Positions 1-64,000 of a stretch of 64,000 bases of DNA are shown here, one piece after another (the first letter of the stretch is position 1; the number at the start of each line of letters is the position of its first letter). Both the position numbers and the translations under genes were made by a program. The notes under the pieces were generated by a model. That model did no database searches. It was not told where the DNA came from and was given only the letters and a program-made list of their open reading frames with translations. The stretch is from contig NC_018068.1 in the NCBI RefSeq assembly GCF_000255115.2, positions 2,513,977-2,577,976 on the forward strand. The letters are read 5' to 3'. Origin of the DNA: Desulfosporosinus acidiphilus SJ4. Its GTDB lineage: Bacteria; Bacillota; Desulfitobacteriia; Desulfitobacteriales; Desulfitobacteriaceae.

Positions 1-1
1 A

Positions 2-466
2 TTTTCATATATACTGTTGATGCTCTATATGTATTTCGCTCAAATATCACCTCATCTTCCCGGACATAAGTATATTATGCCTGGATATCTATACTGTTTT
101 CTAAAAGTTTCATACATGCTTTTTTCTATCCTAATGTCATATTGTTCTGCCTGTTACATTGCAAACCAAAAACCAAAACTATATCGTTTATTCAAAGAAA
201 CTTCTCCGTACTCCTATTCGGCCTATTTAGCACATGTTATTGTGCTTCAAGCAGTAGCGATGGAATTAAACAAGGTGTATCCCATAAAAGATTTCTTGGC
301 ATCAAGCTTACTCATCTATATATTAACGATTGCATTAACTGTGAAGTTGGTTCAGTTATTAAGTCTGTTACCATTTTCAAAATACTTTCTTGGTACGAAC
401 TGTAAGTACCAGCAGAAATACATCAGTAATAGGGATTTTCAATACACCTTCACAGGAAGAGGTTAA
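2..466 (+). CDS. C-terminal part of a membrane acyltransferase (acyltransferase 3-like), cut by the window edge
   Basis: The frame is open from the left edge, so only the last ~155 codons are present. The protein is very hydrophobic, with about three membrane segments. A segment reading SYSAYLAHVIVLQ resembles the late helix of acyltransferase 3 (OafA/fucose O-acetylase-like) proteins, where a conserved His follows a Tyr/Ser-rich start. Such proteins O-acetylate cell-surface sugars from the membrane. The stop codon lies 5 bases before the left end of the IS element at 472, so the natural 3' flank, and possibly the C-terminus, was changed by the insertion. The family call rests on hydropathy and a short motif. 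Confidence 0.5.
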   Translation, partial: FSYILLMLYMYFAQISPHLPGHKYIMPGYLYCFLKVSYMLFSILMSYCSACYIANQKPKLYRLFKETSPYSYSAYLAHVIVLQAVAMELNKVYPIKDFLASSLLIYILTIALTVKLVQLLSLLPFSKYFLGTNCKYQQKYISNRDFQYTFTGRG

Positions 467-471
467 AACCT

Positions 472-524
472 GGAGGTGTCGCAAAACTACTTTTCTAAAG
501 TAGCAAGCGATGCTCCCTTTTTCT
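472..524 (+). repeat. Left inverted end of the IS1182-family element (hairpin-forming)
   Basis: This end folds as GGAG/CTCC (472-475 with 513-516), TCGC/GCGA (479-482 with 506-509) and CTACTTT/AAAGTAG (487-493 with 497-503, loop TCT). Compared with the right end, the unpaired blocks are identical while the stems differ in sequence but still pair. Confidence 0.75.
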
Positions 525-637
525 TTTTCCCTTGAAAGATATTTATTGGTTTGATTGAAATGCTTAATCTCTACTTTCTTCTTAAATTTGAGTATAACAA
601 AATAAGCCTTCAGGATTAGGCCGTTTTTCTCTCCTTT

Positions 638-2242
638 TTATGCGGTTTTTAGTGGATGAAGGGGTTTCCCAATTCGTTCATTTTGTATTTTAGAGTGAAG
701 TTTATTCACGTTATACCCAAAACACAGCAGCATAAATTCAGTTTTCACACTGTTTTTGCCTCGTGTTAGAAAGCGGTTGAAGTTATAGTCATTTTTGAGG
801 ACCCCAAAGGCTCCTTCAACCTGTATGGACCGATTTACTCTTAGCAGTATTCCTTCTTTGGTTGTGATGTTTCTATACGAGATCTGGCGTTTGGCCACAA
901 ACGTTTTGGATACTTGCATTCGTCGATTGCCTTTAGCTTTTGTACAGCGACTTTTACACGGACAGTCACTGCAGTCTTCACATTCATAGACTGTTATTTC
1001 GGACTGGTAACCGGTTGCTGATGTTCGATGAGTGATTCCAACGGGTTTGAGTTGTTTTCCATTATGACACGTGTATTCATCGATTTCCGCATTGTAAGCC
1101 ATGTTTTCTCGCTTACTAATATCTTTTTTGAAGCTCTTCTTTTTCCATTGTTCATAGGTCTGTGGCTTTATGTAGCAGGTCTGATGTTTTCCTTCGAGAT
1201 AAAGATAGTTCTCTTCGCTCTCATAACCAGAGTCTGCGGTAACATTCTCATAATGCGCCTGTAGTTTTGATTCAAGCATATTTAAAAAAGGAATTAATGT
1301 GGCTATGTCGTTACGATCCTGGAAGATCCCAACCCCTGTTACATATTCGCTTTCCACGCCAATCTGGACATTGTAAGCCGGCTTTAACTGAGCATTGCGC
1401 ATATGATCATCTTTCATATGCATGAACGTTGCATCAGGATCGGTCTTAGAGTAGCTATTTCTTCCTTCGAAGAATTGGTGATGTGCATTGTACTTTTCTT
1501 GCCGGGTATAGAATTCCTTCAGGCTTTCTATAAATTTCTGCAGCTTTGATTTCCGTTTTCCAATACCGTGAACAAATTCAATCTGCTCTTGCTGACATTT
1601 TTCTTCTAGGTAAGAGATAGCAGTCTTAAGATCCTTAAGTAACGTCTCTTTGGTTACGTTGAAGTCCTTTAAATAGGTCAAATTGATCTCCTCAAGACAA
1701 GACTGAATTTTCAAGAACATCTTTGCCTCATTTTTGTTAACGACTTTTTTCCAGACAAAGGTATAACGGTTAGCACTGGCTTCAATTTTTGTTCCATCGA
1801 CAAAGAGGTTCTTAAACTCTACTTCACCAAGCTCATGTAAATGCTTTACCATTTGGAAAAAGAGGTCTTCTATGGCTTCCTTCAGATAGTCTTTTCGGAA
1901 TCGAGCAATGGTGCTGTGGTCAGGTGCTTTGCATCCTGCCAATAACCACATGAAGTTAATGTCTCTTTTACAGGCGACTTCAATTTTTCGGCTGGAGTAA
2001 ATGTTATTCATATAGGCATAGGTCAATACTTTAAACAGGATTTTGGGTTCGACTACCGGTTTTCTTCCAGTGGAAGAGTAGGCCTTATACAACGCTTCGT
2101 AATTTAATCCCTCCAAAATGTGGCTTAGTAGTCGAACGGAGTCATCCTCTGGTATTAACACGTTAAAATTAAATGGCAAAGCTAATTGATAGTGTCCACC
2201 TAATTCGTTATAATTCTTAGTGTGTAATTTGGTTTTTAGCAT
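638..2242 (-). CDS. IS1182-family DDE transposase
   Basis: A 534-residue transposase. An N-terminal DUF772/InsH-type region (about residues 30-120) contains the HSTIARFR helix motif. The catalytic core shows FVDGTKIEA (Asp149), a second acidic site in TADSGYESEENY, and a C-terminal ERSIQVEG-like segment (VNRSIQVEGAFG) carrying the catalytic Glu. A Cys-rich stretch (CEDCSDCPCKSRC) before the last motif is typical of IS1182 transposases. The length is normal and no frameshift is seen, so the enzyme is probably functional. It is the only gene in the element. Confidence 0.9.
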   Translation of the reverse strand: MLKTKLHTKNYNELGGHYQLALPFNFNVLIPEDDSVRLLSHILEGLNYEALYKAYSSTGRKPVVEPKILFKVLTYAYMNNIYSSRKIEVACKRDINFMWLLAGCKAPDHSTIARFRKDYLKEAIEDLFFQMVKHLHELGEVEFKNLFVDGTKIEASANRYTFVWKKVVNKNEAKMFLKIQSCLEEINLTYLKDFNVTKETLLKDLKTAISYLEEKCQQEQIEFVHGIGKRKSKLQKFIESLKEFYTRQEKYNAHHQFFEGRNSYSKTDPDATFMHMKDDHMRNAQLKPAYNVQIGVESEYVTGVGIFQDRNDIATLIPFLNMLESKLQAHYENVTADSGYESEENYLYLEGKHQTCYIKPQTYEQWKKKSFKKDISKRENMAYNAEIDEYTCHNGKQLKPVGITHRTSATGYQSEITVYECEDCSDCPCKSRCTKAKGNRRMQVSKTFVAKRQISYRNITTKEGILLRVNRSIQVEGAFGVLKNDYNFNRFLTRGKNSVKTEFMLLCFGYNVNKLHSKIQNERIGKPLHPLKTA

Positions 2243-2300
2243 AACTTAAATTATACGCTAACTGCGAGTTCTTTGGGACCCGCAGTTTTCTATTTTTAGT

Positions 2301-2353
2301 AAGAAAAAGGGCCGTTGCTTGCGAACTATTTTAGTTCGTTTTGCAACGGCCCC
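2301..2353 (-). repeat. Right inverted end of the IS1182-family element (hairpin-forming)
   Basis: The end forms GGGCCGTTGC/GCAACGGCCC (2309-2318 with 2343-2352) and CGAACTA/TAGTTCG (2322-2328 with 2332-2338, loop TTT). It lies 9 bases past the stop of the convergent-side NlpC/P60 gene, so it may also act as that gene's transcription terminator. Confidence 0.75.
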
Positions 2354-2361
2354 TTCAGTTA

Positions 2362-2826
2362 TTACCTGATTATTCTTTTAGCCCCAACATAAGCTTTCCA
2401 CCAATAAGGGCTAAAGCGACTGATGGTTACTCCTTTATGACTTGTAGCGTTGATAAATTTACCGTTGCCAAGATAAATGCCAACATGAGTTATCGTATGG
2501 CGTGCATTAAAGCTAAAGAAAACCAAATCACCCAGTAAAAGTCGACCTGTCGTGACATAAGTTCCAACGTTATACTGTCCGGAACTTGTCCGCGGGAGAG
2601 CGATTCCTGCAACCTTGTATGCGTCCATTGTAAGGCCGGAACAATCAATACCGTAATAACTTGTCCCACCTAAGACGTATCTTGTACCAATGAAACTTTC
2701 TGATTTTGCTATAACTCGTTGAACTTTTGCGGCACGAGCAGTATTTGTTGAAGCATTTGCTACTGGAACCATAGCTAATATACCTATCAAGACGGTTATA
2801 GTTAATGTTATTATTCTTTTCATCAT
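2362..2826 (-). CDS. Secreted NlpC/P60 cell-wall endopeptidase
   Basis: A 154-residue precursor made of a Lys/Arg start, a hydrophobic signal peptide ending near ANA-S (about residue 26) and a single NlpC/P60 domain. The catalytic Cys62 lies in GIDCSGL, the catalytic His114 in THVGIYLGNG, and His130 in TSHKG is the likely third residue. Family members hydrolyse gamma-D-Glu-diamino-acid or related bonds in peptidoglycan stem peptides. There is no separate SH3 or LysM binding domain, so this is the minimal form. A GGGAGG site stands just before the ATGATG start. The gene is monocistronic, and its terminator region is now the IS1182 end. Confidence 0.9.
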   Translation of the reverse strand: MMKRIITLTITVLIGILAMVPVANASTNTARAAKVQRVIAKSESFIGTRYVLGGTSYYGIDCSGLTMDAYKVAGIALPRTSSGQYNVGTYVTTGRLLLGDLVFFSFNARHTITHVGIYLGNGKFINATSHKGVTISRFSPYWWKAYVGAKRIIR

Positions 2827-3119
2827 GTTAACCTCCCAGAAAAAACTTGTCCTTAAAAGGATATAACAAAGGATAACATAATGACAACTTGTAAATCATT
2901 ATAAGGTTGTTGGAATTAATGGATATTTATGGCCTATTAACTGAGACTGAGTATTTATTACTCCTGCTACGCTGATACAGGAAGAATGGCCTACAATCTT
3001 TTATAATAATATTTGCCCTTTACTAAGATTAGGGGTGGGTGACTTTGGGATATTGTGACAAAATAATATAGATGCAGAAGGAAATGCTATATATAAATGG
3101 AATAAAGGGGGGTTTAGAA

Positions 3120-3713
3120 ATGTCACTTTTTGAGATTGAAACAAAAGATTCAATTGTTACAGGGCTTCTTGGAGGTTTTATTGGGACCCTTTGTATGGAT
3201 ATATCAAATGCCTTAATTTTCAAAGTTGGGGGTACTGAGAAACTATATGGTCATTTAGCGGGACAATTTTTTGTAAGTCCTTTTAGGACAAATCAGCGAA
3301 AAAATTTTCTCTTAGGCGAACTGCTGCACTTTTCAGTTGGTGCTATTTTTGGATTACCAACAATATTTATGCTTAAAAAGACGGGTAAGGATCATTACTT
3401 ATCTAAAGGCCTGATCACTTCCATGTTAACATGGGGAATTCTTTATACGGGAGGACAAAAGATTGGCTTTTTTAAAAAGCTTCGCTTTACAAAAACTCAT
3501 TATTCCGCAGCTCTTAACAATGTGATTTACGGATTGGTTTCCGCAAAGACGATGGTTAGTCTTGCTGAGCCAACTATGTTCAATCTGCGAGATAAACAAC
3601 AATCTCTTAATATCACTATCAATACATCAAATGATATAGATAAAATAAAATTTGTTCAGCCTCAGCCATCGCAAAACACAGCGAATACATATACTATGAA
3701 TTTGCGAAATTAA
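3120..3713 (+). CDS. Unrecognised membrane protein
   Basis: I do not recognise the family. The start ATG at 3120 is chosen over 3072 because a GGGGGG site lies 7 bases upstream; this gives 197 residues. It shows about three to four hydrophobic segments: GLLGGFIGTLCMDISNAL near the N-terminus, LLHFSVGAIFGLPTIFML in the middle, and TSMLTWGILYTGG. A hydrophilic C-terminal tail of about 45 residues follows, rich in Asn, Gln and Ser. The Gly-rich first helix and a later His-Tyr-Ser-Ala pair suggest a small integral membrane protein. The last 20 codons overlap another open frame (see 3648-3814). Confidence 0.6.
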   Translation: MSLFEIETKDSIVTGLLGGFIGTLCMDISNALIFKVGGTEKLYGHLAGQFFVSPFRTNQRKNFLLGELLHFSVGAIFGLPTIFMLKKTGKDHYLSKGLITSMLTWGILYTGGQKIGFFKKLRFTKTHYSAALNNVIYGLVSAKTMVSLAEPTMFNLRDKQQSLNITINTSNDIDKIKFVQPQPSQNTANTYTMNLRN

Positions 3714-3814
3714 CAGAAAAAGAACTTTGCAAGTTGTTATCCCCGCGAAGAAGTTCCATAACTAATGAAAATTTAAGGAATTATCTTCTAAGAGAAGGTG
3801 AAAAAACAGATTAA
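3648..3814 (+). pseudogene. Possible coding remnant overlapping the end of the preceding gene
   Basis: In a second frame, a segment without ATG, GTG or TTG start encodes a charged helical stretch (YEFAKLTEKELCKLL, then LRNYLLREGEKTD) ending at TAA. The composition looks protein-like, but no start or ribosome site is visible. It may be the end of a decayed gene, or the true C-terminus of the preceding gene after a frameshift. The evidence is weak. Confidence 0.2.
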
Positions 3815-4220
3815 GAAAGATCTTATCTGCGAGTTTGAATCTATTGCTTATGAAGAAACTCAAAGCGTCATAAAAAGCAGTTTATGGTTACGCTGTGACG
3901 TTTGTAAGTTTGAAAACAGTAATCGCCAGATTGTTCGATAGTTTTAAGTACGGTCTGGCGATTAATTTGATCTGCCTGGCCCTAATCGGGTTTCAAGATC
4001 TATAGTTATTAAAGCAAATTCTTTCGGCTAGATAAAATTTTGAGATTAGTAATATTTATGCCTAGCAAAAAATAGTGACTTAATAACAACAGTATGATAT
4101 AGTTTACATAGTGAATGTAATCACAATCACAAACAAAATCAACAATTGTGAATTGTGCGACAAACTAGTAGCAAGTAATTTGAGCTCAAACCAAATACTA
4201 ATATCAATGGGGGAATTAAA
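3815..4220. other. Non-coding gap with a long hairpin
   Basis: No gene is seen. A 10-bp inverted repeat, AATCGCCAGA (3921-3930) with TCTGGCGATT (3954-3963), could end transcription from the left. A weaker inverted pair around GCGTCA/TGACGT (about 3864-3902) precedes it. The rest is AT-rich and probably holds the promoter of the 83-residue gene. Confidence 0.4.
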
Positions 4221-4472
4221 ATGTGTCCATATATTAATGAAGGAATGAATATCGACGGACCCTATTATTATTGTAATGCCGCTGCTCTTGGAGTAAAGTT
4301 AAGCGCCAAGGAGTTGGAAGGCATTGGTTGCACAGAGGAACAAAGAAACGTCTGCAAGAGGTTCATGGAAATGATAATGGGATACGTTATGCTTCCGGAG
4401 CCTGTTGAAACGAACACTAATGTAATCATTAAGTTAAGCCGAGACGAAAAAACTCTGCAAAAATGCGGTTAA
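4221..4472 (+). CDS. Small Cys-containing protein of unknown function
   Basis: An 83-residue soluble protein with a clear GGGGGA ribosome site 7 bases before the ATG. It begins MCPYINEG and has five Cys residues (C2, C18, C36, C45 and C82), two of them in GCTEEQRNVC. There is no signal peptide or membrane segment. The spacing does not match a standard zinc or Fe-S motif that I can name. It is a single gene with a good terminator downstream, which supports it being real. The function cannot be assigned. Confidence 0.65.
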   Translation: MCPYINEGMNIDGPYYYCNAAALGVKLSAKELEGIGCTEEQRNVCKRFMEMIMGYVMLPEPVETNTNVIIKLSRDEKTLQKCG

Positions 4473-4632
4473 TTTTGTCCAAGAAATATCAAGACATATA
4501 AAGATATATATTCGAGCTGTAGACATAACTTCATCTTTCGATTAACATATTTTTGAGTAGTTTGTTGCAGCAATGGTAGATATTTGCTGCAACTTAATAA
4601 CGAGTCAATTTATAAATTCTAGTTCGATCAAG

Positions 4633-4670
4633 CCTTGGATTCCTTTACGGAACCAAGGTTTTTTCTTTTT
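4633..4670 (+). terminator. Rho-independent terminator of the 83-residue gene
   Basis: CCTTGG (4633-4638) pairs with CCAAGG (4653-4658), extended by TTCC/GGAA, and is followed by a T-rich run. A second hairpin, GTTGCAGCAA with TTTGCTGCAAC, lies just upstream at about 4562-4593. Confidence 0.75.
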
Positions 4671-4808
4671 TACTTTACTATTCAATTCAAACTAATTAAA
4701 GCGTGTTATTCACAATTGGTTGAGTAAAAATATAGTTTATTGGTTGTTGATTATTGGCGTTTTTGGGTTAATAATTTAAATTGGATGAATCCAATGAGGT
4801 GATTTGGC

Positions 4809-6326
4809 ATGAGACTAATCATTGATAGAGAAAATCATACGCCTGTTTATCTTCAGATTTCCGAGCAGATACGTCGGATGATTATATCTGGTGAGCTAAC
4901 CCCTGGCTTCAGGCTTCCGCCAGAAAGGAAGTTGGCTCAAAGTCTTGGCGTCAATAGAACAACAATTTTGAACGCCTATCGCGAACTAAAAGCCGAAGGA
5001 CTGGTTGGCTCTCATGTTGGAAATGGAACGGTTGTCCTTTCCTATCTTCAGGACGAGTCAGACTTGAGTGATTTCACTTCACAGGAACCGGCATGGAACC
5101 AAATTTTTAGTCATCATGCAGATGATTTTGATTCCTACATTCTAAAGGACTTGTTAACCTTAGCAAGCAGAAAAGATGTGATTTCTTTTGCCACAGGGAT
5201 GGCCTCTCCGGATACTGGTCCTCTAAACGCTTTTCTTGGTATCGAAAAAGAATTAATAGAAAGAAGAAATTTTAAGGCTTTACTTCATTCTCCCACCGAA
5301 GGCTTTACCTCATTGCGTGACGCCATTGCCGGTTTGATGCAAAAACGAGGAGTCTATTGCAATTATGATGAGATCATGCTTCTTTCGGGTTCACAACAAG
5401 GTTTGGACGTAGCTGCAAGGATAATCCTTGATCCGGGAGACATCGTTGTCGTTGAAGAACCTTCATTTTTTCCTGCTATTCAGGTGTTCAAATCTGTCGG
5501 TGCCAGAGTCATGGGGATTCCCATGGACGAAAAGGGCATGAGAATCGAATTACTTGAACAGTTGTTACAGAGGTACAGACCCAAATTGATCTACACAATA
5601 CCAACATTTCATAATCCAACAGGGATTGAAATGGAGCTGGAACGCAGGAAACGACTAATTGAACTGGCCTATAAATACAAGGTTCTGATTATTGAAGATG
5701 ATGCTTACGGGGATCTTTGTTATGAAGGTCATTCACTTCCTTTGCTGAAAGCAATGGATAATGACGGGTATGTTATTTACTTAAGTACCTTTTCCAAAAC
5801 TGTTTATTCTGGTTTGAGGTTGGGTTGGATGACGGCGCATAAAAAGGTTATAAAGAAGTTCGCCGCCGCAAAACAAATTATGGATTTGCATTCTAGTAGT
5901 TTATCACAGTGGATAATTGAACAGTTTATTAGAAGCGGGGGACTTAAATCGCATATCCCCAGGCTTTGCAAAGACTATCGGGAAAAAAGAAATGCAATGT
6001 ACGATGCTTTGGCCAAAAATGCACCGGCAGATTTGCTATGGAATATGCCTAGAGGAGGCTACTATATTTGGTGTAAACTTCCCATCGGAGTTTCAGCGAC
6101 TAAACTTATGACTAAGGCGGCAGAACGTAAGGTAGTCTTCGTCCCTGGAACACCTTTCTTTACCTCAGAACACGGTGACGATTTTATACGTTTAAACTTC
6201 ACTTTTGAAGAACTTAAAAATATTACGGAAGGGATTCAGAGGTTGTGTGAAGCTATGAAAGAGTTAATAGATGAACAAAATTGCAGCGATGATTATCCCT
6301 CACTGGAGATCAATCCAATCGTTTAA
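4809..6326 (+). CDS. MocR/GntR-family regulator with a PLP aminotransferase-like domain
   Basis: A 505-residue fusion. A GntR winged helix-turn-helix covers residues 1-75 (PVYLQISEQIRR, then LPPERKLAQSLGVNRTT). A fold-type I aminotransferase-like effector domain spans about 120-490, with the PLP-binding Lys330 in STFSKTVYSGLRLGW. MocR proteins sense PLP or amino compounds and usually regulate neighbouring genes. Here it heads a same-strand set with an aminotransferase and an amino-acid racemase, with a 40-base gap to the next start. GAGGTG precedes the ATG. Its likely role is control of this amino-acid module; the ligand is not known. Confidence 0.85.
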   Translation: MRLIIDRENHTPVYLQISEQIRRMIISGELTPGFRLPPERKLAQSLGVNRTTILNAYRELKAEGLVGSHVGNGTVVLSYLQDESDLSDFTSQEPAWNQIFSHHADDFDSYILKDLLTLASRKDVISFATGMASPDTGPLNAFLGIEKELIERRNFKALLHSPTEGFTSLRDAIAGLMQKRGVYCNYDEIMLLSGSQQGLDVAARIILDPGDIVVVEEPSFFPAIQVFKSVGARVMGIPMDEKGMRIELLEQLLQRYRPKLIYTIPTFHNPTGIEMELERRKRLIELAYKYKVLIIEDDAYGDLCYEGHSLPLLKAMDNDGYVIYLSTFSKTVYSGLRLGWMTAHKKVIKKFAAAKQIMDLHSSSLSQWIIEQFIRSGGLKSHIPRLCKDYREKRNAMYDALAKNAPADLLWNMPRGGYYIWCKLPIGVSATKLMTKAAERKVVFVPGTPFFTSEHGDDFIRLNFTFEELKNITEGIQRLCEAMKELIDEQNCSDDYPSLEINPIV

Positions 6327-6366
6327 TCTAATGGTCTATTTTAGGCGAGATGAAGGAGGAGTTAGC

Positions 6367-7551
6367 ATGGATTTTAAGTATGCGAAGAGAATGGACTTTA
6401 TAAAGGCCTCTGAGATCAGAGAAATTTTAAAGGTTGCTGAGAGACCGGAGTTTATTTCATTTGCTGGTGGTTTACCTGCACCAGAGCTTTTTCCTGTAGA
6501 AGAAATTAAAGAAGTATGTAGAATTGTGCTTGAGGAAGAAGGCGCAAAAGCCTTGCAATATTCAGCCACCGAAGGATATACCCCACTCAGGCAATGGATA
6601 GCGCAAAGAATGAATCACCGGTTAGGGACTTGCTTCGATACCGATAATATACTGATAACTCACGGATCACAACAGGCTCTTGACCTAACAGGTAAAGTTT
6701 TTCTCGATGAAGGAGATATTGTACTTTGTGAAAGTCCAACTTACCTTGCTGCAATTAGTGCCTTCAGAGCCTATGGCTGTAATTTCGTCGAGGTGCCTAC
6801 AGATGATGAGGGAATGATACCGGAAGAACTGAATAGGATTCTGGAAAACACTCAAAAGGTTAAATTAATTTACGTCATTCCTGACTTTCAGAATCCAACG
6901 GGAAGGACTTGGAGTCTTGAGAGGCGAAAATCCCTAGTTAATGCAGCAACAAAGCACAATGTTATGATTATTGAGGACAATCCATATGGGGAACTTAGGT
7001 TTGAAGGTGAAAATTTGCCATCAGTTAAATCCTTTGATCAGGTAGGTTGTGTGCTTTGTTATGGAACTTTCTCCAAAACATTTTGCCCAGGCTATAGAAT
7101 TGGTTGGGTTGCCGGTGAAAAGTCGGTCATTAGAAAATATGTCCTAGTTAAGCAAGGGACAGATTTGCAATGTAATACCCTTGCTCAAAGGGAAATAGCC
7201 AAATACCTTGAGTTGTATGATATTGATAAGCATATTGCCAAGATACGTGAGGTTTATAAACGACGGAAAACTATTATGGTTCAAGCCATGGAAAAGGAAT
7301 TTCCAGAGGGAGTAACCTTTACGAGACCTCAAGGGGGTTTATTTGCCTGGGTAGAGCTGCCTGCGAACATTAATGCCAGGGATGTCTTGGAAAAAAGTCT
7401 GGAAAAAAGAGTTGCCTTCGTACCAGGAGGATCGTTCTTTCCTAACGGCGGAAAAGAGAACACCTTCAGAGTCAATTATTCCAATATGCCGGAGGAGAGG
7501 ATTAGAGAAGGTATTAAATATCTTGGAGAAACTTTAAAACAGTTTATGTAA
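6367..7551 (+). CDS. PLP-dependent aminotransferase (class I/II, LysN/2-aminoadipate type)
   Basis: A 394-residue fold-type I aminotransferase. I chose the ATG at 6367 because AAGGAGGAG lies just before it, although the frame stays open upstream into the regulator gene. FAGGLPAPELFP near the N-terminus, the HGSQQALDLTGK loop, IPDFQNPTG, and the PLP Lys237 in GTFSKTFCPGYRIGW fit the MocR-like/2-aminoadipate aminotransferase subfamily. These move amino groups between amino acids and 2-oxoglutarate; the substrate cannot be read from sequence. It sits between the MocR regulator and a racemase, probably in one transcript. Confidence 0.85.
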   Translation: MDFKYAKRMDFIKASEIREILKVAERPEFISFAGGLPAPELFPVEEIKEVCRIVLEEEGAKALQYSATEGYTPLRQWIAQRMNHRLGTCFDTDNILITHGSQQALDLTGKVFLDEGDIVLCESPTYLAAISAFRAYGCNFVEVPTDDEGMIPEELNRILENTQKVKLIYVIPDFQNPTGRTWSLERRKSLVNAATKHNVMIIEDNPYGELRFEGENLPSVKSFDQVGCVLCYGTFSKTFCPGYRIGWVAGEKSVIRKYVLVKQGTDLQCNTLAQREIAKYLELYDIDKHIAKIREVYKRRKTIMVQAMEKEFPEGVTFTRPQGGLFAWVELPANINARDVLEKSLEKRVAFVPGGSFFPNGGKENTFRVNYSNMPEERIREGIKYLGETLKQFM

Positions 7552-7600
7552 TATCGGAAAGGATACCAACTAGTAGGGATATTAATGAAGGAGGTTATTA

Positions 7601-8290
7601 ATGAAAACAATAGGTTTAATTGGGGGGATGAGTTGGGAATCATCCTCCGAGTATTACCGTATTCTTAATGAAGAAATTAAAGTAAGGCTCGGAGGTCTTC
7701 ATTCCGCTAAATGCGTTCTTTTAAGTGTCGATTTTGAGGAAATTGAGATCTGTCAAAGAAATAACGAATGGGAAAAGGCTGCCCGAATTCTGACAAATGC
7801 TGCCCATAGTTTAGAGGCTTCAGGTGCCGACTTTATTATCATTTGCACCAATACTATGCACAAAGTTGCTGACGAGATTCGGGCAGGCATTCATATTCCA
7901 TTATTGCACATCGCTGATGTCACGGCTCAAGAACTTATTTCGAACGGAATTAATGTTGTTGGCCTTTTGGGAACAAGATATACCATGGAACAAGATTTTT
8001 ATAAGTCGCGTTTAGAGGCTCAAGGCATCAATGTTTTGATTCCCCAGGAAACAGATAGGGAAATCATAAATGATGTGATTTTTAACGAACTTTGCTTAGG
8101 ATATCTTCTAGAAGACTCTAGAGTTAACTATAAGCGGATTATTCAGGACTTGATTGAGCAGGGCGCAAAAGGAATTGTTTTAGGCTGTACCGAAATTGGT
8201 CTATTAGTTAAACCTGAGGATTCCACCGTTCCATTGTTTGACACAACTGAACTTCATGCTAAAGAGGCAGTGAATTTTGCTCTTAGGTAA
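7601..8290 (+). CDS. Aspartate/glutamate (broad amino-acid) racemase
   Basis: A 229-residue cofactor-independent racemase of the Asp/Glu superfamily. The start IGLIGGMSWESS, Cys82 in ICTNTMHK and Cys196 in LGCTEIG give the two-cysteine catalytic pair. Such enzymes interconvert L- and D-aspartate, glutamate or other amino acids. A strong AAGGAGG site precedes the ATG, 49 bases after the aminotransferase stop. The grouping with an aminotransferase and MocR regulator suggests D-amino-acid metabolism; this is inference. Confidence 0.9.
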   Translation: MKTIGLIGGMSWESSSEYYRILNEEIKVRLGGLHSAKCVLLSVDFEEIEICQRNNEWEKAARILTNAAHSLEASGADFIIICTNTMHKVADEIRAGIHIPLLHIADVTAQELISNGINVVGLLGTRYTMEQDFYKSRLEAQGINVLIPQETDREIINDVIFNELCLGYLLEDSRVNYKRIIQDLIEQGAKGIVLGCTEIGLLVKPEDSTVPLFDTTELHAKEAVNFALR

Positions 8291-8302
8291 TCGTCCCTAT
8301 AA

Positions 8303-9490
8303 TCAGGACCCCATAGTATAGTAACTTTTTTTCCCTATTTTTAAGTTTTTCCAAAAGTCTCTAGACAAAGGGGGCACCATTGAGACTACTGTCAGTTTTT
8401 GATTTACTTTGCGATAAACTTCAGTTTTAGCCGTTCTATGCAGCGTTATAACTTTTGAACGAGCTTGTTGAATAGTCAAAGAATCTTGATGAGTAATAAA
8501 TGATAAGCGCAGTTTGTATTTGGGTAGTTTTCCTTTAAATAAAATCTGAGTTAAGAATGATTGGCTAATGATAAAATTAAATGCTATGGATACAAATAAT
8601 CCGCATAGTGTATATCCTAACCACCCCACTGAAGGGAAAAGTTTAAGTGTTAAGTTTCCTATAGGTCTATGCAAATACATAATAATCAAGGAGTTTACAC
8701 CACAATAATTTAAAAAATTTCTTAGTTTTCCCTTAACTAAATTATTGCTAATAGCTAGAATAAAGATGGTAAAACATAGAGGAATTATTAAATCCCAAAT
8801 AAGAGATTTATAGTAAGAATCTTTCATGTTCATGTAGAAATCAATTCTAAAAGCAAAATTAATAAAAGTTAACAACAGACAAGCGATTCCACTAATAAAC
8901 ATAGCGGTTTTTGTTACTAAATATCGTATAATGTTTTTAGAGTAAAAACCAATAGCATAATATACTAAAGCTAAAGGAACTACATCGATATCCAATGGCA
9001 ACCAATACTGCTTAGTTATATCAACAATAGAATTAGGTATAACCTTTATTGAATATATATGAACAGCAATATATCCAAGAGAGAGGATTGCTATTACATA
9101 GGGCGTCTTAAAGTTACTTTTTAATTTGCTAAAAAGAAATTTACTGATTAACAATACTGGAATAAACCAAAATACGCCCCATACTGCTTTTCCACCATAA
9201 ATATAGTTTTTAAAGGACGATAAAAAGTTTCCTAAGGAAGCAATACCAGGATACATTAAAAAGTTGAATAATATATCTACCGCGGAAAAACTGAAATATG
9301 GTAAATAGAACTTGAAGAATTGTCTTTTGAAATCAATTCCATCTCGATATAATAATCCGCTGATTATAAAAAACGCCGGCATGTGGAACCAATACATATA
9401 CGGTGCATAAGGCCAAGGACTATGGGTTAATATGACACTGATGATTAACAGACCTTTGGCAATATCCAAATATTCCGTTCTCTTATCCAT
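8303..9490 (-). CDS. Acyltransferase 3 family membrane protein
   Basis: A 395-residue multi-pass protein. The N-terminus has LDIAKGLLIISVILTHS, which carries the conserved His of acyltransferase 3, and FHMPAFFIISGLLY, the hallmark second helix. About ten hydrophobic segments follow, up to residue ~335. The family O-acylates cell-surface carbohydrates. The last ~60 residues are basic, not membrane-like, and do not look like the family, so the C-terminus may be a read-through into altered sequence. GAGGT stands before the ATG. It converges with the racemase gene, 12 bases away. Confidence 0.75.
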   Translation of the reverse strand: MDKRTEYLDIAKGLLIISVILTHSPWPYAPYMYWFHMPAFFIISGLLYRDGIDFKRQFFKFYLPYFSFSAVDILFNFLMYPGIASLGNFLSSFKNYIYGGKAVWGVFWFIPVLLISKFLFSKLKSNFKTPYVIAILSLGYIAVHIYSIKVIPNSIVDITKQYWLPLDIDVVPLALVYYAIGFYSKNIIRYLVTKTAMFISGIACLLLTFINFAFRIDFYMNMKDSYYKSLIWDLIIPLCFTIFILAISNNLVKGKLRNFLNYCGVNSLIIMYLHRPIGNLTLKLFPSVGWLGYTLCGLFVSIAFNFIISQSFLTQILFKGKLPKYKLRLSFITHQDSLTIQQARSKVITLHRTAKTEVYRKVNQKLTVVSMVPPLSRDFWKNLKIGKKSYYTMGS

Positions 9491-9814
9491 TATTTACCTC
9501 GTATTAATTATTTTTTAATTTAAATTTGCAGGGATAGGATATGGCTTTTTTGAAGTGAATAACAATTGAATCGTCGATCCTAATCTTGCTTTGCGTTCAA
9601 AATGAAAGCCAATACAAATTCTTTTCTAAGTTTGTTACAACATTTTTCCTCCCTGAGTTTATAGTAAAAGGATAATACTTGTAGCTGAAAATGAGCTTAG
9701 AGAAAGCTGAAACTTTAATGAAAAAGCAAAACCCAGATTTATCCTGGAATCAGCTATAGAAAAAACGCAGGTGCATTATTAAATGTGTTATGTATGTCAA
9801 TAAGATTAATATTG
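9491..9814. other. Intergenic region between divergent acyltransferase and marR
   Basis: AT-rich, with no convincing gene on either strand. It should hold the promoter of the leftward acyltransferase gene. The right end merges into the marR promoter. Confidence 0.5.
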
Positions 9815-9843
9815 TTGAAGCGGAAACATAAGTTTAATATAAT
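9815..9843 (+). promoter_or_regulatory. Promoter of the marR-family gene, overlapping a probable operator
   Basis: TTGAAG (9815-9820), a 17-base gap and TATAAT (9838-9843). The spacer carries GGAAACATAA, which recurs in the large palindrome upstream of the MFS gene, so autoregulation by the MarR protein is likely. Confidence 0.65.
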
Positions 9844-9878
9844 ATTGTTAATGCACCAACGGATGGAGGTACGAGGCC

Positions 9879-10367
9879 ATGACTATGACCAAAGAGGAAA
9901 TGCTCACAATGGGCTTGAGGGACTTATACAACAAGATTGTTTTTATTAATAGGAAGATGGAAGATAGTCTCAAGGGTTATAAATCTTCTGAAGTACATTG
10001 CATCGAATACATTGGAAAAAATGAGGATTCCAACGTGACAAAACTTGCGGAGTCCTTTTATATGACTAGGGGAGCCATAAGTAAAATAGCTAAGAAACTT
10101 ATAAACAAAGGCGTTATCGAAAGCTACCAGAAGCCGGTTAATAAGAAAGAAATCTATTTTCGCTTGACTCAGAGAGGGAAGGAAATTTATAACGTGCACG
10201 AGGAACTTCATAAAGAGTTTCATGAGCGGGATAAAGTCGTATTTGAGCAGGTAACTGAGGAACAATTTGATATGATGCTTAGTTTCGTAGAGACGTATCG
10301 AAGACATTTGGATGCGGAAATAAAGAAGCAAGAAGAAGATATAGCAAATCGAAATGATTTCGAATAA
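9879..10367 (+). CDS. MarR-family transcriptional regulator
   Basis: A 162-residue winged-helix protein. The recognition region reads VTKLAESFYMTRGAISKIAKKL (residues ~54-75), followed by the wing segment PVNKKEIYFRLTQRGKE. Helical ends serve for dimerisation. MarR proteins bind palindromes as dimers and release them on binding aromatic or drug-like ligands. The next gene is an efflux transporter whose promoter carries a 20-bp inverted repeat sharing a motif with this gene's own promoter. It therefore most likely represses both itself and the transporter. The gene ends in its own terminator, so the two genes are separate units. Confidence 0.9.
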   Translation: MTMTKEEMLTMGLRDLYNKIVFINRKMEDSLKGYKSSEVHCIEYIGKNEDSNVTKLAESFYMTRGAISKIAKKLINKGVIESYQKPVNKKEIYFRLTQRGKEIYNVHEELHKEFHERDKVVFEQVTEEQFDMMLSFVETYRRHLDAEIKKQEEDIANRNDFE

Positions 10368-10392
10368 TGGGTGGTATAAAAACATCCTAAAA

Positions 10393-10442
10393 GGGAGGGT
10401 ATCAAAACGCTGGAACATCAGCGCATGATACCCTCCTCTTTT
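10393..10442 (+). terminator. Terminator of the marR-family gene
   Basis: GGAGGGTATC pairs with GATACCCTCC (10394-10403 with 10427-10436), with an inner GCTG/CAGC stem, followed by TCTTTTATT. Confidence 0.8.
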
Positions 10443-10466
10443 ATTATTTACCAGGAAACATTATTA

Positions 10467-10529
10467 TTGACAAGGAAACAATACTGAACTAAACTATCTA
10501 TGTTGCCACGGAAACATAAATAGTTTAGT
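10467..10529 (+). promoter_or_regulatory. MFS promoter with a 20-bp palindromic operator
   Basis: TTGACA (10467-10472), 17 bases, then TAAACT (10490-10495). A near-perfect inverted repeat has left arm 10488-10507 and right arm 10510-10529, matching at 18 of 20 positions with a 2-base centre. It covers the -10 region and likely the start of transcription, so a bound regulator would block the polymerase. Confidence 0.7.
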
Positions 10530-10543
10530 GAGGAGAAATCTTA

Positions 10544-11791
10544 ATGAGCAGATTTAAATTAATTAATACACAACCTATTGAACAAATCGTTAATAGAAAT
10601 GCTTTAATATTCGGTCTAATTTCCGTACTTCTTTATGGTATAGGCTTCGGACTTACAACACCTGTTGTTCCATTTTTGGTACAACCCTTTTTTAAGAATG
10701 CTGGAAATCAGGCTATGGCTGTTGCACTGCTGACTTTCATCTATGCAATCTGCGTATTTCTGGCAGCTCCCGCGCTTGGAGCTTTGAGTGATCGGTACGG
10801 TCGCCGTCCGATACTCTTAGTATGCCTGTTGGGCTCCGCTGCCGGATATCTGATTTTTGGTATCGGCGGCGCTCTTTGGGTATTGTTTCTAGGGCGCATA
10901 ATAGACGGGCTTACAGGCGGAAATATAAGCACCATCTTAGCATATTTTGCCGATATCACGCCAGCGGATCAGCGAACAAAATACTTCGGATGGGCTGGCG
11001 CAGCTGCTGGAGCAGGCACCATCATCGGACCTAGTCTAGGCGGATTGCTTGCAAATTTTGGCTATTCTACTCCCGTGTACTTTGGAGCGATCATAACATT
11101 GTTAAATGTTGTCTATGGGGCCTTTTATATGCCTGAAAGTCTTTGCCAAGACCGCAGACTGAAGAAAATCTCCTTTGCGAGGTTGAATCCATTGACTCAA
11201 TTAGCAAGTATATTATCTATAAAAAACCTAAAATGGATTTTTATTGCGATCTTCTTGCTCGGTGTACCCTCCGGTTCTCTTCAAGCCCTATTTTCTCAAC
11301 TAGCCAAAGATACCTTTAAATGGGGACCCTGGATAATAGGAGTTATGTTCTCTATTCTCGGCGCCCTGGATATTATTACTCAAAGTCTTCTAATGCCCAA
11401 GCTCTTGATTAAACTCAAAGTATCGCAAATAGCAGTTCTTGGAATGCTCTCTGAAACTATAGCTTACGGTCTCATTGCAGTATCTGTTATATTCTCATCC
11501 TTTCCATTTTTTATTGCAGGTACAATTGTATACGGTTTTGGAGATGCCATTTTTGGTCCGTCTGTCAATGGGATACTTTCCAGTGCTGTCAGTTCTGAGG
11601 AACAAGGCAGGATTCAGGGAGGCAGTCAATCCGTTCAGGCTTTGACACGAATAATCGGGCCTATTCTTGGCGGCGAGTTGTATGTATCTCTGGGACATTT
11701 CGCCCCCGCCGTAATGGGTATAATTCTTGTGACAGCGGCAGTAACAGCTATACAAAAAGGTACACATAATCAGTTATGGGTTCAAGACTAA
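10544..11791 (+). CDS. MFS drug-efflux transporter (TetA/DHA1-like, 12 TM)
   Basis: A 415-residue major facilitator with 12 predicted helices. Motif A after helix 2 reads GALSDRYGRRPILL, and a helix-5 motif C-like segment, GAAAGAGTIIGPSLGG, is typical of proton antiporters. It probably exports a hydrophobic compound or antibiotic using the proton gradient. GAGGAG precedes the ATG. Expression is likely controlled by the MarR protein through the palindrome that overlaps its promoter. The substrate is unknown. Confidence 0.85.
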   Translation: MSRFKLINTQPIEQIVNRNALIFGLISVLLYGIGFGLTTPVVPFLVQPFFKNAGNQAMAVALLTFIYAICVFLAAPALGALSDRYGRRPILLVCLLGSAAGYLIFGIGGALWVLFLGRIIDGLTGGNISTILAYFADITPADQRTKYFGWAGAAAGAGTIIGPSLGGLLANFGYSTPVYFGAIITLLNVVYGAFYMPESLCQDRRLKKISFARLNPLTQLASILSIKNLKWIFIAIFLLGVPSGSLQALFSQLAKDTFKWGPWIIGVMFSILGALDIITQSLLMPKLLIKLKVSQIAVLGMLSETIAYGLIAVSVIFSSFPFFIAGTIVYGFGDAIFGPSVNGILSSAVSSEEQGRIQGGSQSVQALTRIIGPILGGELYVSLGHFAPAVMGIILVTAAVTAIQKGTHNQLWVQD

Positions 11792-11851
11792 CTACAAAAA
11801 TGAAGACGTCATAATAATAGCGTTACTCACTAAAAATGACTGGATACTAAG

Positions 11852-11880
11852 TTGTATTCAAATCCTCGATCAACTATAAT
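11852..11880 (+). promoter_or_regulatory. Promoter of the DUF5714 selenoprotein gene
   Basis: TTGTAT (11852-11857), a 17-base gap and a perfect TATAAT (11875-11880), 30 bases before the ATG at 11910. This supports transcription starting upstream of the in-frame TGA. Confidence 0.65.
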
Positions 11881-11909
11881 TGTGATATAAGCAGCGGGAG
11901 AGGAGCATT

Positions 11910-12713
11910 ATGATGGATATTAACAAAACAGCCTTCTCAGGTTCCAGCGATTGCTGAGGCAGTTCATCCAGTGTTGGTCAGCACAATGAAACTCAAACCG
12001 AGAACTGCCAAATTTGCGGAGGTCCATTAGAATATACCAATTCAGGGCGGGAACTAGCTTGCATTCAATGCGGCAAAATTGAAATAGCCAACATCTTCTG
12101 TCCCGATGGACACTATGTCTGCGATGAATGTCACGGAAAGGGCCTTTGGTCAGCTGTCAAAGACTTTGTTTTGAGTACCGACTCAACAAACCCTTTGGAA
12201 ATAGCTGAGTCTCTGATGACACAGCGTAATATACCTATGCTCGGTTGTGAAAATGCTTGGATTGCTGCAGGAGCTTTGATGGCAGCAATTAAGAATGAAG
12301 GGTCGATCAGGGTTACAAATGAACAAATTGTGGAATCCTTGAATCGAACGAAGAAACAAGCCATTGGAGGTTATTGCGGGCTGACGGGAGTCTGTGGAAT
12401 TGTTCCGGCTATTGGTGCCTGTTTTAGCGTCTTATTAGATGCGGCTTGTCCTAAAGACCAAGAAACGGCAATGACTATGAGAGCTGCTGGGAGAATTGTT
12501 GCAAGAATTGCTGATGAAACTGGTCCTTGTTGCTGCAAGAACTTTGTCAGAACCGGATTAAGTGAAGCGATCAATGTAGTCAAGGAGTATTTTGATATTG
12601 TTTTACCAGTACCCAGTAAGGCAATTATTTGTAACCACAGTTCGCGGCACCCTCACGGATGTAGAAAATCCAAATGTTCGTATTTTCAGATAAACGAAAT
12701 ATCCCAAAATTAA
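11910..12713 (+). CDS. DUF5714-family protein, probable selenoprotein with UGA-encoded Sec at codon 16
   Basis: The DUF5714 frame is open from ATG 11910 (good GAGAGGAG site) except for TGA at 11955-11957. It reads SGSSDC-(TGA)-GSSSS, a Cys-Sec-Gly redox-like motif. After the TGA there is no ATG, GTG or TTG until 12171, which would delete the conserved zinc-like cysteines (CQICGG, CIQCG, FCPDGHYVCDECH). The rest matches DUF5714: GGYCGLTGVCG, GPCCCKNFVRTGL and a Cys-rich C-terminus. A SECIS-like hairpin follows the TGA. With Sec the protein has 267 residues. The biochemical role of DUF5714 is not established. If the TGA is a true stop, this would be a pseudogene. Confidence 0.8.
11955..12009 (+). 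promoter_or_regulatory. UGA codon and bacterial SECIS-like hairpin
   Basis: The TGA (11955-11957) is followed at once by GGCAGTTC (11958-11965), which pairs with GAACTGCC (12002-12009). Inside, GTGTT (11971-11975) pairs with AGCAC (11980-11984) around a GGTC loop. An apical GGU loop about 20 bases after the UGA is what SelB recognises in known bacterial SECIS elements. Confidence 0.75.
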
Positions 12714-12728
12714 TAAATCATCTCTAAG

Positions 12729-12760
12729 ACCGCTGAACCTTTCTGGTTCAGCGGTTTGCT
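12729..12760 (+). terminator. Terminator of the DUF5714 gene
   Basis: ACCGCTGAACC (12729-12739) pairs perfectly with GGTTCAGCGGT (12745-12755), followed by a short T-rich tail. Confidence 0.7.
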
Positions 12761-12987
12761 ATGCGGAGTTTTTCTTAGATGTGATAAACTTAAAAACGCT
12801 ATGAAATGTTTGTAGAAAATATATTACTTATTAAAAGAGAGAAATTGCTAGCACGTTATTGAAGGAGTACAATCGAATTGCGTCGAATATTGTATGTCAA
12901 GGAACAAATGTTTTCATATTTTGATCAAAGCCATGATTAGATTGTAAGTAATACCAAGGGATGCGTGTTGAGAAGAGGTAAGGGGTT

Positions 12988-15444
12988 ATGGGGATTAGAC
13001 TTAAGACATTTTTTGTCATTACTGCAGGTGCACTGGCCGTTGCTCTAGTTATGTTAGGTGCAATTAGAATGTTTTTAATCGATAACTTATTAAGTCAAGA
13101 AGATCAAATCATAAAGCAAAATTATAAAAGCATTTCTATTATGTTAAACTCAAGACAGAATTCTTTAAAAAGCACCCTCCTAGATTGGGCAAAATGGGAT
13201 GACACATTCAATTTTATCAGGGACGATAATCAAGCATATATTAATAACAATTTACAGAATTCAACATTTACTGATTTATCACTTAATATGATGATGTTTT
13301 TAAATAATGATGGAAAGGTTATTTACGCTAAAGGTTATGATCTTGAGAATGGTGTTAAAACTTCAATTGATTCAAGTATTATTAGTTACATCAATAAAAG
13401 TCAAAAAAAATTATCGGGTATTCAAGGAAATGACGTCCTTGCAGGCATGCTTATGGTTTCGAACCGACCTATGATTATTCTTATTTCCTCAATTACTCAG
13501 TCTAATGAGAAACCTCCTGCCGACGGCTATCTTATTATTGGGCAATACTTAGATAAAAGCTTCTTGAATTATCTGGATGATGTTACTCATGAGACCATAG
13601 ATATTGGAAGCGTTAATCCAAGCCAAGCAACACCCTCTGACGATGGTTTAGTTATTAAAAAAAGCCAAACCCTGATAATGGCTACTACCTATGTTAAAGA
13701 TCTTAATGGAAATCCGGATATTTCAATAACCATGAAGAGGGAAAGGAATATTTATGATCAGGGAATAAAAACTCTGAATTTATTTAGATGGGTGTTTTTA
13801 GCAGGATTATTTACGATAATCCTAATTTGCATACTCGTAATCGATCGAACGATACTTAAACGTCTGCGCAAGCTCTATAGTTTTGTCCACGAGGTAGGCA
13901 TAAGAAAAGACGTATGGTCAAGAATAGAACTTAGTGGAAAGGATGAAATCTCGAAGTTAGCGACAGCAATAAATCATATGCTTGAAGAAATTAAAATGGC
14001 TTATAAAGATATTGAAGAAGGAGAAGAACGATTCAGGTTAACAATGGAAGCGACCAATGATGGGTTCTGGGATCTGAGAATTGAGGATATGAATCTTTAT
14101 ATCAATTCTGAGTGGTTAAGGTTAGTTGGTGATGAAACTCTTGATCAGGACGACCTTTACAAAAAATACTTCCGCCCAGTTAAAGTAGATGAATCAACGA
14201 TCAATAATGCCTTAGATGAGTGTATTCGTGGGGACAAGGAATATTTACATGAAGAATACAGTGTATTCAAAAATAATGGCGAACAGATTTGGATCTTAAA
14301 TCGTGGTAAAGTCGTTGAATATGATTCTTCAGGAAAGCCTAAACGTGTGGTGGGGACTTTTTCAGATATTACTACGCAAAAACGGATTGAGCAAGAATTG
14401 TATATATTAAGTTATACTGATAAGTTAACCGGCCTAAAAAATAGAGCGTATATGGAGAAAGTACTTGAAAGTCTCGATGGATCCATAGAATCTAAATATC
14501 AAATCCTAATGGGGGATTTAAATGGATTGAAATATACTAATGATACCTATGGACATAATCAGGGTGATAAGTTATTGTGTCAAATTTCTGAGATCCTTAA
14601 GAGAAGTTGCTCAGTGAGTGATATTATCGCTCGTTGGGGTGGAGATGAATTTATTATTCTCATTAAAGATAAGGATCAATCGTATTGTCAAGAAATTATA
14701 AAAAAGATTAAAAGCGAATGTAGAAATATATCCCCGAATCTTCCTGTAAAATTAAGTATTGCAATTGGCAGCGCTGAAAAGAATGGTAATTACAAAAGTA
14801 AAGATATTATTAAAATTGCTGAAGAAAGAATGTACCAAAATAAACTTTTAGAAAGTACAAGCCTGAGAAGTTCAACGCTCTTATCCCTTGAAAGAACCCT
14901 TTTTGAAAAAGATCAAGAAACAGAAGAACATGCAGCGAGATTGAAAATTATGTGCGTGAAAATTGGTGAGGAAATGGGATTTTCGCAATACGAACTTGAT
15001 GAATTAGCATTGTTTGCAATGCTCCATGATATTGGCAAAATTGCGATTCCAGATCATATATTAATGAAACCGGACAAGCTCTCCGCTGAAGAGTGGGATA
15101 TCATGAAAAAACATTCGGAAATAGGTTTTCGTATTGCTGAGTCAACGCCGGAACTGTCGCATATCGCCAAATATATTCTTTCTCATCATGAACGTTATGA
15201 TGGGAAGGGATATCCTAATAGCTTAAAGGGCGAACAGATACCAAAGATGGCAAGAATATTAAGCATAGTTGATTCTTTTGATGTCATGACGAATACTAGA
15301 CCATACAAAGCTGCCGTTAGTGTTGAAGAGGCAATTGAAGAATTAAAAGCATGTTCGGGAAAACAATTTGATCCTGTTATTGTTGAAGTATTCCTAAAGC
15401 TATTGATGAACGGTAATTTAGTAGACAATAATATAACATCGTAG
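12988..15444 (+). CDS. CHASE4-HAMP-PAS-GGDEF-HD-GYP cyclic-di-GMP signalling protein
   Basis: An 818-residue membrane sensor. The N-terminal helix is followed by a periplasmic CHASE4-like domain (LLDWAKWDDTFNF, about 60-240), a second helix (~265-285) and HAMP. A PAS domain (~345-470) precedes GGDEF with an intact RWGGDEF (~548-554), then HD-GYP with LHDIGK (~677) and HHERYDGKGYP (~735). GGDEF makes c-di-GMP and HD-GYP degrades it, so both activities may be present and switched by extracellular and PAS signals. It is a single gene. The ATG at 12988 follows GAGGTAAGGGG. Confidence 0.9.
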   Translation: MGIRLKTFFVITAGALAVALVMLGAIRMFLIDNLLSQEDQIIKQNYKSISIMLNSRQNSLKSTLLDWAKWDDTFNFIRDDNQAYINNNLQNSTFTDLSLNMMMFLNNDGKVIYAKGYDLENGVKTSIDSSIISYINKSQKKLSGIQGNDVLAGMLMVSNRPMIILISSITQSNEKPPADGYLIIGQYLDKSFLNYLDDVTHETIDIGSVNPSQATPSDDGLVIKKSQTLIMATTYVKDLNGNPDISITMKRERNIYDQGIKTLNLFRWVFLAGLFTIILICILVIDRTILKRLRKLYSFVHEVGIRKDVWSRIELSGKDEISKLATAINHMLEEIKMAYKDIEEGEERFRLTMEATNDGFWDLRIEDMNLYINSEWLRLVGDETLDQDDLYKKYFRPVKVDESTINNALDECIRGDKEYLHEEYSVFKNNGEQIWILNRGKVVEYDSSGKPKRVVGTFSDITTQKRIEQELYILSYTDKLTGLKNRAYMEKVLESLDGSIESKYQILMGDLNGLKYTNDTYGHNQGDKLLCQISEILKRSCSVSDIIARWGGDEFIILIKDKDQSYCQEIIKKIKSECRNISPNLPVKLSIAIGSAEKNGNYKSKDIIKIAEERMYQNKLLESTSLRSSTLLSLERTLFEKDQETEEHAARLKIMCVKIGEEMGFSQYELDELALFAMLHDIGKIAIPDHILMKPDKLSAEEWDIMKKHSEIGFRIAESTPELSHIAKYILSHHERYDGKGYPNSLKGEQIPKMARILSIVDSFDVMTNTRPYKAAVSVEEAIEELKACSGKQFDPVIVEVFLKLLMNGNLVDNNITS

Positions 15445-15489
15445 AAGCGACATTATTCTGGGTTCCCATAGAAGGGAGAGATAAATATA

Positions 15490-15527
15490 GGATATAACCG
15501 ATTGCCTCAGCTTGATCGGTTATATCC
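15490..15527 (+). terminator. Long hairpin after the c-di-GMP gene
   Basis: GGATATAACCGAT (15490-15502) pairs with ATCGGTTATATCC (15515-15527). A 13-bp stem stands 45 bases after the stop codon, but the T-run is poor, so efficient termination is uncertain. The stretch from here to 15764 shows no gene. Confidence 0.5.
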
Positions 15528-15764
15528 TAGAGATCTTTCAGACGAAATATTAACCTTTAAGTAGTTAAAAACTTCAAATCAGTTAAAATGTTATCCGAAG
15601 GTCAGTGATGATCAGATTTGAGGGTTGAGTAAAATACCGGAAGAGGGTATACTAAACATCAGGAAAGGTCAGGGCAAACGCCAATAAAACAAAGTCAGAA
15701 CATAGTATAAAATCAAAACTGAATTAATAGATGTTTAAACCGAAGATGTGAAGTGCCATAATGA

Positions 15765-16052
15765 TACCTTCCAAAATCCACCGTACATGGAGGAATTCTT
15801 TCCACTTTGTTGGATACCACCATGACCGCTGCGGTACTCACAACACTTCCGCATAACATAACCTGCTCGACAGTTGAAGTTAAGGTTAATTTTATTAAAC
15901 CAGTCAATGCAGAAAGTAAACTTTTGCGTTGTGAGGCCAAGCCTATCCATATAGGAAGAAAGCTAGCCACTGTTGAAGGTCGCATAATAGGGGAAAATAA
16001 TGAATTATATGCTCATGGGGTGAGCACATGTATGATTATCAAAGTTGGTTAA
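15765..16052 (+). pseudogene. 5'-truncated PaaI-type hotdog thioesterase remnant
   Basis: An open frame bounded upstream by TAA TGA encodes STVHGGILSTLLDTTM, the active-site helix motif of PaaI/YbgC-like thioesterases, and then the rest of the hotdog fold up to MIIKVG. About 40 N-terminal residues of the family are missing. There is no ATG, and the first possible start (TTG 15807) lies inside the catalytic helix without a ribosome site. The upstream DNA has stops in all frames, so this looks like a decayed gene. Confidence 0.65.
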
Positions 16053-16141
16053 CCACCAATGTTGATAATTCTAAGCTTGAGTCAAGACGCGAATATTAAA
16101 TTAATTAGAAGGCTTCTTCTAAATTCAAAGGAGGAACATTG

Positions 16142-16474
16142 ATGAGTACTTATAATTTCAAGGTTAGTATGTCTCCCATCGAAGCATTGGATATAGTCAA
16201 GCAAAATGTGGATGCTGATCTTGTACATGAGGAAATTCATGATTTAGGTAATGGAAATTACATCGGGACATTAATATTTGAAAAATATTATATGCGTGTA
16301 AAGAATAGGGTGGCACTCGTCGTAATAATCGATAATATTTATGGACAAACGGACGTAAGATCAATAGCCACAGGAAGTTCAGAAGGGATGATTTTCAACT
16401 TTGATTGGGGTGCCGCAGATTCCTTTGCCAGCAGCGTAAAAGACATTCTTGATGACTTTATCATTCAATCGTAA
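16142..16474 (+). CDS. DUF6054-like small cytoplasmic protein
   Basis: A 110-residue protein. ATG 16142 is preferred over the adjacent TTG because AAAGGAGG then lies 7 bases away. It contains DADLVHEEIHDLGNGNYIGT, EKYYMRVKNRVAL and FNFDWGAADSF, which I associate with the DUF6054 family of Firmicutes. There is no signal or membrane segment. Its function is unknown. It stands alone, with its own terminator. Confidence 0.65.
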   Translation: MSTYNFKVSMSPIEALDIVKQNVDADLVHEEIHDLGNGNYIGTLIFEKYYMRVKNRVALVVIIDNIYGQTDVRSIATGSSEGMIFNFDWGAADSFASSVKDILDDFIIQS

Positions 16475-16525
16475 TTACCTAAGGGCTAAATCGGAAAATT
16501 TCGAACTCATATTTTAGCTTTACTT

Positions 16526-16553
16526 AGCTGTTCTCATGAGAGAGCAGCTTTTT
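16526..16553 (+). terminator. Terminator of the DUF6054 gene
   Basis: AGCTG TTCTC pairs with GAGAG CAGCT around ATGA (16526-16549), followed by TTTTT. The following 200 bases hold a short open stretch (GHLVIGTPARVAG, about 16575-16653) without a start, which may be a gene remnant. Confidence 0.65.
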
Positions 16554-16820
16554 ATAATGATCGCATATCTTCTAAAGGGCATCTAGTAATCGGAACTCCG
16601 GCAAGAGTTGCTGGCCTTCAAGCTCATACAATTATTCGGGCCTTGTTTTTATAAAAGAGTAAATAAGAATAAGAAATGCTCAGTAGAAGGAAATTAAAAT
16701 TCACATATCGAAATACCTTATCTTAAGTAGATACGTCTGTTATGATAATTCTCTTGGATGTGGATGGAAGAAAGTTCAAAAGTAACTATATTAAAATGTG
16801 TCCTTGGTGAGGTGATCAGC

Positions 16821-17507
16821 CTGAAAAGATCTGTTAAACGATATACGGTTTTGTTCAGCCTAATAGGATTAGCCCTGATATCATGGGTTGGTATTGATTT
16901 GTTCCATCCTATAGACAAGTTGCCCATAGGACAGTCACTTAAGATCCCCAATATTTCATGCCCAAGTGATAAGGATAACGATGGCATCACCGATTTACAA
17001 GACATTGTTAAAGGGGCCAGAGCGGAAGTGAACAGAAAGCCTCATTATCGCAGCGCTTATTACCAAGGAGGTTTTCCTCCCGACAGTGAAGGTGTGTGTA
17101 CTGACGTTGTGTGGAGGGCTATGCGTGATGCGGGTTATAATTTAAAGGCATTAGTGGATAAAGATATCCGGGAAAATCCTGCAAAATATTCTCGTATTGC
17201 GGGCAATCCCGATCCAAATATAGATTTTCGCCGGGTTCCAAACTTGATTGTTTTTTTTCGAAGGTACGGAACAGAACTTACGAGGGATATAAAACCCGGT
17301 GACGCTGAAAACCTATACCAATGGCAGCCTGGAGACATTGTTATTTTTGATAATCCACATGAACATGTTGCAATTATCTCTGATAAACGGAGGAAGGATG
17401 GCGTACCATATATTTTACATATTGCAGGACCCACGGCGAGTGAAACGGACCAACTCCAAAGCTGGCCTTCTAAAATAACCGGCCATTTCCGATTTCCAAA
17501 GTTTTAG
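16821..17507 (+). CDS. DUF1287 protein, membrane-anchored amidase-like
   Basis: A DUF1287-type domain fills about residues 60-228: GVCTDVVWRAMRDAGY carries a likely catalytic Cys, and PHEHVAIISDKR a His, as in NlpC/P60-like folds. In front are one hydrophobic anchor (VLFSLIGLALISWVG) and an Asp-rich DKDNDGITDLQD loop that resembles a calcium-binding repeat. The frame is open from ATG 16758, which has no ribosome site. GAGGTG at 16809-16814 instead points to CTG 16821 (or GTG 16812) as the start, giving 228 residues. The protein probably faces the cell wall; its substrate is unknown. Confidence 0.7.
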   Translation: MKRSVKRYTVLFSLIGLALISWVGIDLFHPIDKLPIGQSLKIPNISCPSDKDNDGITDLQDIVKGARAEVNRKPHYRSAYYQGGFPPDSEGVCTDVVWRAMRDAGYNLKALVDKDIRENPAKYSRIAGNPDPNIDFRRVPNLIVFFRRYGTELTRDIKPGDAENLYQWQPGDIVIFDNPHEHVAIISDKRRKDGVPYILHIAGPTASETDQLQSWPSKITGHFRFPKF

Positions 17508-17583
17508 TGTTAACAACACCTGCAAGCATTGTGTTAGCCCATGCCGTTGGTGAAAAATTGAAATAGAGAATGAGGCGATATAA

Positions 17584-18747
17584 GTGAATCCATATTTGTG
17601 GTTTTTAAGCATTGGCCATTTAATTGTAGATTTGAGCCAAGGGGTCCTTCCTATTATGTCTCCCTTCTTAGCGAAGAGCTTTCATCTTAGCTATTTTCAA
17701 ATCGGTATCGTTGCGTTGGCTTTTACTTTTAGTTCAGCGATTATCCAGCCAATTTTCGGTGTTTTAAGCGATCGTTGCAGCATGCCCTGGTTAATGCCCC
17801 TGGGGCTTCTCCTTTCTGGTTTAGGTTTAGCTCTCACTGGCACTGTTAAAACCTACGGGTTGCTTTTACTTGTGGTGCTTTTGAGTGGTATTGGAGTAGC
17901 GGGATATCACCCTGAAGGTTCTAAAATAGCTCATTTCATTAGCGAGGACAGCAAAGCCGGGTCTTCGATGGCGATCTTTTCAGTGGGAGGGAATATAGGA
18001 TATGGTCTAGGTCCTATGTTAGCTGCGTTTGTTTTGGGCTTTTCTGGTTTAGGTTCAATTCAGGGTGTAATGATTCCGGGAGCTTTGGCCGCTTTGGTCT
18101 TCGTGTTTCTATTACCTAAATTCAATAAATTACTAGCGAAGAATTTACATGTACGAAAAAATAATGGAGATCAAATGGATCATGAAAATCAAGTAGGAAG
18201 CCTCATAATTTTAATCCTGTATGTAACGATAAGGTCATGGATACAATCCGGCCTGGTTTATTTTATCCCTTTTTATTTTCCTAATTTTAAAGGAATTGAA
18301 AAACCTGATTATCTGGTGAGCACCTTTTTAATTGCCGGGGCAGTAGGCACAATTGTCGGCGGGCCTTTTGCCGACCGTTTCGGCGGGCGCAAGGGCCTAT
18401 TGGTCTCTATGGTTCTTTGTTTAGCCACTGTCTACCCGTTTCTGCACCTAAATGGAATTGGGATCCCCATTCTCGCATTCATTGTCGGTGCCGCATTGAT
18501 TTCGACTTTTTCTACCACTGTGGTTTTTGGACAAAGGCTTTTGCCTCGTAATATTGGGCTTGCTTCAGGACTGATGCTAGGTTTTGCAGTTGGTATGGGT
18601 TCTATCGGGGTAACATTACTTGGAGCTATCGCTGATCGTTTCGGCCTGCCCTTTACTATGAACATCATAAGCTTACTTCCTGTACTGGGCCTTGGACTTG
18701 CCTTTATCCTCCCGGATGTCAGGGCCTGGGGGGGTGCCGTGAAGTAA
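17584..18747 (+). CDS. fsr: MFS transporter of the fosmidomycin-resistance (Fsr) family
   Basis: A 387-residue, 12-helix major facilitator. The start HLIVDLSQGVLPIMSPFL and the AGYHPEGSKIAHFIS segment are characteristic of Fsr-like exporters. GVLSDRCSMPWLMPLG is the motif A region. Fsr exports fosmidomycin in E. coli; the natural substrate here is unknown. The start is GTG 17584 with GAGGCG upstream. It lies 76 bases after the DUF1287 gene and ends at a strong shared terminator. Confidence 0.8.
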   Translation: MNPYLWFLSIGHLIVDLSQGVLPIMSPFLAKSFHLSYFQIGIVALAFTFSSAIIQPIFGVLSDRCSMPWLMPLGLLLSGLGLALTGTVKTYGLLLLVVLLSGIGVAGYHPEGSKIAHFISEDSKAGSSMAIFSVGGNIGYGLGPMLAAFVLGFSGLGSIQGVMIPGALAALVFVFLLPKFNKLLAKNLHVRKNNGDQMDHENQVGSLIILILYVTIRSWIQSGLVYFIPFYFPNFKGIEKPDYLVSTFLIAGAVGTIVGGPFADRFGGRKGLLVSMVLCLATVYPFLHLNGIGIPILAFIVGAALISTFSTTVVFGQRLLPRNIGLASGLMLGFAVGMGSIGVTLLGAIADRFGLPFTMNIISLLPVLGLGLAFILPDVRAWGGAVK

Positions 18748-18807
18748 ACACATAAGGTATTTAAGAAGAAACTGAAATGAATTAATTTCCTAATCCTTTC
18801 CGGACCC

Positions 18808-18848
18808 AAAAATCATGGCACTCCCCGAATGAGAGTGCCATGATTTTT
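18808..18848. terminator. Bidirectional terminator between fsr and the coat protein gene
   Basis: AAAATCATGGCACTC and GAGTGCCATGATTTTT form a 15-bp stem with A and T runs on the two sides, so it can end transcripts from both converging genes. It touches the coat-protein stop codon. Confidence 0.85.
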
Positions 18849-19414
18849 CATTGTAAGGTTGCAGCCGGACCTTGGACAACATTATAAGACTGTCCAAGGA
18901 TGTTCATTGTGGTTTGATCAGCAGCTTCAAGAGGATAATAACCTTTCTTAACCATCCACTGCCAAACATCATAGGCGTGATGTGATGACATTTTAAAAGC
19001 ATCTTCTAAAAATGATCTTAAGCCAGGGTTGCCTGCTTCCATGGCTGACCATGCATATTCACGACCTGCTCTTTTTAAGGTCAGCATATAGGATGTAGCA
19101 ATTTCTCTATCATTTAACGCGGTTAATTGTGTCCTTGGAGTAACCGATTGCACGTTTGTTTGTGATTCGGTGTAATTAGGCAGGGTATTGTTTAAGGGAG
19201 GAACTTGGAGGGTAGATGTCGGACCGTCCGGTCTGCTGAGATATTCAACTTTAATGTTATAATCCTTAACGTGGTAATCAAAATGTCCCTGAATAATGGA
19301 CCTTAATTCCGGGTCTTTTACCTGACTAAGAAAGAAAGCCATATTTGTAATTGAATTAACACAACTCAGTGTTAATTCGTTGAGATTCAGGGCTTCATTG
19401 TTTGCTAATTTCAT
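18848..19414 (-). CDS. Spore coat protein, CotF family
   Basis: A 188-residue protein. The start is ATG 19414, preceded by AAGGAGG, rather than the upstream ATG at 19447. The N-terminal helix LANNEALNLNELTLSCVNS and the C-terminal four-helix Coat_F region (DREIATSYMLTLKRAGREYAW ... SHHAYDVWQWMVKKGYYPL) place it in the CotF/ferritin-like coat family. A Pro/Thr-rich linker joins two halves that resemble each other. Such proteins sit in the spore coat and are usually made late under mother-cell sigma factors. No promoter of that kind was confidently identified. Confidence 0.85.
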   Translation of the reverse strand: MKLANNEALNLNELTLSCVNSITNMAFFLSQVKDPELRSIIQGHFDYHVKDYNIKVEYLSRPDGPTSTLQVPPLNNTLPNYTESQTNVQSVTPRTQLTALNDREIATSYMLTLKRAGREYAWSAMEAGNPGLRSFLEDAFKMSSHHAYDVWQWMVKKGYYPLEAADQTTMNILGQSYNVVQGPAATLQ

Positions 19415-19605
19415 AATAATGGCAGCCTCCTTTTGGTATTTTGTCATTTTATATTGCTCAGAAGACTAACTTTTATTCTCGCTAACCGCAGCTTAACCGT
19501 CGGTTGTACCCTTGACCTACACAGTTTCTAATTTTGGTGATTCAAAAAACTCTTGTAATCTAAGCTTTTATAGATTAAAATACGATTAATTAAATTAAAA
19601 ATCAG

Positions 19606-19763
19606 ACATTAGAGGTGCCCTTTAAATAAAGGGAGAATAGGGAACTGGGTGAGAATCCCAGACGGACCCACCACTGTAAATGAGGAGACTTATATAAAGC
19701 CACTGGGTGACCGGGAAGGTGTATAAGTTGATGATTCTAAGTCAGGAGACCTGCCTATAATGT
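19606..19763 (+). ncRNA. Cobalamin riboswitch 1 (upstream of the alpha-ribazole salvage genes)
   Basis: P1 is ACATTA (19606-19611) with TAATGT (19758-19763). Conserved blocks occur in order: GGTGCCC, GGGAACTGGGTGAGAATCCC, CGGACCCACCACTGTAA, GCCACTGGG and the B12 box AGTCAGGAGACCTGCCT. Downstream, CATGAA (19768-19773) pairs with TTCATG (19785-19790), which contains the start codon of the next gene. This suggests control of translation rather than a terminator. Confidence 0.92.
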
Positions 19764-19787
19764 AGAACATGAATCAAGGCAAAGTTC

Positions 19788-20612
19788 ATGGTCAAAAATC
19801 TGTTTCCTAGGGAGCAGACTTTTGACTATGAACTTTTTGTTCTGCTAAGAGAAAGGAGTGATAGAAGTTTGGGATATCAGGGTCGCGATATAGAAGCTGT
19901 TTTGATAAATCCAGAGCAATATCTAATTGCATCTTGTGATTCCTGCGGGGCAATCGGATTAAAAGAGTTTGATGTCGTTAAAGTATCTTGGTCGGTCACT
20001 GGAAGAATGACCACCAGAGTTGCCCTGCTGGAGGTCCTAGCCGTAGGCGCAGTACCGAAAATCATGACTGTGGCGATTTCTAACGAACCTTCTCCGACGG
20101 GTGAGGAACTATTAAAGGGGGTGAAAGAAGAGTTAGACTTTGCCGGGCTTAACCTCTCGATGGCTGTAAGCACCGAAAAAAATATACCGACCCAACAAAC
20201 TGGGCTCGGCATAAGTGTCATTGGCACAGTTCGTACAGAACATCTGCGAGTAGGAACTTCACAAATTGGAGATGAAGTTTACTGCCTTGGTATGCCAAAA
20301 GTCGGCTCTGAACTTTGCAATCCGGAAGATCCAGAAATCGTACAGGTTACAGATCTGCAAAAGCTCTTAGAAGTTCTTGGAATCCATGACGTTATACCCG
20401 TGGGGTCAAAAGGAATTTTGAAAGAGGCCCAGCTGTTAGCCTCAAATAATAACAGTAAGTTGTTAATTAATCAATCCTGTTCTTTAGACTTAAATAAATC
20501 CGCTGGTCCATCCACGTGTCTTGTTTTCTCTGCTTCTTCATCAACAAAAGAGAATTTACTTTCTTTAAACCGGGATCAATTACAGCTTAATAAAATTGGT
20601 GCACTAATCTAA
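19788..20612 (+). CDS. cblS: AIR-synthase-like kinase, probable alpha-ribazole kinase CblS
   Basis: A 274-residue protein of the PurM/ThiL/SelD superfamily. An N-terminal ATP-binding half has LIASCDSCGAIG and TGRMTTRVALLEVLAVGA, followed by a C-terminal lid (PVGSKGILKEAQLLASNNN). It is under a cobalamin riboswitch and followed by an ECF S-component, the pairing described for CblS and CblT in Listeria and Geobacillus, where CblS phosphorylates alpha-ribazole to alpha-ribazole phosphate for the lower ligand of B12. The assignment is by family and context. Other AIR-synthase-like roles, such as thiamine or selenium metabolism, are less likely given the riboswitch. Confidence 0.75.
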   Translation: MVKNLFPREQTFDYELFVLLRERSDRSLGYQGRDIEAVLINPEQYLIASCDSCGAIGLKEFDVVKVSWSVTGRMTTRVALLEVLAVGAVPKIMTVAISNEPSPTGEELLKGVKEELDFAGLNLSMAVSTEKNIPTQQTGLGISVIGTVRTEHLRVGTSQIGDEVYCLGMPKVGSELCNPEDPEIVQVTDLQKLLEVLGIHDVIPVGSKGILKEAQLLASNNNSKLLINQSCSLDLNKSAGPSTCLVFSASSSTKENLLSLNRDQLQLNKIGALI

Positions 20613-20828
20613 TGAACTAAGGATATAACGGAGGAGATAAGAGAGCTGGGGAGATGGGGCATGACATAGTGAAATGAGGAATCGATGGAGGAATCGATGA
20701 AATAATCATTGAAACTATAACACAAAATTATGAAGCATAAAAATACTAACAGATGAGAATTAGAATGTAATTCTATAAACAAATGAAGTTTAATGTAAAA
20801 CATATGAAATATTAAGGGGGAAAAATTA

Positions 20829-21347
20829 ATGGGTCAAATCAACAACATGGAAACAAAAGAGGTCAAGCTGTCCGCCTGGAATGTCAAACGGCTTTCTGTC
20901 ATGGCTATTTTCTTAGCCTTGAGTTATGTGGGTGCACTAATTAAAATTCCAAGTCCGGTGGGAACTATCGGTATGGATTCAGCCCCTGGTTTTTTCTGTG
21001 CTCTAGCCTTTGGAGGAATTGAGGGAGCCGTGGTTATAGCTTTTGGTCACTTATTAACTTCAGCTGTAGTTGGATTCCCTTTAACAATCCCTGTTCATCT
21101 TTATATTGCAGTACAGATGGCTTTATGGGCCTTGGCTTATCGTTGGGTGAATAAAACTTTCGGCCTTATACCTGCCGCCATTGCCGGAATAATACTAAAT
21201 GGAGTTGTATCTTCTTTTGCTATGCTGCCAATCATGGGAATGGGTGGAGTACTCGGATTACTTCCTTTTCTCGTCCTCGGTTCTGCCCTTAATGTAATAA
21301 TTTCGGCGATTGCCTATAAAGCAATCAAAGGGACTCGGCTTATCTAG
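20829..21347 (+). CDS. cblT: ECF transporter S-component, probable alpha-ribazole transporter CblT
   Basis: A 172-residue membrane protein with about five to six helices. The N-terminal RLSVMAIFLALSYVGALIKIP carries the AxxxA-type contact helix of ECF S-components, and FCALAFGGIEGAVVIAFGHLLTS and IPVHLYIAVQMALWAL follow. It is not CbiM-like, as there is no N-terminal HIPDG metal site, so cobalt is unlikely. Its position after cblS and before dedicated EcfA and EcfT genes suggests it captures alpha-ribazole. GGGGG precedes the ATG. The 216-base gap from cblS holds an imperfect GGAATCGATGA-like duplication and no gene. Confidence 0.75.
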   Translation: MGQINNMETKEVKLSAWNVKRLSVMAIFLALSYVGALIKIPSPVGTIGMDSAPGFFCALAFGGIEGAVVIAFGHLLTSAVVGFPLTIPVHLYIAVQMALWALAYRWVNKTFGLIPAAIAGIILNGVVSSFAMLPIMGMGGVLGLLPFLVLGSALNVIISAIAYKAIKGTRLI

Positions 21348-21373
21348 GATTAAAGGAGGAAAGTGAAGAAACT

Positions 21374-23218
21374 GTGGCCATAGAAACAACCAACGCGGCA
21401 GGAACTAATCAAACAACCCACTCAACCTTAGTTAATACTGAAAATGATAAAGCCATCGAACTAAGGAATGTTTCTTATCATTATCCAAATTCTGTCGAGG
21501 AAAGTTTGCAGAGAATTAACCTTACCATTGAAAAAGGACGGTTCGTTGTCCTAATGGGAGCTACCGGAGCCGGGAAAACAACCTTAAGTTTATGCCTTAA
21601 CGGCTTAATACCACAGCTTTTTGAAGGAAAATTGACCGGAGATGTTCGAGTGGCCGGCAGAAACGTGAGGAATACTCCTGTCCAGCTCATGTCCACAATT
21701 TTAGGGCTTGTCCTCCAAGACCCGGAAACTCAAATTCTTGGCCGTACTGTGGAAGAAGATACGGCTTTTGGTCCCCGTAACATTTCTGTTCCCTTAGAAG
21801 AAATCCAACAACGTGTTGATCACTCCTTAGAAAAGGTTCGGCTTAAAGGATATAATCATCGTTTGACTGAGGAATTATCCGGCGGAGAGAAACAGCGGTT
21901 GGCGATTGCAGGGGTTCTGGCGATGAAATCAGAGATATTAGTGCTCGATGAGCCTACGTCAGAACTTGATCCTGCGGGTCAATTGGAGATTTTCGCAACC
22001 CTCGATGAATTGCGCCGGAAAAATGCCTTGACCATTCTATTGGCAGTGCACTCCGGTGAAGAAGTGATCAACAGGGCGGATGAAATTATCGTCTTAAATC
22101 AGGGACAACTGGTTTGGCGTGGTGAACCGGCTCAACTTTTTCGCAACATTCCTTTATTGCTCCGGTATGGGATAAAACCTTTGCCTGTCAGTCTTATCGG
22201 ATGGGAATTATATGAAAGAGGATGGATATCCCTTGAAGAAATCCCATTAGATATATCGGCTGCCGAAATACTTTTAAAAAAATTGCTTTCTAATCATACA
22301 CAGGTTACCAAAAATCAGATGTCTGAGGATGTAGGCCCTTCATGGCTTCAGTCGCAAATGCAAGATCAGAAGGAGTGTCAGCTGCTCAAGGAAAAGGCCA
22401 TAGAAATCAAAGGTTTATTTTATCAATATAAATCAGGAAGAAATGCTCTACAAGGAATAAATTTAACAATAGACATCGGGGATTTTGTTGCTCTGATTGG
22501 TCAAAACGGTGCCGGCAAAACGACGTTAGCAAAACATTTGAATGGTCTGTTGAAACCATCAAACGGGGAAGTCTTTGTTCATGGTATGAGTACAAAAGAC
22601 AATGATATTTCTCATTTGGGAAAAATCGTTGGTTATGTTTTCCAGAATCCAGACCATCAGATTTTTTCCACCACCGTTGAAAAAGAAATTGAATACGGCC
22701 TGAGAAACAGCGGTTTGACTACCTCAGAAATCAAAGAACGAATTCAACAAGTACTTCAAGAAACCGGCTTAGAGGGCTTTCGTCATCTTCACCCTTTTAC
22801 CTTGGGAAAAGGAGAAAGACAGATGATTGCTGTAGCTTCAATCCTAGTGCTTAATCCTCGAATTTTAATTATTGACGAACCGACGACTGGAACAGACTGG
22901 TCGGGAGTACAGGCAATGATGGAATTGATCAACCGACTTCATCAAGCGGGTACGACCATTGTCATGGTAAGTCATGATATGGATCTTGTAGCCCAATATG
23001 CCCAACGGGTTATTGTTCTGAATGAGGGCAGGATTCTTCTTGATGGGCATCCCCGGGAGGTCTTCGCCCAAGAAAAGGTTTTAGCAGATGCCTCTATAAT
23101 TCCACCCCAGCTCTGTCGGCTTTCCTTAGGTTTACGTGACATGGGAATTCAAGAGACGTTACTCCACCCGGAAGAATTTACGGCACTTTTCGAAAGAGGG
23201 GAAATGACAAAATGTTAG
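21374..23218 (+). CDS. Fused ECF transporter ATPase (EcfA-EcfA', two ABC domains)
   Basis: A 614-residue protein with two complete ABC ATPase domains. Domain 1 (about 28-265) has Walker A GATGAGKTT (62-70), signature LSGGEKQ (~168) and ILVLDEPTSELD. Domain 2 (about 345-590) has GQNGAGKTT (~376), a degenerate signature LGKGERQ (~476) and ILIIDEPTTGTD. The degenerate second signature implies one weaker composite ATP site, as in many EcfA1/A2 pairs. The start is GTG 21374, about 15 bases after AAAGGAGGA, which is a little long. It powers the neighbouring S-component and shares 7 bases with ecfT. Confidence 0.9.
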   Translation: MAIETTNAAGTNQTTHSTLVNTENDKAIELRNVSYHYPNSVEESLQRINLTIEKGRFVVLMGATGAGKTTLSLCLNGLIPQLFEGKLTGDVRVAGRNVRNTPVQLMSTILGLVLQDPETQILGRTVEEDTAFGPRNISVPLEEIQQRVDHSLEKVRLKGYNHRLTEELSGGEKQRLAIAGVLAMKSEILVLDEPTSELDPAGQLEIFATLDELRRKNALTILLAVHSGEEVINRADEIIVLNQGQLVWRGEPAQLFRNIPLLLRYGIKPLPVSLIGWELYERGWISLEEIPLDISAAEILLKKLLSNHTQVTKNQMSEDVGPSWLQSQMQDQKECQLLKEKAIEIKGLFYQYKSGRNALQGINLTIDIGDFVALIGQNGAGKTTLAKHLNGLLKPSNGEVFVHGMSTKDNDISHLGKIVGYVFQNPDHQIFSTTVEKEIEYGLRNSGLTTSEIKERIQQVLQETGLEGFRHLHPFTLGKGERQMIAVASILVLNPRILIIDEPTTGTDWSGVQAMMELINRLHQAGTTIVMVSHDMDLVAQYAQRVIVLNEGRILLDGHPREVFAQEKVLADASIIPPQLCRLSLGLRDMGIQETLLHPEEFTALFERGEMTKC

Positions 23219-24024
23219 CTGCCTCTTTATCAGAAAATACCTTAATTCACCGTTTAGATGTTCGCAGTAAAATGCTTTGTTTCTTAGTGATTATCATACT
23301 GACTTTTTTATTTCAAAATCCTATTTACCAGCTTGCTATTATCCTTTTCACGGGCCTTATCGCCTTGTGGATAAATATCCCTCTGCGTAAAATCCTAGGC
23401 CTGATCGTTCCTTTACTGCCTATTGTCATTTCGATCACCCTTGTTACTGGGTTTTCTTTCTCACCTCAGCACTTTGAACACATTGACAACCGAAAAATTC
23501 TCTTTTATCTTTTCCCAGGGAATCACTTGGGAGCCACCGTCGGAGGCTTTTTAATGGGGACGACCTTTTTACTCCGGATATGGAGTTTATTGATCGCTTC
23601 CTCAATCTTGACCTTCACAACGTCACTTGAGGAATTCACCTGCTTTTTTCAATGGCTGAAGGTTCCCGCCGAAGTATCTATGATACTGACCACGGCACTG
23701 CGCTTTATTCCCACCTTAGATAAAAAAAGATGCCTTATTCTTGAGGCTCAAATGGCAAGGGGCATGAATTTCCAAGGAAAAGGGATTATTGGTACAATTC
23801 GTTCCTATGTCCCAGTTATGGTCCCTTTGTTTATTAACTCGATTATGATGGCTAATACCCTGTCGATGGCCATGCTGAACCGGGGGTATGGTTTAACGCG
23901 GGCTTTGTCCGTTCAACCTCAGCAAACCATTTCGATAAGAGATTTATGGATAAGTGCTTTCATTCTTATTGTATTTGTATTGGCCCTTTTTGTCCGTTTT
24001 AAGCTTCGCCTAGGAATTTTATAA
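23212..24024 (+). CDS. ecfT: ECF transporter transmembrane coupling protein EcfT (CbiQ family)
   Basis: A 270-residue membrane protein with about five to six helices. The C-terminal cytoplasmic coupling helices contain AQMARGMNFQGKG, the Ala-Arg-Gly motif that docks on the ATPases, and a second MLNRGYGLTRA motif. It overlaps the ATPase gene by 7 bases, so the two are translationally coupled. With CblT and the fused ATPase it completes one ECF importer. Confidence 0.9.
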   Translation: MLAASLSENTLIHRLDVRSKMLCFLVIIILTFLFQNPIYQLAIILFTGLIALWINIPLRKILGLIVPLLPIVISITLVTGFSFSPQHFEHIDNRKILFYLFPGNHLGATVGGFLMGTTFLLRIWSLLIASSILTFTTSLEEFTCFFQWLKVPAEVSMILTTALRFIPTLDKKRCLILEAQMARGMNFQGKGIIGTIRSYVPVMVPLFINSIMMANTLSMAMLNRGYGLTRALSVQPQQTISIRDLWISAFILIVFVLALFVRFKLRLGIL

Positions 24025-24578
24025 TGAATTTAGGTTTATTGTTTACAGTTAATATATTGGATGTTTAGCTGAAAGGATAATCTTAGTTCTGAGGAAAGAA
24101 AGTACTCAAGATAAAATACTGAATATATAGTTAATATATAGTACTGAAGATAAACTACTGATGATAGAGTACGAAGATTGTATGTGGATTTAGTGAACTC
24201 GTTCAGCTAAAGCTGAACATCGGGACTCTACCCCCACCGAAGCAGAGACCGGGGACCACTACCACTTACAAGAAGTGGGAGTCTCACGATTGGATAAACA
24301 ATTGTTAACTTGATCTAACATACTTTATCAACTATACTTAAATAAATTTAAGTATAAATTGAAAGATATAGTTTTTCAGATTGAATTCATGTAATTTCTC
24401 CAACTCGATAATTTAATCATGGAAAATTATTTAATCTATAAAGAACAGACTGTGTCGCATAAAAGTGAACCACAATAAAACAAACTATTTAAGGATAATC
24501 ATCGTTTCGTTTCGGGATAATACTGCTTCAGAATAAAAACTGTCTTTAATTCCATTAATTTGCTAATAGGAGATCAAT
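24025..24578. other. Long non-coding gap with IS200/IS605-like end structures
   Basis: No gene is found. Around 24100-24180, loose repeats of a TAGTACTGAAGATA-like unit occur. At 24201-24218 a perfect GTTCAGCT-AA-AGCTGAAC hairpin is followed at 24262-24278 by CCACTT-ACAAG-AAGTGG. This order of hairpins in a GC-richer patch resembles the right end of IS200/IS605-type elements whose transposase has been lost. The remainder is AT-rich and probably holds the cbiD promoter. Confidence 0.4.
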
Positions 24579-25721
24579 ATGGCTCGAGATAAAGATCGAC
24601 ATACCTGGCGCGAAGGATATACAACAGGCAGTTGTGCCGCCGGCGCTGCCAAAGCAGCTTGTCTTCTCCTTCAAGGAGGTAGTTTGCCGGAGCGAATTGA
24701 AATACCTCTGCCGAATCAAGCTCGATTAACGATGCCTGTCCATGGCGGAAACCTTGAAAATGCCAGAGCGACGGCGAGTATTCTCAAAGATGGCGGAGAC
24801 GATGCCGATATCACGGACGGATTAGAGATCCGTGTCTTGGTACGCAAGCTCTCAATTCAAGGTGATGTCCATATCAATGGCGGACAAGGAGTTGGCAGGG
24901 TCACTAAAAAAGGCTTGGATCAACCGGTGGGAGAGAAAGCCATTAACACAGTGCCAAGACGAATGATTCGCGAAGCAGTCAGAGAAGTTTTTCCTCAGGA
25001 AGAACTTGAAATAACTGTTGAAGTTCCGGGGGGAGAAGAAACTGCCAAGCATACTCTAAATCCACGTTTGGGTATTGTTGGCGGAATTTCAATTTTAGGA
25101 ACGAGCGGGATTGTTCGTCCAATGTCCGAAGAAGCCTTTAAAACCTCGATCTTACCGGAATTAGATCAAGCGGTGGCTTATGGGCATCAAGCAATTGTCC
25201 TTACTCCGGGGCATTATGGATTTCGAGTTGCCACAGAAGATTTTAATATTCCTACGGAAGCTGTTATCCAAATGAGTAATTTTGTTGGTTTTCTCTTGGA
25301 AGAAGCCGCTTACCGGGGTATTGAGGAGGTAGTTTTACTCGGGCATATTGGAAAATTAATCAAAGTTTCAGGAGGGATCTTCCACACTCACAACCGCGTG
25401 GCAGATGCCCGAATGGAAATTTTGCTGGCCCACGCTGCCCTCATGGGAATTCAGTCTGAAACCTTATCGTTGCTTTCAGAATCTCCTACTACCGAAGGTG
25501 CTGCGCTGGAGCTTTTAAATCAAGGTCATGACGGGCTGCTCCATCATCTGGCACAATTAGCCAGCGAACGTGCCCAAGGGTTTACTTTTAACCGTCTGAG
25601 AGTGGGAACCATCATGACTCTATTGAATGGAAAGCCGGTTGGTTGGGATAGGAATGCCCAGAAGATAATTGAAAGTCAGCAATGGAAATGGCCTTTTGAA
25701 CCTTTTAATGGTAAGCCCTAG
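24579..25721 (+). CDS. cbiD: CbiD, cobalt-precorrin-5B C1-methyltransferase
   Basis: 380 residues, the usual length. The N-terminal motif REGYTTGSCAAGAAKAA is diagnostic of CbiD. CbiD adds the C1 methyl group in the anaerobic corrin pathway using S-adenosylmethionine. It stands apart from the main operon, separated by a leftward ytxH gene and by riboswitch 2. No riboswitch is visible in front of it, so it may be read on from the riboswitch-1 transcript or have its own promoter. AGGAG precedes the ATG. Confidence 0.95.
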   Translation: MARDKDRHTWREGYTTGSCAAGAAKAACLLLQGGSLPERIEIPLPNQARLTMPVHGGNLENARATASILKDGGDDADITDGLEIRVLVRKLSIQGDVHINGGQGVGRVTKKGLDQPVGEKAINTVPRRMIREAVREVFPQEELEITVEVPGGEETAKHTLNPRLGIVGGISILGTSGIVRPMSEEAFKTSILPELDQAVAYGHQAIVLTPGHYGFRVATEDFNIPTEAVIQMSNFVGFLLEEAAYRGIEEVVLLGHIGKLIKVSGGIFHTHNRVADARMEILLAHAALMGIQSETLSLLSESPTTEGAALELLNQGHDGLLHHLAQLASERAQGFTFNRLRVGTIMTLLNGKPVGWDRNAQKIIESQQWKWPFEPFNGKP

Positions 25722-25752
25722 AATCGCTTAAAAACGATTTTAGGGCTTTCTT
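25713..25752. terminator. Bidirectional terminator between cbiD and the YtxH gene
   Basis: AAGCCCTA (25713-25720) pairs with TAGGGCTT (25741-25748), with an inner AATCG/CGATT stem and a T run on the right. Confidence 0.8.
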
Positions 25753-25769
25753 TGTCAATGGATAACGTT

Positions 25770-26204
25770 CTAAAGCAAGGTTTCAATATCATCTTGAGCT
25801 GGAGTTTCCGGAAATGAAGTTTCTGAAGATGGGGTTTCGGTAAGGGGTTCTGAAGGGCTTTCATTCTCTACTTCTGATTCGATGATCTCTTCAAGTGAGG
25901 ACTGAACAACGTTCTTATAACCTAATTTTCGAGGTTTTATGTCCTGCCATAGAACATTGAGATCTTCTTTGATTTTCTTTCCTTTTTCCAAAAGATTCGT
26001 GCTTTTTTCTTTTATGGTTTCTGCTTGTTGAACAGTACAATCTTGGACATGATCGGCAATATTGACGGCTCTAGTCTGAATATCTTTACGTAATGCCTCT
26101 CCGCTCTTCGGCGAGACCATTAACCCGACAAACGCGCCGGCTACTCCGCCCACGAGGGCTGCAATGGCAACAGAACCTATGCTCGTTTTTTTAGCTATGG
26201 GCAT
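25770..26204 (-). CDS. YtxH-domain general-stress-type membrane protein
   Basis: 144 residues. The N-terminal SVAIAALVGGVAGAFVGLMVSPKSGEALR is the typical YtxH Gly-rich membrane segment followed by SGxxLR. A coiled, charged region comes next, and then an acidic Glu/Pro/Ser-rich tail. The protein is likely single-pass; its function is unknown, and in bacilli such proteins belong to the general stress set. AAAGGAG stands before the ATG. It interrupts the cob genes on the opposite strand. Confidence 0.85.
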   Translation of the reverse strand: MPIAKKTSIGSVAIAALVGGVAGAFVGLMVSPKSGEALRKDIQTRAVNIADHVQDCTVQQAETIKEKSTNLLEKGKKIKEDLNVLWQDIKPRKLGYKNVVQSSLEEIIESEVENESPSEPLTETPSSETSFPETPAQDDIETLL

Positions 26205-26553
26205 AAATCATGAACTCCTTTCTTTGCACTTTATGCAAAATATATTATTCTAGAGGAGTTAGTGTAGTTCCTAATAATTGATGGTATAATATAACATATA
26301 TGGTTAAAATATAATCATTATGTTTTGTTAAACCTAAACTGAAGTAAAAGAATAATTTAAGAATTAATTGATTAAATAGACGTTAAGCCTTACAATAAAA
26401 ATCAGATTATCGTATCGTTGTTTGATTTTTAAACTGCTTGGGCAGATAAGTTTTCTTCAAAAAGAGGAATTTTGTATATATTTATAGAATACTTAGACAA
26501 TAAAGCAGCCTCTTAATTTACTTAGTAACTTTCGAGATAATTTCATATCAAAT
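26205..26553. other. Divergent promoter region between ytxH and the cob operon
   Basis: AT-rich, with no gene. It must carry the rightward promoter for riboswitch 2 and the leftward promoter for the YtxH gene. No single best pair of promoter boxes stands out. Confidence 0.5.
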
Positions 26554-26708
26554 ACTTAAGGCTCCTCAGTCAATGAGGATCTGAAAGGGGAAGCCGGTGT
26601 AAATCCGGCGCGGTCCCGCCACTGTGAACAAGGAGTTCTCTCCCGTCCATTTAGATCTTGAAATGATGGAGAGAATGATGATTTGAAGCCAGAAAACCTT
26701 ACTTAAGT
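26554..26708 (+). ncRNA. Cobalamin riboswitch 2 (upstream of the cob operon)
   Basis: P1 is ACTTAAG (26554-26560) with CTTAAGT (26702-26708). Conserved blocks: GGGGAAGCCGGTGTAAATCC, GCGGTCCCGCCACTGTGA and the B12 box GAAGCCAGAAAACCTT. It is followed by an intrinsic terminator, so it is probably a transcription-attenuating switch that turns the operon off when adenosylcobalamin is plentiful. Confidence 0.93.
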
Positions 26709-26765
26709 AATTCACTGACCTACGAGCGATAGGTAATGTGTGTGTTTATTAAGGGTAAACCATAC

Positions 26766-26788
26766 GAGCCGCTCAGGCTCTTTTTTAA
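26766..26788 (+). terminator. Riboswitch 2 expression-platform terminator
   Basis: GAGCC (26766-26770) pairs with GGCTC (26776-26780), followed by six T. A second terminator-like pair, GCTAAC (26811-26816) with GTTAGC (26858-26863) before TTTTCTTTATT, lies further down the leader. The short open frame that crosses this leader is not considered a gene. Confidence 0.75.
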
Positions 26789-26950
26789 TACTATCAGAGA
26801 GAAACCTTCGGCTAACTGCAAAAAGAGTTTATACGTGCGAAGACAGTGTCTTGGAGCGTTAGCTAAGTTTTCTTTATTCTCTATATTTTTCTCACAGATC
26901 TGCCGTCGAGTTTTTGAGACAGCGATCCAACCACGGAAGAAGGGGAAGAA

Positions 26951-28189
26951 ATGTTAAAGGTAATCGGAATTGGTCCCGGCAGGTCGGAATGGCTGCCACC
27001 GGCTGTTGGAGATCTTGTTAATCACTGTGATGTACTAATAGGAGGGTCACGAGCCCTTGAATTGTTTCCTGATTTTCCGGGCAGTCAACATTGTTTGTCC
27101 GGAGACCTTGACTCCAGCCTCACTGTGATTAAAGATGCTCTTCTGGAGAAGAAAGTCATTGGTGTTCTCGTCTCGGGTGACCCTGGGTTTTTCAGCCTGC
27201 TGCCAAGGTTAAAAAAAGAATTCCCCGAGGAACAGATGGATGTGTACCCCGGAATTAGTTCTCTTCAGTTTGCCTTTGCCAGAGCTGGTCTGCCTTGGCA
27301 AGAGGCTGACTTTGTCAGTGTTCATGGACGAGATCTGTCATTACTCCCCCCCAAACTAATTCGTCTGACAGCAGTATTGACCGGCGGGGCAAATACTCCC
27401 CAAAACGTTGCTCAATTCTATCTCGATTTGGGACAAAATCCGAATATTTCAGTAGGGAATGCTCTGGCTTATCCTGAAGAACTATGGCAATTAATGGATG
27501 CCCGTCATTTGGCCCAGGAAAAAGATTTATTGAAGAACGCGATTCTTATTCTGCATCCGGATTCAATGCATTCAACAGACCATCAGTTTGAGACTGCAGC
27601 AAATGTTGCCTCCAGGAGTCGGATAGGGATTCCTGACCAGGAATTTTTGCGGGGAAAAGTTCCTATGACCAAGTCGGAGATTAGAGTCCAAGTCCTCGCC
27701 AAGGCCCAAATTTCCAAAACCGATACGATCGTTGACATCGGCGCGGGCACCGGAAGTATCAGTATTGAAGCTGCAGGTTTAGCTCCTGAGGGAGTTGTTT
27801 ATGCCATTGAAAATAATCCTGAAGCACAAGCTTTAATTGTCGCCAATCAGCAAAAGTTTGAAGTTTCGAATCTTCGCTTGATCCCCGGAACTGCTCCAGA
27901 CGTTTTTGCTGAACTTCCCGCCGTTAATGTCTGTATTATTGGGGGAAGTAAGGGGCGAATGAAAGATATTTTGCGAATGGTACCCCTCCTTGAGGGGGGA
28001 AGGGTTGTAATAACAGCTGTAACTCTCGAAACCATGTCTCAGAGCGTAAACTTACTGACTGAACTGAACTATCAGGACATTGATATTGTCTCTCTGCAAG
28101 CTGTCCGTTGGCAGCCCGTTCAAAATCTGCATATGGCCCAAGCCTTAAATCCTGTCTTTATACTATCTGCACGAAAAGGGGTACGATGA
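26951..28189 (+). CDS. cbiET: CbiET, bifunctional cobalt-precorrin-6B/7 C5/C15-methyltransferase and decarboxylase
   Basis: 412 residues, a CbiE-CbiT fusion equivalent to CobL. The N-terminal tetrapyrrole methylase half (1-~200) starts VIGIGPGRSEWLPP and has VSGDPGFFSLLPRL. The C-terminal Rossmann methyltransferase half (~210-410) has VDIGAGTGSISIEAA for S-adenosylmethionine. The two halves methylate C5 and C15 and remove the acetate carboxyl at C12. GGGGAAG precedes the ATG. It is the first gene of the operon after riboswitch 2 and overlaps cbiL by ATGA. Confidence 0.93.
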   Translation: MLKVIGIGPGRSEWLPPAVGDLVNHCDVLIGGSRALELFPDFPGSQHCLSGDLDSSLTVIKDALLEKKVIGVLVSGDPGFFSLLPRLKKEFPEEQMDVYPGISSLQFAFARAGLPWQEADFVSVHGRDLSLLPPKLIRLTAVLTGGANTPQNVAQFYLDLGQNPNISVGNALAYPEELWQLMDARHLAQEKDLLKNAILILHPDSMHSTDHQFETAANVASRSRIGIPDQEFLRGKVPMTKSEIRVQVLAKAQISKTDTIVDIGAGTGSISIEAAGLAPEGVVYAIENNPEAQALIVANQQKFEVSNLRLIPGTAPDVFAELPAVNVCIIGGSKGRMKDILRMVPLLEGGRVVITAVTLETMSQSVNLLTELNYQDIDIVSLQAVRWQPVQNLHMAQALNPVFILSARKGVR

Positions 28190-28920
28190 TGACAACAACA
28201 TGGGGAAAATTTTATGGAGTCGGAGTAGGACCGGGAGACCCTCGCCTTTTAACTCTGCAGGCTGTCGATGTCTTGCAGGCAGTAGATCTGGTCGCCATAC
28301 CAAAATCGAAAATGGAAAGGGAAAGTGTTGCCTGGGACATCGCTAAAGTCCATTGTCCAGCGAATGTGCGTCTTTTAGAATTAGAAATGCCCATGACAGC
28401 TGATCAGCAAGTTTTAGCTAAAGCCTGGCAGGATGGAGCTGAAATGCTCTTAAAGGAGCTAAAGCAGGGTAAATCTATCGCCTTTATTACCTTAGGAGAC
28501 CCCTCCTTATATAGTACTTACAGTTACCTGCTAAATCTTTTGGAAGAAAAATTACCTTCCGATTTAATTACTACCATCCCAGGCATTACTGCTATGGCGG
28601 CTGCGGCTGCGAAAATCAATTTGCCGCTGGCGACGGGGGATGAGCCTTTACTAGTTTTGCCGAGCACGGAGGATGTTGGACAATATCTTGATTTTCCCAA
28701 TTTAGTTTTAATGAAAGTCTCACGCAGACTTCCTGAAATATTAAATCTTCTTAAAGAAAGAGATCGCAAAGCCGTCTTACTGACACGCCTGGGACAGTTC
28801 GGAGAGGAAATCCGCTGGGAACCGAAACCTGAAGATTTTCAAACAGATAAGGTAGACTATCTCAGTCTGCTTCTGGTTAAAAAGAATTTATTGGGGAGGG
28901 AAAAGGGTGAGCGAAACTAA
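28186..28920 (+). CDS. cbiL: CbiL, cobalt-precorrin-2 C20-methyltransferase
   Basis: 244 residues from ATG 28186, which overlaps the CbiET stop; the longer open frame upstream is not needed. GVGVGPGDPRLLTLQAV is the class III methylase N-terminus, followed by ITLGDPSLYSTYSYL and PGITAMAAAAAK. CbiL uses S-adenosylmethionine to methylate C20. The CbiL/CobI identity is supported by AIPKSKMERESVAWDIAK, typical of this subgroup. The gene overlaps cbiF by 14 bases. Confidence 0.93.
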   Translation: MMTTTWGKFYGVGVGPGDPRLLTLQAVDVLQAVDLVAIPKSKMERESVAWDIAKVHCPANVRLLELEMPMTADQQVLAKAWQDGAEMLLKELKQGKSIAFITLGDPSLYSTYSYLLNLLEEKLPSDLITTIPGITAMAAAAAKINLPLATGDEPLLVLPSTEDVGQYLDFPNLVLMKVSRRLPEILNLLKERDRKAVLLTRLGQFGEEIRWEPKPEDFQTDKVDYLSLLLVKKNLLGREKGERN

Positions 28921-29695
28921 GACAAAGGGTGAAGTTATCTTTGTAGGTGCTGGTCCTGGTGATCCGGAACTGATTACTATCAAAGGATCACGAGCAATTG
29001 AGAAAGCGGATCGGGTCATATACGCCGGGTCTTTAGTCAACCCTGAGTTACTTAAGCTTTCTAAACCGGGAACTCCCTGTCATGACAGTGCTTCTTTGAC
29101 CCTGGAAGAGGTTATCACTTTAATGATCGAGGGAACTGCAAACGGTGAAACCGTCGTTCGTCTCCATACCGGAGACCCAAGCATGTATGGAGCCATTAAA
29201 GAACAATTTGATCGGTTGGACCAGCAAGGGATTTCCTATTCAGTAATTCCGGGAGTCAGCTCAGTTTTTGCCTCTGCTGCAGCAGTCAAGCGGGAATTTA
29301 CCTTGCCGGATATCAGCCAAACGTTAATTCTCACTCGTTTGGCCGGTCGAACCCCAGTCCCGGAGCGAGAAGCCTTAACTCTTTTAGCTAAACACCAATC
29401 CAGTATGGCAATTTTTCTAAGCGTTCAAGATATGAAGTCTGTGGTTGAAGCTTTACTTGAGGGAGGATATCCTGTCACCACTCCCATTGCCGTAGTTGCC
29501 AAAGCCAGCTGGCCTGACGAAGAGATCGTTTTCGGAACCTTGGAAACCATCGTCGATAAAGTGAAAGCCGCCGGTATCCGAAAACAGGCCCAAATCCTTG
29601 TGGGAGATTTCTTAGATCCTGCAGGGGGATATGCTCGGTCCAAGCTTTATGACCCAACCTTTACTCACGAATTCAGACAAGGAAAAGAATCGTGA
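28907..29695 (+). CDS. cbiF: CbiF, cobalt-precorrin-4 C11-methyltransferase
   Basis: 262 residues, with GTG start 28907. GEVIFVGAGPGDPELITIKG and VIYAGSLVNPELL are characteristic of CbiF/CobM, followed by RLHTGDPSMYGAIKEQ. It methylates C11 using S-adenosylmethionine. The overlaps with cbiL (14 bases) and cbiG (4 bases) indicate translational coupling. Confidence 0.94.
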   Translation: MSETKTKGEVIFVGAGPGDPELITIKGSRAIEKADRVIYAGSLVNPELLKLSKPGTPCHDSASLTLEEVITLMIEGTANGETVVRLHTGDPSMYGAIKEQFDRLDQQGISYSVIPGVSSVFASAAAVKREFTLPDISQTLILTRLAGRTPVPEREALTLLAKHQSSMAIFLSVQDMKSVVEALLEGGYPVTTPIAVVAKASWPDEEIVFGTLETIVDKVKAAGIRKQAQILVGDFLDPAGGYARSKLYDPTFTHEFRQGKES

Positions 29696-30930
29696 AGATA
29701 GCGCTGCTTGCCATAACAGATCGCGGTTTGACTACAGCTCTTCGCATTGGAGAGAATCTTCCCAGTTCTATGGCCCCGACTCTTTATCTTCATGAAAAAG
29801 CGATTCCAAAAATGATCACATCCGAAGACAAAGAAAGAGAAGGCTCTATCCCTATTCGAATTTTTCAGCGTTTAGGGGACCTTGTTCCTGCACTATGGCA
29901 GGAAGGTTCAGTACTTATCTTTATCATGGCTTCAGGAATTGTGGTTCGAAAGATAGCTTCATTGATCGACAGGAAAGACCGAGATCCTGCCGTATTGGTT
30001 TTAGATGAGGCAGGGAAATTTGTAATTCCTTTGCTTTCCGGGCATTTAGGAGGCGCGAATGCCTGGGCCAGACTAATTGCCAAGCAAATTGATGCCCAGG
30101 CAGTTATTACTACCGCTACAGATGGCCGGGGGATCATAGCACCCGATGAATACGCTCGAAGGTTTGGCTGGAAGGTAGAGCCTGTTGACCATTTACCGGC
30201 AGTCAATCGTTTGCTGCTGGAAGAGAAAGTCCTCAAAGTAGTAACTCCATATATTCTGAGCATTGACCCAACACTTCTCGACGATCCTCACTATTGTTTT
30301 TCTGTGGGGCATGGAAGAGGAAAATCTCTAGATTATTTGAATTGCAGAGGCGAAGGTGATCAATCAAGAAATGGAATGAAGGACTCTTTAGATAATCATG
30401 CTTTAGATAATCATAATGTAGGAAACATAAAGGCTGAAGATGAAGCAAATGTAATTATCGATGCTTTTCCGAAACGTGACATCCCGGCGAATTGTATTTA
30501 TCTTATCCCTCCGGTTTTAAGTGTCGGAGTCGGTTGCCGCAGAGGAGTTTCCGGCACTGTGGTCTTAGAGCGTATCACTGAAGATATGGAAAAAATCGGT
30601 GCATCCTTAAAAGCTATTTCCGGCATTTATAGTATTGATTTAAAAGCTGATGAGGAGGGATTGCGGAAAGCGGCTCAATCCCTCGGAGTTGATTTTCAAA
30701 CCTTTTCCGCCGCTGAACTTCAAACAGCAATTAACCAGGAACAACTAACCCGATCAAACTTTGTAATGGAAAAGATAGGAGTGGACGGAGTATGCGAAGC
30801 AGCGAGTATACTGGGAGCACACAAGGGGCAGCTGATTCTGCCCAAGACCAAAGGACAGGGAGTCACGGTGGCCATCAGCATAGCAAACTCTTTGTCGTGG
30901 GACTCGGACCCGGAGATCCTGAACACATGA
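29692..30930 (+). CDS. cbiG: CbiG, cobalt-precorrin-5A hydrolase
   Basis: 412 residues, GTG start. The N-terminal, central (LLSGHLGGANAWARLIA) and C-terminal (SVGVGCRRGVSG) parts are those of CbiG, which opens the delta-lactone and releases the two-carbon fragment as acetaldehyde. An insert of roughly 35 Asn/Asp/His-rich residues (about 225-258) sits before the C-terminal domain. The last ~17 residues, after GVTVAIS, go beyond the normal family end and run over the cbiH start. Confidence 0.92.
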   Translation: MKIALLAITDRGLTTALRIGENLPSSMAPTLYLHEKAIPKMITSEDKEREGSIPIRIFQRLGDLVPALWQEGSVLIFIMASGIVVRKIASLIDRKDRDPAVLVLDEAGKFVIPLLSGHLGGANAWARLIAKQIDAQAVITTATDGRGIIAPDEYARRFGWKVEPVDHLPAVNRLLLEEKVLKVVTPYILSIDPTLLDDPHYCFSVGHGRGKSLDYLNCRGEGDQSRNGMKDSLDNHALDNHNVGNIKAEDEANVIIDAFPKRDIPANCIYLIPPVLSVGVGCRRGVSGTVVLERITEDMEKIGASLKAISGIYSIDLKADEEGLRKAAQSLGVDFQTFSAAELQTAINQEQLTRSNFVMEKIGVDGVCEAASILGAHKGQLILPKTKGQGVTVAISIANSLSWDSDPEILNT

Positions 30931-31616
30931 CAGCACGGGTTCAATCCGTATTAAATGAGGTAGAATACATCGTAGGTTACAAAACTTACATAGATTTGAT
31001 TCGGCCCTTTATAACCCATCAAGAAGTTGTTGCCACCGGCATGCGGCAGGAAATTGATCGCTGCCGGGAAGCCATTCGTTTGGCAGGAGAAGGGCACCGA
31101 GTTGCCGTGGTAAGCAGCGGAGACGCCGGAGTCTACGGAATGGCTGGGATTATCATTGAATGTATGGAACAGGCGGGACTTATGGACCTCCCTTTGGAAA
31201 TTATCCCGGGCGTTACGGCAGCCTCAGCGGCGGCCTCCATGCTTGGGGCACCTCTCATGCATGATTTTGCCGTGATCAGTTTAAGTGATTTACTTACCCC
31301 CTGGGAAGTTATTGAAAAACGGGTTCGCTTAGCCGCTGAAGGGGATTTCATTTTTGCTATTTATAATCCGAAAAGTCAAGGCCGTACCCAACATATTGAA
31401 ACAGTCCGGGAAATCCTTTTGCAATACCGCCGTCCTGATACTCCCGTCGGGCTTGTTCGTGAAGCCTTACGAGGTGACGAATCCAGTGTCTTAATCACGA
31501 ACCTTGCCGAATTTACTAATCACCCCATCGATATGCTGACGACGGTCATTGTCGGAAATTCCCAAACCCGTATCGTCGGACCTTATATGGTGACTTCCCG
31601 AGGCTATAAATTATGA
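30792..31616 (+). CDS. cbiH: CbiH, cobalt-precorrin-3 C17-methyltransferase
   Basis: 274 residues. KLFVVGLGPGDPEHMT is the normal family start, but the only in-frame start codon is the ATG at 30792, about 32 codons earlier. The protein therefore has a Gln/Gly/Ser-rich N-terminal extension, and the gene overlaps cbiG by 139 bases in another phase. SSGDAGVYGMAG and PGVTAASAAASMLGAP fit CbiH/CobJ, which methylates C17 and contracts the ring. GGAG lies upstream. It overlaps cbiJ by ATGA. Confidence 0.92.
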   Translation: MRSSEYTGSTQGAADSAQDQRTGSHGGHQHSKLFVVGLGPGDPEHMTARVQSVLNEVEYIVGYKTYIDLIRPFITHQEVVATGMRQEIDRCREAIRLAGEGHRVAVVSSGDAGVYGMAGIIIECMEQAGLMDLPLEIIPGVTAASAAASMLGAPLMHDFAVISLSDLLTPWEVIEKRVRLAAEGDFIFAIYNPKSQGRTQHIETVREILLQYRRPDTPVGLVREALRGDESSVLITNLAEFTNHPIDMLTTVIVGNSQTRIVGPYMVTSRGYKL

Positions 31617-32407
31617 AGTTCCTGGTCTTAGCTGGGACAGAAGACGGACGCAATTTGGCTGAAGCCATAAAGAGCCGGGGACATGAGGTATTAGTATCGA
31701 CTCTCACCGCTTACGGAGCAGATTTAGTCGCGGAATCAGGTCTGGATGCTCGTTCAGGAGCTATAAATGCCGAGCAGCTAACAGACCTTCTTAAAGGTGG
31801 ATCTTATTCAGCTCTCGTCGATGCCACCCATCCTTATGCCTTGCAGGTCAAGGAAATAGCTCAAAATGTTTGCAGCGAACTAAAAATACCCTATCTGCGC
31901 TGGGAGCGTTTGCCCCTGGATCTTGAGGATCACCGTCTGATTCATTGGGCCGAGGATATTCCAGGCGCTTCCCAAAAGGCGGCCGCTCTGGGGGAACGCA
32001 TCCTGCTTACCACCGGGAGCAATTCCTTGCCGGATTGGAGGGCACAACCCTGTTTAAACAATAAAAGCCTTTTCATACGTGTCTTGCCCACTTCCCAGGT
32101 TTTATCACGTTGTGAAAACCTAGGATTTAAGCCCAATCAGATCATTGCTGCCCAAGGGCCGTTTTCTCAAGCCTGGGACGAAGCCATGTTCCGGCAATTA
32201 AAAATTAATGTTGTGGTTGCTAAGGAAAGCGGCCAAGTAGGAGGAACCTTGGAAAAAGCAGAAGCTTGCCGCAGGTTAGATATACCTCTGGTTCTTTTAA
32301 AGCGGCCGTCCGCTAAAACAATAAGCAGCTCGGATATTCCGATAGTTGTTGCTCATTCGATACCGCAATTTCTAAAACAAATGGAGGAACTCTTTGATGA
32401 AAACTGA
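31613..32407 (+). CDS. cbiJ: CbiJ, cobalt-precorrin-6A reductase
   Basis: 264 residues. The N-terminal LVLAGTEDGRNLAEAI nucleotide-binding loop, VDATHPYALQVKEIA and LTTGSNSLPDW are typical of CbiJ/CobK. The enzyme reduces the macrocycle with NAD(P)H. It overlaps cbiH by 4 bases and cbiX by about 11. Confidence 0.92.
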   Translation: MKFLVLAGTEDGRNLAEAIKSRGHEVLVSTLTAYGADLVAESGLDARSGAINAEQLTDLLKGGSYSALVDATHPYALQVKEIAQNVCSELKIPYLRWERLPLDLEDHRLIHWAEDIPGASQKAAALGERILLTTGSNSLPDWRAQPCLNNKSLFIRVLPTSQVLSRCENLGFKPNQIIAAQGPFSQAWDEAMFRQLKINVVVAKESGQVGGTLEKAEACRRLDIPLVLLKRPSAKTISSSDIPIVVAHSIPQFLKQMEELFDEN

Positions 32408-32765
32408 GATCATTCTTTTAGGACATGGAAGCCGCCGCGCAGAAGCAAATCAAGGACTTTTAGAGGTCGCTGAAAAAGTAAGTTCCTTACTAGATCAACA
32501 AGTTACGCCTGCTTATATGGCTCACGATCATCCCAGTCTTCCTGAAGCTGTAGCGGAAAAAATCCAGGAAGGTGCCTCTCATATTGTTATTATGCCGCTG
32601 TTTCTCTTCCGGGGAATTCATGTCACCTATGATATTCATGAAGAACTGAAAGAGATACGCGAACAGCATCCGGAAGTCGAAATTGTCTTTACCAGAGAAT
32701 TGGGAGCTGATGACGGCATTGCCCAACTGGCGTCTGAGCGCATCAAGGAGGCCAGTCGAGGATGA
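32397..32765 (+). CDS. cbiX: CbiX-S, short sirohydrochlorin cobaltochelatase
   Basis: 122 residues from ATG 32397, with GGAGG upstream. This is the short single-domain form. His10 in LLGHGSRR and the His in FLFRGIHVTYDI are the metal-binding pair. It inserts Co(II) into sirohydrochlorin, the committed first step of the early-insertion pathway. Short CbiX works as a homodimer. Its stop overlaps the cbiC start. Confidence 0.93.
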   Translation: MKTEIILLGHGSRRAEANQGLLEVAEKVSSLLDQQVTPAYMAHDHPSLPEAVAEKIQEGASHIVIMPLFLFRGIHVTYDIHEELKEIREQHPEVEIVFTRELGADDGIAQLASERIKEASRG

Positions 32766-33397
32766 CAGAGTTTATATTGGATCCCCAGCAAATTGAAAAG
32801 AAAAGTATGAATATCATTCGTTCTGCTCTTACGCGTGACTGGCCGGAAAAAGAATATCCAGTGGTCGAACGCTTAATTCATACCAGTGGTGATCCATCCT
32901 TGGAACAGGTTATTGCCCTCCATCCTCAAGCTATTGATTGCGGCCTTGAAGCCCTGAAACACGGAGCCAGGGTTATCACGGATGTGGAGATGGTACGCGC
33001 CGGAATCGCCAAAGAAAAACTTAAATCCCTAGGAGGAAGTGTTGAGTGCAATTTGAATGCACCGGAAATTGCTCAACAAGCTAAAGAGTGGGGGATTACC
33101 CGCTCAATGACCGCCTTTCGGATGTATCCGGATCGATTGCAGGGCGCAATAGTTGCGATTGGCAATGCTCCTACGGCTCTGTTGGAGGTTTTGCGTCTGG
33201 CCGAGAATCCCGAAACACGTCCGGCTTTAATCATCGGCATCCCTGTGGGCTTTGTCGGTGCCAAGGAAGCCAAAGATTTACTTTGGCAGCACCAGGAAAT
33301 CCCTTCGATTACTGTTCTGGGGACCCGCGGGGGAAGCCCCATGGCAGCAACCGTAGTCAATGCCTTAATCTATACCGCGTTGCGGCAAAAGAATTGA
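32762..33397 (+). CDS. cbiC: CbiC, cobalt-precorrin-8 methylmutase
   Basis: 211 residues. VVERLIHTSGDPS contains the catalytic His40, which moves the methyl group from C11 to C12 to give cobyrinate. ITDVEMVRAGI and GIPVGFVGAKEAKDLL are family hallmarks. It overlaps cbiX by 4 bases and precedes cbiP by 37 bases. Confidence 0.95.
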   Translation: MTEFILDPQQIEKKSMNIIRSALTRDWPEKEYPVVERLIHTSGDPSLEQVIALHPQAIDCGLEALKHGARVITDVEMVRAGIAKEKLKSLGGSVECNLNAPEIAQQAKEWGITRSMTAFRMYPDRLQGAIVAIGNAPTALLEVLRLAENPETRPALIIGIPVGFVGAKEAKDLLWQHQEIPSITVLGTRGGSPMAATVVNALIYTALRQKN

Positions 33398-33434
33398 AGC
33401 GAATTAACACCACCTTAGAAAAGAGGGTGAGGAT

Positions 33435-35045
33435 ATGTCTCCAGAGAAACAACCGGCAGCCAGACTCATGATCCAGGGAACCTCCTCCAGCGTGGGGAAA
33501 AGCGTGTTAGCCGCCGCCTTCTGCCGGATCTTTTACCAGGAAGGTTACCGGGTCAGTCCTTTTAAAGCCCAAAATATGGCCCTTAATTCCTTTGTTACTG
33601 CAGCAGGGGGTGAAATGGGACGTGCTCAAGTGGTTCAGGCTCAAGCGGCGGGTGTCGATCCTGATGTGCGTATGAATCCTATATTATTGAAACCCAGCGG
33701 TCCCAAAGGTTCTCAAGTCGTCATTATGGGAGTTTCCCAAGGGAATGTGACAGCCCTGCGTTATCATGGGGAATACCAGCGCTTGACTTGGCCTCATGCC
33801 CAAAAGGCACTGCACGAATTGCTCAATGACTATGAAATCGTTGTTATCGAAGGGGCAGGCAGCCCAGCGGAAGTAAATCTTAAATCCAACGACATCGTAA
33901 ATATGCGCGTAGCCATGGAAGCGAAGTCGCCCGTCTTACTCGTCGCCGACATCGACCGGGGCGGAGCCTTGGCCTCCGTGGTGGGGACCTTAGAATTAAT
34001 AGAACCGGAAGAACGGGCTTTGATTAAGGGAATTATCTTTAATAAATTTCGGGGGGAACTGGCTCTTCTTCAGCCGGCCTTAGATTTTATTGAAGAAAGA
34101 ACAGGAATACCTGTAGTGGGTGTTGTTCCCTATTTTAAAATACGGATTCCGGACGAAGATTCTGTAGCTATCAGCGAAGCTGCGGAAAAACCTGCTGTTT
34201 CCTCCGTTGATCAACTGGATATTGCGGTGATTCGCTTGCCCTATATTTCTAACTTTACTGATTTTGATGCCTTGCAGGACGAGCCTGATGTCTGTGTGCA
34301 CTATGTTACAGAACTTGGCAATTTAGGGAACCCGGATTTAATCGTTATTCCTGGCAGTAAAAACACTCTCGCTGACTTACGCTTTTTACACGAAAGCGGG
34401 TTGGGAAATCAGATATATAAGTCTTGGAAAGAAGATCTTCCTATCCTTGGGATCTGCGGAGGCTACCAAATGATGGGGCGATTAGTGAAGGACCCTCTTC
34501 ATACGGAATCCGATCTGGAAGAAGTGCCCGGACTGGGAATTCTCCCCATGGTCACCGAATTTTACCCGCAAAAACATACGGTCCAAAGTAAAGGGACCAT
34601 CCGATCGACGGGAACCTTTTTTCAAGGTTGTACCGGAGAGTCTGTGGCAGGCTATGAGATCCATATGGGGCGTTCTATCCCTGATGAAGATCAAGAACCG
34701 CTATTTGAATTAACGTCTAACGGTGTATCATATCCTGACGGATTACAGGCAGGGAATGGTTACGGAACGTATCTGCACGGGATTTTTGACAATGATCAGT
34801 TAAGGACTTCTCTTCTGAATTGGCTTTGGCAGCGTAAAGACCGCATTCGTCCCAGTGAAGCGACTCAGTCTCAGGCGGCCCTGAGGGAATCAGCTTTTAA
34901 TGAATTAGCTGATCTCGTACGTCAGAATGTTGATGTTGAGCGTATCCGCAGGATTATGGGACTGCCGCCAAATGACGATCAGGAATTTTCAAATGCAGCT
35001 AAAGTTTCTGTAATTGGGAAATCATCCATTAAAGAAAATTGCTAG
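33435..35045 (+). CDS. cbiP: CbiP/CobQ, adenosylcobyric acid synthase (glutamine-dependent)
   Basis: 536 residues, with an N-terminal P-loop-like domain (IQGTSSSVGKSVLAAAFCR) and a C-terminal class I glutamine amidotransferase domain with Cys341 in GICGGYQMMG and His in GTYLHGIFDN. It amidates the b, d, e and g carboxyls. AAGAGGGTGAGG lies before the ATG. It is followed after 14 bases by cbiB. Confidence 0.95.
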   Translation: MSPEKQPAARLMIQGTSSSVGKSVLAAAFCRIFYQEGYRVSPFKAQNMALNSFVTAAGGEMGRAQVVQAQAAGVDPDVRMNPILLKPSGPKGSQVVIMGVSQGNVTALRYHGEYQRLTWPHAQKALHELLNDYEIVVIEGAGSPAEVNLKSNDIVNMRVAMEAKSPVLLVADIDRGGALASVVGTLELIEPEERALIKGIIFNKFRGELALLQPALDFIEERTGIPVVGVVPYFKIRIPDEDSVAISEAAEKPAVSSVDQLDIAVIRLPYISNFTDFDALQDEPDVCVHYVTELGNLGNPDLIVIPGSKNTLADLRFLHESGLGNQIYKSWKEDLPILGICGGYQMMGRLVKDPLHTESDLEEVPGLGILPMVTEFYPQKHTVQSKGTIRSTGTFFQGCTGESVAGYEIHMGRSIPDEDQEPLFELTSNGVSYPDGLQAGNGYGTYLHGIFDNDQLRTSLLNWLWQRKDRIRPSEATQSQAALRESAFNELADLVRQNVDVERIRRIMGLPPNDDQEFSNAAKVSVIGKSSIKENC

Positions 35046-35059
35046 GAGAAGGATGATGG

Positions 35060-36022
35060 ATGATGACAGAAATTCATTATTTGACCCTTGTGGTTTTACT
35101 GGGTTTTATTCTCGATCAAATGATCGGTGACCCGCCGAATTGGCCTCATCCCGTCGTGATGATCGGTAAAACCATAGCCCTTTTAGAGGGACTGCTTAAT
35201 CATGGCCCAGGAAGATCGAGGCGCATAAAAGGAGTTTTGCTTACATTTTTAATTGTCGGCGGCACTTATTTTTTGACCTGGGCTATTATATATGGAGTAA
35301 AGACGATCCATCCGATATTGGGTTTCATCATCAGCGCTTATTTTGTTTTTACAACCCTGGCCGGCAAATCCCTCCTGGATGCGGGACAAAGTGTTCTGAA
35401 ACCCCTTGAACGAGGCGATTTGGAAGAGGCACGAGTCAAACTTTCTTGGTTTGTCAGTCGTGATACTTCTAATCTTAGCGAAAAGGATATTGTCCGTGGC
35501 ACGCTGGAAACTCTGGCTGAAAACTTCGTGGATGGAATTCTGTCGCCGCTTTTTTACGCAGCCTTGGGAGGGGCTCCCCTGGCAATGGCTTTTAAAGCTA
35601 TTAGTACCTTGGATTCCATGGTAGGCTATCGCAATGAACAGTATGAAGACTTTGGCTGGTTTTCAGCACGAACGGACGATTGGGCAAATTACATCCCGGC
35701 ACGTTTATCGGTATTCTTTTTGCTCATGGCAGGATGGTTACAGAGACTTCCGGTCAGACGGGCCTATAAAATTTGGCAGCGAGATGCTTCAGGTCATCCC
35801 AGCCCTAATGGCGGAAATCCTGAAAGTGTTGTGGCCGGATTATTGGGAGTTCAGCTTGGCGGAATCAATATTTACCATGGCCGTTCTCATCATCGAGCAG
35901 AAATGGGAGATGTTATGCATGTCTCGAACTTCAGAGACATAGTTCTTTGCCAAAAGCTTGTCAGATCAGCCACATGGCTGTCACTGCTCCCGGCTTTAGG
36001 TTTAGCTTATTGGGTAAGTTAA
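35060..36022 (+). CDS. cbiB: CbiB, adenosylcobinamide-phosphate synthase
   Basis: 320 residues, a membrane protein. DQMIGDPPNWPHPVVMIGK at the N-terminus is diagnostic. FVSRDTSNLSEKDIVRGTLETLAENFVDG and PSPNGGNPESVVAGLLGVQLGG are further conserved blocks. CbiB joins (R)-1-aminopropanol phosphate, made by CobD in this same operon, to cobyric acid. ATGATG at 35060 gives two possible starts; AGGAGAAGGATG lies upstream. Confidence 0.95.
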   Translation: MMTEIHYLTLVVLLGFILDQMIGDPPNWPHPVVMIGKTIALLEGLLNHGPGRSRRIKGVLLTFLIVGGTYFLTWAIIYGVKTIHPILGFIISAYFVFTTLAGKSLLDAGQSVLKPLERGDLEEARVKLSWFVSRDTSNLSEKDIVRGTLETLAENFVDGILSPLFYAALGGAPLAMAFKAISTLDSMVGYRNEQYEDFGWFSARTDDWANYIPARLSVFFLLMAGWLQRLPVRRAYKIWQRDASGHPSPNGGNPESVVAGLLGVQLGGINIYHGRSHHRAEMGDVMHVSNFRDIVLCQKLVRSATWLSLLPALGLAYWVS

Positions 36023-36167
36023 CCAAAGTGAATCTGGCGCCAAACAATAATATTTGTGAGTATGACTTATTCTTTAGTCATATTCTCTTTAAACTATCTA
36101 TTCATAGCAGCTTTTAATTTCTAGTGTCTTGAAAGGAACTAACTTTTTTAGAAGAGGGGGCAGCGGC

Positions 36168-37697
36168 GTGAAGATTCCTCGCATAGTCCTGGCGGGTACC
36201 CACAGCGGCGTGGGCAAAACTACTCTGGCAACGGGATTGATGGCAGCGTTAAATAAACGCCAGCGTCCGATTCAAGGGTATAAGGTCGGTCCTGACTATA
36301 TTGATCCCAGTTATCATGCGGCTGCTACCGGCAGGCCTTCCCGTAATCTTGACCGTTGGCTGCTGGGAGAGCGCCTTCTTCCGGCCTTTCTGCAAAGTTC
36401 TCAGGAACGTTGGGCAGTGATCGAAGGTGTTATGGGAATGTTCGACGGTATGAGCGGGACCGCAGGTTTTGGGAGTACGGCAGATGTAGCGAAGCTTCTC
36501 AAAGCCCCAATATTACTTATTGTTGATGCTTCTTCCATGTCCCGCAGTGTAGCAGCCTTGGTACATGGATTCAAAACTTATGATCCTGAAGTGAACCTGC
36601 AAGGCGTTATCCTTAATCGGGTCAAGTCCTCGGCTCAGGAAAAAATACTGCGAGACGCTCTTATAGAACTGCAAATCCCTGTACTTGGGGTCCTTCCGAA
36701 GGAAACATCTCTTCACCTGCCGGAACGGCATTTGGGGTTAATTCCTGTTGGCGAAGGCGGCTTGCTGGAAGGATATATTGAGTCTCTGGCTGAATTTATT
36801 GGAACTTATCTAGATCTTGAGCAGATTGAGAAAATCATGCTTAAGGCACCTGATTTTCCGGAAACATCTCGAGCAGACATTTATGATTATTTATCTTTGG
36901 ATTTAAACTCATCTGACAACAACGAAATTTTGAACAATAGTCACTCAAATACCAGAGAGAACTTTGACAATCTAGATAAAGTTACAGTTGCTGGCGGCAG
37001 GGAATCCGGCATTGCCAAAAGTAAGGGAAGCTTAGCCTCAGACTTTGATGTTTCCAACCATAGATTTCGCTTAGGTTTAGCTTGGGATGAGGCTTTCTTA
37101 TTTTATTACCAGGATGCTCTGGATATGGCCGCAGGCTTGAACTGTTCCGTCGTACCCTTCAGCCCTTTGCACGATCAATCGCTGCCGAAAGATCTCGATG
37201 GGATTTTTCTTGGCGGTGGTTTCCCGGAACTGCATCTAAAAGAATTGAGTGCTAATGTTTCCTTTCTTGAGTCTCTTCGCAACTTTGCGGCAAGCGGAAA
37301 ACCCATTTATGCGGAATGCGGCGGCTATATGTACTTAGGAAAATCAATTACAAGTTTTGATGGTACAGAACTCCCCATGGCCGGTCTCATCCCCATGAAA
37401 GCAGAAATGACAAAACGTTTGCAAGGTATTGGTTATCGCAAAGGTGTTTTCAGGGAAGATAATTTTCTCGGACCCAGAGGAACTATGGTTCAAGGCCATG
37501 AGTTCCATTACTCACGAGTTACTTATGAGTCCGAGGTTCCGGCAGTTTATGAACTGTATAAAGGAGACCAGGCGGATCGCCTGGAAGGGTATGCCCGGGA
37601 TAATCTTGTGGCTTCTTATCTCCATCTTAATTTTGCCGGACAACCGGAGTTAATGCAGCACTGGTTTTCCTCTCATGAGAGGAGACGATCATCATGA
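36168..37697 (+). CDS. cbiA: CbiA, cobyrinate a,c-diamide synthase
   Basis: 509 residues from GTG 36168 (AGAGGGGGCAG upstream); the frame also allows TTG 36129. An N-terminal P-loop, AGTHSGVGKTTLATGL, precedes VGPDYIDPSYHAAATGRPSRNLD. The C-terminal glutaminase domain has Cys384 in YAECGGYMYLG and a His near the end (ASYLHLNF). A spacer of about 60 residues rich in Asn, Asp and Ser (about 245-305) separates the two. The gap from cbiB (145 bases) holds a small TATGACT/AGTCATA hairpin. The gene overlaps cobO by 4 bases. Confidence 0.94.
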   Translation: MKIPRIVLAGTHSGVGKTTLATGLMAALNKRQRPIQGYKVGPDYIDPSYHAAATGRPSRNLDRWLLGERLLPAFLQSSQERWAVIEGVMGMFDGMSGTAGFGSTADVAKLLKAPILLIVDASSMSRSVAALVHGFKTYDPEVNLQGVILNRVKSSAQEKILRDALIELQIPVLGVLPKETSLHLPERHLGLIPVGEGGLLEGYIESLAEFIGTYLDLEQIEKIMLKAPDFPETSRADIYDYLSLDLNSSDNNEILNNSHSNTRENFDNLDKVTVAGGRESGIAKSKGSLASDFDVSNHRFRLGLAWDEAFLFYYQDALDMAAGLNCSVVPFSPLHDQSLPKDLDGIFLGGGFPELHLKELSANVSFLESLRNFAASGKPIYAECGGYMYLGKSITSFDGTELPMAGLIPMKAEMTKRLQGIGYRKGVFREDNFLGPRGTMVQGHEFHYSRVTYESEVPAVYELYKGDQADRLEGYARDNLVASYLHLNFAGQPELMQHWFSSHERRRSS

Positions 37698-38251
37698 TTA
37701 CAGTCTACACGGGCCAGGGAAAAGGGAAAACTACATCAGCCATTGGGGATGCAATTCTTGCCTATTCCGAAGGCAAAAAGGTCCTTATGGTACAATTTCT
37801 CAAGGGGAGCACGTATAGCGGTGAAATTATGGCCCTAAATCAATTAGGAATTCCTCTTCTTCAGTTCGGAGTAGGATGCCGTTGGTCGGGAATGATACGC
37901 ACTGGTCTGAAGCATTGCACAGGGTGTGGTGAATGCTTTCGTCAAAATCGAGACCCGGAGATAGCTCATGGTCTTGTAAACATGGCCTATGAATATGTCC
38001 TTAAAGAAGCTAAAAGCAACAGCTATGATCTCATTATATTAGATGAAGTTAGTCATGCAATTAATAGAGGTTTTTTAAACCTTAAGCAATTACAGGAACT
38101 TCTTGCTGATAATATTTCTATAAGTTGGATTCTGACCGGACGGGGAATGCCCGAAGCAATAGACTCCTGGGTGGATTCATGGTGGGACTTAAACTTGATT
38201 AAGCATCCCTTTGCCCAGGGGGTACACAGTCGTAGGGGGATTGAGTATTAA
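37694..38251 (+). CDS. cobO: CobO/BtuR-type corrinoid adenosyltransferase
   Basis: 185 residues. The P-loop GQGKGKTT (7-14) starts the protein, with LMVQFLKG and LIILDEVSHAINRG following. It adds the adenosyl group to Co(I) corrinoids. Unlike E. coli BtuR it carries a KHCTGCGECF segment with three cysteines in the middle, in the region that varies between clades and may bind metal or act in redox chemistry. It overlaps cbiA by 4 bases and shares one base with pduX. Confidence 0.93.
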   Translation: MITVYTGQGKGKTTSAIGDAILAYSEGKKVLMVQFLKGSTYSGEIMALNQLGIPLLQFGVGCRWSGMIRTGLKHCTGCGECFRQNRDPEIAHGLVNMAYEYVLKEAKSNSYDLIILDEVSHAINRGFLNLKQLQELLADNISISWILTGRGMPEAIDSWVDSWWDLNLIKHPFAQGVHSRRGIEY

Positions 38252-39168
38252 TGAATGTCTCGGTGGGGCTTGCTCGGTGTCCGGGAACATGCGGAGAATG
38301 GGTACAGGGGGCTCACAAGGGAATCCCTTTTCTAGTCGATTGTCCTATTGACCGTTTTTCCGAGATCAGAGTGACCGTTGACTTATTTAGTAACCGTTGG
38401 GAGCTTCCTTCACAGAAAACAAAAGTGCTTCAAGTCTTGAATTTTCTTAAAGAAGATTTGGACCTGCCGGCATTAGGAGGAGAAGTCGAGTTTCTTCAAC
38501 AGTTGCCGGAAGGGAAAGGGATGGCCAGTTCAACAGCCGATATTTCTGCAGCAGCAGCAGCTCTTTTGCTGGCCTTAAACCAAAATCCTTCATCTGAACA
38601 ATTGATGAAACTGGCTATGCGCATTGAGCCTAGCGATAGTGTGATGTTTCCGGGAATCACAGCGTTTGATCATGTTCAAGGACATAACTATAAAATTTTA
38701 GGAACTACCGTGCCTGCTATATTTTTAGCTTTGGATTGGGGCGGTTCAATCGATACTAAACTCTTCAATGCCCGACCGGGACTCAGCGAACATTACCGGC
38801 GTTTCGAAGAGACCATTGGCAGAGCCTATAAATTGGCTTGTGAAGGGATTGAGCAAGGGGATTTAGAAAAATTGGCCATAGCCGGGACAATGAGTGCCCA
38901 GTGCAATTTAGAGATGAATCCTAAACCACAATTCAAACCGTTTTTAGATTGGGTTTTAAAAAATAATGGCTTGGGTGTCGTTACAGCTCATAGCGGAACC
39001 TTACTGGCAGGCGTTTTTCCTTCTTCGGAATCTGTGGAACGTACCTTTCACAATGATTTACGGTGTGAAATTCAACGACGGTTCAATCCGGTTTACCTTG
39101 ATTTCTTTAAAAGCCATCCTGGAGGAATCATTATAAATAAGCTGCGGTTTGCAGAAAATGCGGGGTGA
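38251..39168 (+). CDS. pduX: PduX-like L-threonine kinase (GHMP family)
   Basis: 305 residues. The N-terminal ARCPGTCGEWVQG and the GHMP ATP loop LPEGKGMASSTADISAAA match PduX. It phosphorylates L-threonine to O-phospho-threonine, which CobD then decarboxylates. Its place between cobO and cobD in a cob operon supports this over other GHMP kinases. Confidence 0.9.
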   Translation: MNVSVGLARCPGTCGEWVQGAHKGIPFLVDCPIDRFSEIRVTVDLFSNRWELPSQKTKVLQVLNFLKEDLDLPALGGEVEFLQQLPEGKGMASSTADISAAAAALLLALNQNPSSEQLMKLAMRIEPSDSVMFPGITAFDHVQGHNYKILGTTVPAIFLALDWGGSIDTKLFNARPGLSEHYRRFEETIGRAYKLACEGIEQGDLEKLAIAGTMSAQCNLEMNPKPQFKPFLDWVLKNNGLGVVTAHSGTLLAGVFPSSESVERTFHNDLRCEIQRRFNPVYLDFFKSHPGGIIINKLRFAENAG

Positions 39169-40243
39169 GGTTGTGCACGGCGGTAATCTTAGAAAAGCTC
39201 AAGAAAATTTTGGCCAACGTGAATTCGTTGATTTATCCGCTAATATTAATCCCTTTGGACCTCCTCAAGGAGTATGGGATTGCCTGAAAGAAAGTCTTAA
39301 GGAAATAGTAAGTTATCCCGATCCCGAATGCTTGGCCTTAAGAACAACTCTTGCGGGTCAATTAGGATTACCTCTTGAGGAAATCATGGTTGGCAATGGC
39401 GCCGGGGAATTAATCTTTACCATCGTAAATGCCCTAAAGCCTCGAAAAGTCGCCATTCCTTTGCCAACCTTTAGTGAATATGAACGAGCAGCATACTCTG
39501 TAGGGGCTCAAGTTAGTTATATCCCTTTGGGAGCAGAGGGATGGAACGGGTATCATTTTTCAGAGGAACAATGGAAGGAATATCTTCGGGAATGTGATCT
39601 TCTATTTCTTTGTTCTCCCCATAATCCAACAGGAAGTATTCTTCAAGAGAAAACTTTTGAAAGTATCCTAAAACTCAGCAGCGAAATGGGCTGTAAAATT
39701 CTCTTCGACGAGTCATTCTTTGATTTTTTACCGGAAGGACAGTATAAATCTGCTCGTTCTTATTTAACAAGGCATAAACATCTCATAGTTTTATATTCTT
39801 TAACAAAGTTCTATAGCATCCCCGGCTTGCGTTTGGGTGCAGCTTATGCCTCTAGATCAATGTTAGACCGATTTGAAGGCTACCGGGATCCTTGGTCTGT
39901 TAATGTCCTTGCTCAAAAAGCAGGGATTTCTGCCTTAATGGATCAGTCGTATTCTAGGGATGTTCGCCATAAAATCGAAGAGAGCAGATCCTATTTTTAT
40001 CAACAATTTGAATCACTGGGTTTTACTCAATTGAAGCTTCTTCCCACCACAGTAAACTTCTCCTTGCTTGAGATTCTCGATTCTTCAATTTCTAAATTAA
40101 TTCAATATCTTGGGGAGAGGGGAATTCTTGTCCGGGATTGCCGAAATTTTGCTGGCTTAGAGGGGAACTTTATCAGAGTAGCGATTAAAGATATCTCAGC
40201 CATGAAGAAATTGCTTGAAGCGCTTAAAGCTTTCTATTTCTAA
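39158..40243 (+). CDS. cobD: CobD, L-threonine-phosphate decarboxylase (PLP)
   Basis: About 361 residues. The N-terminus VVHGGNLRKAQENFG and VDLSANINPFGPP are typical of CobD, as are NGAGELIF, CSPHNPTGS and the PLP Lys217 in YSLTKFYSIPGLRLG. It makes (R)-1-amino-2-propanol phosphate for CbiB. The start is ambiguous between TTG 39149, ATG 39158 and GTG 39173; I choose ATG. It overlaps the pduX end and is the last gene of the operon. Confidence 0.93.
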   Translation: MRGEVVHGGNLRKAQENFGQREFVDLSANINPFGPPQGVWDCLKESLKEIVSYPDPECLALRTTLAGQLGLPLEEIMVGNGAGELIFTIVNALKPRKVAIPLPTFSEYERAAYSVGAQVSYIPLGAEGWNGYHFSEEQWKEYLRECDLLFLCSPHNPTGSILQEKTFESILKLSSEMGCKILFDESFFDFLPEGQYKSARSYLTRHKHLIVLYSLTKFYSIPGLRLGAAYASRSMLDRFEGYRDPWSVNVLAQKAGISALMDQSYSRDVRHKIEESRSYFYQQFESLGFTQLKLLPTTVNFSLLEILDSSISKLIQYLGERGILVRDCRNFAGLEGNFIRVAIKDISAMKKLLEALKAFYF

Positions 40244-40366
40244 ACTTCTTTTGCAAAGAACGATACGATCATTATGTCAATTAAATTGAGCCCGATAGAC
40301 TTTTGGACTCAATTTTTCGCTTCAACTACCTATACTCAACAATTAATACAATTATGAACATAGGAG

Positions 40367-40388
40367 GTCCGGTCGTACCGGACTTTTC
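40367..40388 (+). terminator. Terminator of the cob operon
   Basis: GTCCGG pairs with CCGGAC around TCGTA (40367-40383), followed by TTTTC. A second hairpin, CTTAGC-GCCA-GCTAAG (40471-40486), followed by TTTTCTTTATTTT, gives a backup. The rest of 40244-40590 has no gene. Confidence 0.75.
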
Positions 40389-40596
40389 ATCGTACTATCA
40401 GAAAGTATAACTTTTGGTTAAATACTTTCCTCTGGCATAAGTGCAACTAACCTGCCGCTTTCGCCGGAGGCTTAGCGCCAGCTAAGTTTTCTTTATTTTA
40501 TAGAATGAGCATCGTTTAAATCGCTTCATATTTTATATTGTATCTATGGATATCACATGGACGATGTTATCTTCTTGAAATTTGCTTACAACCAAA

Positions 40597-40632
40597 AAGA
40601 AGACTGTCCTAATCAAAAAGGACAGTCTTCTT
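40597..40632. terminator. Terminator of the lactate permease gene (reads leftward)
   Basis: AAGAAGACTGTCCT (40597-40610) pairs exactly with AGGACAGTCTTCTT (40619-40632), a 14-bp stem just after the lctP stop, in an A/T-rich setting that works on both strands. Confidence 0.8.
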
Positions 40633-40646
40633 ATGCGTATTGAATG

Positions 40647-42308
40647 TTACTGAAGTGCAAGCGACACGTGGGGTAACATACCTGGGAAAACGTAAGCCTG
40701 AAGTACAATGATTATGCCGACAATAACTACAAAACCGAGAGAATGTTTAAAGGTAAAACGGAACAAACTTGATTCATTACCGACTTGATTGGTACCCGCT
40801 GCTGCAACAGCCAAAGATTGTGGAGAAATCATTTTACCCATAACACCTCCGGAACTGTTTGCCGAAACAGCCAAGACTGGGTTTAAGCCTAACTGCGAAG
40901 CAGTTGTCATTTGCAGTTTGCCAAACAAGGCGTTGGAAGATGTGTCCGAACCAGTTAAGAATACACCCAACCATCCCAAGATAGGAGACAGGAACGGGAA
41001 GATTTTTCCGGTGGAAGCGAACAGTAAACCAAGTGTAAATGACATTCCAGAGTAGTTCGCCAGATAAGCGATTCCTAATACAGAACCCATCATAATAATC
41101 GGATAGAGAAGTTGCTTGAATGTCGCTCCAAAAACTCTGATCGTCTTGGATGGCTTCAGTCCGAGGACAAAGGACGAAATGATAGCCGCCAAAAGAATGG
41201 CTGTTCCTGCGGCAGAGAAGAAATCCCATTCATAGTTCGCAGGATAAAGAGTAGGTTTGGGAACAATAGGTGCTGCTTTATAAATTAAGCCATCAAGACC
41301 CGGCCAATGTTTAATATTGATAAACCATCTCAGATCTTTTGCAACGAAATCTTTAAAAGCAGGTACACCCCAAATTCCAACAAAGATGGTTAAGATAATA
41401 AATGGAGTCCAAGCCTTCAAAATTTGAGCTCCCGTATATTTGACAGTGGTTCCTGTTTCAGTGTCTTTTTCATGCGGGAAACGCCAAATAGTTTTTGGTT
41501 TCCAAACTTTAAGAAAAGCTGCTGTGCAGACAAGAGATACAAGAGAAGAGATGATGTCAGGGAGATAAGCTCCTAAATAATTTGAGGATAAAAATTGTGT
41601 TATAGCAAACGAACCACCAGCTATAAGGACTGCTGGAAGCACTTCAACGGTTTTCTTCCATCCAGCCAGCACAATGATAAGATACATAGGAACCAAAACA
41701 GAAAGGAATGGCAGTTGACGTCCGACTGCTTGGGAAATAACATTGGCGCTGATTCCTGTAACTGAAGCTGCAGCGATAATTGGGCTGCCAATGCCGCCAA
41801 ATGCTACAGGAGCAGTGTCCGCGATTAAGCAGAGTCCTGCAGCATATAGAGGTTCAAACCCTAAGCCGATAAGAATAGCCCCAGCAATAGCAACCGGTGC
41901 GCCAAAACCAGCTGCACCTTCAAGAAACGCACCAAAGGAAAAAGCAATTAACAAGGTTTGAAGTCGTCGGTCGTTGGAGAGCGATGCGATTGATGATTTA
42001 ATGATATCGAATTGCCCTGCTTCAACGACCAAATTATAGAGAAAGACAGCCGAAAATACAATCCAGGCAATCGGGAAGAGTCCATTAAAAACACCCAAGA
42101 TGCTGGCAGATATCGCCATTGAAACAGGCATTTTGTAAACGATAACAACATCTAGAATAGTTAATATAAGAGTGGTTACCCCAGCAATGTGCCCCGTCAT
42201 TTTTTTAACAGCTAAAGCCCAAAACAAATAGAGGATAGGTACTGCTACAGCGAGTGAAGTTAATCCAACATTACCAGCCAATGCTGAATAATTCTGTGTC
42301 CAAGGCAT
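40647..42308 (-). CDS. lctP: L-lactate permease (LctP/LldP family)
   Basis: 553 residues from ATG 42308, chosen because AAGGAAGGGG lies just upstream; an in-frame ATG at 42332 lacks such a site. The protein has 12-14 helices: MPWTQNYSALAGNVGLT at the start, GAFLEGAAGFGAPVAIAGA and ANSSGGVMGKMISPQSLAVA are family signatures. It imports lactate or glycolate with protons. Lactate is a common electron donor for this type of anaerobe. The gene is monocistronic with its own terminator. Confidence 0.93.
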   Translation of the reverse strand: MPWTQNYSALAGNVGLTSLAVAVPILYLFWALAVKKMTGHIAGVTTLILTILDVVIVYKMPVSMAISASILGVFNGLFPIAWIVFSAVFLYNLVVEAGQFDIIKSSIASLSNDRRLQTLLIAFSFGAFLEGAAGFGAPVAIAGAILIGLGFEPLYAAGLCLIADTAPVAFGGIGSPIIAAASVTGISANVISQAVGRQLPFLSVLVPMYLIIVLAGWKKTVEVLPAVLIAGGSFAITQFLSSNYLGAYLPDIISSLVSLVCTAAFLKVWKPKTIWRFPHEKDTETGTTVKYTGAQILKAWTPFIILTIFVGIWGVPAFKDFVAKDLRWFINIKHWPGLDGLIYKAAPIVPKPTLYPANYEWDFFSAAGTAILLAAIISSFVLGLKPSKTIRVFGATFKQLLYPIIMMGSVLGIAYLANYSGMSFTLGLLFASTGKIFPFLSPILGWLGVFLTGSDTSSNALFGKLQMTTASQLGLNPVLAVSANSSGGVMGKMISPQSLAVAAAGTNQVGNESSLFRFTFKHSLGFVVIVGIIIVLQAYVFPGMLPHVSLALQ

Positions 42309-42796
42309 CGAAAACCCCTTCCTTCCTATCAAGATAGTTAGTCAGTTCATAGTAGAGTGATTAGTTTCTAGTTAAGACAGAACATGGAGGCCCGCAACTT
42401 ACTCTGTCAAGATATTCTTTAGCTAACAATTGGATCATCCTCCTTTAGATCAAAGAATTTTGTGAAAAGAAAATATATATAAAGTTTAACCGCTTTTACA
42501 CGATTTATCAAAAAGTTTATTGTTTCACTTATATTCGACAATTCATTTATAATGTGATACATTAAATGATAAATATTAAAATACAGTTTTATATATTGAA
42601 ACAGAAAGATTGATCAAAATGCCGCTCCAGCAACTCCCTTGCAAACAGCCCAACAACTTTCAATAATTTGATATTATGTTGGCGGAAAGGTATCGTTTGA
42701 ATGACGCGAGGTTCTGAAAGTATGAAAAAGCATATTGATTTTGTTTGCGATAAGTAGTAGTAAAAAATGTAATACCAGAAGAATGGAGTTGAAAAG
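42309..42796. other. Upstream region of lctP
   Basis: About 490 bases without a convincing gene on either strand. It should carry the leftward lctP promoter and the rightward promoter for the leader at 42797. No regulator site was confidently recognised. Confidence 0.4.
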
Positions 42797-42817
42797 ATGC
42801 GTAATTTTTCTTGCTAA
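42797..42817 (+). CDS. Possible leader peptide MRNFSC of an attenuated ABC-F gene
   Basis: A six-codon open frame, ATG to TAA, with GGAG nine bases upstream. It lies about 140 bases before a terminator that directly precedes an ABC-F-type coding start. This layout is common for ABC-F antibiotic-resistance genes, where ribosome stalling on a short peptide lets transcription pass the terminator. It is inferred from position only. Confidence 0.35.
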   Translation: MRNFSC

Positions 42818-42954
42818 AATAAAACATGATGAATTAGTGCAGTTATTTTTACCACTTATTTTGTTGTTCTTAAGCAAGAAAGTTCCTATCTTTTTCACTC
42901 AAATAATACATCCCTACTACACCCAAGATGGGGTTGGTTTTGCTGTATATTAAC

Positions 42955-42993
42955 GAGCTGCGAGAATTAGCTTTCTTGCAGCTCTTAATTTTT
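42955..42993 (+). terminator. Attenuator-like terminator before the ABC-F fragment
   Basis: GAGCTGC plus AGAA pairs with TTCT plus GCAGCTC (42955-42984), followed by TTAATTTTTC. The ribosome site GGAGG of the next gene follows within 20 bases. Confidence 0.7.
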
Positions 42994-43010
42994 CTCTGGA
43001 GGATAATACT

Positions 43011-43247
43011 ATGTCTCAAATTAAAGTTACAAATCTAACCTTTGCTTATGACGGAAGTTACGATAATCTCTTTGAGATCGTAAGCTTTCAGAAGAAAATC
43101 TTGAATAGGCTGCAGGCGAATAATAAATTGGGTGCCATTATCACCACTTTGCTTTCAACTGTGATTGTTCCATTGATTCGTAAACTCAGCTTGTATCTTC
43201 AAAAGCAAATGGGGAAGGCGTGTAATTTGCAAATTTACAAGATATAA
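43011..43247 (+). pseudogene. Truncated ABC-F ATPase (Msr/Lsa/Vga-like) start
   Basis: The first ~27 residues (SQIKVTNLTFAYDGSYDNLF, then EIVSFQ) match the N-terminus of antibiotic-resistance ABC-F proteins, but the Walker A region that should follow is absent. The remaining 50 residues do not resemble ABC-F and end at TAA. The normal length is ~500 residues. CTGGAGG before the ATG is intact, so the start of the gene was kept while the body was lost by deletion. Confidence 0.65.
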
Positions 43248-43285
43248 TCGGTATATATTTATCTTGTTTTAAGGAGAGAGGGTAT

Positions 43286-43570
43286 ATGTTAGTTAAAATC
43301 GTAACCATCTATGTCAAAGAGTCAAACATCAAGGCGTTTATTGAGGCAACTAAGGAAAACCGAAGGAATTCCCTTCAGGAAGAAGGCATAGAGAGTTTTG
43401 ACCTTTTTCAGTGCCGAGATGATGCATCAAAATTTGTGCTTTATGAGGTTTACAGTTCCCAGCAGGCCATGGACGATCATCTTAAAACTGAGCATTTTAA
43501 AACATGGAATGAAACCGTCGGCCCTTATTTAGCTAAACCGGTAGACAGGGCAGTCTACATTCCAACGTAA
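43286..43570 (+). CDS. Antibiotic biosynthesis monooxygenase (ABM)/LsrG-like protein
   Basis: 94 residues, one ABM ferredoxin-like domain. VKIVTIYVKESNIKAFIEAT, FDLFQCRDDASKFVLYEVYSS and HLKTEHFKTWNE (with the conserved His pair) match the ABM/YgiN/LsrG family. Members handle quinones or the AI-2 breakdown product; the substrate here is unknown. GGAGAGAGGG lies before the ATG. It is a single gene. Confidence 0.85.
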   Translation: MLVKIVTIYVKESNIKAFIEATKENRRNSLQEEGIESFDLFQCRDDASKFVLYEVYSSQQAMDDHLKTEHFKTWNETVGPYLAKPVDRAVYIPT

Positions 43571-43753
43571 TACTCAAAAAACGTCCTGAAATTTTAGTAA
43601 GAAGCTGATAAAGGCGAAACTTGATTAAAACTCATATGTTGGTACTAAACATTTTCAAGCTTTCTTCTATTAGGAAGCACATAGGAAACGATCGGATACT
43701 TATAATTTAAGTTGGAAACAATAGCAAAAAAGAAAAGGAACCGGCGTAATTAG

Positions 43754-46195
43754 ATGACCGCAAATCTCAACGAATATAATCAAAAAAGAAATCTTACAAG
43801 AACCTTGGAACCGGAAGGGAGAACAGAAATAGCCCAAGCGGATCTAAGGTATGTCGTCCAGCACCATTTGGCCCGCAGAGATCACTACGATTTCCGCCTG
43901 GAATGGGACGGTACACTCTTGAGCTGGGCAGTACCCAAGGGCCCTTCCTACGATACTCGGGACAAAAGGCTTGCAATAAAGATGGAAGATCATCCTTTGG
44001 AATACAGAAACTTTGAGGGTACGATTCCCAAAGGGGAATATGGCGGCGGAATTGTTATGATCTGGGATGAAGGCAGTTGGGAACCTTACGGGGATGTAGC
44101 TGACGGGCTCCGTGCAGGTATGCTGAAGTTTGTTCTGAAAGGGCGAAGGCTTAAGGGGAAATGGGCTCTTGTGCGGTTAAAAGGTAAGGCTGAGGAGAAG
44201 CAGGATAACTGGCTGTTACTTAAAGAGAACGATGAATATACTAAAAAGGACAAAGAACTATCAGAATTCACCACCAGTATCAGAACCGGACGGACCATGA
44301 TGGAAATTGAAGATGGGGAAGAGGAAAAGTTCACGAGTAATCCCTTCAACAATACCGACGTGCAGCTTGCTAAATTAGTCAGCACGGTTCCTAAGGGTGA
44401 GGATTGGCTTTATGAGTTGAAATACGATGGTTACAGGATAATGGCGTATGTTGAAGGTAACAGCGTTCGCCTTGTTACCAGGAACGGCAATGATTATACC
44501 GAACGATTTCAGGAAGTGGTCCATTCCCTTATAGAATGGGCTGCGGGAAGGGCAATGATTTTAGATGGTGAAATGGTCATCACGGACGAAGCGGGTAAAA
44601 CGGATTTTCAAGCTTTGCAGAACTATCTAAAAAATCATCAGACTAAAAACTTGACCTATATCGTCTTTGATCTCCTGGCCTTAGATGGAGCGGACCTTCG
44701 GGGACACCGTCTAATTGACAGAAAGAAAACCCTTGAAACTTTAATGAAGGGTGCCCCCATTAATCTCCATTACAGCCGTCACATGAGAGGAAACGGCAAG
44801 GAAAGTTTCCGTGCGGCCTGTGAGGCAGACATGGAAGGGATCGTAGGTAAAAAAGCCGATTCCGTATACAGGGGAACAAGAAACGGCGACTGGATCAAAC
44901 TAAAATGCGATACGAGACAGGAATTTGTCATCGGAGGATATACTCTTACTGATAGAAAAACGAGCGGGATAAGTTCTCTGCTCCTTGGCATCTATGAAGG
45001 TGAGGAATTAGTTTATGCAGGACGTGCCGGGTCCGGACTGAGCGAAGCCGATATGAAAGAGCTGGAGGAAGAATTTACATGCCTTAAAAAAGAGGAGTCA
45101 TCTTTCCGGCCCGTCCCCAAGCCCAGGTCAAATGAAAAAATCACCTGGCTTAAGCCCTTACTGGTCGCAGAAATTAAATATGCCGAATGGACAAACGATA
45201 ATCTTTTAAGGCAAGCAAGCTTCAAAGGCCTGCGGAGGGACAAAAATCCCAGAGAAATTAAAAAGGAAAAAACGGATGAGGAAATGCCATCCCCATCATC
45301 CGGCAAAAAAGTGGAGAGAACCATGAAATCAAGCACCAACAGTATCATCATCGAAGGAATAAAGATTAGCAATCCGGACAAGGTGATCTTTACAGACTCT
45401 GAAATAACCAAAGGGGATGTGGTTAAGTATTATGCTAAGGTGGCAGAGTGCATGCTGCCCTATGTTAGACGCAGGATCCTCAGCATTGTACGCTGCCCTA
45501 AGGGCATCTCACAGACTTGCTTCTATAAAAAGCATCCGGGTCCTGGGAGTAAAGGGATCGTCACTATCCCTATTTTAACCGGCAGCGGAGAAATGGAAGA
45601 CTACTTCTATATTGAGAATATATCTGGACTGATAGCGGAAGCACAAATGGGTACCCTGGAATTTCATATCTGGGGAAGCCATGTCGACGAGCTGGAAAAG
45701 CCGGATATGATGGTATTTGATCTGGACCCCGATGAGGGGATGGAACTTAGCAGGGTGCGACAGGGTGTGCGGGATATGAAGAATATTCTTGCCGAGCTTT
45801 CCCTGAACTCATACCTTAAGACCAGCGGCGGCAAAGGGTACCACGTGGTTGTCCCTTTAAAACCTGCCGTTGCCTGGGAAGGGTTTCGCGATTTTGCCAG
45901 GCGAGTAGCCGAAGTAATGGAGAAGAAATGGCCTGACCGCTACACAAGTAATGTAAGAAAGGCTAAGCGTACTAACAAGATATTCATTGACTGGATTCGC
46001 AACGGCAGAGGCGCCACCAGCATTGCCCCGTATTCCTTGAGAGCAAGGAAAGGAGCGGGGGTATCCATGCCCATTGCGTGGGAAGAATTGGACACAGTAA
46101 CTCCTAACGGTGTCGATATGGCGGAAGCCCTCCGAAGGATCGGCGGCAATGACCCGTGGAAAGATTTCTTCCATAATAATCAACAGCTTAAATGA
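43754..46195 (+). CDS. ligD: LigD, multidomain ATP-dependent DNA ligase for non-homologous end joining
   Basis: 813 residues in the order phosphoesterase - ligase - polymerase. PE (about 20-165) has RRDHYDFRLEWDG and PKGEYGGG. The ligase (~195-510) has the adenylated Lys223 in YELKYDGYR, and EGIVGKK. POL (~535-810, AEP primase type) has the metal motif DLDPD (Asp656/658/660), KTSGGKGYHV and the C-terminal RR region. All active sites look intact. LigD works with Ku at double-strand breaks, often in spores. No ku gene lies in this window. The ribosome site is weak (AAGGAA). Confidence 0.92.
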   Translation: MTANLNEYNQKRNLTRTLEPEGRTEIAQADLRYVVQHHLARRDHYDFRLEWDGTLLSWAVPKGPSYDTRDKRLAIKMEDHPLEYRNFEGTIPKGEYGGGIVMIWDEGSWEPYGDVADGLRAGMLKFVLKGRRLKGKWALVRLKGKAEEKQDNWLLLKENDEYTKKDKELSEFTTSIRTGRTMMEIEDGEEEKFTSNPFNNTDVQLAKLVSTVPKGEDWLYELKYDGYRIMAYVEGNSVRLVTRNGNDYTERFQEVVHSLIEWAAGRAMILDGEMVITDEAGKTDFQALQNYLKNHQTKNLTYIVFDLLALDGADLRGHRLIDRKKTLETLMKGAPINLHYSRHMRGNGKESFRAACEADMEGIVGKKADSVYRGTRNGDWIKLKCDTRQEFVIGGYTLTDRKTSGISSLLLGIYEGEELVYAGRAGSGLSEADMKELEEEFTCLKKEESSFRPVPKPRSNEKITWLKPLLVAEIKYAEWTNDNLLRQASFKGLRRDKNPREIKKEKTDEEMPSPSSGKKVERTMKSSTNSIIIEGIKISNPDKVIFTDSEITKGDVVKYYAKVAECMLPYVRRRILSIVRCPKGISQTCFYKKHPGPGSKGIVTIPILTGSGEMEDYFYIENISGLIAEAQMGTLEFHIWGSHVDELEKPDMMVFDLDPDEGMELSRVRQGVRDMKNILAELSLNSYLKTSGGKGYHVVVPLKPAVAWEGFRDFARRVAEVMEKKWPDRYTSNVRKAKRTNKIFIDWIRNGRGATSIAPYSLRARKGAGVSMPIAWEELDTVTPNGVDMAEALRRIGGNDPWKDFFHNNQQLK

Positions 46196-46288
46196 AGAAG
46201 CGCGAATGGCAGTCGAAACGGTTTCCTGAAGCAAATTTCGAAATGCTTCATCATTAACTTGTTCCCCGGAGAACGTTGGCGTATTACT

Positions 46289-46600
46289 TCATAAAAGTAA
46301 ATCCCAATGTTCTTCAATTACATCGTCTCCCCAAGACGGATTTTTATGGGTTTTGGTTATTTTGAATCCTTTGCTTGCATAAATATGCCTAGCCGCTTCA
46401 AGAAAACAAATCGTTTCAAGAAAAACTTGTTTATAGCCTTTTTCTCGGCAAAAGGCCAGAGCCATATCAACAAGTTTGCGCCCCAAACCCGCACCGCGAG
46501 TTTCAGGCTCAAGCAGGAAATATCTTAATTGAGCGATTCCTTCATCTGCCTGAGCTATCACAATGCTTCGTTCATTGCAATTTGGCAGATAATAACTTAC
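46289..46600 (-). pseudogene. GNAT acetyltransferase, 5'-truncated
   Basis: The segment from IVIAQADEGIAQLRYFLLEP through ETRGAGLGRKLVDMAL (acetyl-CoA loop) and FLEAARHIYASKGFKI to EEHWDLLL is the C-terminal two thirds of a GNAT domain, like that fused to MarR regulators. The frame continues upstream to 46687 but is made of a long hairpin (46614-46652) and unrelated codons. No plausible N-terminal beta-alpha region or ribosome site is present, so it is likely inactive. Confidence 0.6.
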
Positions 46601-46613
46601 ATTAGATGAACAA

Positions 46614-46652
46614 ACACCTTTACCTGTTTCTATATCAAACAGGTAAAGGTGT
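46614..46652. terminator. Perfect 16-bp hairpin, possible terminator
   Basis: ACACCTTTACCTGTTT (46614-46629) and AAACAGGTAAAGGTGT (46637-46652) pair without mismatch around a 7-base loop. Leftward it lies 100 bases beyond the flavodoxin stop and may end that transcript. Rightward it precedes a GGGGGAGG site and a 12-codon open frame (46674-46712) that may be the start of a lost gene. Confidence 0.5.
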
Positions 46653-46755
46653 ATTTCTTTTGGGGGAGGAACTATGAAAAAAGCCAAGCACCGAAAGTGT
46701 ATGAGTTTTTAGAGACTTTTGATTTATTCTTAATGACAGTTATGATTGAGCTTAA

Positions 46756-47319
46756 TTAACTTAGTTTTCGCCCCAGTTCTTCGGCTTGCTCTAAAACTCC
46801 TTGTTGTTTTAAGATATCATCTTTATTCGTTAAATTACCCGTTATTATATTTCCGACATTCTTCATTTTAAATGAACCGTTAAAGAGCTGATTGAGGTAC
46901 TCCGTAACATTTCCGAATGCTTCTGCTGGTGCACCATTACAAGTAACCGTCATATATTTTTTCCCTGGCAAGTATCTTGCAGTATGATTGGACCGTCTAT
47001 AGAAAGTAAATAATCTGTCGAGAAAATTCTTCGTGATCCCGCTCAATTGCAGCATATAGACCGGCGTCCCCACAATAATGCAGTCTGCATCCGCTATTTT
47101 TGGTAAAAGGGTGGTCATCTTGTCATTTATTGCACAATATTCGACTTTATTTGCCTGACATGAGTCACAGGCTTTGCATCCCACATTATCAAGCTCCGAT
47201 AAATAATAAACTTCAACCGCATGCCCATTCTCTTTAAGGCCCGTGCAAATAGAATTAACAATTTTCGAGGTGTTTCCACCTTTCCTAGGACTTCCAACGA
47301 AAGCCATTACTTTCATCAT
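46756..47319 (-). CDS. Flavodoxin-fold NAD(P)H-dependent FMN reductase (iron-sulfur flavoprotein type)
   Basis: 187 residues from ATG 47319 (AGGGAGG upstream). The N-terminal FVGSPRKGGNTSKIVNSI is the FMN phosphate loop of NADPH-dependent FMN reductases. CKACDSCQANKVEYC resembles the cysteine cluster of iron-sulfur flavoproteins, and VGTPVYMLQLSGITKNFLDR follows. It likely transfers electrons to small acceptors. An ISNCY-like element is inserted 40 bases upstream, so its native promoter may be displaced. Confidence 0.85.
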   Translation of the reverse strand: MMKVMAFVGSPRKGGNTSKIVNSICTGLKENGHAVEVYYLSELDNVGCKACDSCQANKVEYCAINDKMTTLLPKIADADCIIVGTPVYMLQLSGITKNFLDRLFTFYRRSNHTARYLPGKKYMTVTCNGAPAEAFGNVTEYLNQLFNGSFKMKNVGNIITGNLTNKDDILKQQGVLEQAEELGRKLS

Positions 47320-47365
47320 TTCTTTCCTCCCTGATGTCATCTAATAATGTAAATCTTCTTAATTA

Positions 47366-49011
47366 GATTCCCCTGAAAAAGTCGGTTAAAAAATACTCGT
47401 TTTAAACTCGTCTGGAAACAACATAGTTTTTAAGCTTTATACTCAAATACCCCTTGCCATTTCTCGGTTTCCTCTAAATCAGGGCCGCTATTCGTCTCAA
47501 ATTGTAGGTTAATATCCCAAATCCCACCCAGGTACTTACACCTTGGTGGCCTCGGGACAGACTTCTCCCTAGACCATATTTCCGTTTCAAAATGCTTATG
47601 GTACCTTCTCCGCCAGCTCTCCAAGCTTGCAATCGTCGGAACCATCTCTGCTTTTCGTGAGATGCCTGTGCTTTACTCTTCTTGCCCTTTTTAGGCATCG
47701 ATATTCGTTTGATTCCTAGGTCAGTCAGTTCTTTTTGGTTCTTACCGCTGCTGTAACCTCTGTCGGTAGCGATTGAATATGGCACTTTTCCTGTTTTAGA
47801 AATATGACGTTTAACAGTTTCTACCAAAAGACTGTCATCACTAGGATTTCCAACATGAACTTTATAATCGGTTATAATGCGGTCTTCATTTTCTGTGATC
47901 TCTGTTTTATAGCCAAACTCTGTCGGACTCTTTAATTTCCCTTTTTGAATCGGCCGTGCATCTGGATCATGAAGACTAATCACTCGATTCGAAATGTGGG
48001 TGTTTCCGCCGTTGACTTTTAGTGTTTGATTCACAATTTTGTCGGCGGTGACTATGACCTTATCGAGTTTCTCAATCTTGCGTTTTGTAGTGTTGCTCAT
48101 CTGCTCGCCTAGAGCTTCTTCGGCTTTATCCATAATCTGATGGGCGTTAGTCATAGTTTCAATGGCTTTATCAACTAATTTATCGGTAATCTTACGAACT
48201 TCTTCAACAGCCTGATGATTACGCCGCTTAAGTGTTTTACCGATTTCCAAAATTCGCTTCTTCGCTGAACGACAGCGTTCAATCATCTTGGGCATCGTCG
48301 AACCCGCAGTTTCTCGAAGGCTTTGAGCTTGGCGTGTTATCGATTTAATAGCATCGGCCAAGAGCTGAGCATCCGTAGGGTAATGAATATTGGATTCCGT
48401 CACCGTTGTGTCCGTGCGAAGTCTCCGGCTCCGAGTAATCTTGTCTTGAGAAGCCTTAACAACGAGAGCTTCATTAAGCTGTTCAACGATGTCTTCTCCA
48501 TACTTTTGAGTCAGTTTAATCAAGGTCGTACTATGAGGAACTGTCGCATCTAAGTTAATTCGACAAAAGCGACGCCATTTAATGCTGTCACTAACCTCTG
48601 CAACGAGAGTTTCATAACCAAACTCATAACGGAACTTAAGGTACATGAGACGAAGAAAGGTTTCGACAGGAACTGTCGGTCGGCCAATACGTATATTCCA
48701 ACGAGAAAGGAAAGGCCGCATAAATTTCTCATCATCCAGAAGTTCATCGATAGTCTTTAATTCCTTGCTTAGTTCTAGAACTTGCTCAGGTAAAGCAAAA
48801 TCCCAAATAGTAAGTTGCTCATTGTGAAGACGTAACATTTTTTGACCCCCTGAAAGGATTTTTTCACCCTCTTGGAGAATCTAAAAACTAGGAATTCTCC
48901 AAAAGGGTAGTAGAATTTGGTTGCTTGTCACTTCTAAATTTCTACCAAATCCTTGGGAATTCCTTTTATTTTGGCCATTTTGAAAATATCGGTTAGTTTT
49001 TCAGGGGAATC
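47366..49011 (-). mobile_element. ISNCY-like insertion sequence with 15-bp inverted ends
   Basis: A 1646-bp element. Ends GATTCCCCTGAAAAA (47366-47380) and its exact reverse complement (48997-49011), both flanked by TAATTA (47360-47365 and 49012-49017), a probable 6-bp target duplication. One intact transposase lies inside. A long inverted repeat, TTGGAGAAT with ATTCTCCAA (about 48873-48903), sits just upstream of the transposase start. Confidence 0.8.
47474..48838 (-). CDS. ISNCY-type DDE transposase
   Basis: 454 residues. The N-terminal DUF772-like region has RIGRPTVPVETFLRLMYLKFRYEFGYE (split in the alignment of the family), then HSTTLIKLTQKYG. TDTTVTESNIHYPTD carries the first catalytic Asp. 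A long helical insert rich in Lys/Glu (about 165-275) precedes VHVGNPSDDSLLVETV, ATDRGYSSGKNQ (second Asp) and GGEGTISILKRKYGLGRS (catalytic Glu). The frame is intact. The insert and motif spacing suggest ISNCY rather than classical IS5. Confidence 0.8.
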   Translation of the reverse strand: MLRLHNEQLTIWDFALPEQVLELSKELKTIDELLDDEKFMRPFLSRWNIRIGRPTVPVETFLRLMYLKFRYEFGYETLVAEVSDSIKWRRFCRINLDATVPHSTTLIKLTQKYGEDIVEQLNEALVVKASQDKITRSRRLRTDTTVTESNIHYPTDAQLLADAIKSITRQAQSLRETAGSTMPKMIERCRSAKKRILEIGKTLKRRNHQAVEEVRKITDKLVDKAIETMTNAHQIMDKAEEALGEQMSNTTKRKIEKLDKVIVTADKIVNQTLKVNGGNTHISNRVISLHDPDARPIQKGKLKSPTEFGYKTEITENEDRIITDYKVHVGNPSDDSLLVETVKRHISKTGKVPYSIATDRGYSSGKNQKELTDLGIKRISMPKKGKKSKAQASHEKQRWFRRLQAWRAGGEGTISILKRKYGLGRSLSRGHQGVSTWVGFGILTYNLRRIAALI

Positions 49012-49017
49012 TAATTA

Positions 49018-49386
49018 CGGAGCTGCTTGGACTAGAAGGCATGAATGAGATGCCCGCTAGTCAAGGGCTATATTTATTATAAAAGTTCTTAGATTATGAT
49101 ATTTGCCTATTTCACTTTTCTTTTTGCCTAATTCTCCAGAGCTTTTTTTGATCCCCGTTGTACTTATGCCAGAAGAAAGTATACTGCTGAAAATAGCATT
49201 TTCTTTTCTGGTAAATAAATTTTCCATTCATCGGCGATGCCGCTTAGCGACATGCAGTGAGATCGTACAAATAAATGCCCGCTGCCTTTCGATAGCGAGC
49301 ATAATAGAAAGCGTAAATCCGATTAACTTTAGGAAAAACAGAAGGGATTCAAATATTGTGGACCAAACATATTGCCGTTGTCTAGG
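49018..49386. other. Gap between the ISNCY element and the AraC gene
   Basis: No supported gene. A 102-codon open frame on the plus strand lacks a ribosome site and looks random. The AraC gene ends into this region without a clear terminator. Confidence 0.4.
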
Positions 49387-50343
49387 TCACTCCGATCTCT
49401 GGGATTGTTGACGCAATCTGGCTATATCTCTTCTGGGTGAGGCTCCGAAAAAAACACTGTAATCACGGCTAAACTGAGAATTACTCACGTATCCTACTAT
49501 TCTACAAGCCGTCGTTGCATCCATTTCGCGGGAAAGCATCAAGCGCCTTGCTTCCTGTAAACGTAATGCTTTTTGATATTGCATGGGGGTCATCGATGTA
49601 ACAGCTTTAAAATGATCATGGAAAGATGATACACTCATATGTGTCAGCTCAGCCAAATCCGTAACTTTAACAGACTGAGAATAATTTTCACGAAGCCAGG
49701 CGATCGCCTCTGCAACTTGATGTACATCTGAGTCTGCAAAACCCATTTCGGCAACATGAATGCCAATTGGACTGCGAAGAAGGCGGATTAAAATTTCGTC
49801 CATAATAAGGGGGCTAAGCAATTCAACATCGCCGGGTTTTTCCAGGCATTCCAGCAACCTCGTTACTGCGTTGACAAAGCTCACATCAGCATTTACTACG
49901 TAACCTGCACTCCATTGACGAATCGGTGGAAGGCCATGAGGATATACTTTCAAAACTAGCTCTGCAATTCTTTGAGGGCTTAAATCCAGCCTGACAGCGA
50001 GAAGAGGTTCGGCCTTGCTGGCCTTTATGGCCTTTAGTGCAACTGGCAGGGCGACAGGATGCATCAACATTTGAGATTTTTCGATTTGGTATGTCTCCTG
50101 TCCCACTGTGATGGATTTTGCTCCTTGTGCAACTATCCCCAAAGAAGGTAAGTAGAGAGTCTTTATGCAGTCCACGTTTATACTTGAATAACGTGCAACA
50201 TATAAACCTGAGATGGGAAGGGGTCTAACACCATCATAAGGAGCAACGGTTAATAACAGACGTGAAAGCCGCGCCATTTCTGCTTCAATTGATTTCTCAG
50301 TATTATCTGGGGCAGGAAGAATGGAGTGATTATTTGCATTCAA
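49387..50343 (-). CDS. AraC-family transcriptional regulator with AraC_N domain
   Basis: 318 residues. The N-terminal effector region (PSLGIVAQGAKSITVGQETYQ and VALPVALKAIKASKAEPLLAVRLDL) is the AraC_N type. The C-terminal double helix-turn-helix (about 215-310) has VTDLAELTHMSVSSFHDHFKAVTSMTP and ACRIVGYVSNSQFSRDYSVFFG. Relatives such as YqhC control aldehyde reductases or oxidoreductases, often encoded next door. No such target is left beside it here; the IS element is on that side. Confidence 0.88.
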   Translation of the reverse strand: MNANNHSILPAPDNTEKSIEAEMARLSRLLLTVAPYDGVRPLPISGLYVARYSSINVDCIKTLYLPSLGIVAQGAKSITVGQETYQIEKSQMLMHPVALPVALKAIKASKAEPLLAVRLDLSPQRIAELVLKVYPHGLPPIRQWSAGYVVNADVSFVNAVTRLLECLEKPGDVELLSPLIMDEILIRLLRSPIGIHVAEMGFADSDVHQVAEAIAWLRENYSQSVKVTDLAELTHMSVSSFHDHFKAVTSMTPMQYQKALRLQEARRLMLSREMDATTACRIVGYVSNSQFSRDYSVFFGASPRRDIARLRQQSQRSE

Positions 50344-50436
50344 AATTTGAAAACAGCTCCTTATGGTGATATTTGGAATGCCTTTGCCTAAGATCTTTCT
50401 TCATTGATTATGCAAATTATAAAACTAATAGCAAGA

Positions 50437-50486
50437 AAAATGAAGTGTCGGTCAAAGTATGAATAATTCGACCAACACTTCATTTT
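50437..50486. terminator. Hairpin between the chemoreceptor and AraC genes
   Basis: A 17-base inverted repeat (50437-50453 with 50470-50486, one mismatch) of AAAATGAAGTGT-GGTC type, followed leftward by a T-rich tail. It likely ends the chemoreceptor transcript, about 150 bases past its stop. It could also be an operator for the araC-type gene. Confidence 0.55.
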
Positions 50487-50640
50487 AATATCTAAGTAAT
50501 TTGCAGGAAGTTTGAAGATTTTGTGAGCATAAAACTGCATTTGCAGCTAGGGAGAAAATTGAAACAAAAGATGGCTCGATTATCGATAACACCTTAGTAT
50601 CTCAATAACGTGATACTCGTCAAGTATCATTTAAATATAT

Positions 50641-51984
50641 TTAAGCGACCTTAAATTTTTGGGCTGAATCTTGGAGCGATTGTGCTGCAGCTTGCAGTTC
50701 CTCCGAGAGGATATTTATCTCTTGCATTGAATTCATCTGTTCTGTACTGCTTATAGCAACAGCCATTGTTTGATCGGTGGTCTCTTTTATGATGTTATCA
50801 ATATTACCAATTTCAGAGAATATTTTATTCGAGTTGGTGGAAATATACTGGGAAAACTGTGATACTTCTTTTATTTGCTGATTTACAATTTCAGTGCTTT
50901 TCATAATCCTGTTAAAAGCTTCTTGAGCTTCCTTAATAATCATAGTACCCTCGTTGACAACATCTTTTTCGGCGCTCATACTGGCGATTGCTCGGTCAAC
51001 ATTGACCTTTATGCCTTGAATGATTTGTTCAATCTGAGCGCTGGACTGTTTTGATTGCTCTGCTAATTTCCGAACTTCTTCTGCAACAACATTAAATCCT
51101 TGCCCGTGTTCTCCGGCTCTAGCCGCTTCGATGGCAGCATTGAGAGCAAGCAAGTTTGTTTGCCCTGCTATGGATTTAATGGTTTCCACAATCTCACCAA
51201 TCGATGAGGATTTCTCGCCGAGTTCGGAAATTATTGTCCCAGTTTCTTCAACCGTTTGATGAATATGCTTCATTTGTACCCCTGTTTTCCTAATCGCTTG
51301 ATCTCCGTCTTTAGCAAGGAGCAAAGCCTGAGAGGCGGCTTCGTTTGCCAGAAAAACACTGCTGTCAATTTGGCCGATGCCTTCTGACATAGCTTGAACT
51401 GCTAATTGGATCGCTTGAATACTATTTGTTTGATTCTCATTCTGGGAACTTTGAGCTATTTGCTCTATCGACGAAGCGACTTGTTGTGCAGCCAGTGCTG
51501 TAGCTTCTGCCCGATCTCTTAGGACAATTGCGGATTCATAGAAGGTGTCAGCTCCCGAAAGAATTCCACTTACTAACGATCGGAAATTTTGTAACATAGT
51601 ATTTAAAGAGATGCAGAGTTGCCCTATTTCGTCTTTTTCCGTGAGGCAATAAAGTTGAGGAGTTAAGTCTCCTTTTGCTAACGTTTCAGCAAATTCTACT
51701 GAACGCTGCAGGGGAGTTGAGGTAAGAAAAGAAATATAAAGACCATAAAGAAAAATTAATAAACTTGCTAATGTCGTTACTAGTAATAGAGTTCCAATAT
51801 GGGCCACTAAATTATCTCCTTTTACGGCTAAGTAGTAAGCAAAACCGCCGCCAGAAAGGTTGATAATAGCACTAATTGAAAAAGCAAGAGTTAGCTTATG
51901 AGAGAGTGAGAGGTTAAACCACCAACGGATAATTCGACTCTTTAAAACAAGAAACCTACTCAAACGGTCAAGAAAATCTGACAT
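50641..51984 (-). CDS. Methyl-accepting chemotaxis protein without a large sensor domain
   Basis: 447 residues. Two membrane helices (about 30-52 and 62-86) are separated by a loop of only ~10 residues, followed by HAMP (~88-145) and the long signalling coiled coil with the hairpin tip [29 protein letters not shown] (split, about 260-290). The C-terminal coil ends [14 protein letters not shown]. With almost no extracellular part, it must sense inside the membrane or through a partner, as energy-taxis receptors do. It has no other chemotaxis genes nearby. Confidence 0.9.
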
Positions 51985-52176
51985 ATAAAAGCCCCCTAAA
52001 TTTCATGGAATATGATTGTAATTAAACTTTAATTAATGGAGTGTAGACAATTTGAAATATTAAGAAATGCCTTAACTGTAAAGTTCTATATTAATGTGAG
52101 AAATCCTTTAGAAGATATTAAAAACATCTTAAAGGGTATTAACCATAACTTTCCTGATGTTTTTTGAACATAAACT

Positions 52177-52437
52177 TGTTATAATGAAATTCCTTCAAAC
52201 CTGCGTTGTGCGAAGATTTGATTTGGTTTTGATCCTATTTAAATTTCGGGAATTTAATAAACTTATCTGACTAGGTCAGGCCTCCACTGTTAGGGGAAGA
52301 CTAAAAAGTAAGGTGAAAATGCCCACCTGCGAGAGCGGGGTTAAAAACCAAATGATCTAAACGGCTTTGCGGGTATTGAAAAAGAACAAAATGTTATATA
52401 AAAAATCCGAAGCGACTTGATGCTTCGGATTTTTTTA
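52177..52437 (+). ncRNA. Candidate structured non-coding RNA, copy 1
   Basis: An extended -10 box, TGTTATAAT (52177-52185), is followed by ~215 bases without a gene and a strong terminator (AATCCGAAGC with GCTTCGGATT, 52404-52431, then T7). A 45-base core at 52329-52373 (GCGAGAGCGGGG ... CTAAACGGCTTTG) recurs at 54751. Within it AGAGC can pair with GCTTT. An AGGTG/CACCT hairpin lies just before. The next gene downstream is convergent, so this is a stand-alone transcript. I do not recognise it as any known riboswitch. Confidence 0.5.
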
Positions 52438-52462
52438 TTTACACCTTGCTCGGAAGCTTAGC

Positions 52463-53114
52463 TCAAGAAGAGAGGTCAAATCTTGCAGTTTCTTTACCAT
52501 TGAATTTCAAGAAGCCACTTAATTCTCCTGTATGATACAGTGAAAGCCTGTGCAAGGCACGGGTGCAGGCTACATAGAGTAATTTGCGGTCAAATTCACT
52601 GGAATAATTCTCTGCCGAAGCCTGATATAGAAGTACTACGTCAAATTCTAATCCCTTGGCCATATAAACAGAAGCTATTGTTACTCCCTTATTTAAGGTT
52701 ATATCGTCGGCGGTAACAAGATTAACCTTAGTGTATTTTGTTTGAACTATTTCCTCCGGAAATAAGTCTCTCGAGCTGTGCGCTTCGTCCCTCAGGATTT
52801 AGTTTATCTGAAATAAAACTATGAGCAATTGACTCAAAGGTGGTCTGCTGGACGTTTTCTTCCCCGAGTTCCGGCAAAGTAGTTGATATATATTGATTAA
52901 GAATATCATTAGGAGAAATTATCATAAAATTCGAGGAACTTAAGCCTGAGCCAAGTCCATGATAGAGAAGGAAAGCAATCCGGTGCATAGCAATCGAAGT
53001 TTTGCCGCTCCCGGCTGCGCCTTGAACTATTAGAAGTTCGGTTTCAACATCACGTATGATCATATCCTGCTCTCGTTGAATTGTTTCAACAATAATTCTC
53101 ATCCACCGGAACAT
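52463..53114 (-). pseudogene. HelD-like UvrD-family helicase with a large internal deletion
   Basis: The right part (52728-53114) encodes the Walker A domain, IQREQDMIIRD then IVQGAAGSGKTSIAMHRIAFLL. It then shifts frame at about 52730 into VNLVTADDITLNKG and the C-terminal helicase motifs YMAKGLEFDVV and LLYVACTRALH. About 400-500 central residues and ~200 N-terminal residues of HelD are missing, so the RNA-polymerase-recycling helicase cannot be made. Confidence 0.8.
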
Positions 53115-53348
53115 ATGAATTTTCCTGGGATTTAGTTTTTATTGACTGATCTATGCAGGAAACTTAGGGTAAATTGTGGAATTAGTTTTCAGAAAAGACT
53201 TTTCCAAATCAATTAAGTGGTCATTTCAGCCAAGTATCGAGCCATAATCGCCACGCCAATTCCGTACTGTTAAGTTCAAGAAGTAATAACCACTTCAAAA
53301 AAAGCTGGCCAGAAGTCAAGTTCCAAGCGCACTATGAAATGAGAGGAG
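53115..53348. other. Gap upstream of the Fe-S protein gene
   Basis: No gene seen; this is the probable promoter region of the rightward gene at 53358. Confidence 0.3.
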
Positions 53349-53357
53349 ATGATCTTA

Positions 53358-54056
53358 GTGGTTAGTTCATTAGAATTAAAACAGAAAGCTATCGAACTGG
53401 GGGCTGATTTGGTCGGAATAGCTGACTTAAGACGCGTCAGTGGAATTCCTACTGAACCTAAAGATCTTCTTGAGAAATATACAAGCGCCGTTGTGATTGC
53501 TATTGCAGTTTCACCGGATGTTTTTGAACAAATAAAGAATGAACCGACACCCCTGTATGTCCATCATTATCAAGCCGTTAACATTCTTTTAGATAATATT
53601 ACCTTACGTTTACAAAATGAACTACTGCAGGAAGGATTTCGTGCCCTTGCTATTCCTGCTTCGCTTACAGTTGATAAGGTTAATTGGATGGGACATATAT
53701 CTCACAAAGCGATGGCCAAAGCTGCAGGTCTAGGCTGGCAAGGAAAAAGTCTTCTGTTGGTAACGCCTAAGTATGGTCCGCGTGTTCGATTAGCTACGAT
53801 ATTAACCAACGCACAACTTGACCAAGATCCTGTGCAACCTAATCGCTGTGGAAAATGTAACAGATGCCAACTTGCGTGTCCTGCTGCCGCCATAAAAGGT
53901 ATATCATGGGATGATCATCCTCAATCGCGTGAAGAGGCTCTACACTTTAGCCGATGTGTGGAAAAATTAACAAATGATTTTGCAAAACGACCTGAAATCG
54001 ACAAAAATATCTGTGGAGTTTGTATTAGTGTTTGTCCTTGGGGAAAACGGAGGTAG
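53358..54056 (+). CDS. Epoxyqueuosine-reductase-like protein with two 4Fe-4S clusters
   Basis: 232 residues from GTG 53358; GAGGAG ends only at the ATG at 53349, so GTG has the better spacing. The N-terminal QueG-like domain (KAIELGADLVGIADL, then SHKAMAKAAGLGWQGKSLLLVTPKYGPRVR) is followed by CGKCNRCQLACP and CGVCISVCPWGKR, two ferredoxin cluster motifs. It is shorter than QueG (~380 residues) and lacks the HEAT-like tail. It may act as a corrinoid-using or related reductase, but a role in queuosine is not certain. Confidence 0.75.
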   Translation: MVSSLELKQKAIELGADLVGIADLRRVSGIPTEPKDLLEKYTSAVVIAIAVSPDVFEQIKNEPTPLYVHHYQAVNILLDNITLRLQNELLQEGFRALAIPASLTVDKVNWMGHISHKAMAKAAGLGWQGKSLLLVTPKYGPRVRLATILTNAQLDQDPVQPNRCGKCNRCQLACPAAAIKGISWDDHPQSREEALHFSRCVEKLTNDFAKRPEIDKNICGVCISVCPWGKRR

Positions 54057-54224
54057 TTTTCGTCTGTCATGCTGTTTGCGCCTTGCTTAAGTTCGGAGGA
54101 ACAGGCAGTTACAAGCGATAAACTCTTGCTAACTGTCTGGCAACCGATACCGGGTTTTTCTTATTTGGAGACAAGTTGAAGGGATTCAACGTAGTAGTCT
54201 GAAAGAATGGGGAAAAATTAAAGA

Positions 54225-54719
54225 ATGGCAATTAAAGAGATTCTATTACTTGGTAATCCAAAGTTATATGAAGTTAGTGAAACCGTACAAGAAAGCGAAC
54301 TAAATGATTTAGCGCTGGTTATCAAAGATTTACATGACACGATGATTGACTTTAGAAATAAATACGGCGTCGGTAGAGCCATTGCTGCTCCTCAGATAGG
54401 CATATTCAAACGGCTATTATATATGTATATTGATGAACCTGTCGTTTTCATTAATCCAACATTAGAGTTTATCGATGACGAAATGATGGAAATTATCGAC
54501 GATTGTATGAGTTTTCCGCAGCTACTGGTTAGGGTAAAGAGGTATAAACGATGTACGATTGAATATCTAGATCTACAATGGGAACCTAGAAAAATAATGC
54601 TGGAGGGAGATTTATCTGAATTGTTACAACATGAGTATGACCACCTTGACGGAATTTTGGCTACGATGAGAGCGATTGATAATAAATCATTCTATTTGCG
54701 AAGTGAAATTTTCAGCTAG
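54225..54719 (+). CDS. Peptide deformylase family protein with divergent motifs
   Basis: 164 residues. Motif 1 AIAAPQIGI holds Gln57, motif 2 DDCMSFP holds Cys94, and motif 3 HEYDHLDG holds His136, Glu137 and His140, so all metal ligands and the catalytic Glu are present. Motif 2 is DDCMS instead of the classical EGCLS, and motif 1 lacks the usual GxGLAA. It may deformylate nascent proteins or be a second PDF-like hydrolase. The RBS GGGG is modest. RNA-like copy 2 follows its stop directly. Confidence 0.85.
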   Translation: MAIKEILLLGNPKLYEVSETVQESELNDLALVIKDLHDTMIDFRNKYGVGRAIAAPQIGIFKRLLYMYIDEPVVFINPTLEFIDDEMMEIIDDCMSFPQLLVRVKRYKRCTIEYLDLQWEPRKIMLEGDLSELLQHEYDHLDGILATMRAIDNKSFYLRSEIFS

Positions 54720-54729
54720 AGTCTACAGA

Positions 54730-54844
54730 AATTGAAGTGTTGAGGTGTGAGCGAGAGCGGGGGTAAAAACAAATAATCTAAACGGCTTTGGGGATGTTAA
54801 AGGTAAAAAGTAATCCAGAGTGACAATATGCTCTGGATTTTTAC
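54730..54844 (+). ncRNA. Candidate structured RNA element, copy 2, with terminator
   Basis: The core 54751-54793 matches copy 1 (52329-52373) at 41 of 45 aligned columns, including GCGAGAGCGGGG, AATCTAAACGGCTTTG and the trailing GGG. It is followed by a terminator: AATCCAGAG (54812-54820) pairs with CTCTGGATT (54831-54839), then TTTA. It lies between the deformylase stop and a thioesterase start, so it may be a riboswitch for the latter or the 3' end of the former. Confidence 0.5.
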
Positions 54845-54905
54845 CTATCTAGAAAATCTAGAGATTTCGATTACAAATCAGAGGTAGTTTATGGAGGGGA
54901 TAATT

Positions 54906-55373
54906 ATGACTGGTAAATCAGTTAAACAATCAGAAGTTGTCATGTCAAACGTAATGCTTCCTCAGCATGCCAACCCATCAGGTAATGTTCATGGCGGCGA
55001 GATTATGAAAATGATGGACAGCGCTGCTGGAGTTGTAGCCTTTAGACATGCACGTACTAATGTTGTTACGGCAAGAGTCGACAAACTTGAATTTCTCTAT
55101 CCCGTTCATATTGGAAATGTTGTAACGTGCTATGGAAAGTTGACTTTTGTTGGGAAAAGTTCGATGGAAGTCTCTGTTACCGTTACCGTTGAAGATGTTA
55201 CAAAAGAGGAACCTGCTAAAATAGCTTTGACTGCCTTTTTTACATTCGTGGCCTTAGATGAGAAGGGCAAACCGCAACATGTACCGTCACTTGTGCTCGA
55301 GAATGAGGAAGAAAGAAACTTATTTGAGGAAGGGCAGAATCGTTATCTTGCTTATAAACAGCTCCGAAAATAA
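54906..55373 (+). CDS. Acyl-CoA thioesterase, hotdog fold (YkhA-like)
   Basis: 155 residues from ATG 54906, with ATGGAGGGG upstream. LPQHANPSGNVHGGEIMKMMDSAAG holds the catalytic Asn/Asp region of the YkhA/YciA-type thioesterases, with VTARVDKLEFLYPVHIGN and MEVSVTVTVEDV following. It hydrolyses acyl-CoA esters in the cytoplasm. It follows RNA-like copy 2 and its terminator, so read-through control is possible. Confidence 0.9.
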   Translation: MTGKSVKQSEVVMSNVMLPQHANPSGNVHGGEIMKMMDSAAGVVAFRHARTNVVTARVDKLEFLYPVHIGNVVTCYGKLTFVGKSSMEVSVTVTVEDVTKEEPAKIALTAFFTFVALDEKGKPQHVPSLVLENEEERNLFEEGQNRYLAYKQLRK

Positions 55374-55571
55374 TCAATGGTTATATCCACACCTGCTTTA
55401 GGCTTATGAAATCATCACTTGCAACTTCTGGAGGGCTTTTTGATCTTTTGAATAAAATATAAATAATTAGGAGATATCGGAAGGATATTTAGAGCGCATG
55501 TTGAATGCTCAGAAGATTGATATTATAGGTATCATTATAGAAAACAGATTGCACAAAAGGAGGCAGCATTC

Positions 55572-56549
55572 ATGTTAACCCCAAGACAGAATTTATTAGA
55601 AACAATCAGAGGCGGCAAGCCTGGCCGTTTTGTCAACCAGTATGAATTCATGGAAATAATCATGGAAACACGCTTTGACAAAAAGCTCCCGATCGGAGGG
55701 GAAGGCGTAAACAGCTGGGGAATAACATACAGATGGCCCGAAGGACAGATCGGCCAGTTTCCTGTGCACGATGAAGAGCACAAGGTATTGAAAGATATCA
55801 CTGAGTGGAAAAAATACGTCAAAGCACCGGAGATCCCGACTTCTGATGAATTCTGGGGTCAAGCCGTAGCGCATGCCAAATCTGTGGACCGTAATGAAAA
55901 ATTCGTGACAGCATTTATTGCACCGGGAATCTTCGAACAGTGCCATAACCTTATGGGCATGGAAGATGCTCTGATGGCCTTATATGAAGAACCTGAAGCC
56001 ATGCATGAGCTTATCGATTATCTGGTTGATTTCGAGCTGGCTTATGCAAAGGAAATAATCGACCACATCCATCCCGATGCACTTTTCCATCATGACGATT
56101 GGGGCAGTCAGAAAAATTCGTTTATTTCTCCGGAAATGTTCGAAGAGTTCTATTTACCCGCGTATAAAAAAGTCTACGGTTTCTACAAGGCCAATGGCGT
56201 GGAACTGATCGTTCACCATAGCGATTCCTATGCCGCTAATTTAGTTGAGTATATGATCGAAATGGGAATTGACATTTGGCAGGGAGTCATGACAACCAAC
56301 AATACGCCGGAGTTAATCAAGAAATACGGCGGGAAAATATCGTTCATGGGTGATCTGGACAGCGGCACCATTGATTTCCCGGATTGGACCCAGGAGATCT
56401 GTGGGGCAGAAGTCAGAAGGGCCTGCACAAATTGCGGAAAACTTTATTTCATTCCCTGTTTAACTCAGGGTTTGGGGATCAGTTCCTTCCCCGGCGTCTA
56501 TGATTGCGTTAGCACTGAAATTGCTAAAATGAGCAAGGAAATGTTCTAA
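55572..56549 (+). CDS. Uroporphyrinogen decarboxylase (URO-D) family methyltransferase-like protein
   Basis: 325 residues, with AAAGGAGG before the ATG. The fold is the URO-D barrel: LTPRQNLLETIRGGKPGR at the start, DALFHHDDWGSQKNSFISPEMFEEF and LIVHHSDSYAANLVEYMIEMGIDIWQGV later. The late DLDSGTIDFPDW and a Cys in LTQGLGISSFPGVYD follow. This branch resembles corrinoid-dependent methyltransferases (MtaA-like) rather than HemE, since the uroporphyrin-binding Arg motif of HemE is not evident. The substrate is unknown. It is a single gene with its own terminator. Confidence 0.8.
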   Translation: MLTPRQNLLETIRGGKPGRFVNQYEFMEIIMETRFDKKLPIGGEGVNSWGITYRWPEGQIGQFPVHDEEHKVLKDITEWKKYVKAPEIPTSDEFWGQAVAHAKSVDRNEKFVTAFIAPGIFEQCHNLMGMEDALMALYEEPEAMHELIDYLVDFELAYAKEIIDHIHPDALFHHDDWGSQKNSFISPEMFEEFYLPAYKKVYGFYKANGVELIVHHSDSYAANLVEYMIEMGIDIWQGVMTTNNTPELIKKYGGKISFMGDLDSGTIDFPDWTQEICGAEVRRACTNCGKLYFIPCLTQGLGISSFPGVYDCVSTEIAKMSKEMF

Positions 56550-56552
56550 GTG

Positions 56553-56588
56553 AAAAAACCTCCGAAGCCATCTTCGGAGGTTTTTTCT
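56553..56588 (+). terminator. Terminator of the URO-D family gene
   Basis: AAAAAACCTCCGAAG and CTTCGGAGGTTTTTT form a strong stem with a T6 tail. The symmetry lets it serve both strands. Confidence 0.9.
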
Positions 56589-56654
56589 TCAATTAATACT
56601 GCTGATAGGGAATCTTATTATCGTGTTTCACTAATAGTAACTAAAGAGCTCTTG

Positions 56655-57032
56655 TCACAGAGTTTGGTCTGCAGATTCGATCGTTATCTTCAGTACCGCC
56701 CTGGCCCAGGGGAATTTAGTTTTCATCATCTCAAATTCCGAACCTTCTTTAACAAAACCGGCGGTTCCTTTAATTAAAAAGCCTGTTCCTTTATACATTT
56801 TACCTTGTACTTCACGATTAGCGATCGTAAGTTTGACTTTATTATTTTGAGAGATATTTTTCTCGGTTTCGTTCATTCCGCCAACTGGGATAAGAAATTC
56901 CCCATCTGGTGTTATGGTAATGTAGCTGTTCCATGTATTGACCACATGGGGTTCATTTATCCCTTGAGTTACAATAGCAACTGCTCCGTCGGATGAGTGA
57001 CCTATCACTTCTTTGAGCTTTTCGTTAAGCAT
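56655..57032 (-). CDS. Pyridoxamine 5'-phosphate oxidase-like flavin-binding protein
   Basis: 125 residues, split-barrel FMN-binding fold. GHSSDGAVAIVTQGINEPHVVNTWNSY and DGEFLIPVGGMNETEKNISQN match this family of small PNPOx-like proteins. The exact reaction is unknown; relatives bind FMN, F420 or heme. GGGGG lies before the ATG. It converges with the URO-D gene. Confidence 0.8.
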   Translation of the reverse strand: MLNEKLKEVIGHSSDGAVAIVTQGINEPHVVNTWNSYITITPDGEFLIPVGGMNETEKNISQNNKVKLTIANREVQGKMYKGTGFLIKGTAGFVKEGSEFEMMKTKFPWARAVLKITIESADQTL

Positions 57033-57185
57033 TCATATAAACCCCCTAAGTTAAAATTAAGGATTCGTAAACTAATCATGGAGTTATTTTTCCTTCGAGG
57101 CTACTCGACTTTTAAGACAATTGGCGTTAATAAATAGCTTCCAAATTCGTTCAAGTTTTAAATGAAGGAACTTATTAGAGGTCTA

Positions 57186-57821
57186 TCAAACTTTAAGACA
57201 GGGACCGTGGCCGGTTGCCACAAAATTGGGGTTGAATTGTTTTAACGTACGTTGTAATTGTATAAGGCGTTCGGAGTCAGGCACTTGTTCCTTACGGATG
57301 CCGTCGATTTCAGTCTCCCAGTTAGATTCTACAATAGCATCGATTGCTTCTCCGAAGCGGATCATAAGGTCACTGCTGAAGAAGATCCCGCGTCTTTTTT
57401 CCAAGACCAACAGTCCCTCCCAAAGATGCATTTCTGAAGGGTAACTAAAGAACTCTAATTCGTAATCTTCTGTTGTGAGTTTCTCGCCAGGTTTTTTGGC
57501 GATAAACTCTTGAGTAAGTCCAAATCCGGTTAGCTGACGGGCTGTCACTTCAGGGCATATTGGTTTAGCTTGTGGGAAATGTTCAAGCAGGTATGACAAT
57601 CCGCCGCATTCATCTGCTTCAAAATGCGAAATAAAGATATAGCTCAGGTTGTTATACCCAAGAATGGTTTTCAGTTTTGGCACCATTTCAGTTGCTTGTT
57701 GAACGTTCCCTGTATGAAACAAAATTGGCTCCTTGGCAGTTAGAAGATATTGGTTAAATGTAAGGTTGATGGGCGGAATGTAGGTGCTAAATTGATGTAG
57801 ATCTTGATAAATAACAGACAT
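57186..57821 (-). CDS. Metallo-beta-lactamase-fold protein, flavodiiron (ODP) type
   Basis: 211 residues. HFEADECGG is the H-x-E-x-D diiron motif of flavodiiron proteins, with MHLW(E), FFSSDLM and GHGP as the later ligands. The flavodoxin domain of complete flavodiiron proteins is missing, so it needs a partner for electrons. It likely reduces oxygen or NO or acts as a sensor (ODP domain). AAAGGAGT precedes the ATG. Confidence 0.8.
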   Translation of the reverse strand: MSVIYQDLHQFSTYIPPINLTFNQYLLTAKEPILFHTGNVQQATEMVPKLKTILGYNNLSYIFISHFEADECGGLSYLLEHFPQAKPICPEVTARQLTGFGLTQEFIAKKPGEKLTTEDYELEFFSYPSEMHLWEGLLVLEKRRGIFFSSDLMIRFGEAIDAIVESNWETEIDGIRKEQVPDSERLIQLQRTLKQFNPNFVATGHGPCLKV

Positions 57822-58003
57822 ACTAGTGACTCCTTTCCCCAGAATTTCTCTGGTATGACTTGGTTTAAAGATAGTAATTCCCTAGAACGTTAAATTAATT
57901 AGGAAATTTGCAATCTTAAACTAGATGTGGTTGTTAAATTAAGCTTGATTAGTAGAATATATCCATGACAGTTATTTTGCAAGTTGGCACTCTTTTTTTA
58001 GAT

Positions 58004-58021
58004 ACTTACCTTTTGGTAGGT
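58004..58021. promoter_or_regulatory. Possible TetR-type operator upstream of the NAT gene
   Basis: ACTTACC-TTTT-GGTAGGT is an interrupted palindrome (6 of 7 pairs), 65 bases before the start of the N-acetyltransferase gene. The shape resembles TetR-family sites. No TetR gene is nearby, so this is tentative. Confidence 0.25.
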
Positions 58022-58085
58022 AATCGTTTTAGAGAAGTGATTTAATTATTGTAATAATGAATAAAACAAAATGGGGTGCATTAAT

Positions 58086-58865
58086 TTGTCAATAAATCTA
58101 AAAAATATCGATGCTTATTTGGAAAGAATTAACTACGAAGGAAATGTTGATGTTTCCTATGAGACTCTATATGCACTGCACACATCCCACACATTGAATG
58201 TGCCTTTTGAAAATCTTGATGTTTATAACCGAAAGCCGATCTTGCTTGATACGGAATCTCTTTATAAGAAAATTGTTGAAAATAAGAGAGGTGGCTATTG
58301 CTTTGAAATGAATGGCTTGTTCTCTTATATTCTTAAAGAACTGGGTTTTAAGGTGACTGACCTATTGGCTAGAGGAACAACAGACGGAAAGACCTTTTTG
58401 GCTAAATTGCACCAATTGCTGATGGTGGAAATCGATGATAAGAGATGGTTGGTTGATGTCGGCTATGGAAATAATGGAATTACTGCACCTCTTTTATTGG
58501 AAGAAGGATTAGAGCAGCGGCAATTTGCCCATACTTACCGATTGCTTAACGACCCCAAATTCGGTTATGTATTACAATACAAAGTCAAGGATGAATATCA
58601 ATATTTATATGCTTTTACCTTAGATGAATGTTACCCCATGGATTTTCTAATGTCCAATCACTTTACCGCAACGTATCCCGATTCACTTTTTCTAAAGATG
58701 AAATTTTGTACAATGCCTACTAAGGAAGGCAGAATTACGTTAACCGATAACCATTTTAAGGTTCTTGAAAACGGGAAGGTTTGCGAACAAAATGTGGCAA
58801 ATGATGGCGAGTTTAATGAACTGTTAAAAAAGCATTTTCAGCTTAACTTGAATACGATTGAGTGA
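58086..58865 (+). CDS. nat: Arylamine N-acetyltransferase (NAT)
   Basis: 259 residues from TTG 58086, where GGGGTG has the right spacing; the frame also opens at ATG 58071. The catalytic triad is Cys72 in RGGYCFEMNG, His109 in KLHQLLMV and Asp124 in LVDVGYGNNG. FENLDVYNRKPI is the family signature. It transfers acetyl from acetyl-CoA to arylamines or hydrazines. It is a single gene. Confidence 0.92.
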   Translation: MSINLKNIDAYLERINYEGNVDVSYETLYALHTSHTLNVPFENLDVYNRKPILLDTESLYKKIVENKRGGYCFEMNGLFSYILKELGFKVTDLLARGTTDGKTFLAKLHQLLMVEIDDKRWLVDVGYGNNGITAPLLLEEGLEQRQFAHTYRLLNDPKFGYVLQYKVKDEYQYLYAFTLDECYPMDFLMSNHFTATYPDSLFLKMKFCTMPTKEGRITLTDNHFKVLENGKVCEQNVANDGEFNELLKKHFQLNLNTIE

Positions 58866-58918
58866 ATCTCCCCAACCAGCATTGGATACAATTTATTTTG
58901 CAGGGATTTAGAAGTTAA

Positions 58919-59080
58919 TTACCATAGAACATGTTGATCCGAGTTGTCGATCACCTGTTTTAATGCCGTAATTATAAATACGATAATTATAAAAACAGTT
59001 ATAGAAAGTAAAGGAGAAAAATAAGCAAAGGGTTGAGCCCCCATAGTGGTACCATGAGCCCATAAATCCCAAAGTGACAT
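58919..59080 (-). CDS. Small single-pass membrane protein, last gene of an unknown operon
   Basis: 53 residues starting MSLWDLWAHGTTMG, with a hydrophobic helix (SPLLSITVFIIIVFIITAL) and a polar tail. A very strong GGGGGGAGG site lies 2-3 bases before the ATG, a rather short spacing. I do not recognise the family. It lies 83 bases after the stop of the next gene upstream on the same strand. Confidence 0.6.
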   Translation of the reverse strand: MSLWDLWAHGTTMGAQPFAYFSPLLSITVFIIIVFIITALKQVIDNSDQHVLW

Positions 59081-59163
59081 AACCTCCCCCCTCACTAAGG
59101 TTAATCTGAATAAATTAAAGTTATTATTGAAACTTAGGCAGTTATTTTATTACTCTTTTTTAC

Positions 59164-59961
59164 TCATTTCAATTGCTCCAATTTATAAATAGCACCATTC
59201 AAAAATAACCCGAATGATAGAATCATCACTGCAATCTGCAATGGAAATGGCGAATACAAATCGAAAAATCTAATAAGACTGACGATGTTATCACTGGGTT
59301 CTAGGGATTGTTTTATGCTCAATTCAACATGGCGAAAGTCAATAGTAAGAAAACCAATCGATGTATGATGATCATAAACAGGAAAGTAAATGGACATTCT
59401 TGGCGTAAGGCTAAATGGGTCAAGGTAACTGCTGCAAGAACTACTATGTTCATTTATTACTTCCTGTTTAATTATTTCTTCTAATTCAGCTGGTTCATAC
59501 GAAAGATTGTTTGTGTCCATATCCGTTTTCATTGATTTTTGCTCATTTTTCAGTCCAATTACTTCAAAGATCCTGTAAGCAGCGTCTATAATTACTAAAG
59601 CAAGAGAGGCATAGGTGGCCAATAGGGTCAGAGAATACGGAGGCCATATTTCAATCACTTTAAATAGTAAATATATTGTTTCGTTTGGTTCCATTTGTTG
59701 GCGCCAGAGAATTTGTACATTTCGAAGATCCCGTATAGCTAATCCAATGGCGCAATATGGCCGGACGAAAAACCAAAACACTACTGTATCCGGACAAAGT
59801 CTAAATGGGTTTGTTTTACTAGCAAACCATTTCTGTCCTTGTCTTAGCAATAATGAGTAATACTTCTGTAAGAATTTTGAATCCTTACATAATACCTCCC
59901 TAAAATATGGGCTAAATCGACCTAAATATTGTTCTAAGATAATATCCGTCATTGGAGGCAT
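59164..59961 (-). CDS. Unrecognised membrane protein with an internal duplication
   Basis: 265 residues, two similar halves. Residues ~52-135 (NPFRLCPDTVVFWF, AIGLAIRDLRNVQI, EPNETIYLLFKVIEIWPPY, then a helix) match ~182-264 (DPFSLTPRMSIYF, SIGFLTIDFRHVEL, EPSDNIVSLIRFFDLYSPF, then a helix). Each repeat ends in a membrane segment, so the protein likely has two repeat domains on the same side. No family is known to me. GGGGTGA stands before the ATG. It follows the 69-residue gene by 15 bases. Confidence 0.75.
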   Translation of the reverse strand: MPPMTDIILEQYLGRFSPYFREVLCKDSKFLQKYYSLLLRQGQKWFASKTNPFRLCPDTVVFWFFVRPYCAIGLAIRDLRNVQILWRQQMEPNETIYLLFKVIEIWPPYSLTLLATYASLALVIIDAAYRIFEVIGLKNEQKSMKTDMDTNNLSYEPAELEEIIKQEVINEHSSSCSSYLDPFSLTPRMSIYFPVYDHHTSIGFLTIDFRHVELSIKQSLEPSDNIVSLIRFFDLYSPFPLQIAVMILSFGLFLNGAIYKLEQLK

Positions 59962-59976
59962 AAAGATTCACCCCAA

Positions 59977-60186
59977 TTAAAACTGCTCAGTTATTCTTTC
60001 ACCTGCTTTTTCAATGGCTCTTTCCGTATAACCAACCGTATTGAGGATGAGCCAGGTCCAAAAAAGCGAATTAAGGATCGCAATAAAAGTCGGGACAGGC
60101 AGCCAGATGCCCCAAAATTTCGTGTTTTGTTGATTTGCATTCATGTTATTACTTGCGTTTCCCATGATGGTTGAACAACCACTCAT
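59977..60186 (-). CDS. Small membrane protein of the unknown operon
   Basis: 69 residues from ATG 60186, with GGAGG upstream; an earlier ATG at 60198 overlaps that site. The Asn-rich, Cys-containing start (MSGCSTIMGNASNNMNANQQ) is followed by one helix (IWLPVPTFIAILNSLFWTWLIL) and a charged C-terminal end. The function is unknown. Confidence 0.65.
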   Translation of the reverse strand: MSGCSTIMGNASNNMNANQQNTKFWGIWLPVPTFIAILNSLFWTWLILNTVGYTERAIEKAGERITEQF

Positions 60187-60212
60187 AATGTCCTCCATAA
60201 ATAAGAAAGGTC

Positions 60213-60338
60213 TTATCGAATGGATTCATGGTTACGAAAAATAACAGCGCCTAGAATCATTGAGACAATAAAGGAGCCAATTAACCATATCATCCAATAG
60301 CTTTGAATTAACCAAAAGGTGCAATTATTCCAAATCAC
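60213..60338 (-). CDS. Very small membrane protein, first gene of the unknown operon
   Basis: 41 residues from GTG 60338, with GGAGG 8 bases upstream. Translation from the ATG at 60473 would need no such site. WNNCTFWLIQSYWMIWLIG is Trp-rich, followed by FIVSMILGAVIFRNHESIR. It may be an anchor or holin-like peptide. A GGCTAAAG/CTTTAGCC hairpin at about 60478-60500 lies upstream. Confidence 0.55.
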   Translation of the reverse strand: MIWNNCTFWLIQSYWMIWLIGSFIVSMILGAVIFRNHESIR

Positions 60339-60574
60339 AAAAGCAGCCTCCAATTCTAAGATATTATATTCCAGAATATGGTGGTACGTGAAAAAGGGCC
60401 CTGACAATATGAGAACATCTTTTCTACAGGCTGGGTTTGGAATAATATACGTAAAAATTGAATAATTAAGCAAAATTGGCTAAAGGTTTTCTTTAGCCAT
60501 TTATTTTTTTAATCATTTATCGATTGTTTAACGCATAACAGTACCTCGAAAGTTATCTTAAGGGGGCGGTTTGA

Positions 60575-61252
60575 ACGAGGAGAATTATTTTAATCTGTGG
60601 GTTAATTTTAGTTCTGGGTGTTTCGGCGTATAGAATTTTAGAGATGCAGTCTCAGAATAGAAGAGCCGATGTAACCGAGACATGGAGAAATGTAGTAAAT
60701 CAAATCTCACAAGTGCCTTTTTGGGGGAGTCCAAAAACACTTTTACAAGGTACCGCTGAGACGATGGATAAAGAATATCGGCAGGAAGTTTTAAAGCTAA
60801 TTGAGGACTTTTCCGAGAAGATGTATGCGTTTCGACATCAGGGAACGTTAGTAATAGCTCAGTTCATGGAATCTCCCCCCAAGAACTTTCAAGAGGGGGT
60901 TCAACGTTCGAAAAACGTTCAGGCCAGAATGTCAAAGATTGCCGCTGACATTTCGAAAATAGAGTTTCCAAATGAAGTAATTGTTAAAGGAAAAAAGTAC
61001 AACATCAAGAATGAACAAGGGAGCATCAACGAAATTAAGGATAACTTTGTAAAGGGATTTACTTTGACATCAAAAGGTTATGATTATGTACCACCCTATA
61101 TTGCCGGCCAAAATACAAATGCCCTAAACCAAATGAGAGCTTCATTTAGAAAGGCTGATGAAAACTTCCTTAAGGGAATTTTTGATTTGGAAGCCTTAAA
61201 AGCAAAATACTCAGAACCCACTGGTAATAACAATATTAAGACTTTTAATTAG
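60575..61252 (+). CDS. Unknown membrane-anchored protein, paralog 1, apparent ACG start
   Basis: The coding frame opens just after TGA 60572 and contains a basic start and one hydrophobic anchor (RRIILICGLILVLGVSAYRI) before the helical, soluble domain (TWRNVVNQISQVPFW ... KYNIKNEQGS ... FDLEALKAKYSE). The first ATG (60644) lies after the anchor and has no ribosome site. ACG 60575 lies 8 bases after AAGGGGG, the same place as in paralog 2. From there the protein has 225 residues. An ATT at 60587 after GAGGAG is the alternative. The family is unknown. Confidence 0.6.
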   Translation, partial: TRRIILICGLILVLGVSAYRILEMQSQNRRADVTETWRNVVNQISQVPFWGSPKTLLQGTAETMDKEYRQEVLKLIEDFSEKMYAFRHQGTLVIAQFMESPPKNFQEGVQRSKNVQARMSKIAADISKIEFPNEVIVKGKKYNIKNEQGSINEIKDNFVKGFTLTSKGYDYVPPYIAGQNTNALNQMRASFRKADENFLKGIFDLEALKAKYSEPTGNNNIKTFN

Positions 61253-61311
61253 TCTTAGAAAACTAATAATGCCGGATTTGAAAGCTTCTCATATGGATCG
61301 GAGGGGTAAAA

Positions 61312-62004
61312 ACGAAAAGAAAAGTTTTAATCTTAGGAGTTCTCGCTGTAATCGTTATAGGCTATTTCATTTTTAGAATGTCTATGCAAAACAGAAATGT
61401 CAACGCAAATCAGACATGGGAAAACGTAGTAAATGAAGTTTCCTTAGTGCCATTTTTGGCAAGTGCAAATACTATAGGTCAAAACTTAGAATTGCCGGAA
61501 CGATTAGAATATCGACAAGAAGTTCTTATATTACTTAAGAACTTTTCTGATAAAATATATAACCTTGACTACCAAGGAAGGTTGATAATGGATCAATATG
61601 ATGCGGCCCATCCCAAGACCATTGAAGAAGGAATACGCTTGTCGAAGGATTCTCAAAAGAAGACTAAGGAAATTTCTAACCAAATTTCTAAACTTGAATT
61701 TTCAAAAGAGATCATTATAAGAGGCAAAAAGTATACTCTTACCAGGGAGATGGCCAATATTGAGCTGGTGAAAGGGGACTATATTACAGGATTTAGACTG
61801 GCCTCCGAAGGATTTGGTTACGCAGCATTATATTTTAAAAAGCAGAAACCAGATGATCTTCTTAAAATAAGTCAAATGTTCACAAAGGCCAACGAGACCC
61901 TTTTTAAGGGTATGTATAATATGGAGATCTTGAAGTCATTGTATGGCGGCACTATCGACTTAGATAAAAAGGTAAATAACATCTATAAGAAGGCACGTCA
62001 TTAG
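61312..62004 (+). CDS. Unknown membrane-anchored protein, paralog 2, apparent ACG start
   Basis: 230 residues from ACG 61312, which follows GGAGGGG (61300-61306) by 5 bases. The start is basic (KRKVLILGVLAVIVIGYFIF), forming a membrane anchor. Then comes a domain similar to paralog 1: TWENVVNEVSLVPF, EYRQEVLILLKNFSDKIYNL, KLEFSKEIIIRGKKYTL, and KANETLFKGMYNMEILKSLYG. No ATG, GTG or TTG lies between the upstream stop and 61378. The two genes are a tandem duplication, with a 59-base gap between them. The function is unknown. Confidence 0.65.
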   Translation, partial: TKRKVLILGVLAVIVIGYFIFRMSMQNRNVNANQTWENVVNEVSLVPFLASANTIGQNLELPERLEYRQEVLILLKNFSDKIYNLDYQGRLIMDQYDAAHPKTIEEGIRLSKDSQKKTKEISNQISKLEFSKEIIIRGKKYTLTREMANIELVKGDYITGFRLASEGFGYAALYFKKQKPDDLLKISQMFTKANETLFKGMYNMEILKSLYGGTIDLDKKVNNIYKKARH

Positions 62005-62284
62005 TACCGTTTCAATTACCTATTTTCTTTGAAGAGAGTTTTATCCACTAGCATTGAGGTTACAAGTAAAACAAAATATTGTCACATTAGAATATCCTAA
62101 ATGATTTCTGATCGTGGCGGTTGATCTTGAGGTTAATTCGCCCTTTCTTTTGCACATAAATTAGAATGTATCGACACAATACTAAAATGACTACTTTTGG
62201 GTTTGATAAATCCAATCGAAGTCACTTTGAATTGCAATTGGGTCAGCTTATTAATCACAAATTCAATCTTAGGAGTGATCAAAA

Positions 62285-63646
62285 ATGTTAAATGAACTGT
62301 TATTGCGAATGGCTAACCCTATTACAGACGGTCTATTTGAGAAGATAGTTACTGAGGACTACGCAAAAAGCCCTCTGGTAATGATGACAATCATGGAAAA
62401 ACTTACATTAAGAGCTATTGCCGAGACTGGAATCAGGGCTGAAACCGGTAAAGCCCTAAAACGTCCTATGGGCAGTCCCTTACGACTTTCGCCTTGGGAA
62501 AAACTACTCCTCAATCCCCGTCAACTATTTCAATTACCGACAGCGAAACAGTCAAATATCAAAACGCAAGTAACTATTGGGCCAAATGCTAAAAGACCCC
62601 TTCAAATTGACCTGCCGATTCTTATTACAGGCATGTCTTATGGAGGTTCACTTAATCTTAAAATGAAAGAAGCTTTGGCAAAAGGAGCAGCACTAGCCGG
62701 TACCGCCACAAACACAGGAGAATCGGCTGTTTCATCTGAAGAAAGGAAAGCTGCTAAATTTCTTGTTGGTCAGTATAATCGTGGCGGATGGTTAAATACT
62801 CCGGAGCAACTCAAACAATTAGATGCGATTGAAGTACAACTAGGACAAGGCGCTTGGGGCGGCGCAGTCGAATCTTCAATGAAATATGAAGAAATGGACG
62901 AACACTTACGTGAGTTGTGGCATGTCAAACCAGGTGAAACTTCTGGGAAGAAGGCAAGGTTTAAGGGGGTCAATTCTCCTGAGGAAATTATCAATTTAGT
63001 CAATCAACTCCAAAAAACGTATGAAGTACCTATTGGGATAAAAATCGCAGCTACTCATTTCATAGAACGTGAACTGGAGATAATCGGCCAGACCAAGGCT
63101 GATTTCATTGTGATTGATGGACAGGAAGGAGGGACCGCTGCCGCCGCCCTAACATTAGAGGATGATATGGGATTGCCAACTCTCTTTGGAATAAGCCGCA
63201 CAGTTGATTGGCTTAGAAAACAAGGAAAAAGGGAACAATTTTCTCTTATAGCCGCAGGGGGATTGCGGACTCCTGGAGAATTTCTCAAGGCTTTGGCTCT
63301 TGGTGCCGATGCAGTTTACATCGGTTCAATCGCGATTATCGCTTCCTTGCAAAGTCAAATGATTAAAGCATTGCCTGAGAATCCTGCTCCTCAATTAGCA
63401 CTCTATAACGGGAGCTTGGCTGATCAATTTGATGTTGATGAAGGAAGCAGGCATTTGGCTAACTTTTTCCAATCATGCAGAGAGGAAATGATTATGGCCC
63501 TCCAGGCAATGGGGAAAAATAATATTCGCGATTTGGGGAGAGAGGACTTAGTTTGTATTGATCGGGAAATAGCCGCCGCTTTAAAAATTGGTTATGCAGG
63601 AGAACCCGTATTCCGTAGGGGTACAGTTCATCTGGCAGCGAAGTAA
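62285..63646 (+). CDS. FMN-binding glutamate synthase family protein (GltB2-like)
   Basis: 453 residues, corresponding to the central FMN barrel of glutamate synthase without the amidotransferase domain. ITGMSYGGSLNLKMKEALAKGA, IEVQLGQGAWGG, FIVIDGQEGGTAAA and AAGGLRTPGEFLKALALGADAVYIGS are family signatures. Stand-alone versions are common in anaerobes and methanogens, and their physiological partner is often unclear. AGGAG lies 9 bases before the ATG. It is a single gene; the 280 bases before it hold no other gene. Confidence 0.9.
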   Translation: MLNELLLRMANPITDGLFEKIVTEDYAKSPLVMMTIMEKLTLRAIAETGIRAETGKALKRPMGSPLRLSPWEKLLLNPRQLFQLPTAKQSNIKTQVTIGPNAKRPLQIDLPILITGMSYGGSLNLKMKEALAKGAALAGTATNTGESAVSSEERKAAKFLVGQYNRGGWLNTPEQLKQLDAIEVQLGQGAWGGAVESSMKYEEMDEHLRELWHVKPGETSGKKARFKGVNSPEEIINLVNQLQKTYEVPIGIKIAATHFIERELEIIGQTKADFIVIDGQEGGTAAAALTLEDDMGLPTLFGISRTVDWLRKQGKREQFSLIAAGGLRTPGEFLKALALGADAVYIGSIAIIASLQSQMIKALPENPAPQLALYNGSLADQFDVDEGSRHLANFFQSCREEMIMALQAMGKNNIRDLGREDLVCIDREIAAALKIGYAGEPVFRRGTVHLAAK

Positions 63647-63676
63647 GAATTTCCGATAAGCATTTTATCTGGAGGA

Positions 63677-63889
63677 ATGAACCGTCATAACCGGGAGATC
63701 CTGGACTCGGTTGGTTACCCCGAGGCTTTCGACTATAACAAGATCGAGGTCATGACCGGGACTCTTTTGGAACGCCTGTTTGAGAAGGAGAGGCGCCTCA
63801 CCAAGCCAAAGCCATGGATTTGTCATTACATGTTTGACAACTCGACAGACCATAAAGGCTTTGCCGTCTTCTTTACGTTCCCGCGATGA
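63677..63889 (+). CDS. Doubtful small open frame, unknown
   Basis: A 70-codon frame whose ATG directly touches GGAGGA with no spacing, so initiation there is unlikely. It contains MTGTLLERLFEKERRLTKPKPW and ends over the 3' end of the convergent SGNH gene. The base composition is richer in G and C than to the left. It may be a remnant. Confidence 0.2.
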   Translation: MNRHNREILDSVGYPEAFDYNKIEVMTGTLLERLFEKERRLTKPKPWICHYMFDNSTDHKGFAVFFTFPR

Positions 63890-64000
63890 CGCTTTCAAGC
63901 GACTTGCGGATTCTGTCGGATAGAGCCAGATATCCGGCGGAATTAGGATGGAGGCCGTCGGGAGCGAGATATTTGCCGAGATTGAATTTCATCAAGTCAT
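63873..64000 (-). CDS. C-terminal end of an SGNH/GDSL hydrolase, cut by the window edge
   Basis: The leftward frame is open at the right edge and ends at TAA (63873-63875). It contains LAPDGLHPNSAGYLALSDRI, whose Asp-Gly-Leu-His block is the catalytic block V of SGNH lipases/esterases, followed by the typical final helix RKSLESVIAGT. The rest of the enzyme lies outside the window. This family removes acyl groups from sugars, lipids or cell-wall polymers. Confidence 0.8.
   Translation of the reverse strand, partial: DLMKFNLGKYLAPDGLHPNSAGYLALSDRIRKSLESVIAGT

Follow-up and report, generated by a model that had tools for sequence, protein, structure and literature searches.

A reading frame of Desulfosporosinus acidiphilus SJ4 that contains an in-frame TGA most likely encodes a selenoprotein (rough probability 0.85): the UGA at codon 16 would be read as selenocysteine (Sec) through SelB and a SECIS hairpin, and the product would be a short, single-Sec relative of the selenoprotein MbdU. 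We favor this reading because the frame, the Cys-Sec pair and the hairpin are conserved and purifying selection extends across the TGA. The gene lies in a stretch of 64,000 nucleotides, called the window here, and its features are collected in Table 1.

Table 1. Features of the gene and its surroundings (coordinates in the window).
Feature	Position	Strand	Basis
Weak -35 element TTGTAT, 17-base spacing to TATAAT	11852..11857	+	read from sequence
Perfect TATAAT, likely -10 box	11875..11880	+	read from sequence
Ribosome binding site GGGAGAGGAG	11896..11905	+	read from sequence
Gene of probable single-Sec MbdU-type selenoprotein, 267 residues, Sec at 16	11910..12713	+	frame, profile matches, selection
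TGA taken as Sec, codon 16 in Cys-TGA-Gly-Ser-Ser	11955..11957	+	sequence, homologs, selection
Putative bacterial SECIS hairpin, 5 bp, GGUC loop (11976-11979), 13 bases past the UGA	11971..11984	+	folding, covariation
Zinc-ribbon-like region (C33, C36, C51, C54, C64, H68, C71, C74, H75)	12006..12134	+	alignment A2
DUF5714 domain (PF18978), helical Cys-rich core	12156..12686	+	176 bits; structure model
TTG, first ATG/GTG/TTG past the TGA, gene-finder start	12171..12173	+	ORF list gives 12171-12713
Hairpin past the gene, possible terminator, short T run	12729..12755	+	read from sequence
CHASE4-HAMP-PAS-GGDEF-HD signalling protein, downstream	12988-15441

A preliminary description of this DNA had proposed a DUF5714 frame that starts at the ATG at 11910, runs through a TGA as codon 16 and would be annotated 87 codons short, and the sequence confirmed each of these points. 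The frame opens with two ATG codons in succession and closes with a TAA at 12711-12713; rare start codons (ATT, ATA, ATC) are present from 12012 onward. Since the first ATG, GTG or TTG past the TGA is found at 12171, annotation from there drops 87 codons that include nine conserved Cys and His residues. These are invariant among the 43 sequences of alignment A2, and their pattern looks zinc-ribbon-like in our reading. A gene finder blind to Sec would lose both the candidate active-site pair and these nine residues, which resemble metal ligands; the relatives should suffer the same N-terminal loss for the same reason. The ribosome site reported before was also found. The promoter had been called good, which holds for the TATAAT but not for the -35 element; the latter matches at only three of six positions, and the pair is missing from the promoter scan for this reason. 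The hairpin behind the gene falls below the rule of the same scan, and no inverted repeats of at least 12 bases were found near the promoter or the gene end.

Relatives of the gene were assembled as 93 distinct frames, taken from 80 loci kept of 136 and from a search of 82 genomes of the class. The TGA-bearing gene was detected at more than 330 bits in 22 of these genomes, and some match in 39. Desulfosporosinus is the source of relatives with up to 83% identity; genome G008, of the same genus, carries a copy identical to L010, from Desulfosporosinus acididurans. Cys-TGA is kept in 48 of the 59 distinct relatives with at least 45% identity, while six have Cys-Cys instead (L050, L051, L052, L054, L055, L071) and one has Cys-Ser (L059). 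The frames of L053, L058 and L061 are truncated or incomplete. L013, although 71% identical, is without the Cys-TGA; its usual N terminus sits in another frame, so that a deletion or frameshift has apparently occurred. Homologs starting without exception past the TGA had been named beforehand as an outcome that would speak against a selenoprotein; the alignment revealed no such pattern.

The arm is rare among more distant DUF5714 proteins (PF18978). Only one of the 34 relatives below 45% identity, L115, has a Cys-TGA before the zinc-ribbon region, and L063 has Cys-Cys there. No evident pair was found at this place in 31 of the 34, the CC of L078 being doubtful. L115 shares only 30% identity and carries MSKECUPQEGG near its start, without a clear hairpin after the TGA.

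For codons 17-87, dN/dS values of 0.21, 0.24, and 0.12 were obtained against three of the closest relatives (L009, L090, and L091, respectively), compared with 0.14, 0.13, and 0.09 for the part after 12171. These values indicate that purifying selection acts on the codons ahead of the next ATG, GTG or TTG. By comparison with the relatives, translation appears to pass through the TGA, which has coding sequence on both sides as is typical of a selenoprotein gene. An ordinary stop or a pseudogene, with a peptide of 15 codons and a DUF5714 protein that begins at the TTG, would agree with what is directly visible, an in-frame TGA and an ORF listed at 12171-12713, and with the near absence of the arm from distant relatives, but is very improbable in view of the selection on codons 17-87, the nine invariant Cys/His residues and the Cys-TGA kept at the same place.

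A SECIS-like element composed of an inner 5-bp stem with a GGTC loop and an outer 8-bp stem had been described directly after the TGA. The inner hairpin proved to be real, conserved and covarying. The outer stem (GGCAGTTC/GAACTGCC) is not conserved and was rejected as part of the SECIS: it pairs at eight of eight positions in the window and L009 and at seven in L090, whereas the score is 1-5 of 8 for the remaining 39 of the 42 sequences that could be measured, out of 47 in all. Across the relatives, a hairpin of 5-6 bp with a GGUC-type loop lies 12-13 bases 3' of the UGA.

The hairpin was analyzed in 47 Cys-TGA sequences including that of the window, which are distinct over 60 residues and score at least 100 bits; covariation was determined for 42 of them, as five with other spacing were left out. 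In these 42 sequences, 89.7% of the cells pair, five of the six pairs change on both sides, and 33 cells are double changes. Covariation amounted to 0.364 compared with 0.201 (sd 0.017) for shuffled sequences, a level reached by none of 500 shuffles, and the helix breaks when the arms are slid. The number of further pair types in the 42 sequences (9) was not above that in the shuffles (9.2). A stem of at least five pairs with a GG loop is present in 38 of the 47 sequences, as opposed to 10.8% of codon-preserving shuffles, and is absent from the region past the TGA in nine; none of 200 shuffled sets reached the observed mean over the 47. The window hairpin by itself is no stronger than chance, as 14% of codon-preserving shuffles equal it, and its fold z was 0.05 and 0.10 in two short stretches (plain folding overall gave 0.10 to -0.83). 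Over the family, the G-rich apical loop characteristic of a SECIS is found, conserved and with covariation. Four Rfam matches around the gene were all under the gathering score and were taken as chance.

The genome contains selA, selB, selC, and selD, the genes expected of an organism that inserts Sec; a lack of selB or selC had been listed as a further argument against the proposal. The tRNA-Sec gene selC scores 64.9 bits, and ARAGORN likewise calls a tRNA-SeC. Two more matches in this genome lie above the tRNA-Sec cut-off at 48-49 bits but look like tRNA-Ser. selA adjoins selD at G000:C3:3954377-3956962 (L121, L122), and since one in-frame TGA lies within the selD match, SelD itself is likely a selenoprotein. 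With a clear tRNA-Sec defined as one of at least 60 bits, a line set at a gap in the score list, 60 of the 82 class genomes have one: 20 of the 22 with the TGA-bearing gene and 40 of the 60 without it. No clear tRNA-Sec was found in the TGA-bearing G011 and G033, which are drafts of 970 and 250 contigs. Because 40 genomes without the gene also have a tRNA-Sec, the co-occurrence is weak evidence.

Decoding of the UGA as Trp or Cys, or plain readthrough, is hardly credible: the amino acid at codon 16 is predicted from the sequence, but the clear tRNA-Sec together with selA, selB, and selD, the covarying hairpin just 3' of the codon and the aligned replacements (Cys in six relatives, Ser in one, Trp in none) argue for Sec. 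The selenoprotein put forward in the preliminary description is thus supported by homologs with Sec or Cys at this position, by the hairpin and by the sel genes.

The window gene is a short, single-Sec variant of a family already known in a double-Sec form. The protein matches positions 5-272 of 468 of the NCBIfam model NF045648, "metal-binding double selenoprotein MbdU", with the Cys-Sec included. The score of 401.6 bits (403.8 from the genome) is under the curated cut-off of 600. In contrast to MbdU, the window protein is without the C-terminal DUF2284 half and the second Sec; as the match ends with the N-terminal half and the gene stops at 12713, it corresponds to just that half and has one Sec. 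Nothing else in this genome matched the N-terminal half of NF045648, and the two DUF2284 matches of the genome lie elsewhere and have no stop inside. Pfam DUF5714 is matched over its full length (176.3 bits, gathering score 26.2). The relatives L009 and L057 run on into DUF2284 with a second TGA and reach 789 and 805 bits with NF045648; DUF2284, described as "predicted metal-binding", was confirmed by Pfam in L009.

MbdU is listed with the motif CU and two Sec in a 2026 review (PMC13188914), where the source is given as Haft and Tolstoy 2025. This partly accessible review is the only relevant MbdU paper among the matches listed, and the word DUF5714 was not found in the literature searched. 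The preliminary description had called the selenoprotein hidden, which fits the short form but not the family, given its NCBIfam entry and its place in the accessible part of the review. With this gene recognized, a family known through a double-Sec member gains a single-Sec form that is widespread.

When the relatives were sorted by their reading frames, the short form with one Cys-TGA was the commonest, accounting for most of the 48. L022:3944-4843 is a short form with a C-terminal ECKTU tail and without an AhpD domain, and the partial L061 likewise ends in ECKTU. A DUF2284 part with a second TGA is present in L009, L057/L109, and L038. Fusions of DUF5714 with AhpD, which have three in-frame TGAs (the Cys-Sec arm, CEPUTQYC, and ECKTU), were found in L044/L104 (L044:3989-5119), L024/L103, L020 (L020:3962-5104), and L037. 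Their AhpD/CMD-like part was found by scan in L044 and L020 and, from sequence similarity, in L037 and L103; on the L044 and L020 fusions every NCBIfam model stayed below cut-off. Similar tails occur in the models of ArsM- or methyltransferase-headed selenoproteins, all matched below cut-off: NF041536 has a DUF2284-Sec tail like L009 and L057, and NF041537 and NF045649 have AhpD-Sec tails like L044 and L020, whose tails are like those of ArsM/AhpD and MduS selenoproteins. To judge by the names of these three models, a methyltransferase head stands where the MbdU relatives have DUF5714, whereas the window protein is tail-less. In L116, L118, and L117, DUF5714 ends open frames of 600-730 residues whose N-terminal part is radical SAM-like by eye; the scan covered the DUF5714 part of L116.

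The surroundings of the gene differ between loci. In the window, MarR and MFS genes lie upstream and the signalling protein lies downstream, with no metal gene among the flanking genes. No operon is conserved over all loci, and most neighbors differ. Metal ATPase-like ORFs are located near L021, L022, and L037 (judged by eye), and DUF2703, which is linked to arsenic operons, near L020. URO-D (L046) as well as RACo and CobW (L100) are neighbors in one scanned locus each, and similar-looking genes occur at a few further loci. A neighbor of L009 that resembled URO-D by eye was rejected, as no Pfam family matched it.

Because DUF2284 and AhpD-type tails, ArsR-type regulators, DUF2703 and metal ATPase-like ORFs are found in or near some relatives, we tentatively suggest, at somewhat less than even odds, that the product is a Sec-dependent redox protein handling metals or metalloids, a function deduced from the company that some relatives keep. 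The redox or metal chemistry to which the preliminary description pointed would agree with these observations. Once the ribosome has read UGA codon 16 as Sec, aided by SelB and the downstream hairpin, the protein would consist of a disordered N-terminal Cys-Sec arm, followed by the zinc-ribbon-like stretch of Cys and His residues and by the helical, Cys-rich core of DUF5714. The arm might pick up or reduce a soft metal or metalloid, or an organic form of it, and hand the metal(loid) or electrons on to the core. Re-reduction could be provided by DUF2284 or AhpD-like partners, which are fused in some relatives and would be unfused here.

The main rival is a genuine Sec protein that acts purely as a thiol-disulfide reductase, with a selenenylsulfide arm and no metal substrate, as is known for the arm of high-Mr thioredoxin reductase. 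We regard it as a real possibility, if a minority one. The adjacent Cys and Sec would sit on an arm (residues 9-22) with a pLDDT below 50 in the AlphaFold2 model, which was computed from 45 sequences and otherwise shows a helical core (mean pLDDT 88, pTM 0.85). The core appears related to C_GCAxxG_C_C (PF09719), described as putative redox-active: the Cys motifs of that family have counterparts in residues 160-211, and hhalign gave a probability of 70 (E 4e-5), while the Pfam score of 17.6 bits is below the cut-off of 27. The AhpD/CMD-like fusions likewise suit a reductase. The ArsR-type regulators, DUF2284 and DUF2703 in or near some relatives point to metals instead.

A DUF5714 core that is an Fe-S enzyme of the CyuA/L-serine dehydratase fold is improbable. 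Among the seven best structural rows, with Z of 5.0-6.7, CyuA came first at Z 6.7 (rmsd values of 4.7 over 143 and 4.4 over 138); the others were 2-methylcitrate dehydratases, at Z 5.1-5.5, and, at Z 5.0, L-serine dehydratase. We take all of these to be one fold. However, the tool itself calls Z below 8 common background, Foldseek gave no match with E below 0.5 in the PDB, and hhalign probabilities were 0.15 for SDH_alpha and 0.27 for CyuA, whose profile was built from two sequences only. With a best Z of 6.7 and no support from profile comparison, this fold was kept as a lead only. When profile A3 was searched against PDB sequences, the top match was a zinc finger protein (E 0.013), to which we attached no meaning beyond its Cys pattern.

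An ArsR-type gene is located upstream of the Cys-TGA gene in seven of 47 loci (L021, L023, L038, L041, L103, L104, and L109); in 46 of the 47, the sequence ahead of the mbdU TGA is 500 bases or longer. In all seven, the regulator frame meets a TGA after FY or YY and then continues in the ArsR pattern. The three regulators that were scanned exceeded the cut-off of 55 of the metalloregulator model NF033788 (70.5-75.6 bits), and the match extends to residue 81, past the TGA at or near residue 72; TsoR (NF045707) was their best or second match, below its cut-off. Seven regulators above 100 bits were detected in the 82 class genomes; all have the TGA, and six adjoin a Cys-Sec DUF5714 gene. The seventh, L128, adjoins a methyltransferase. 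A search of 398 genomes of the phylum added two more, both with the TGA. One of them, L158, is accompanied by a truncated Cys-Sec DUF5714 frame on the opposite strand; for the other, L159, none is in view. In the D. acidiphilus genome itself no TGA-bearing ArsR-type regulator was found, and three weaker ArsR matches are without a stop.

Past the regulator TGA, seven of eight distinct sequences form a hairpin that encloses TCTGGAAGA or TCTGGGAGA. In the eighth, L041, pairing at this place is possible, but the best fold is another one; L041 and L159 carry paired changes by eye. The regulator with its in-frame TGA and downstream hairpin is possibly selenocysteine-containing. Since the part past the TGA is short and its dN/dS variable (0.13 to 0.94 where measurable), a Sec regulator is a strong lead and not proof. 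If it exists, the regulator could sense a soft metal by its selenolate; alternatively, it could report the selenium supply, as the complete protein would be made only while Sec can be inserted. If proven, it would be a transcription regulator containing selenocysteine. A selenocysteine ArsR was not named in titles or abstracts among the matches listed, and "ArsR" was not found in the accessible parts of PMC13188914, PMC12013277, and PMC9312934; one regulator-like row, "putative regulatory protein, FmdB family", appears in that of PMC13188914. We would give close to even odds that the MbdU group commonly takes the short single-Sec form, beyond the reach of the present NCBIfam model, and that this form is part of a metal(loid) response built on selenium whose very regulator is a selenoprotein.

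Ten TGA-bearing regulators are on record (L021:3693-3974, L023, L024, L038, L041, L044, L057, L128, L158, and L159), and a Cys-Sec DUF5714 frame lies next to eight. Seven of these ten loci came from looking beside DUF5714, and the search of the 82 genomes, with six of seven, is the unbiased count.
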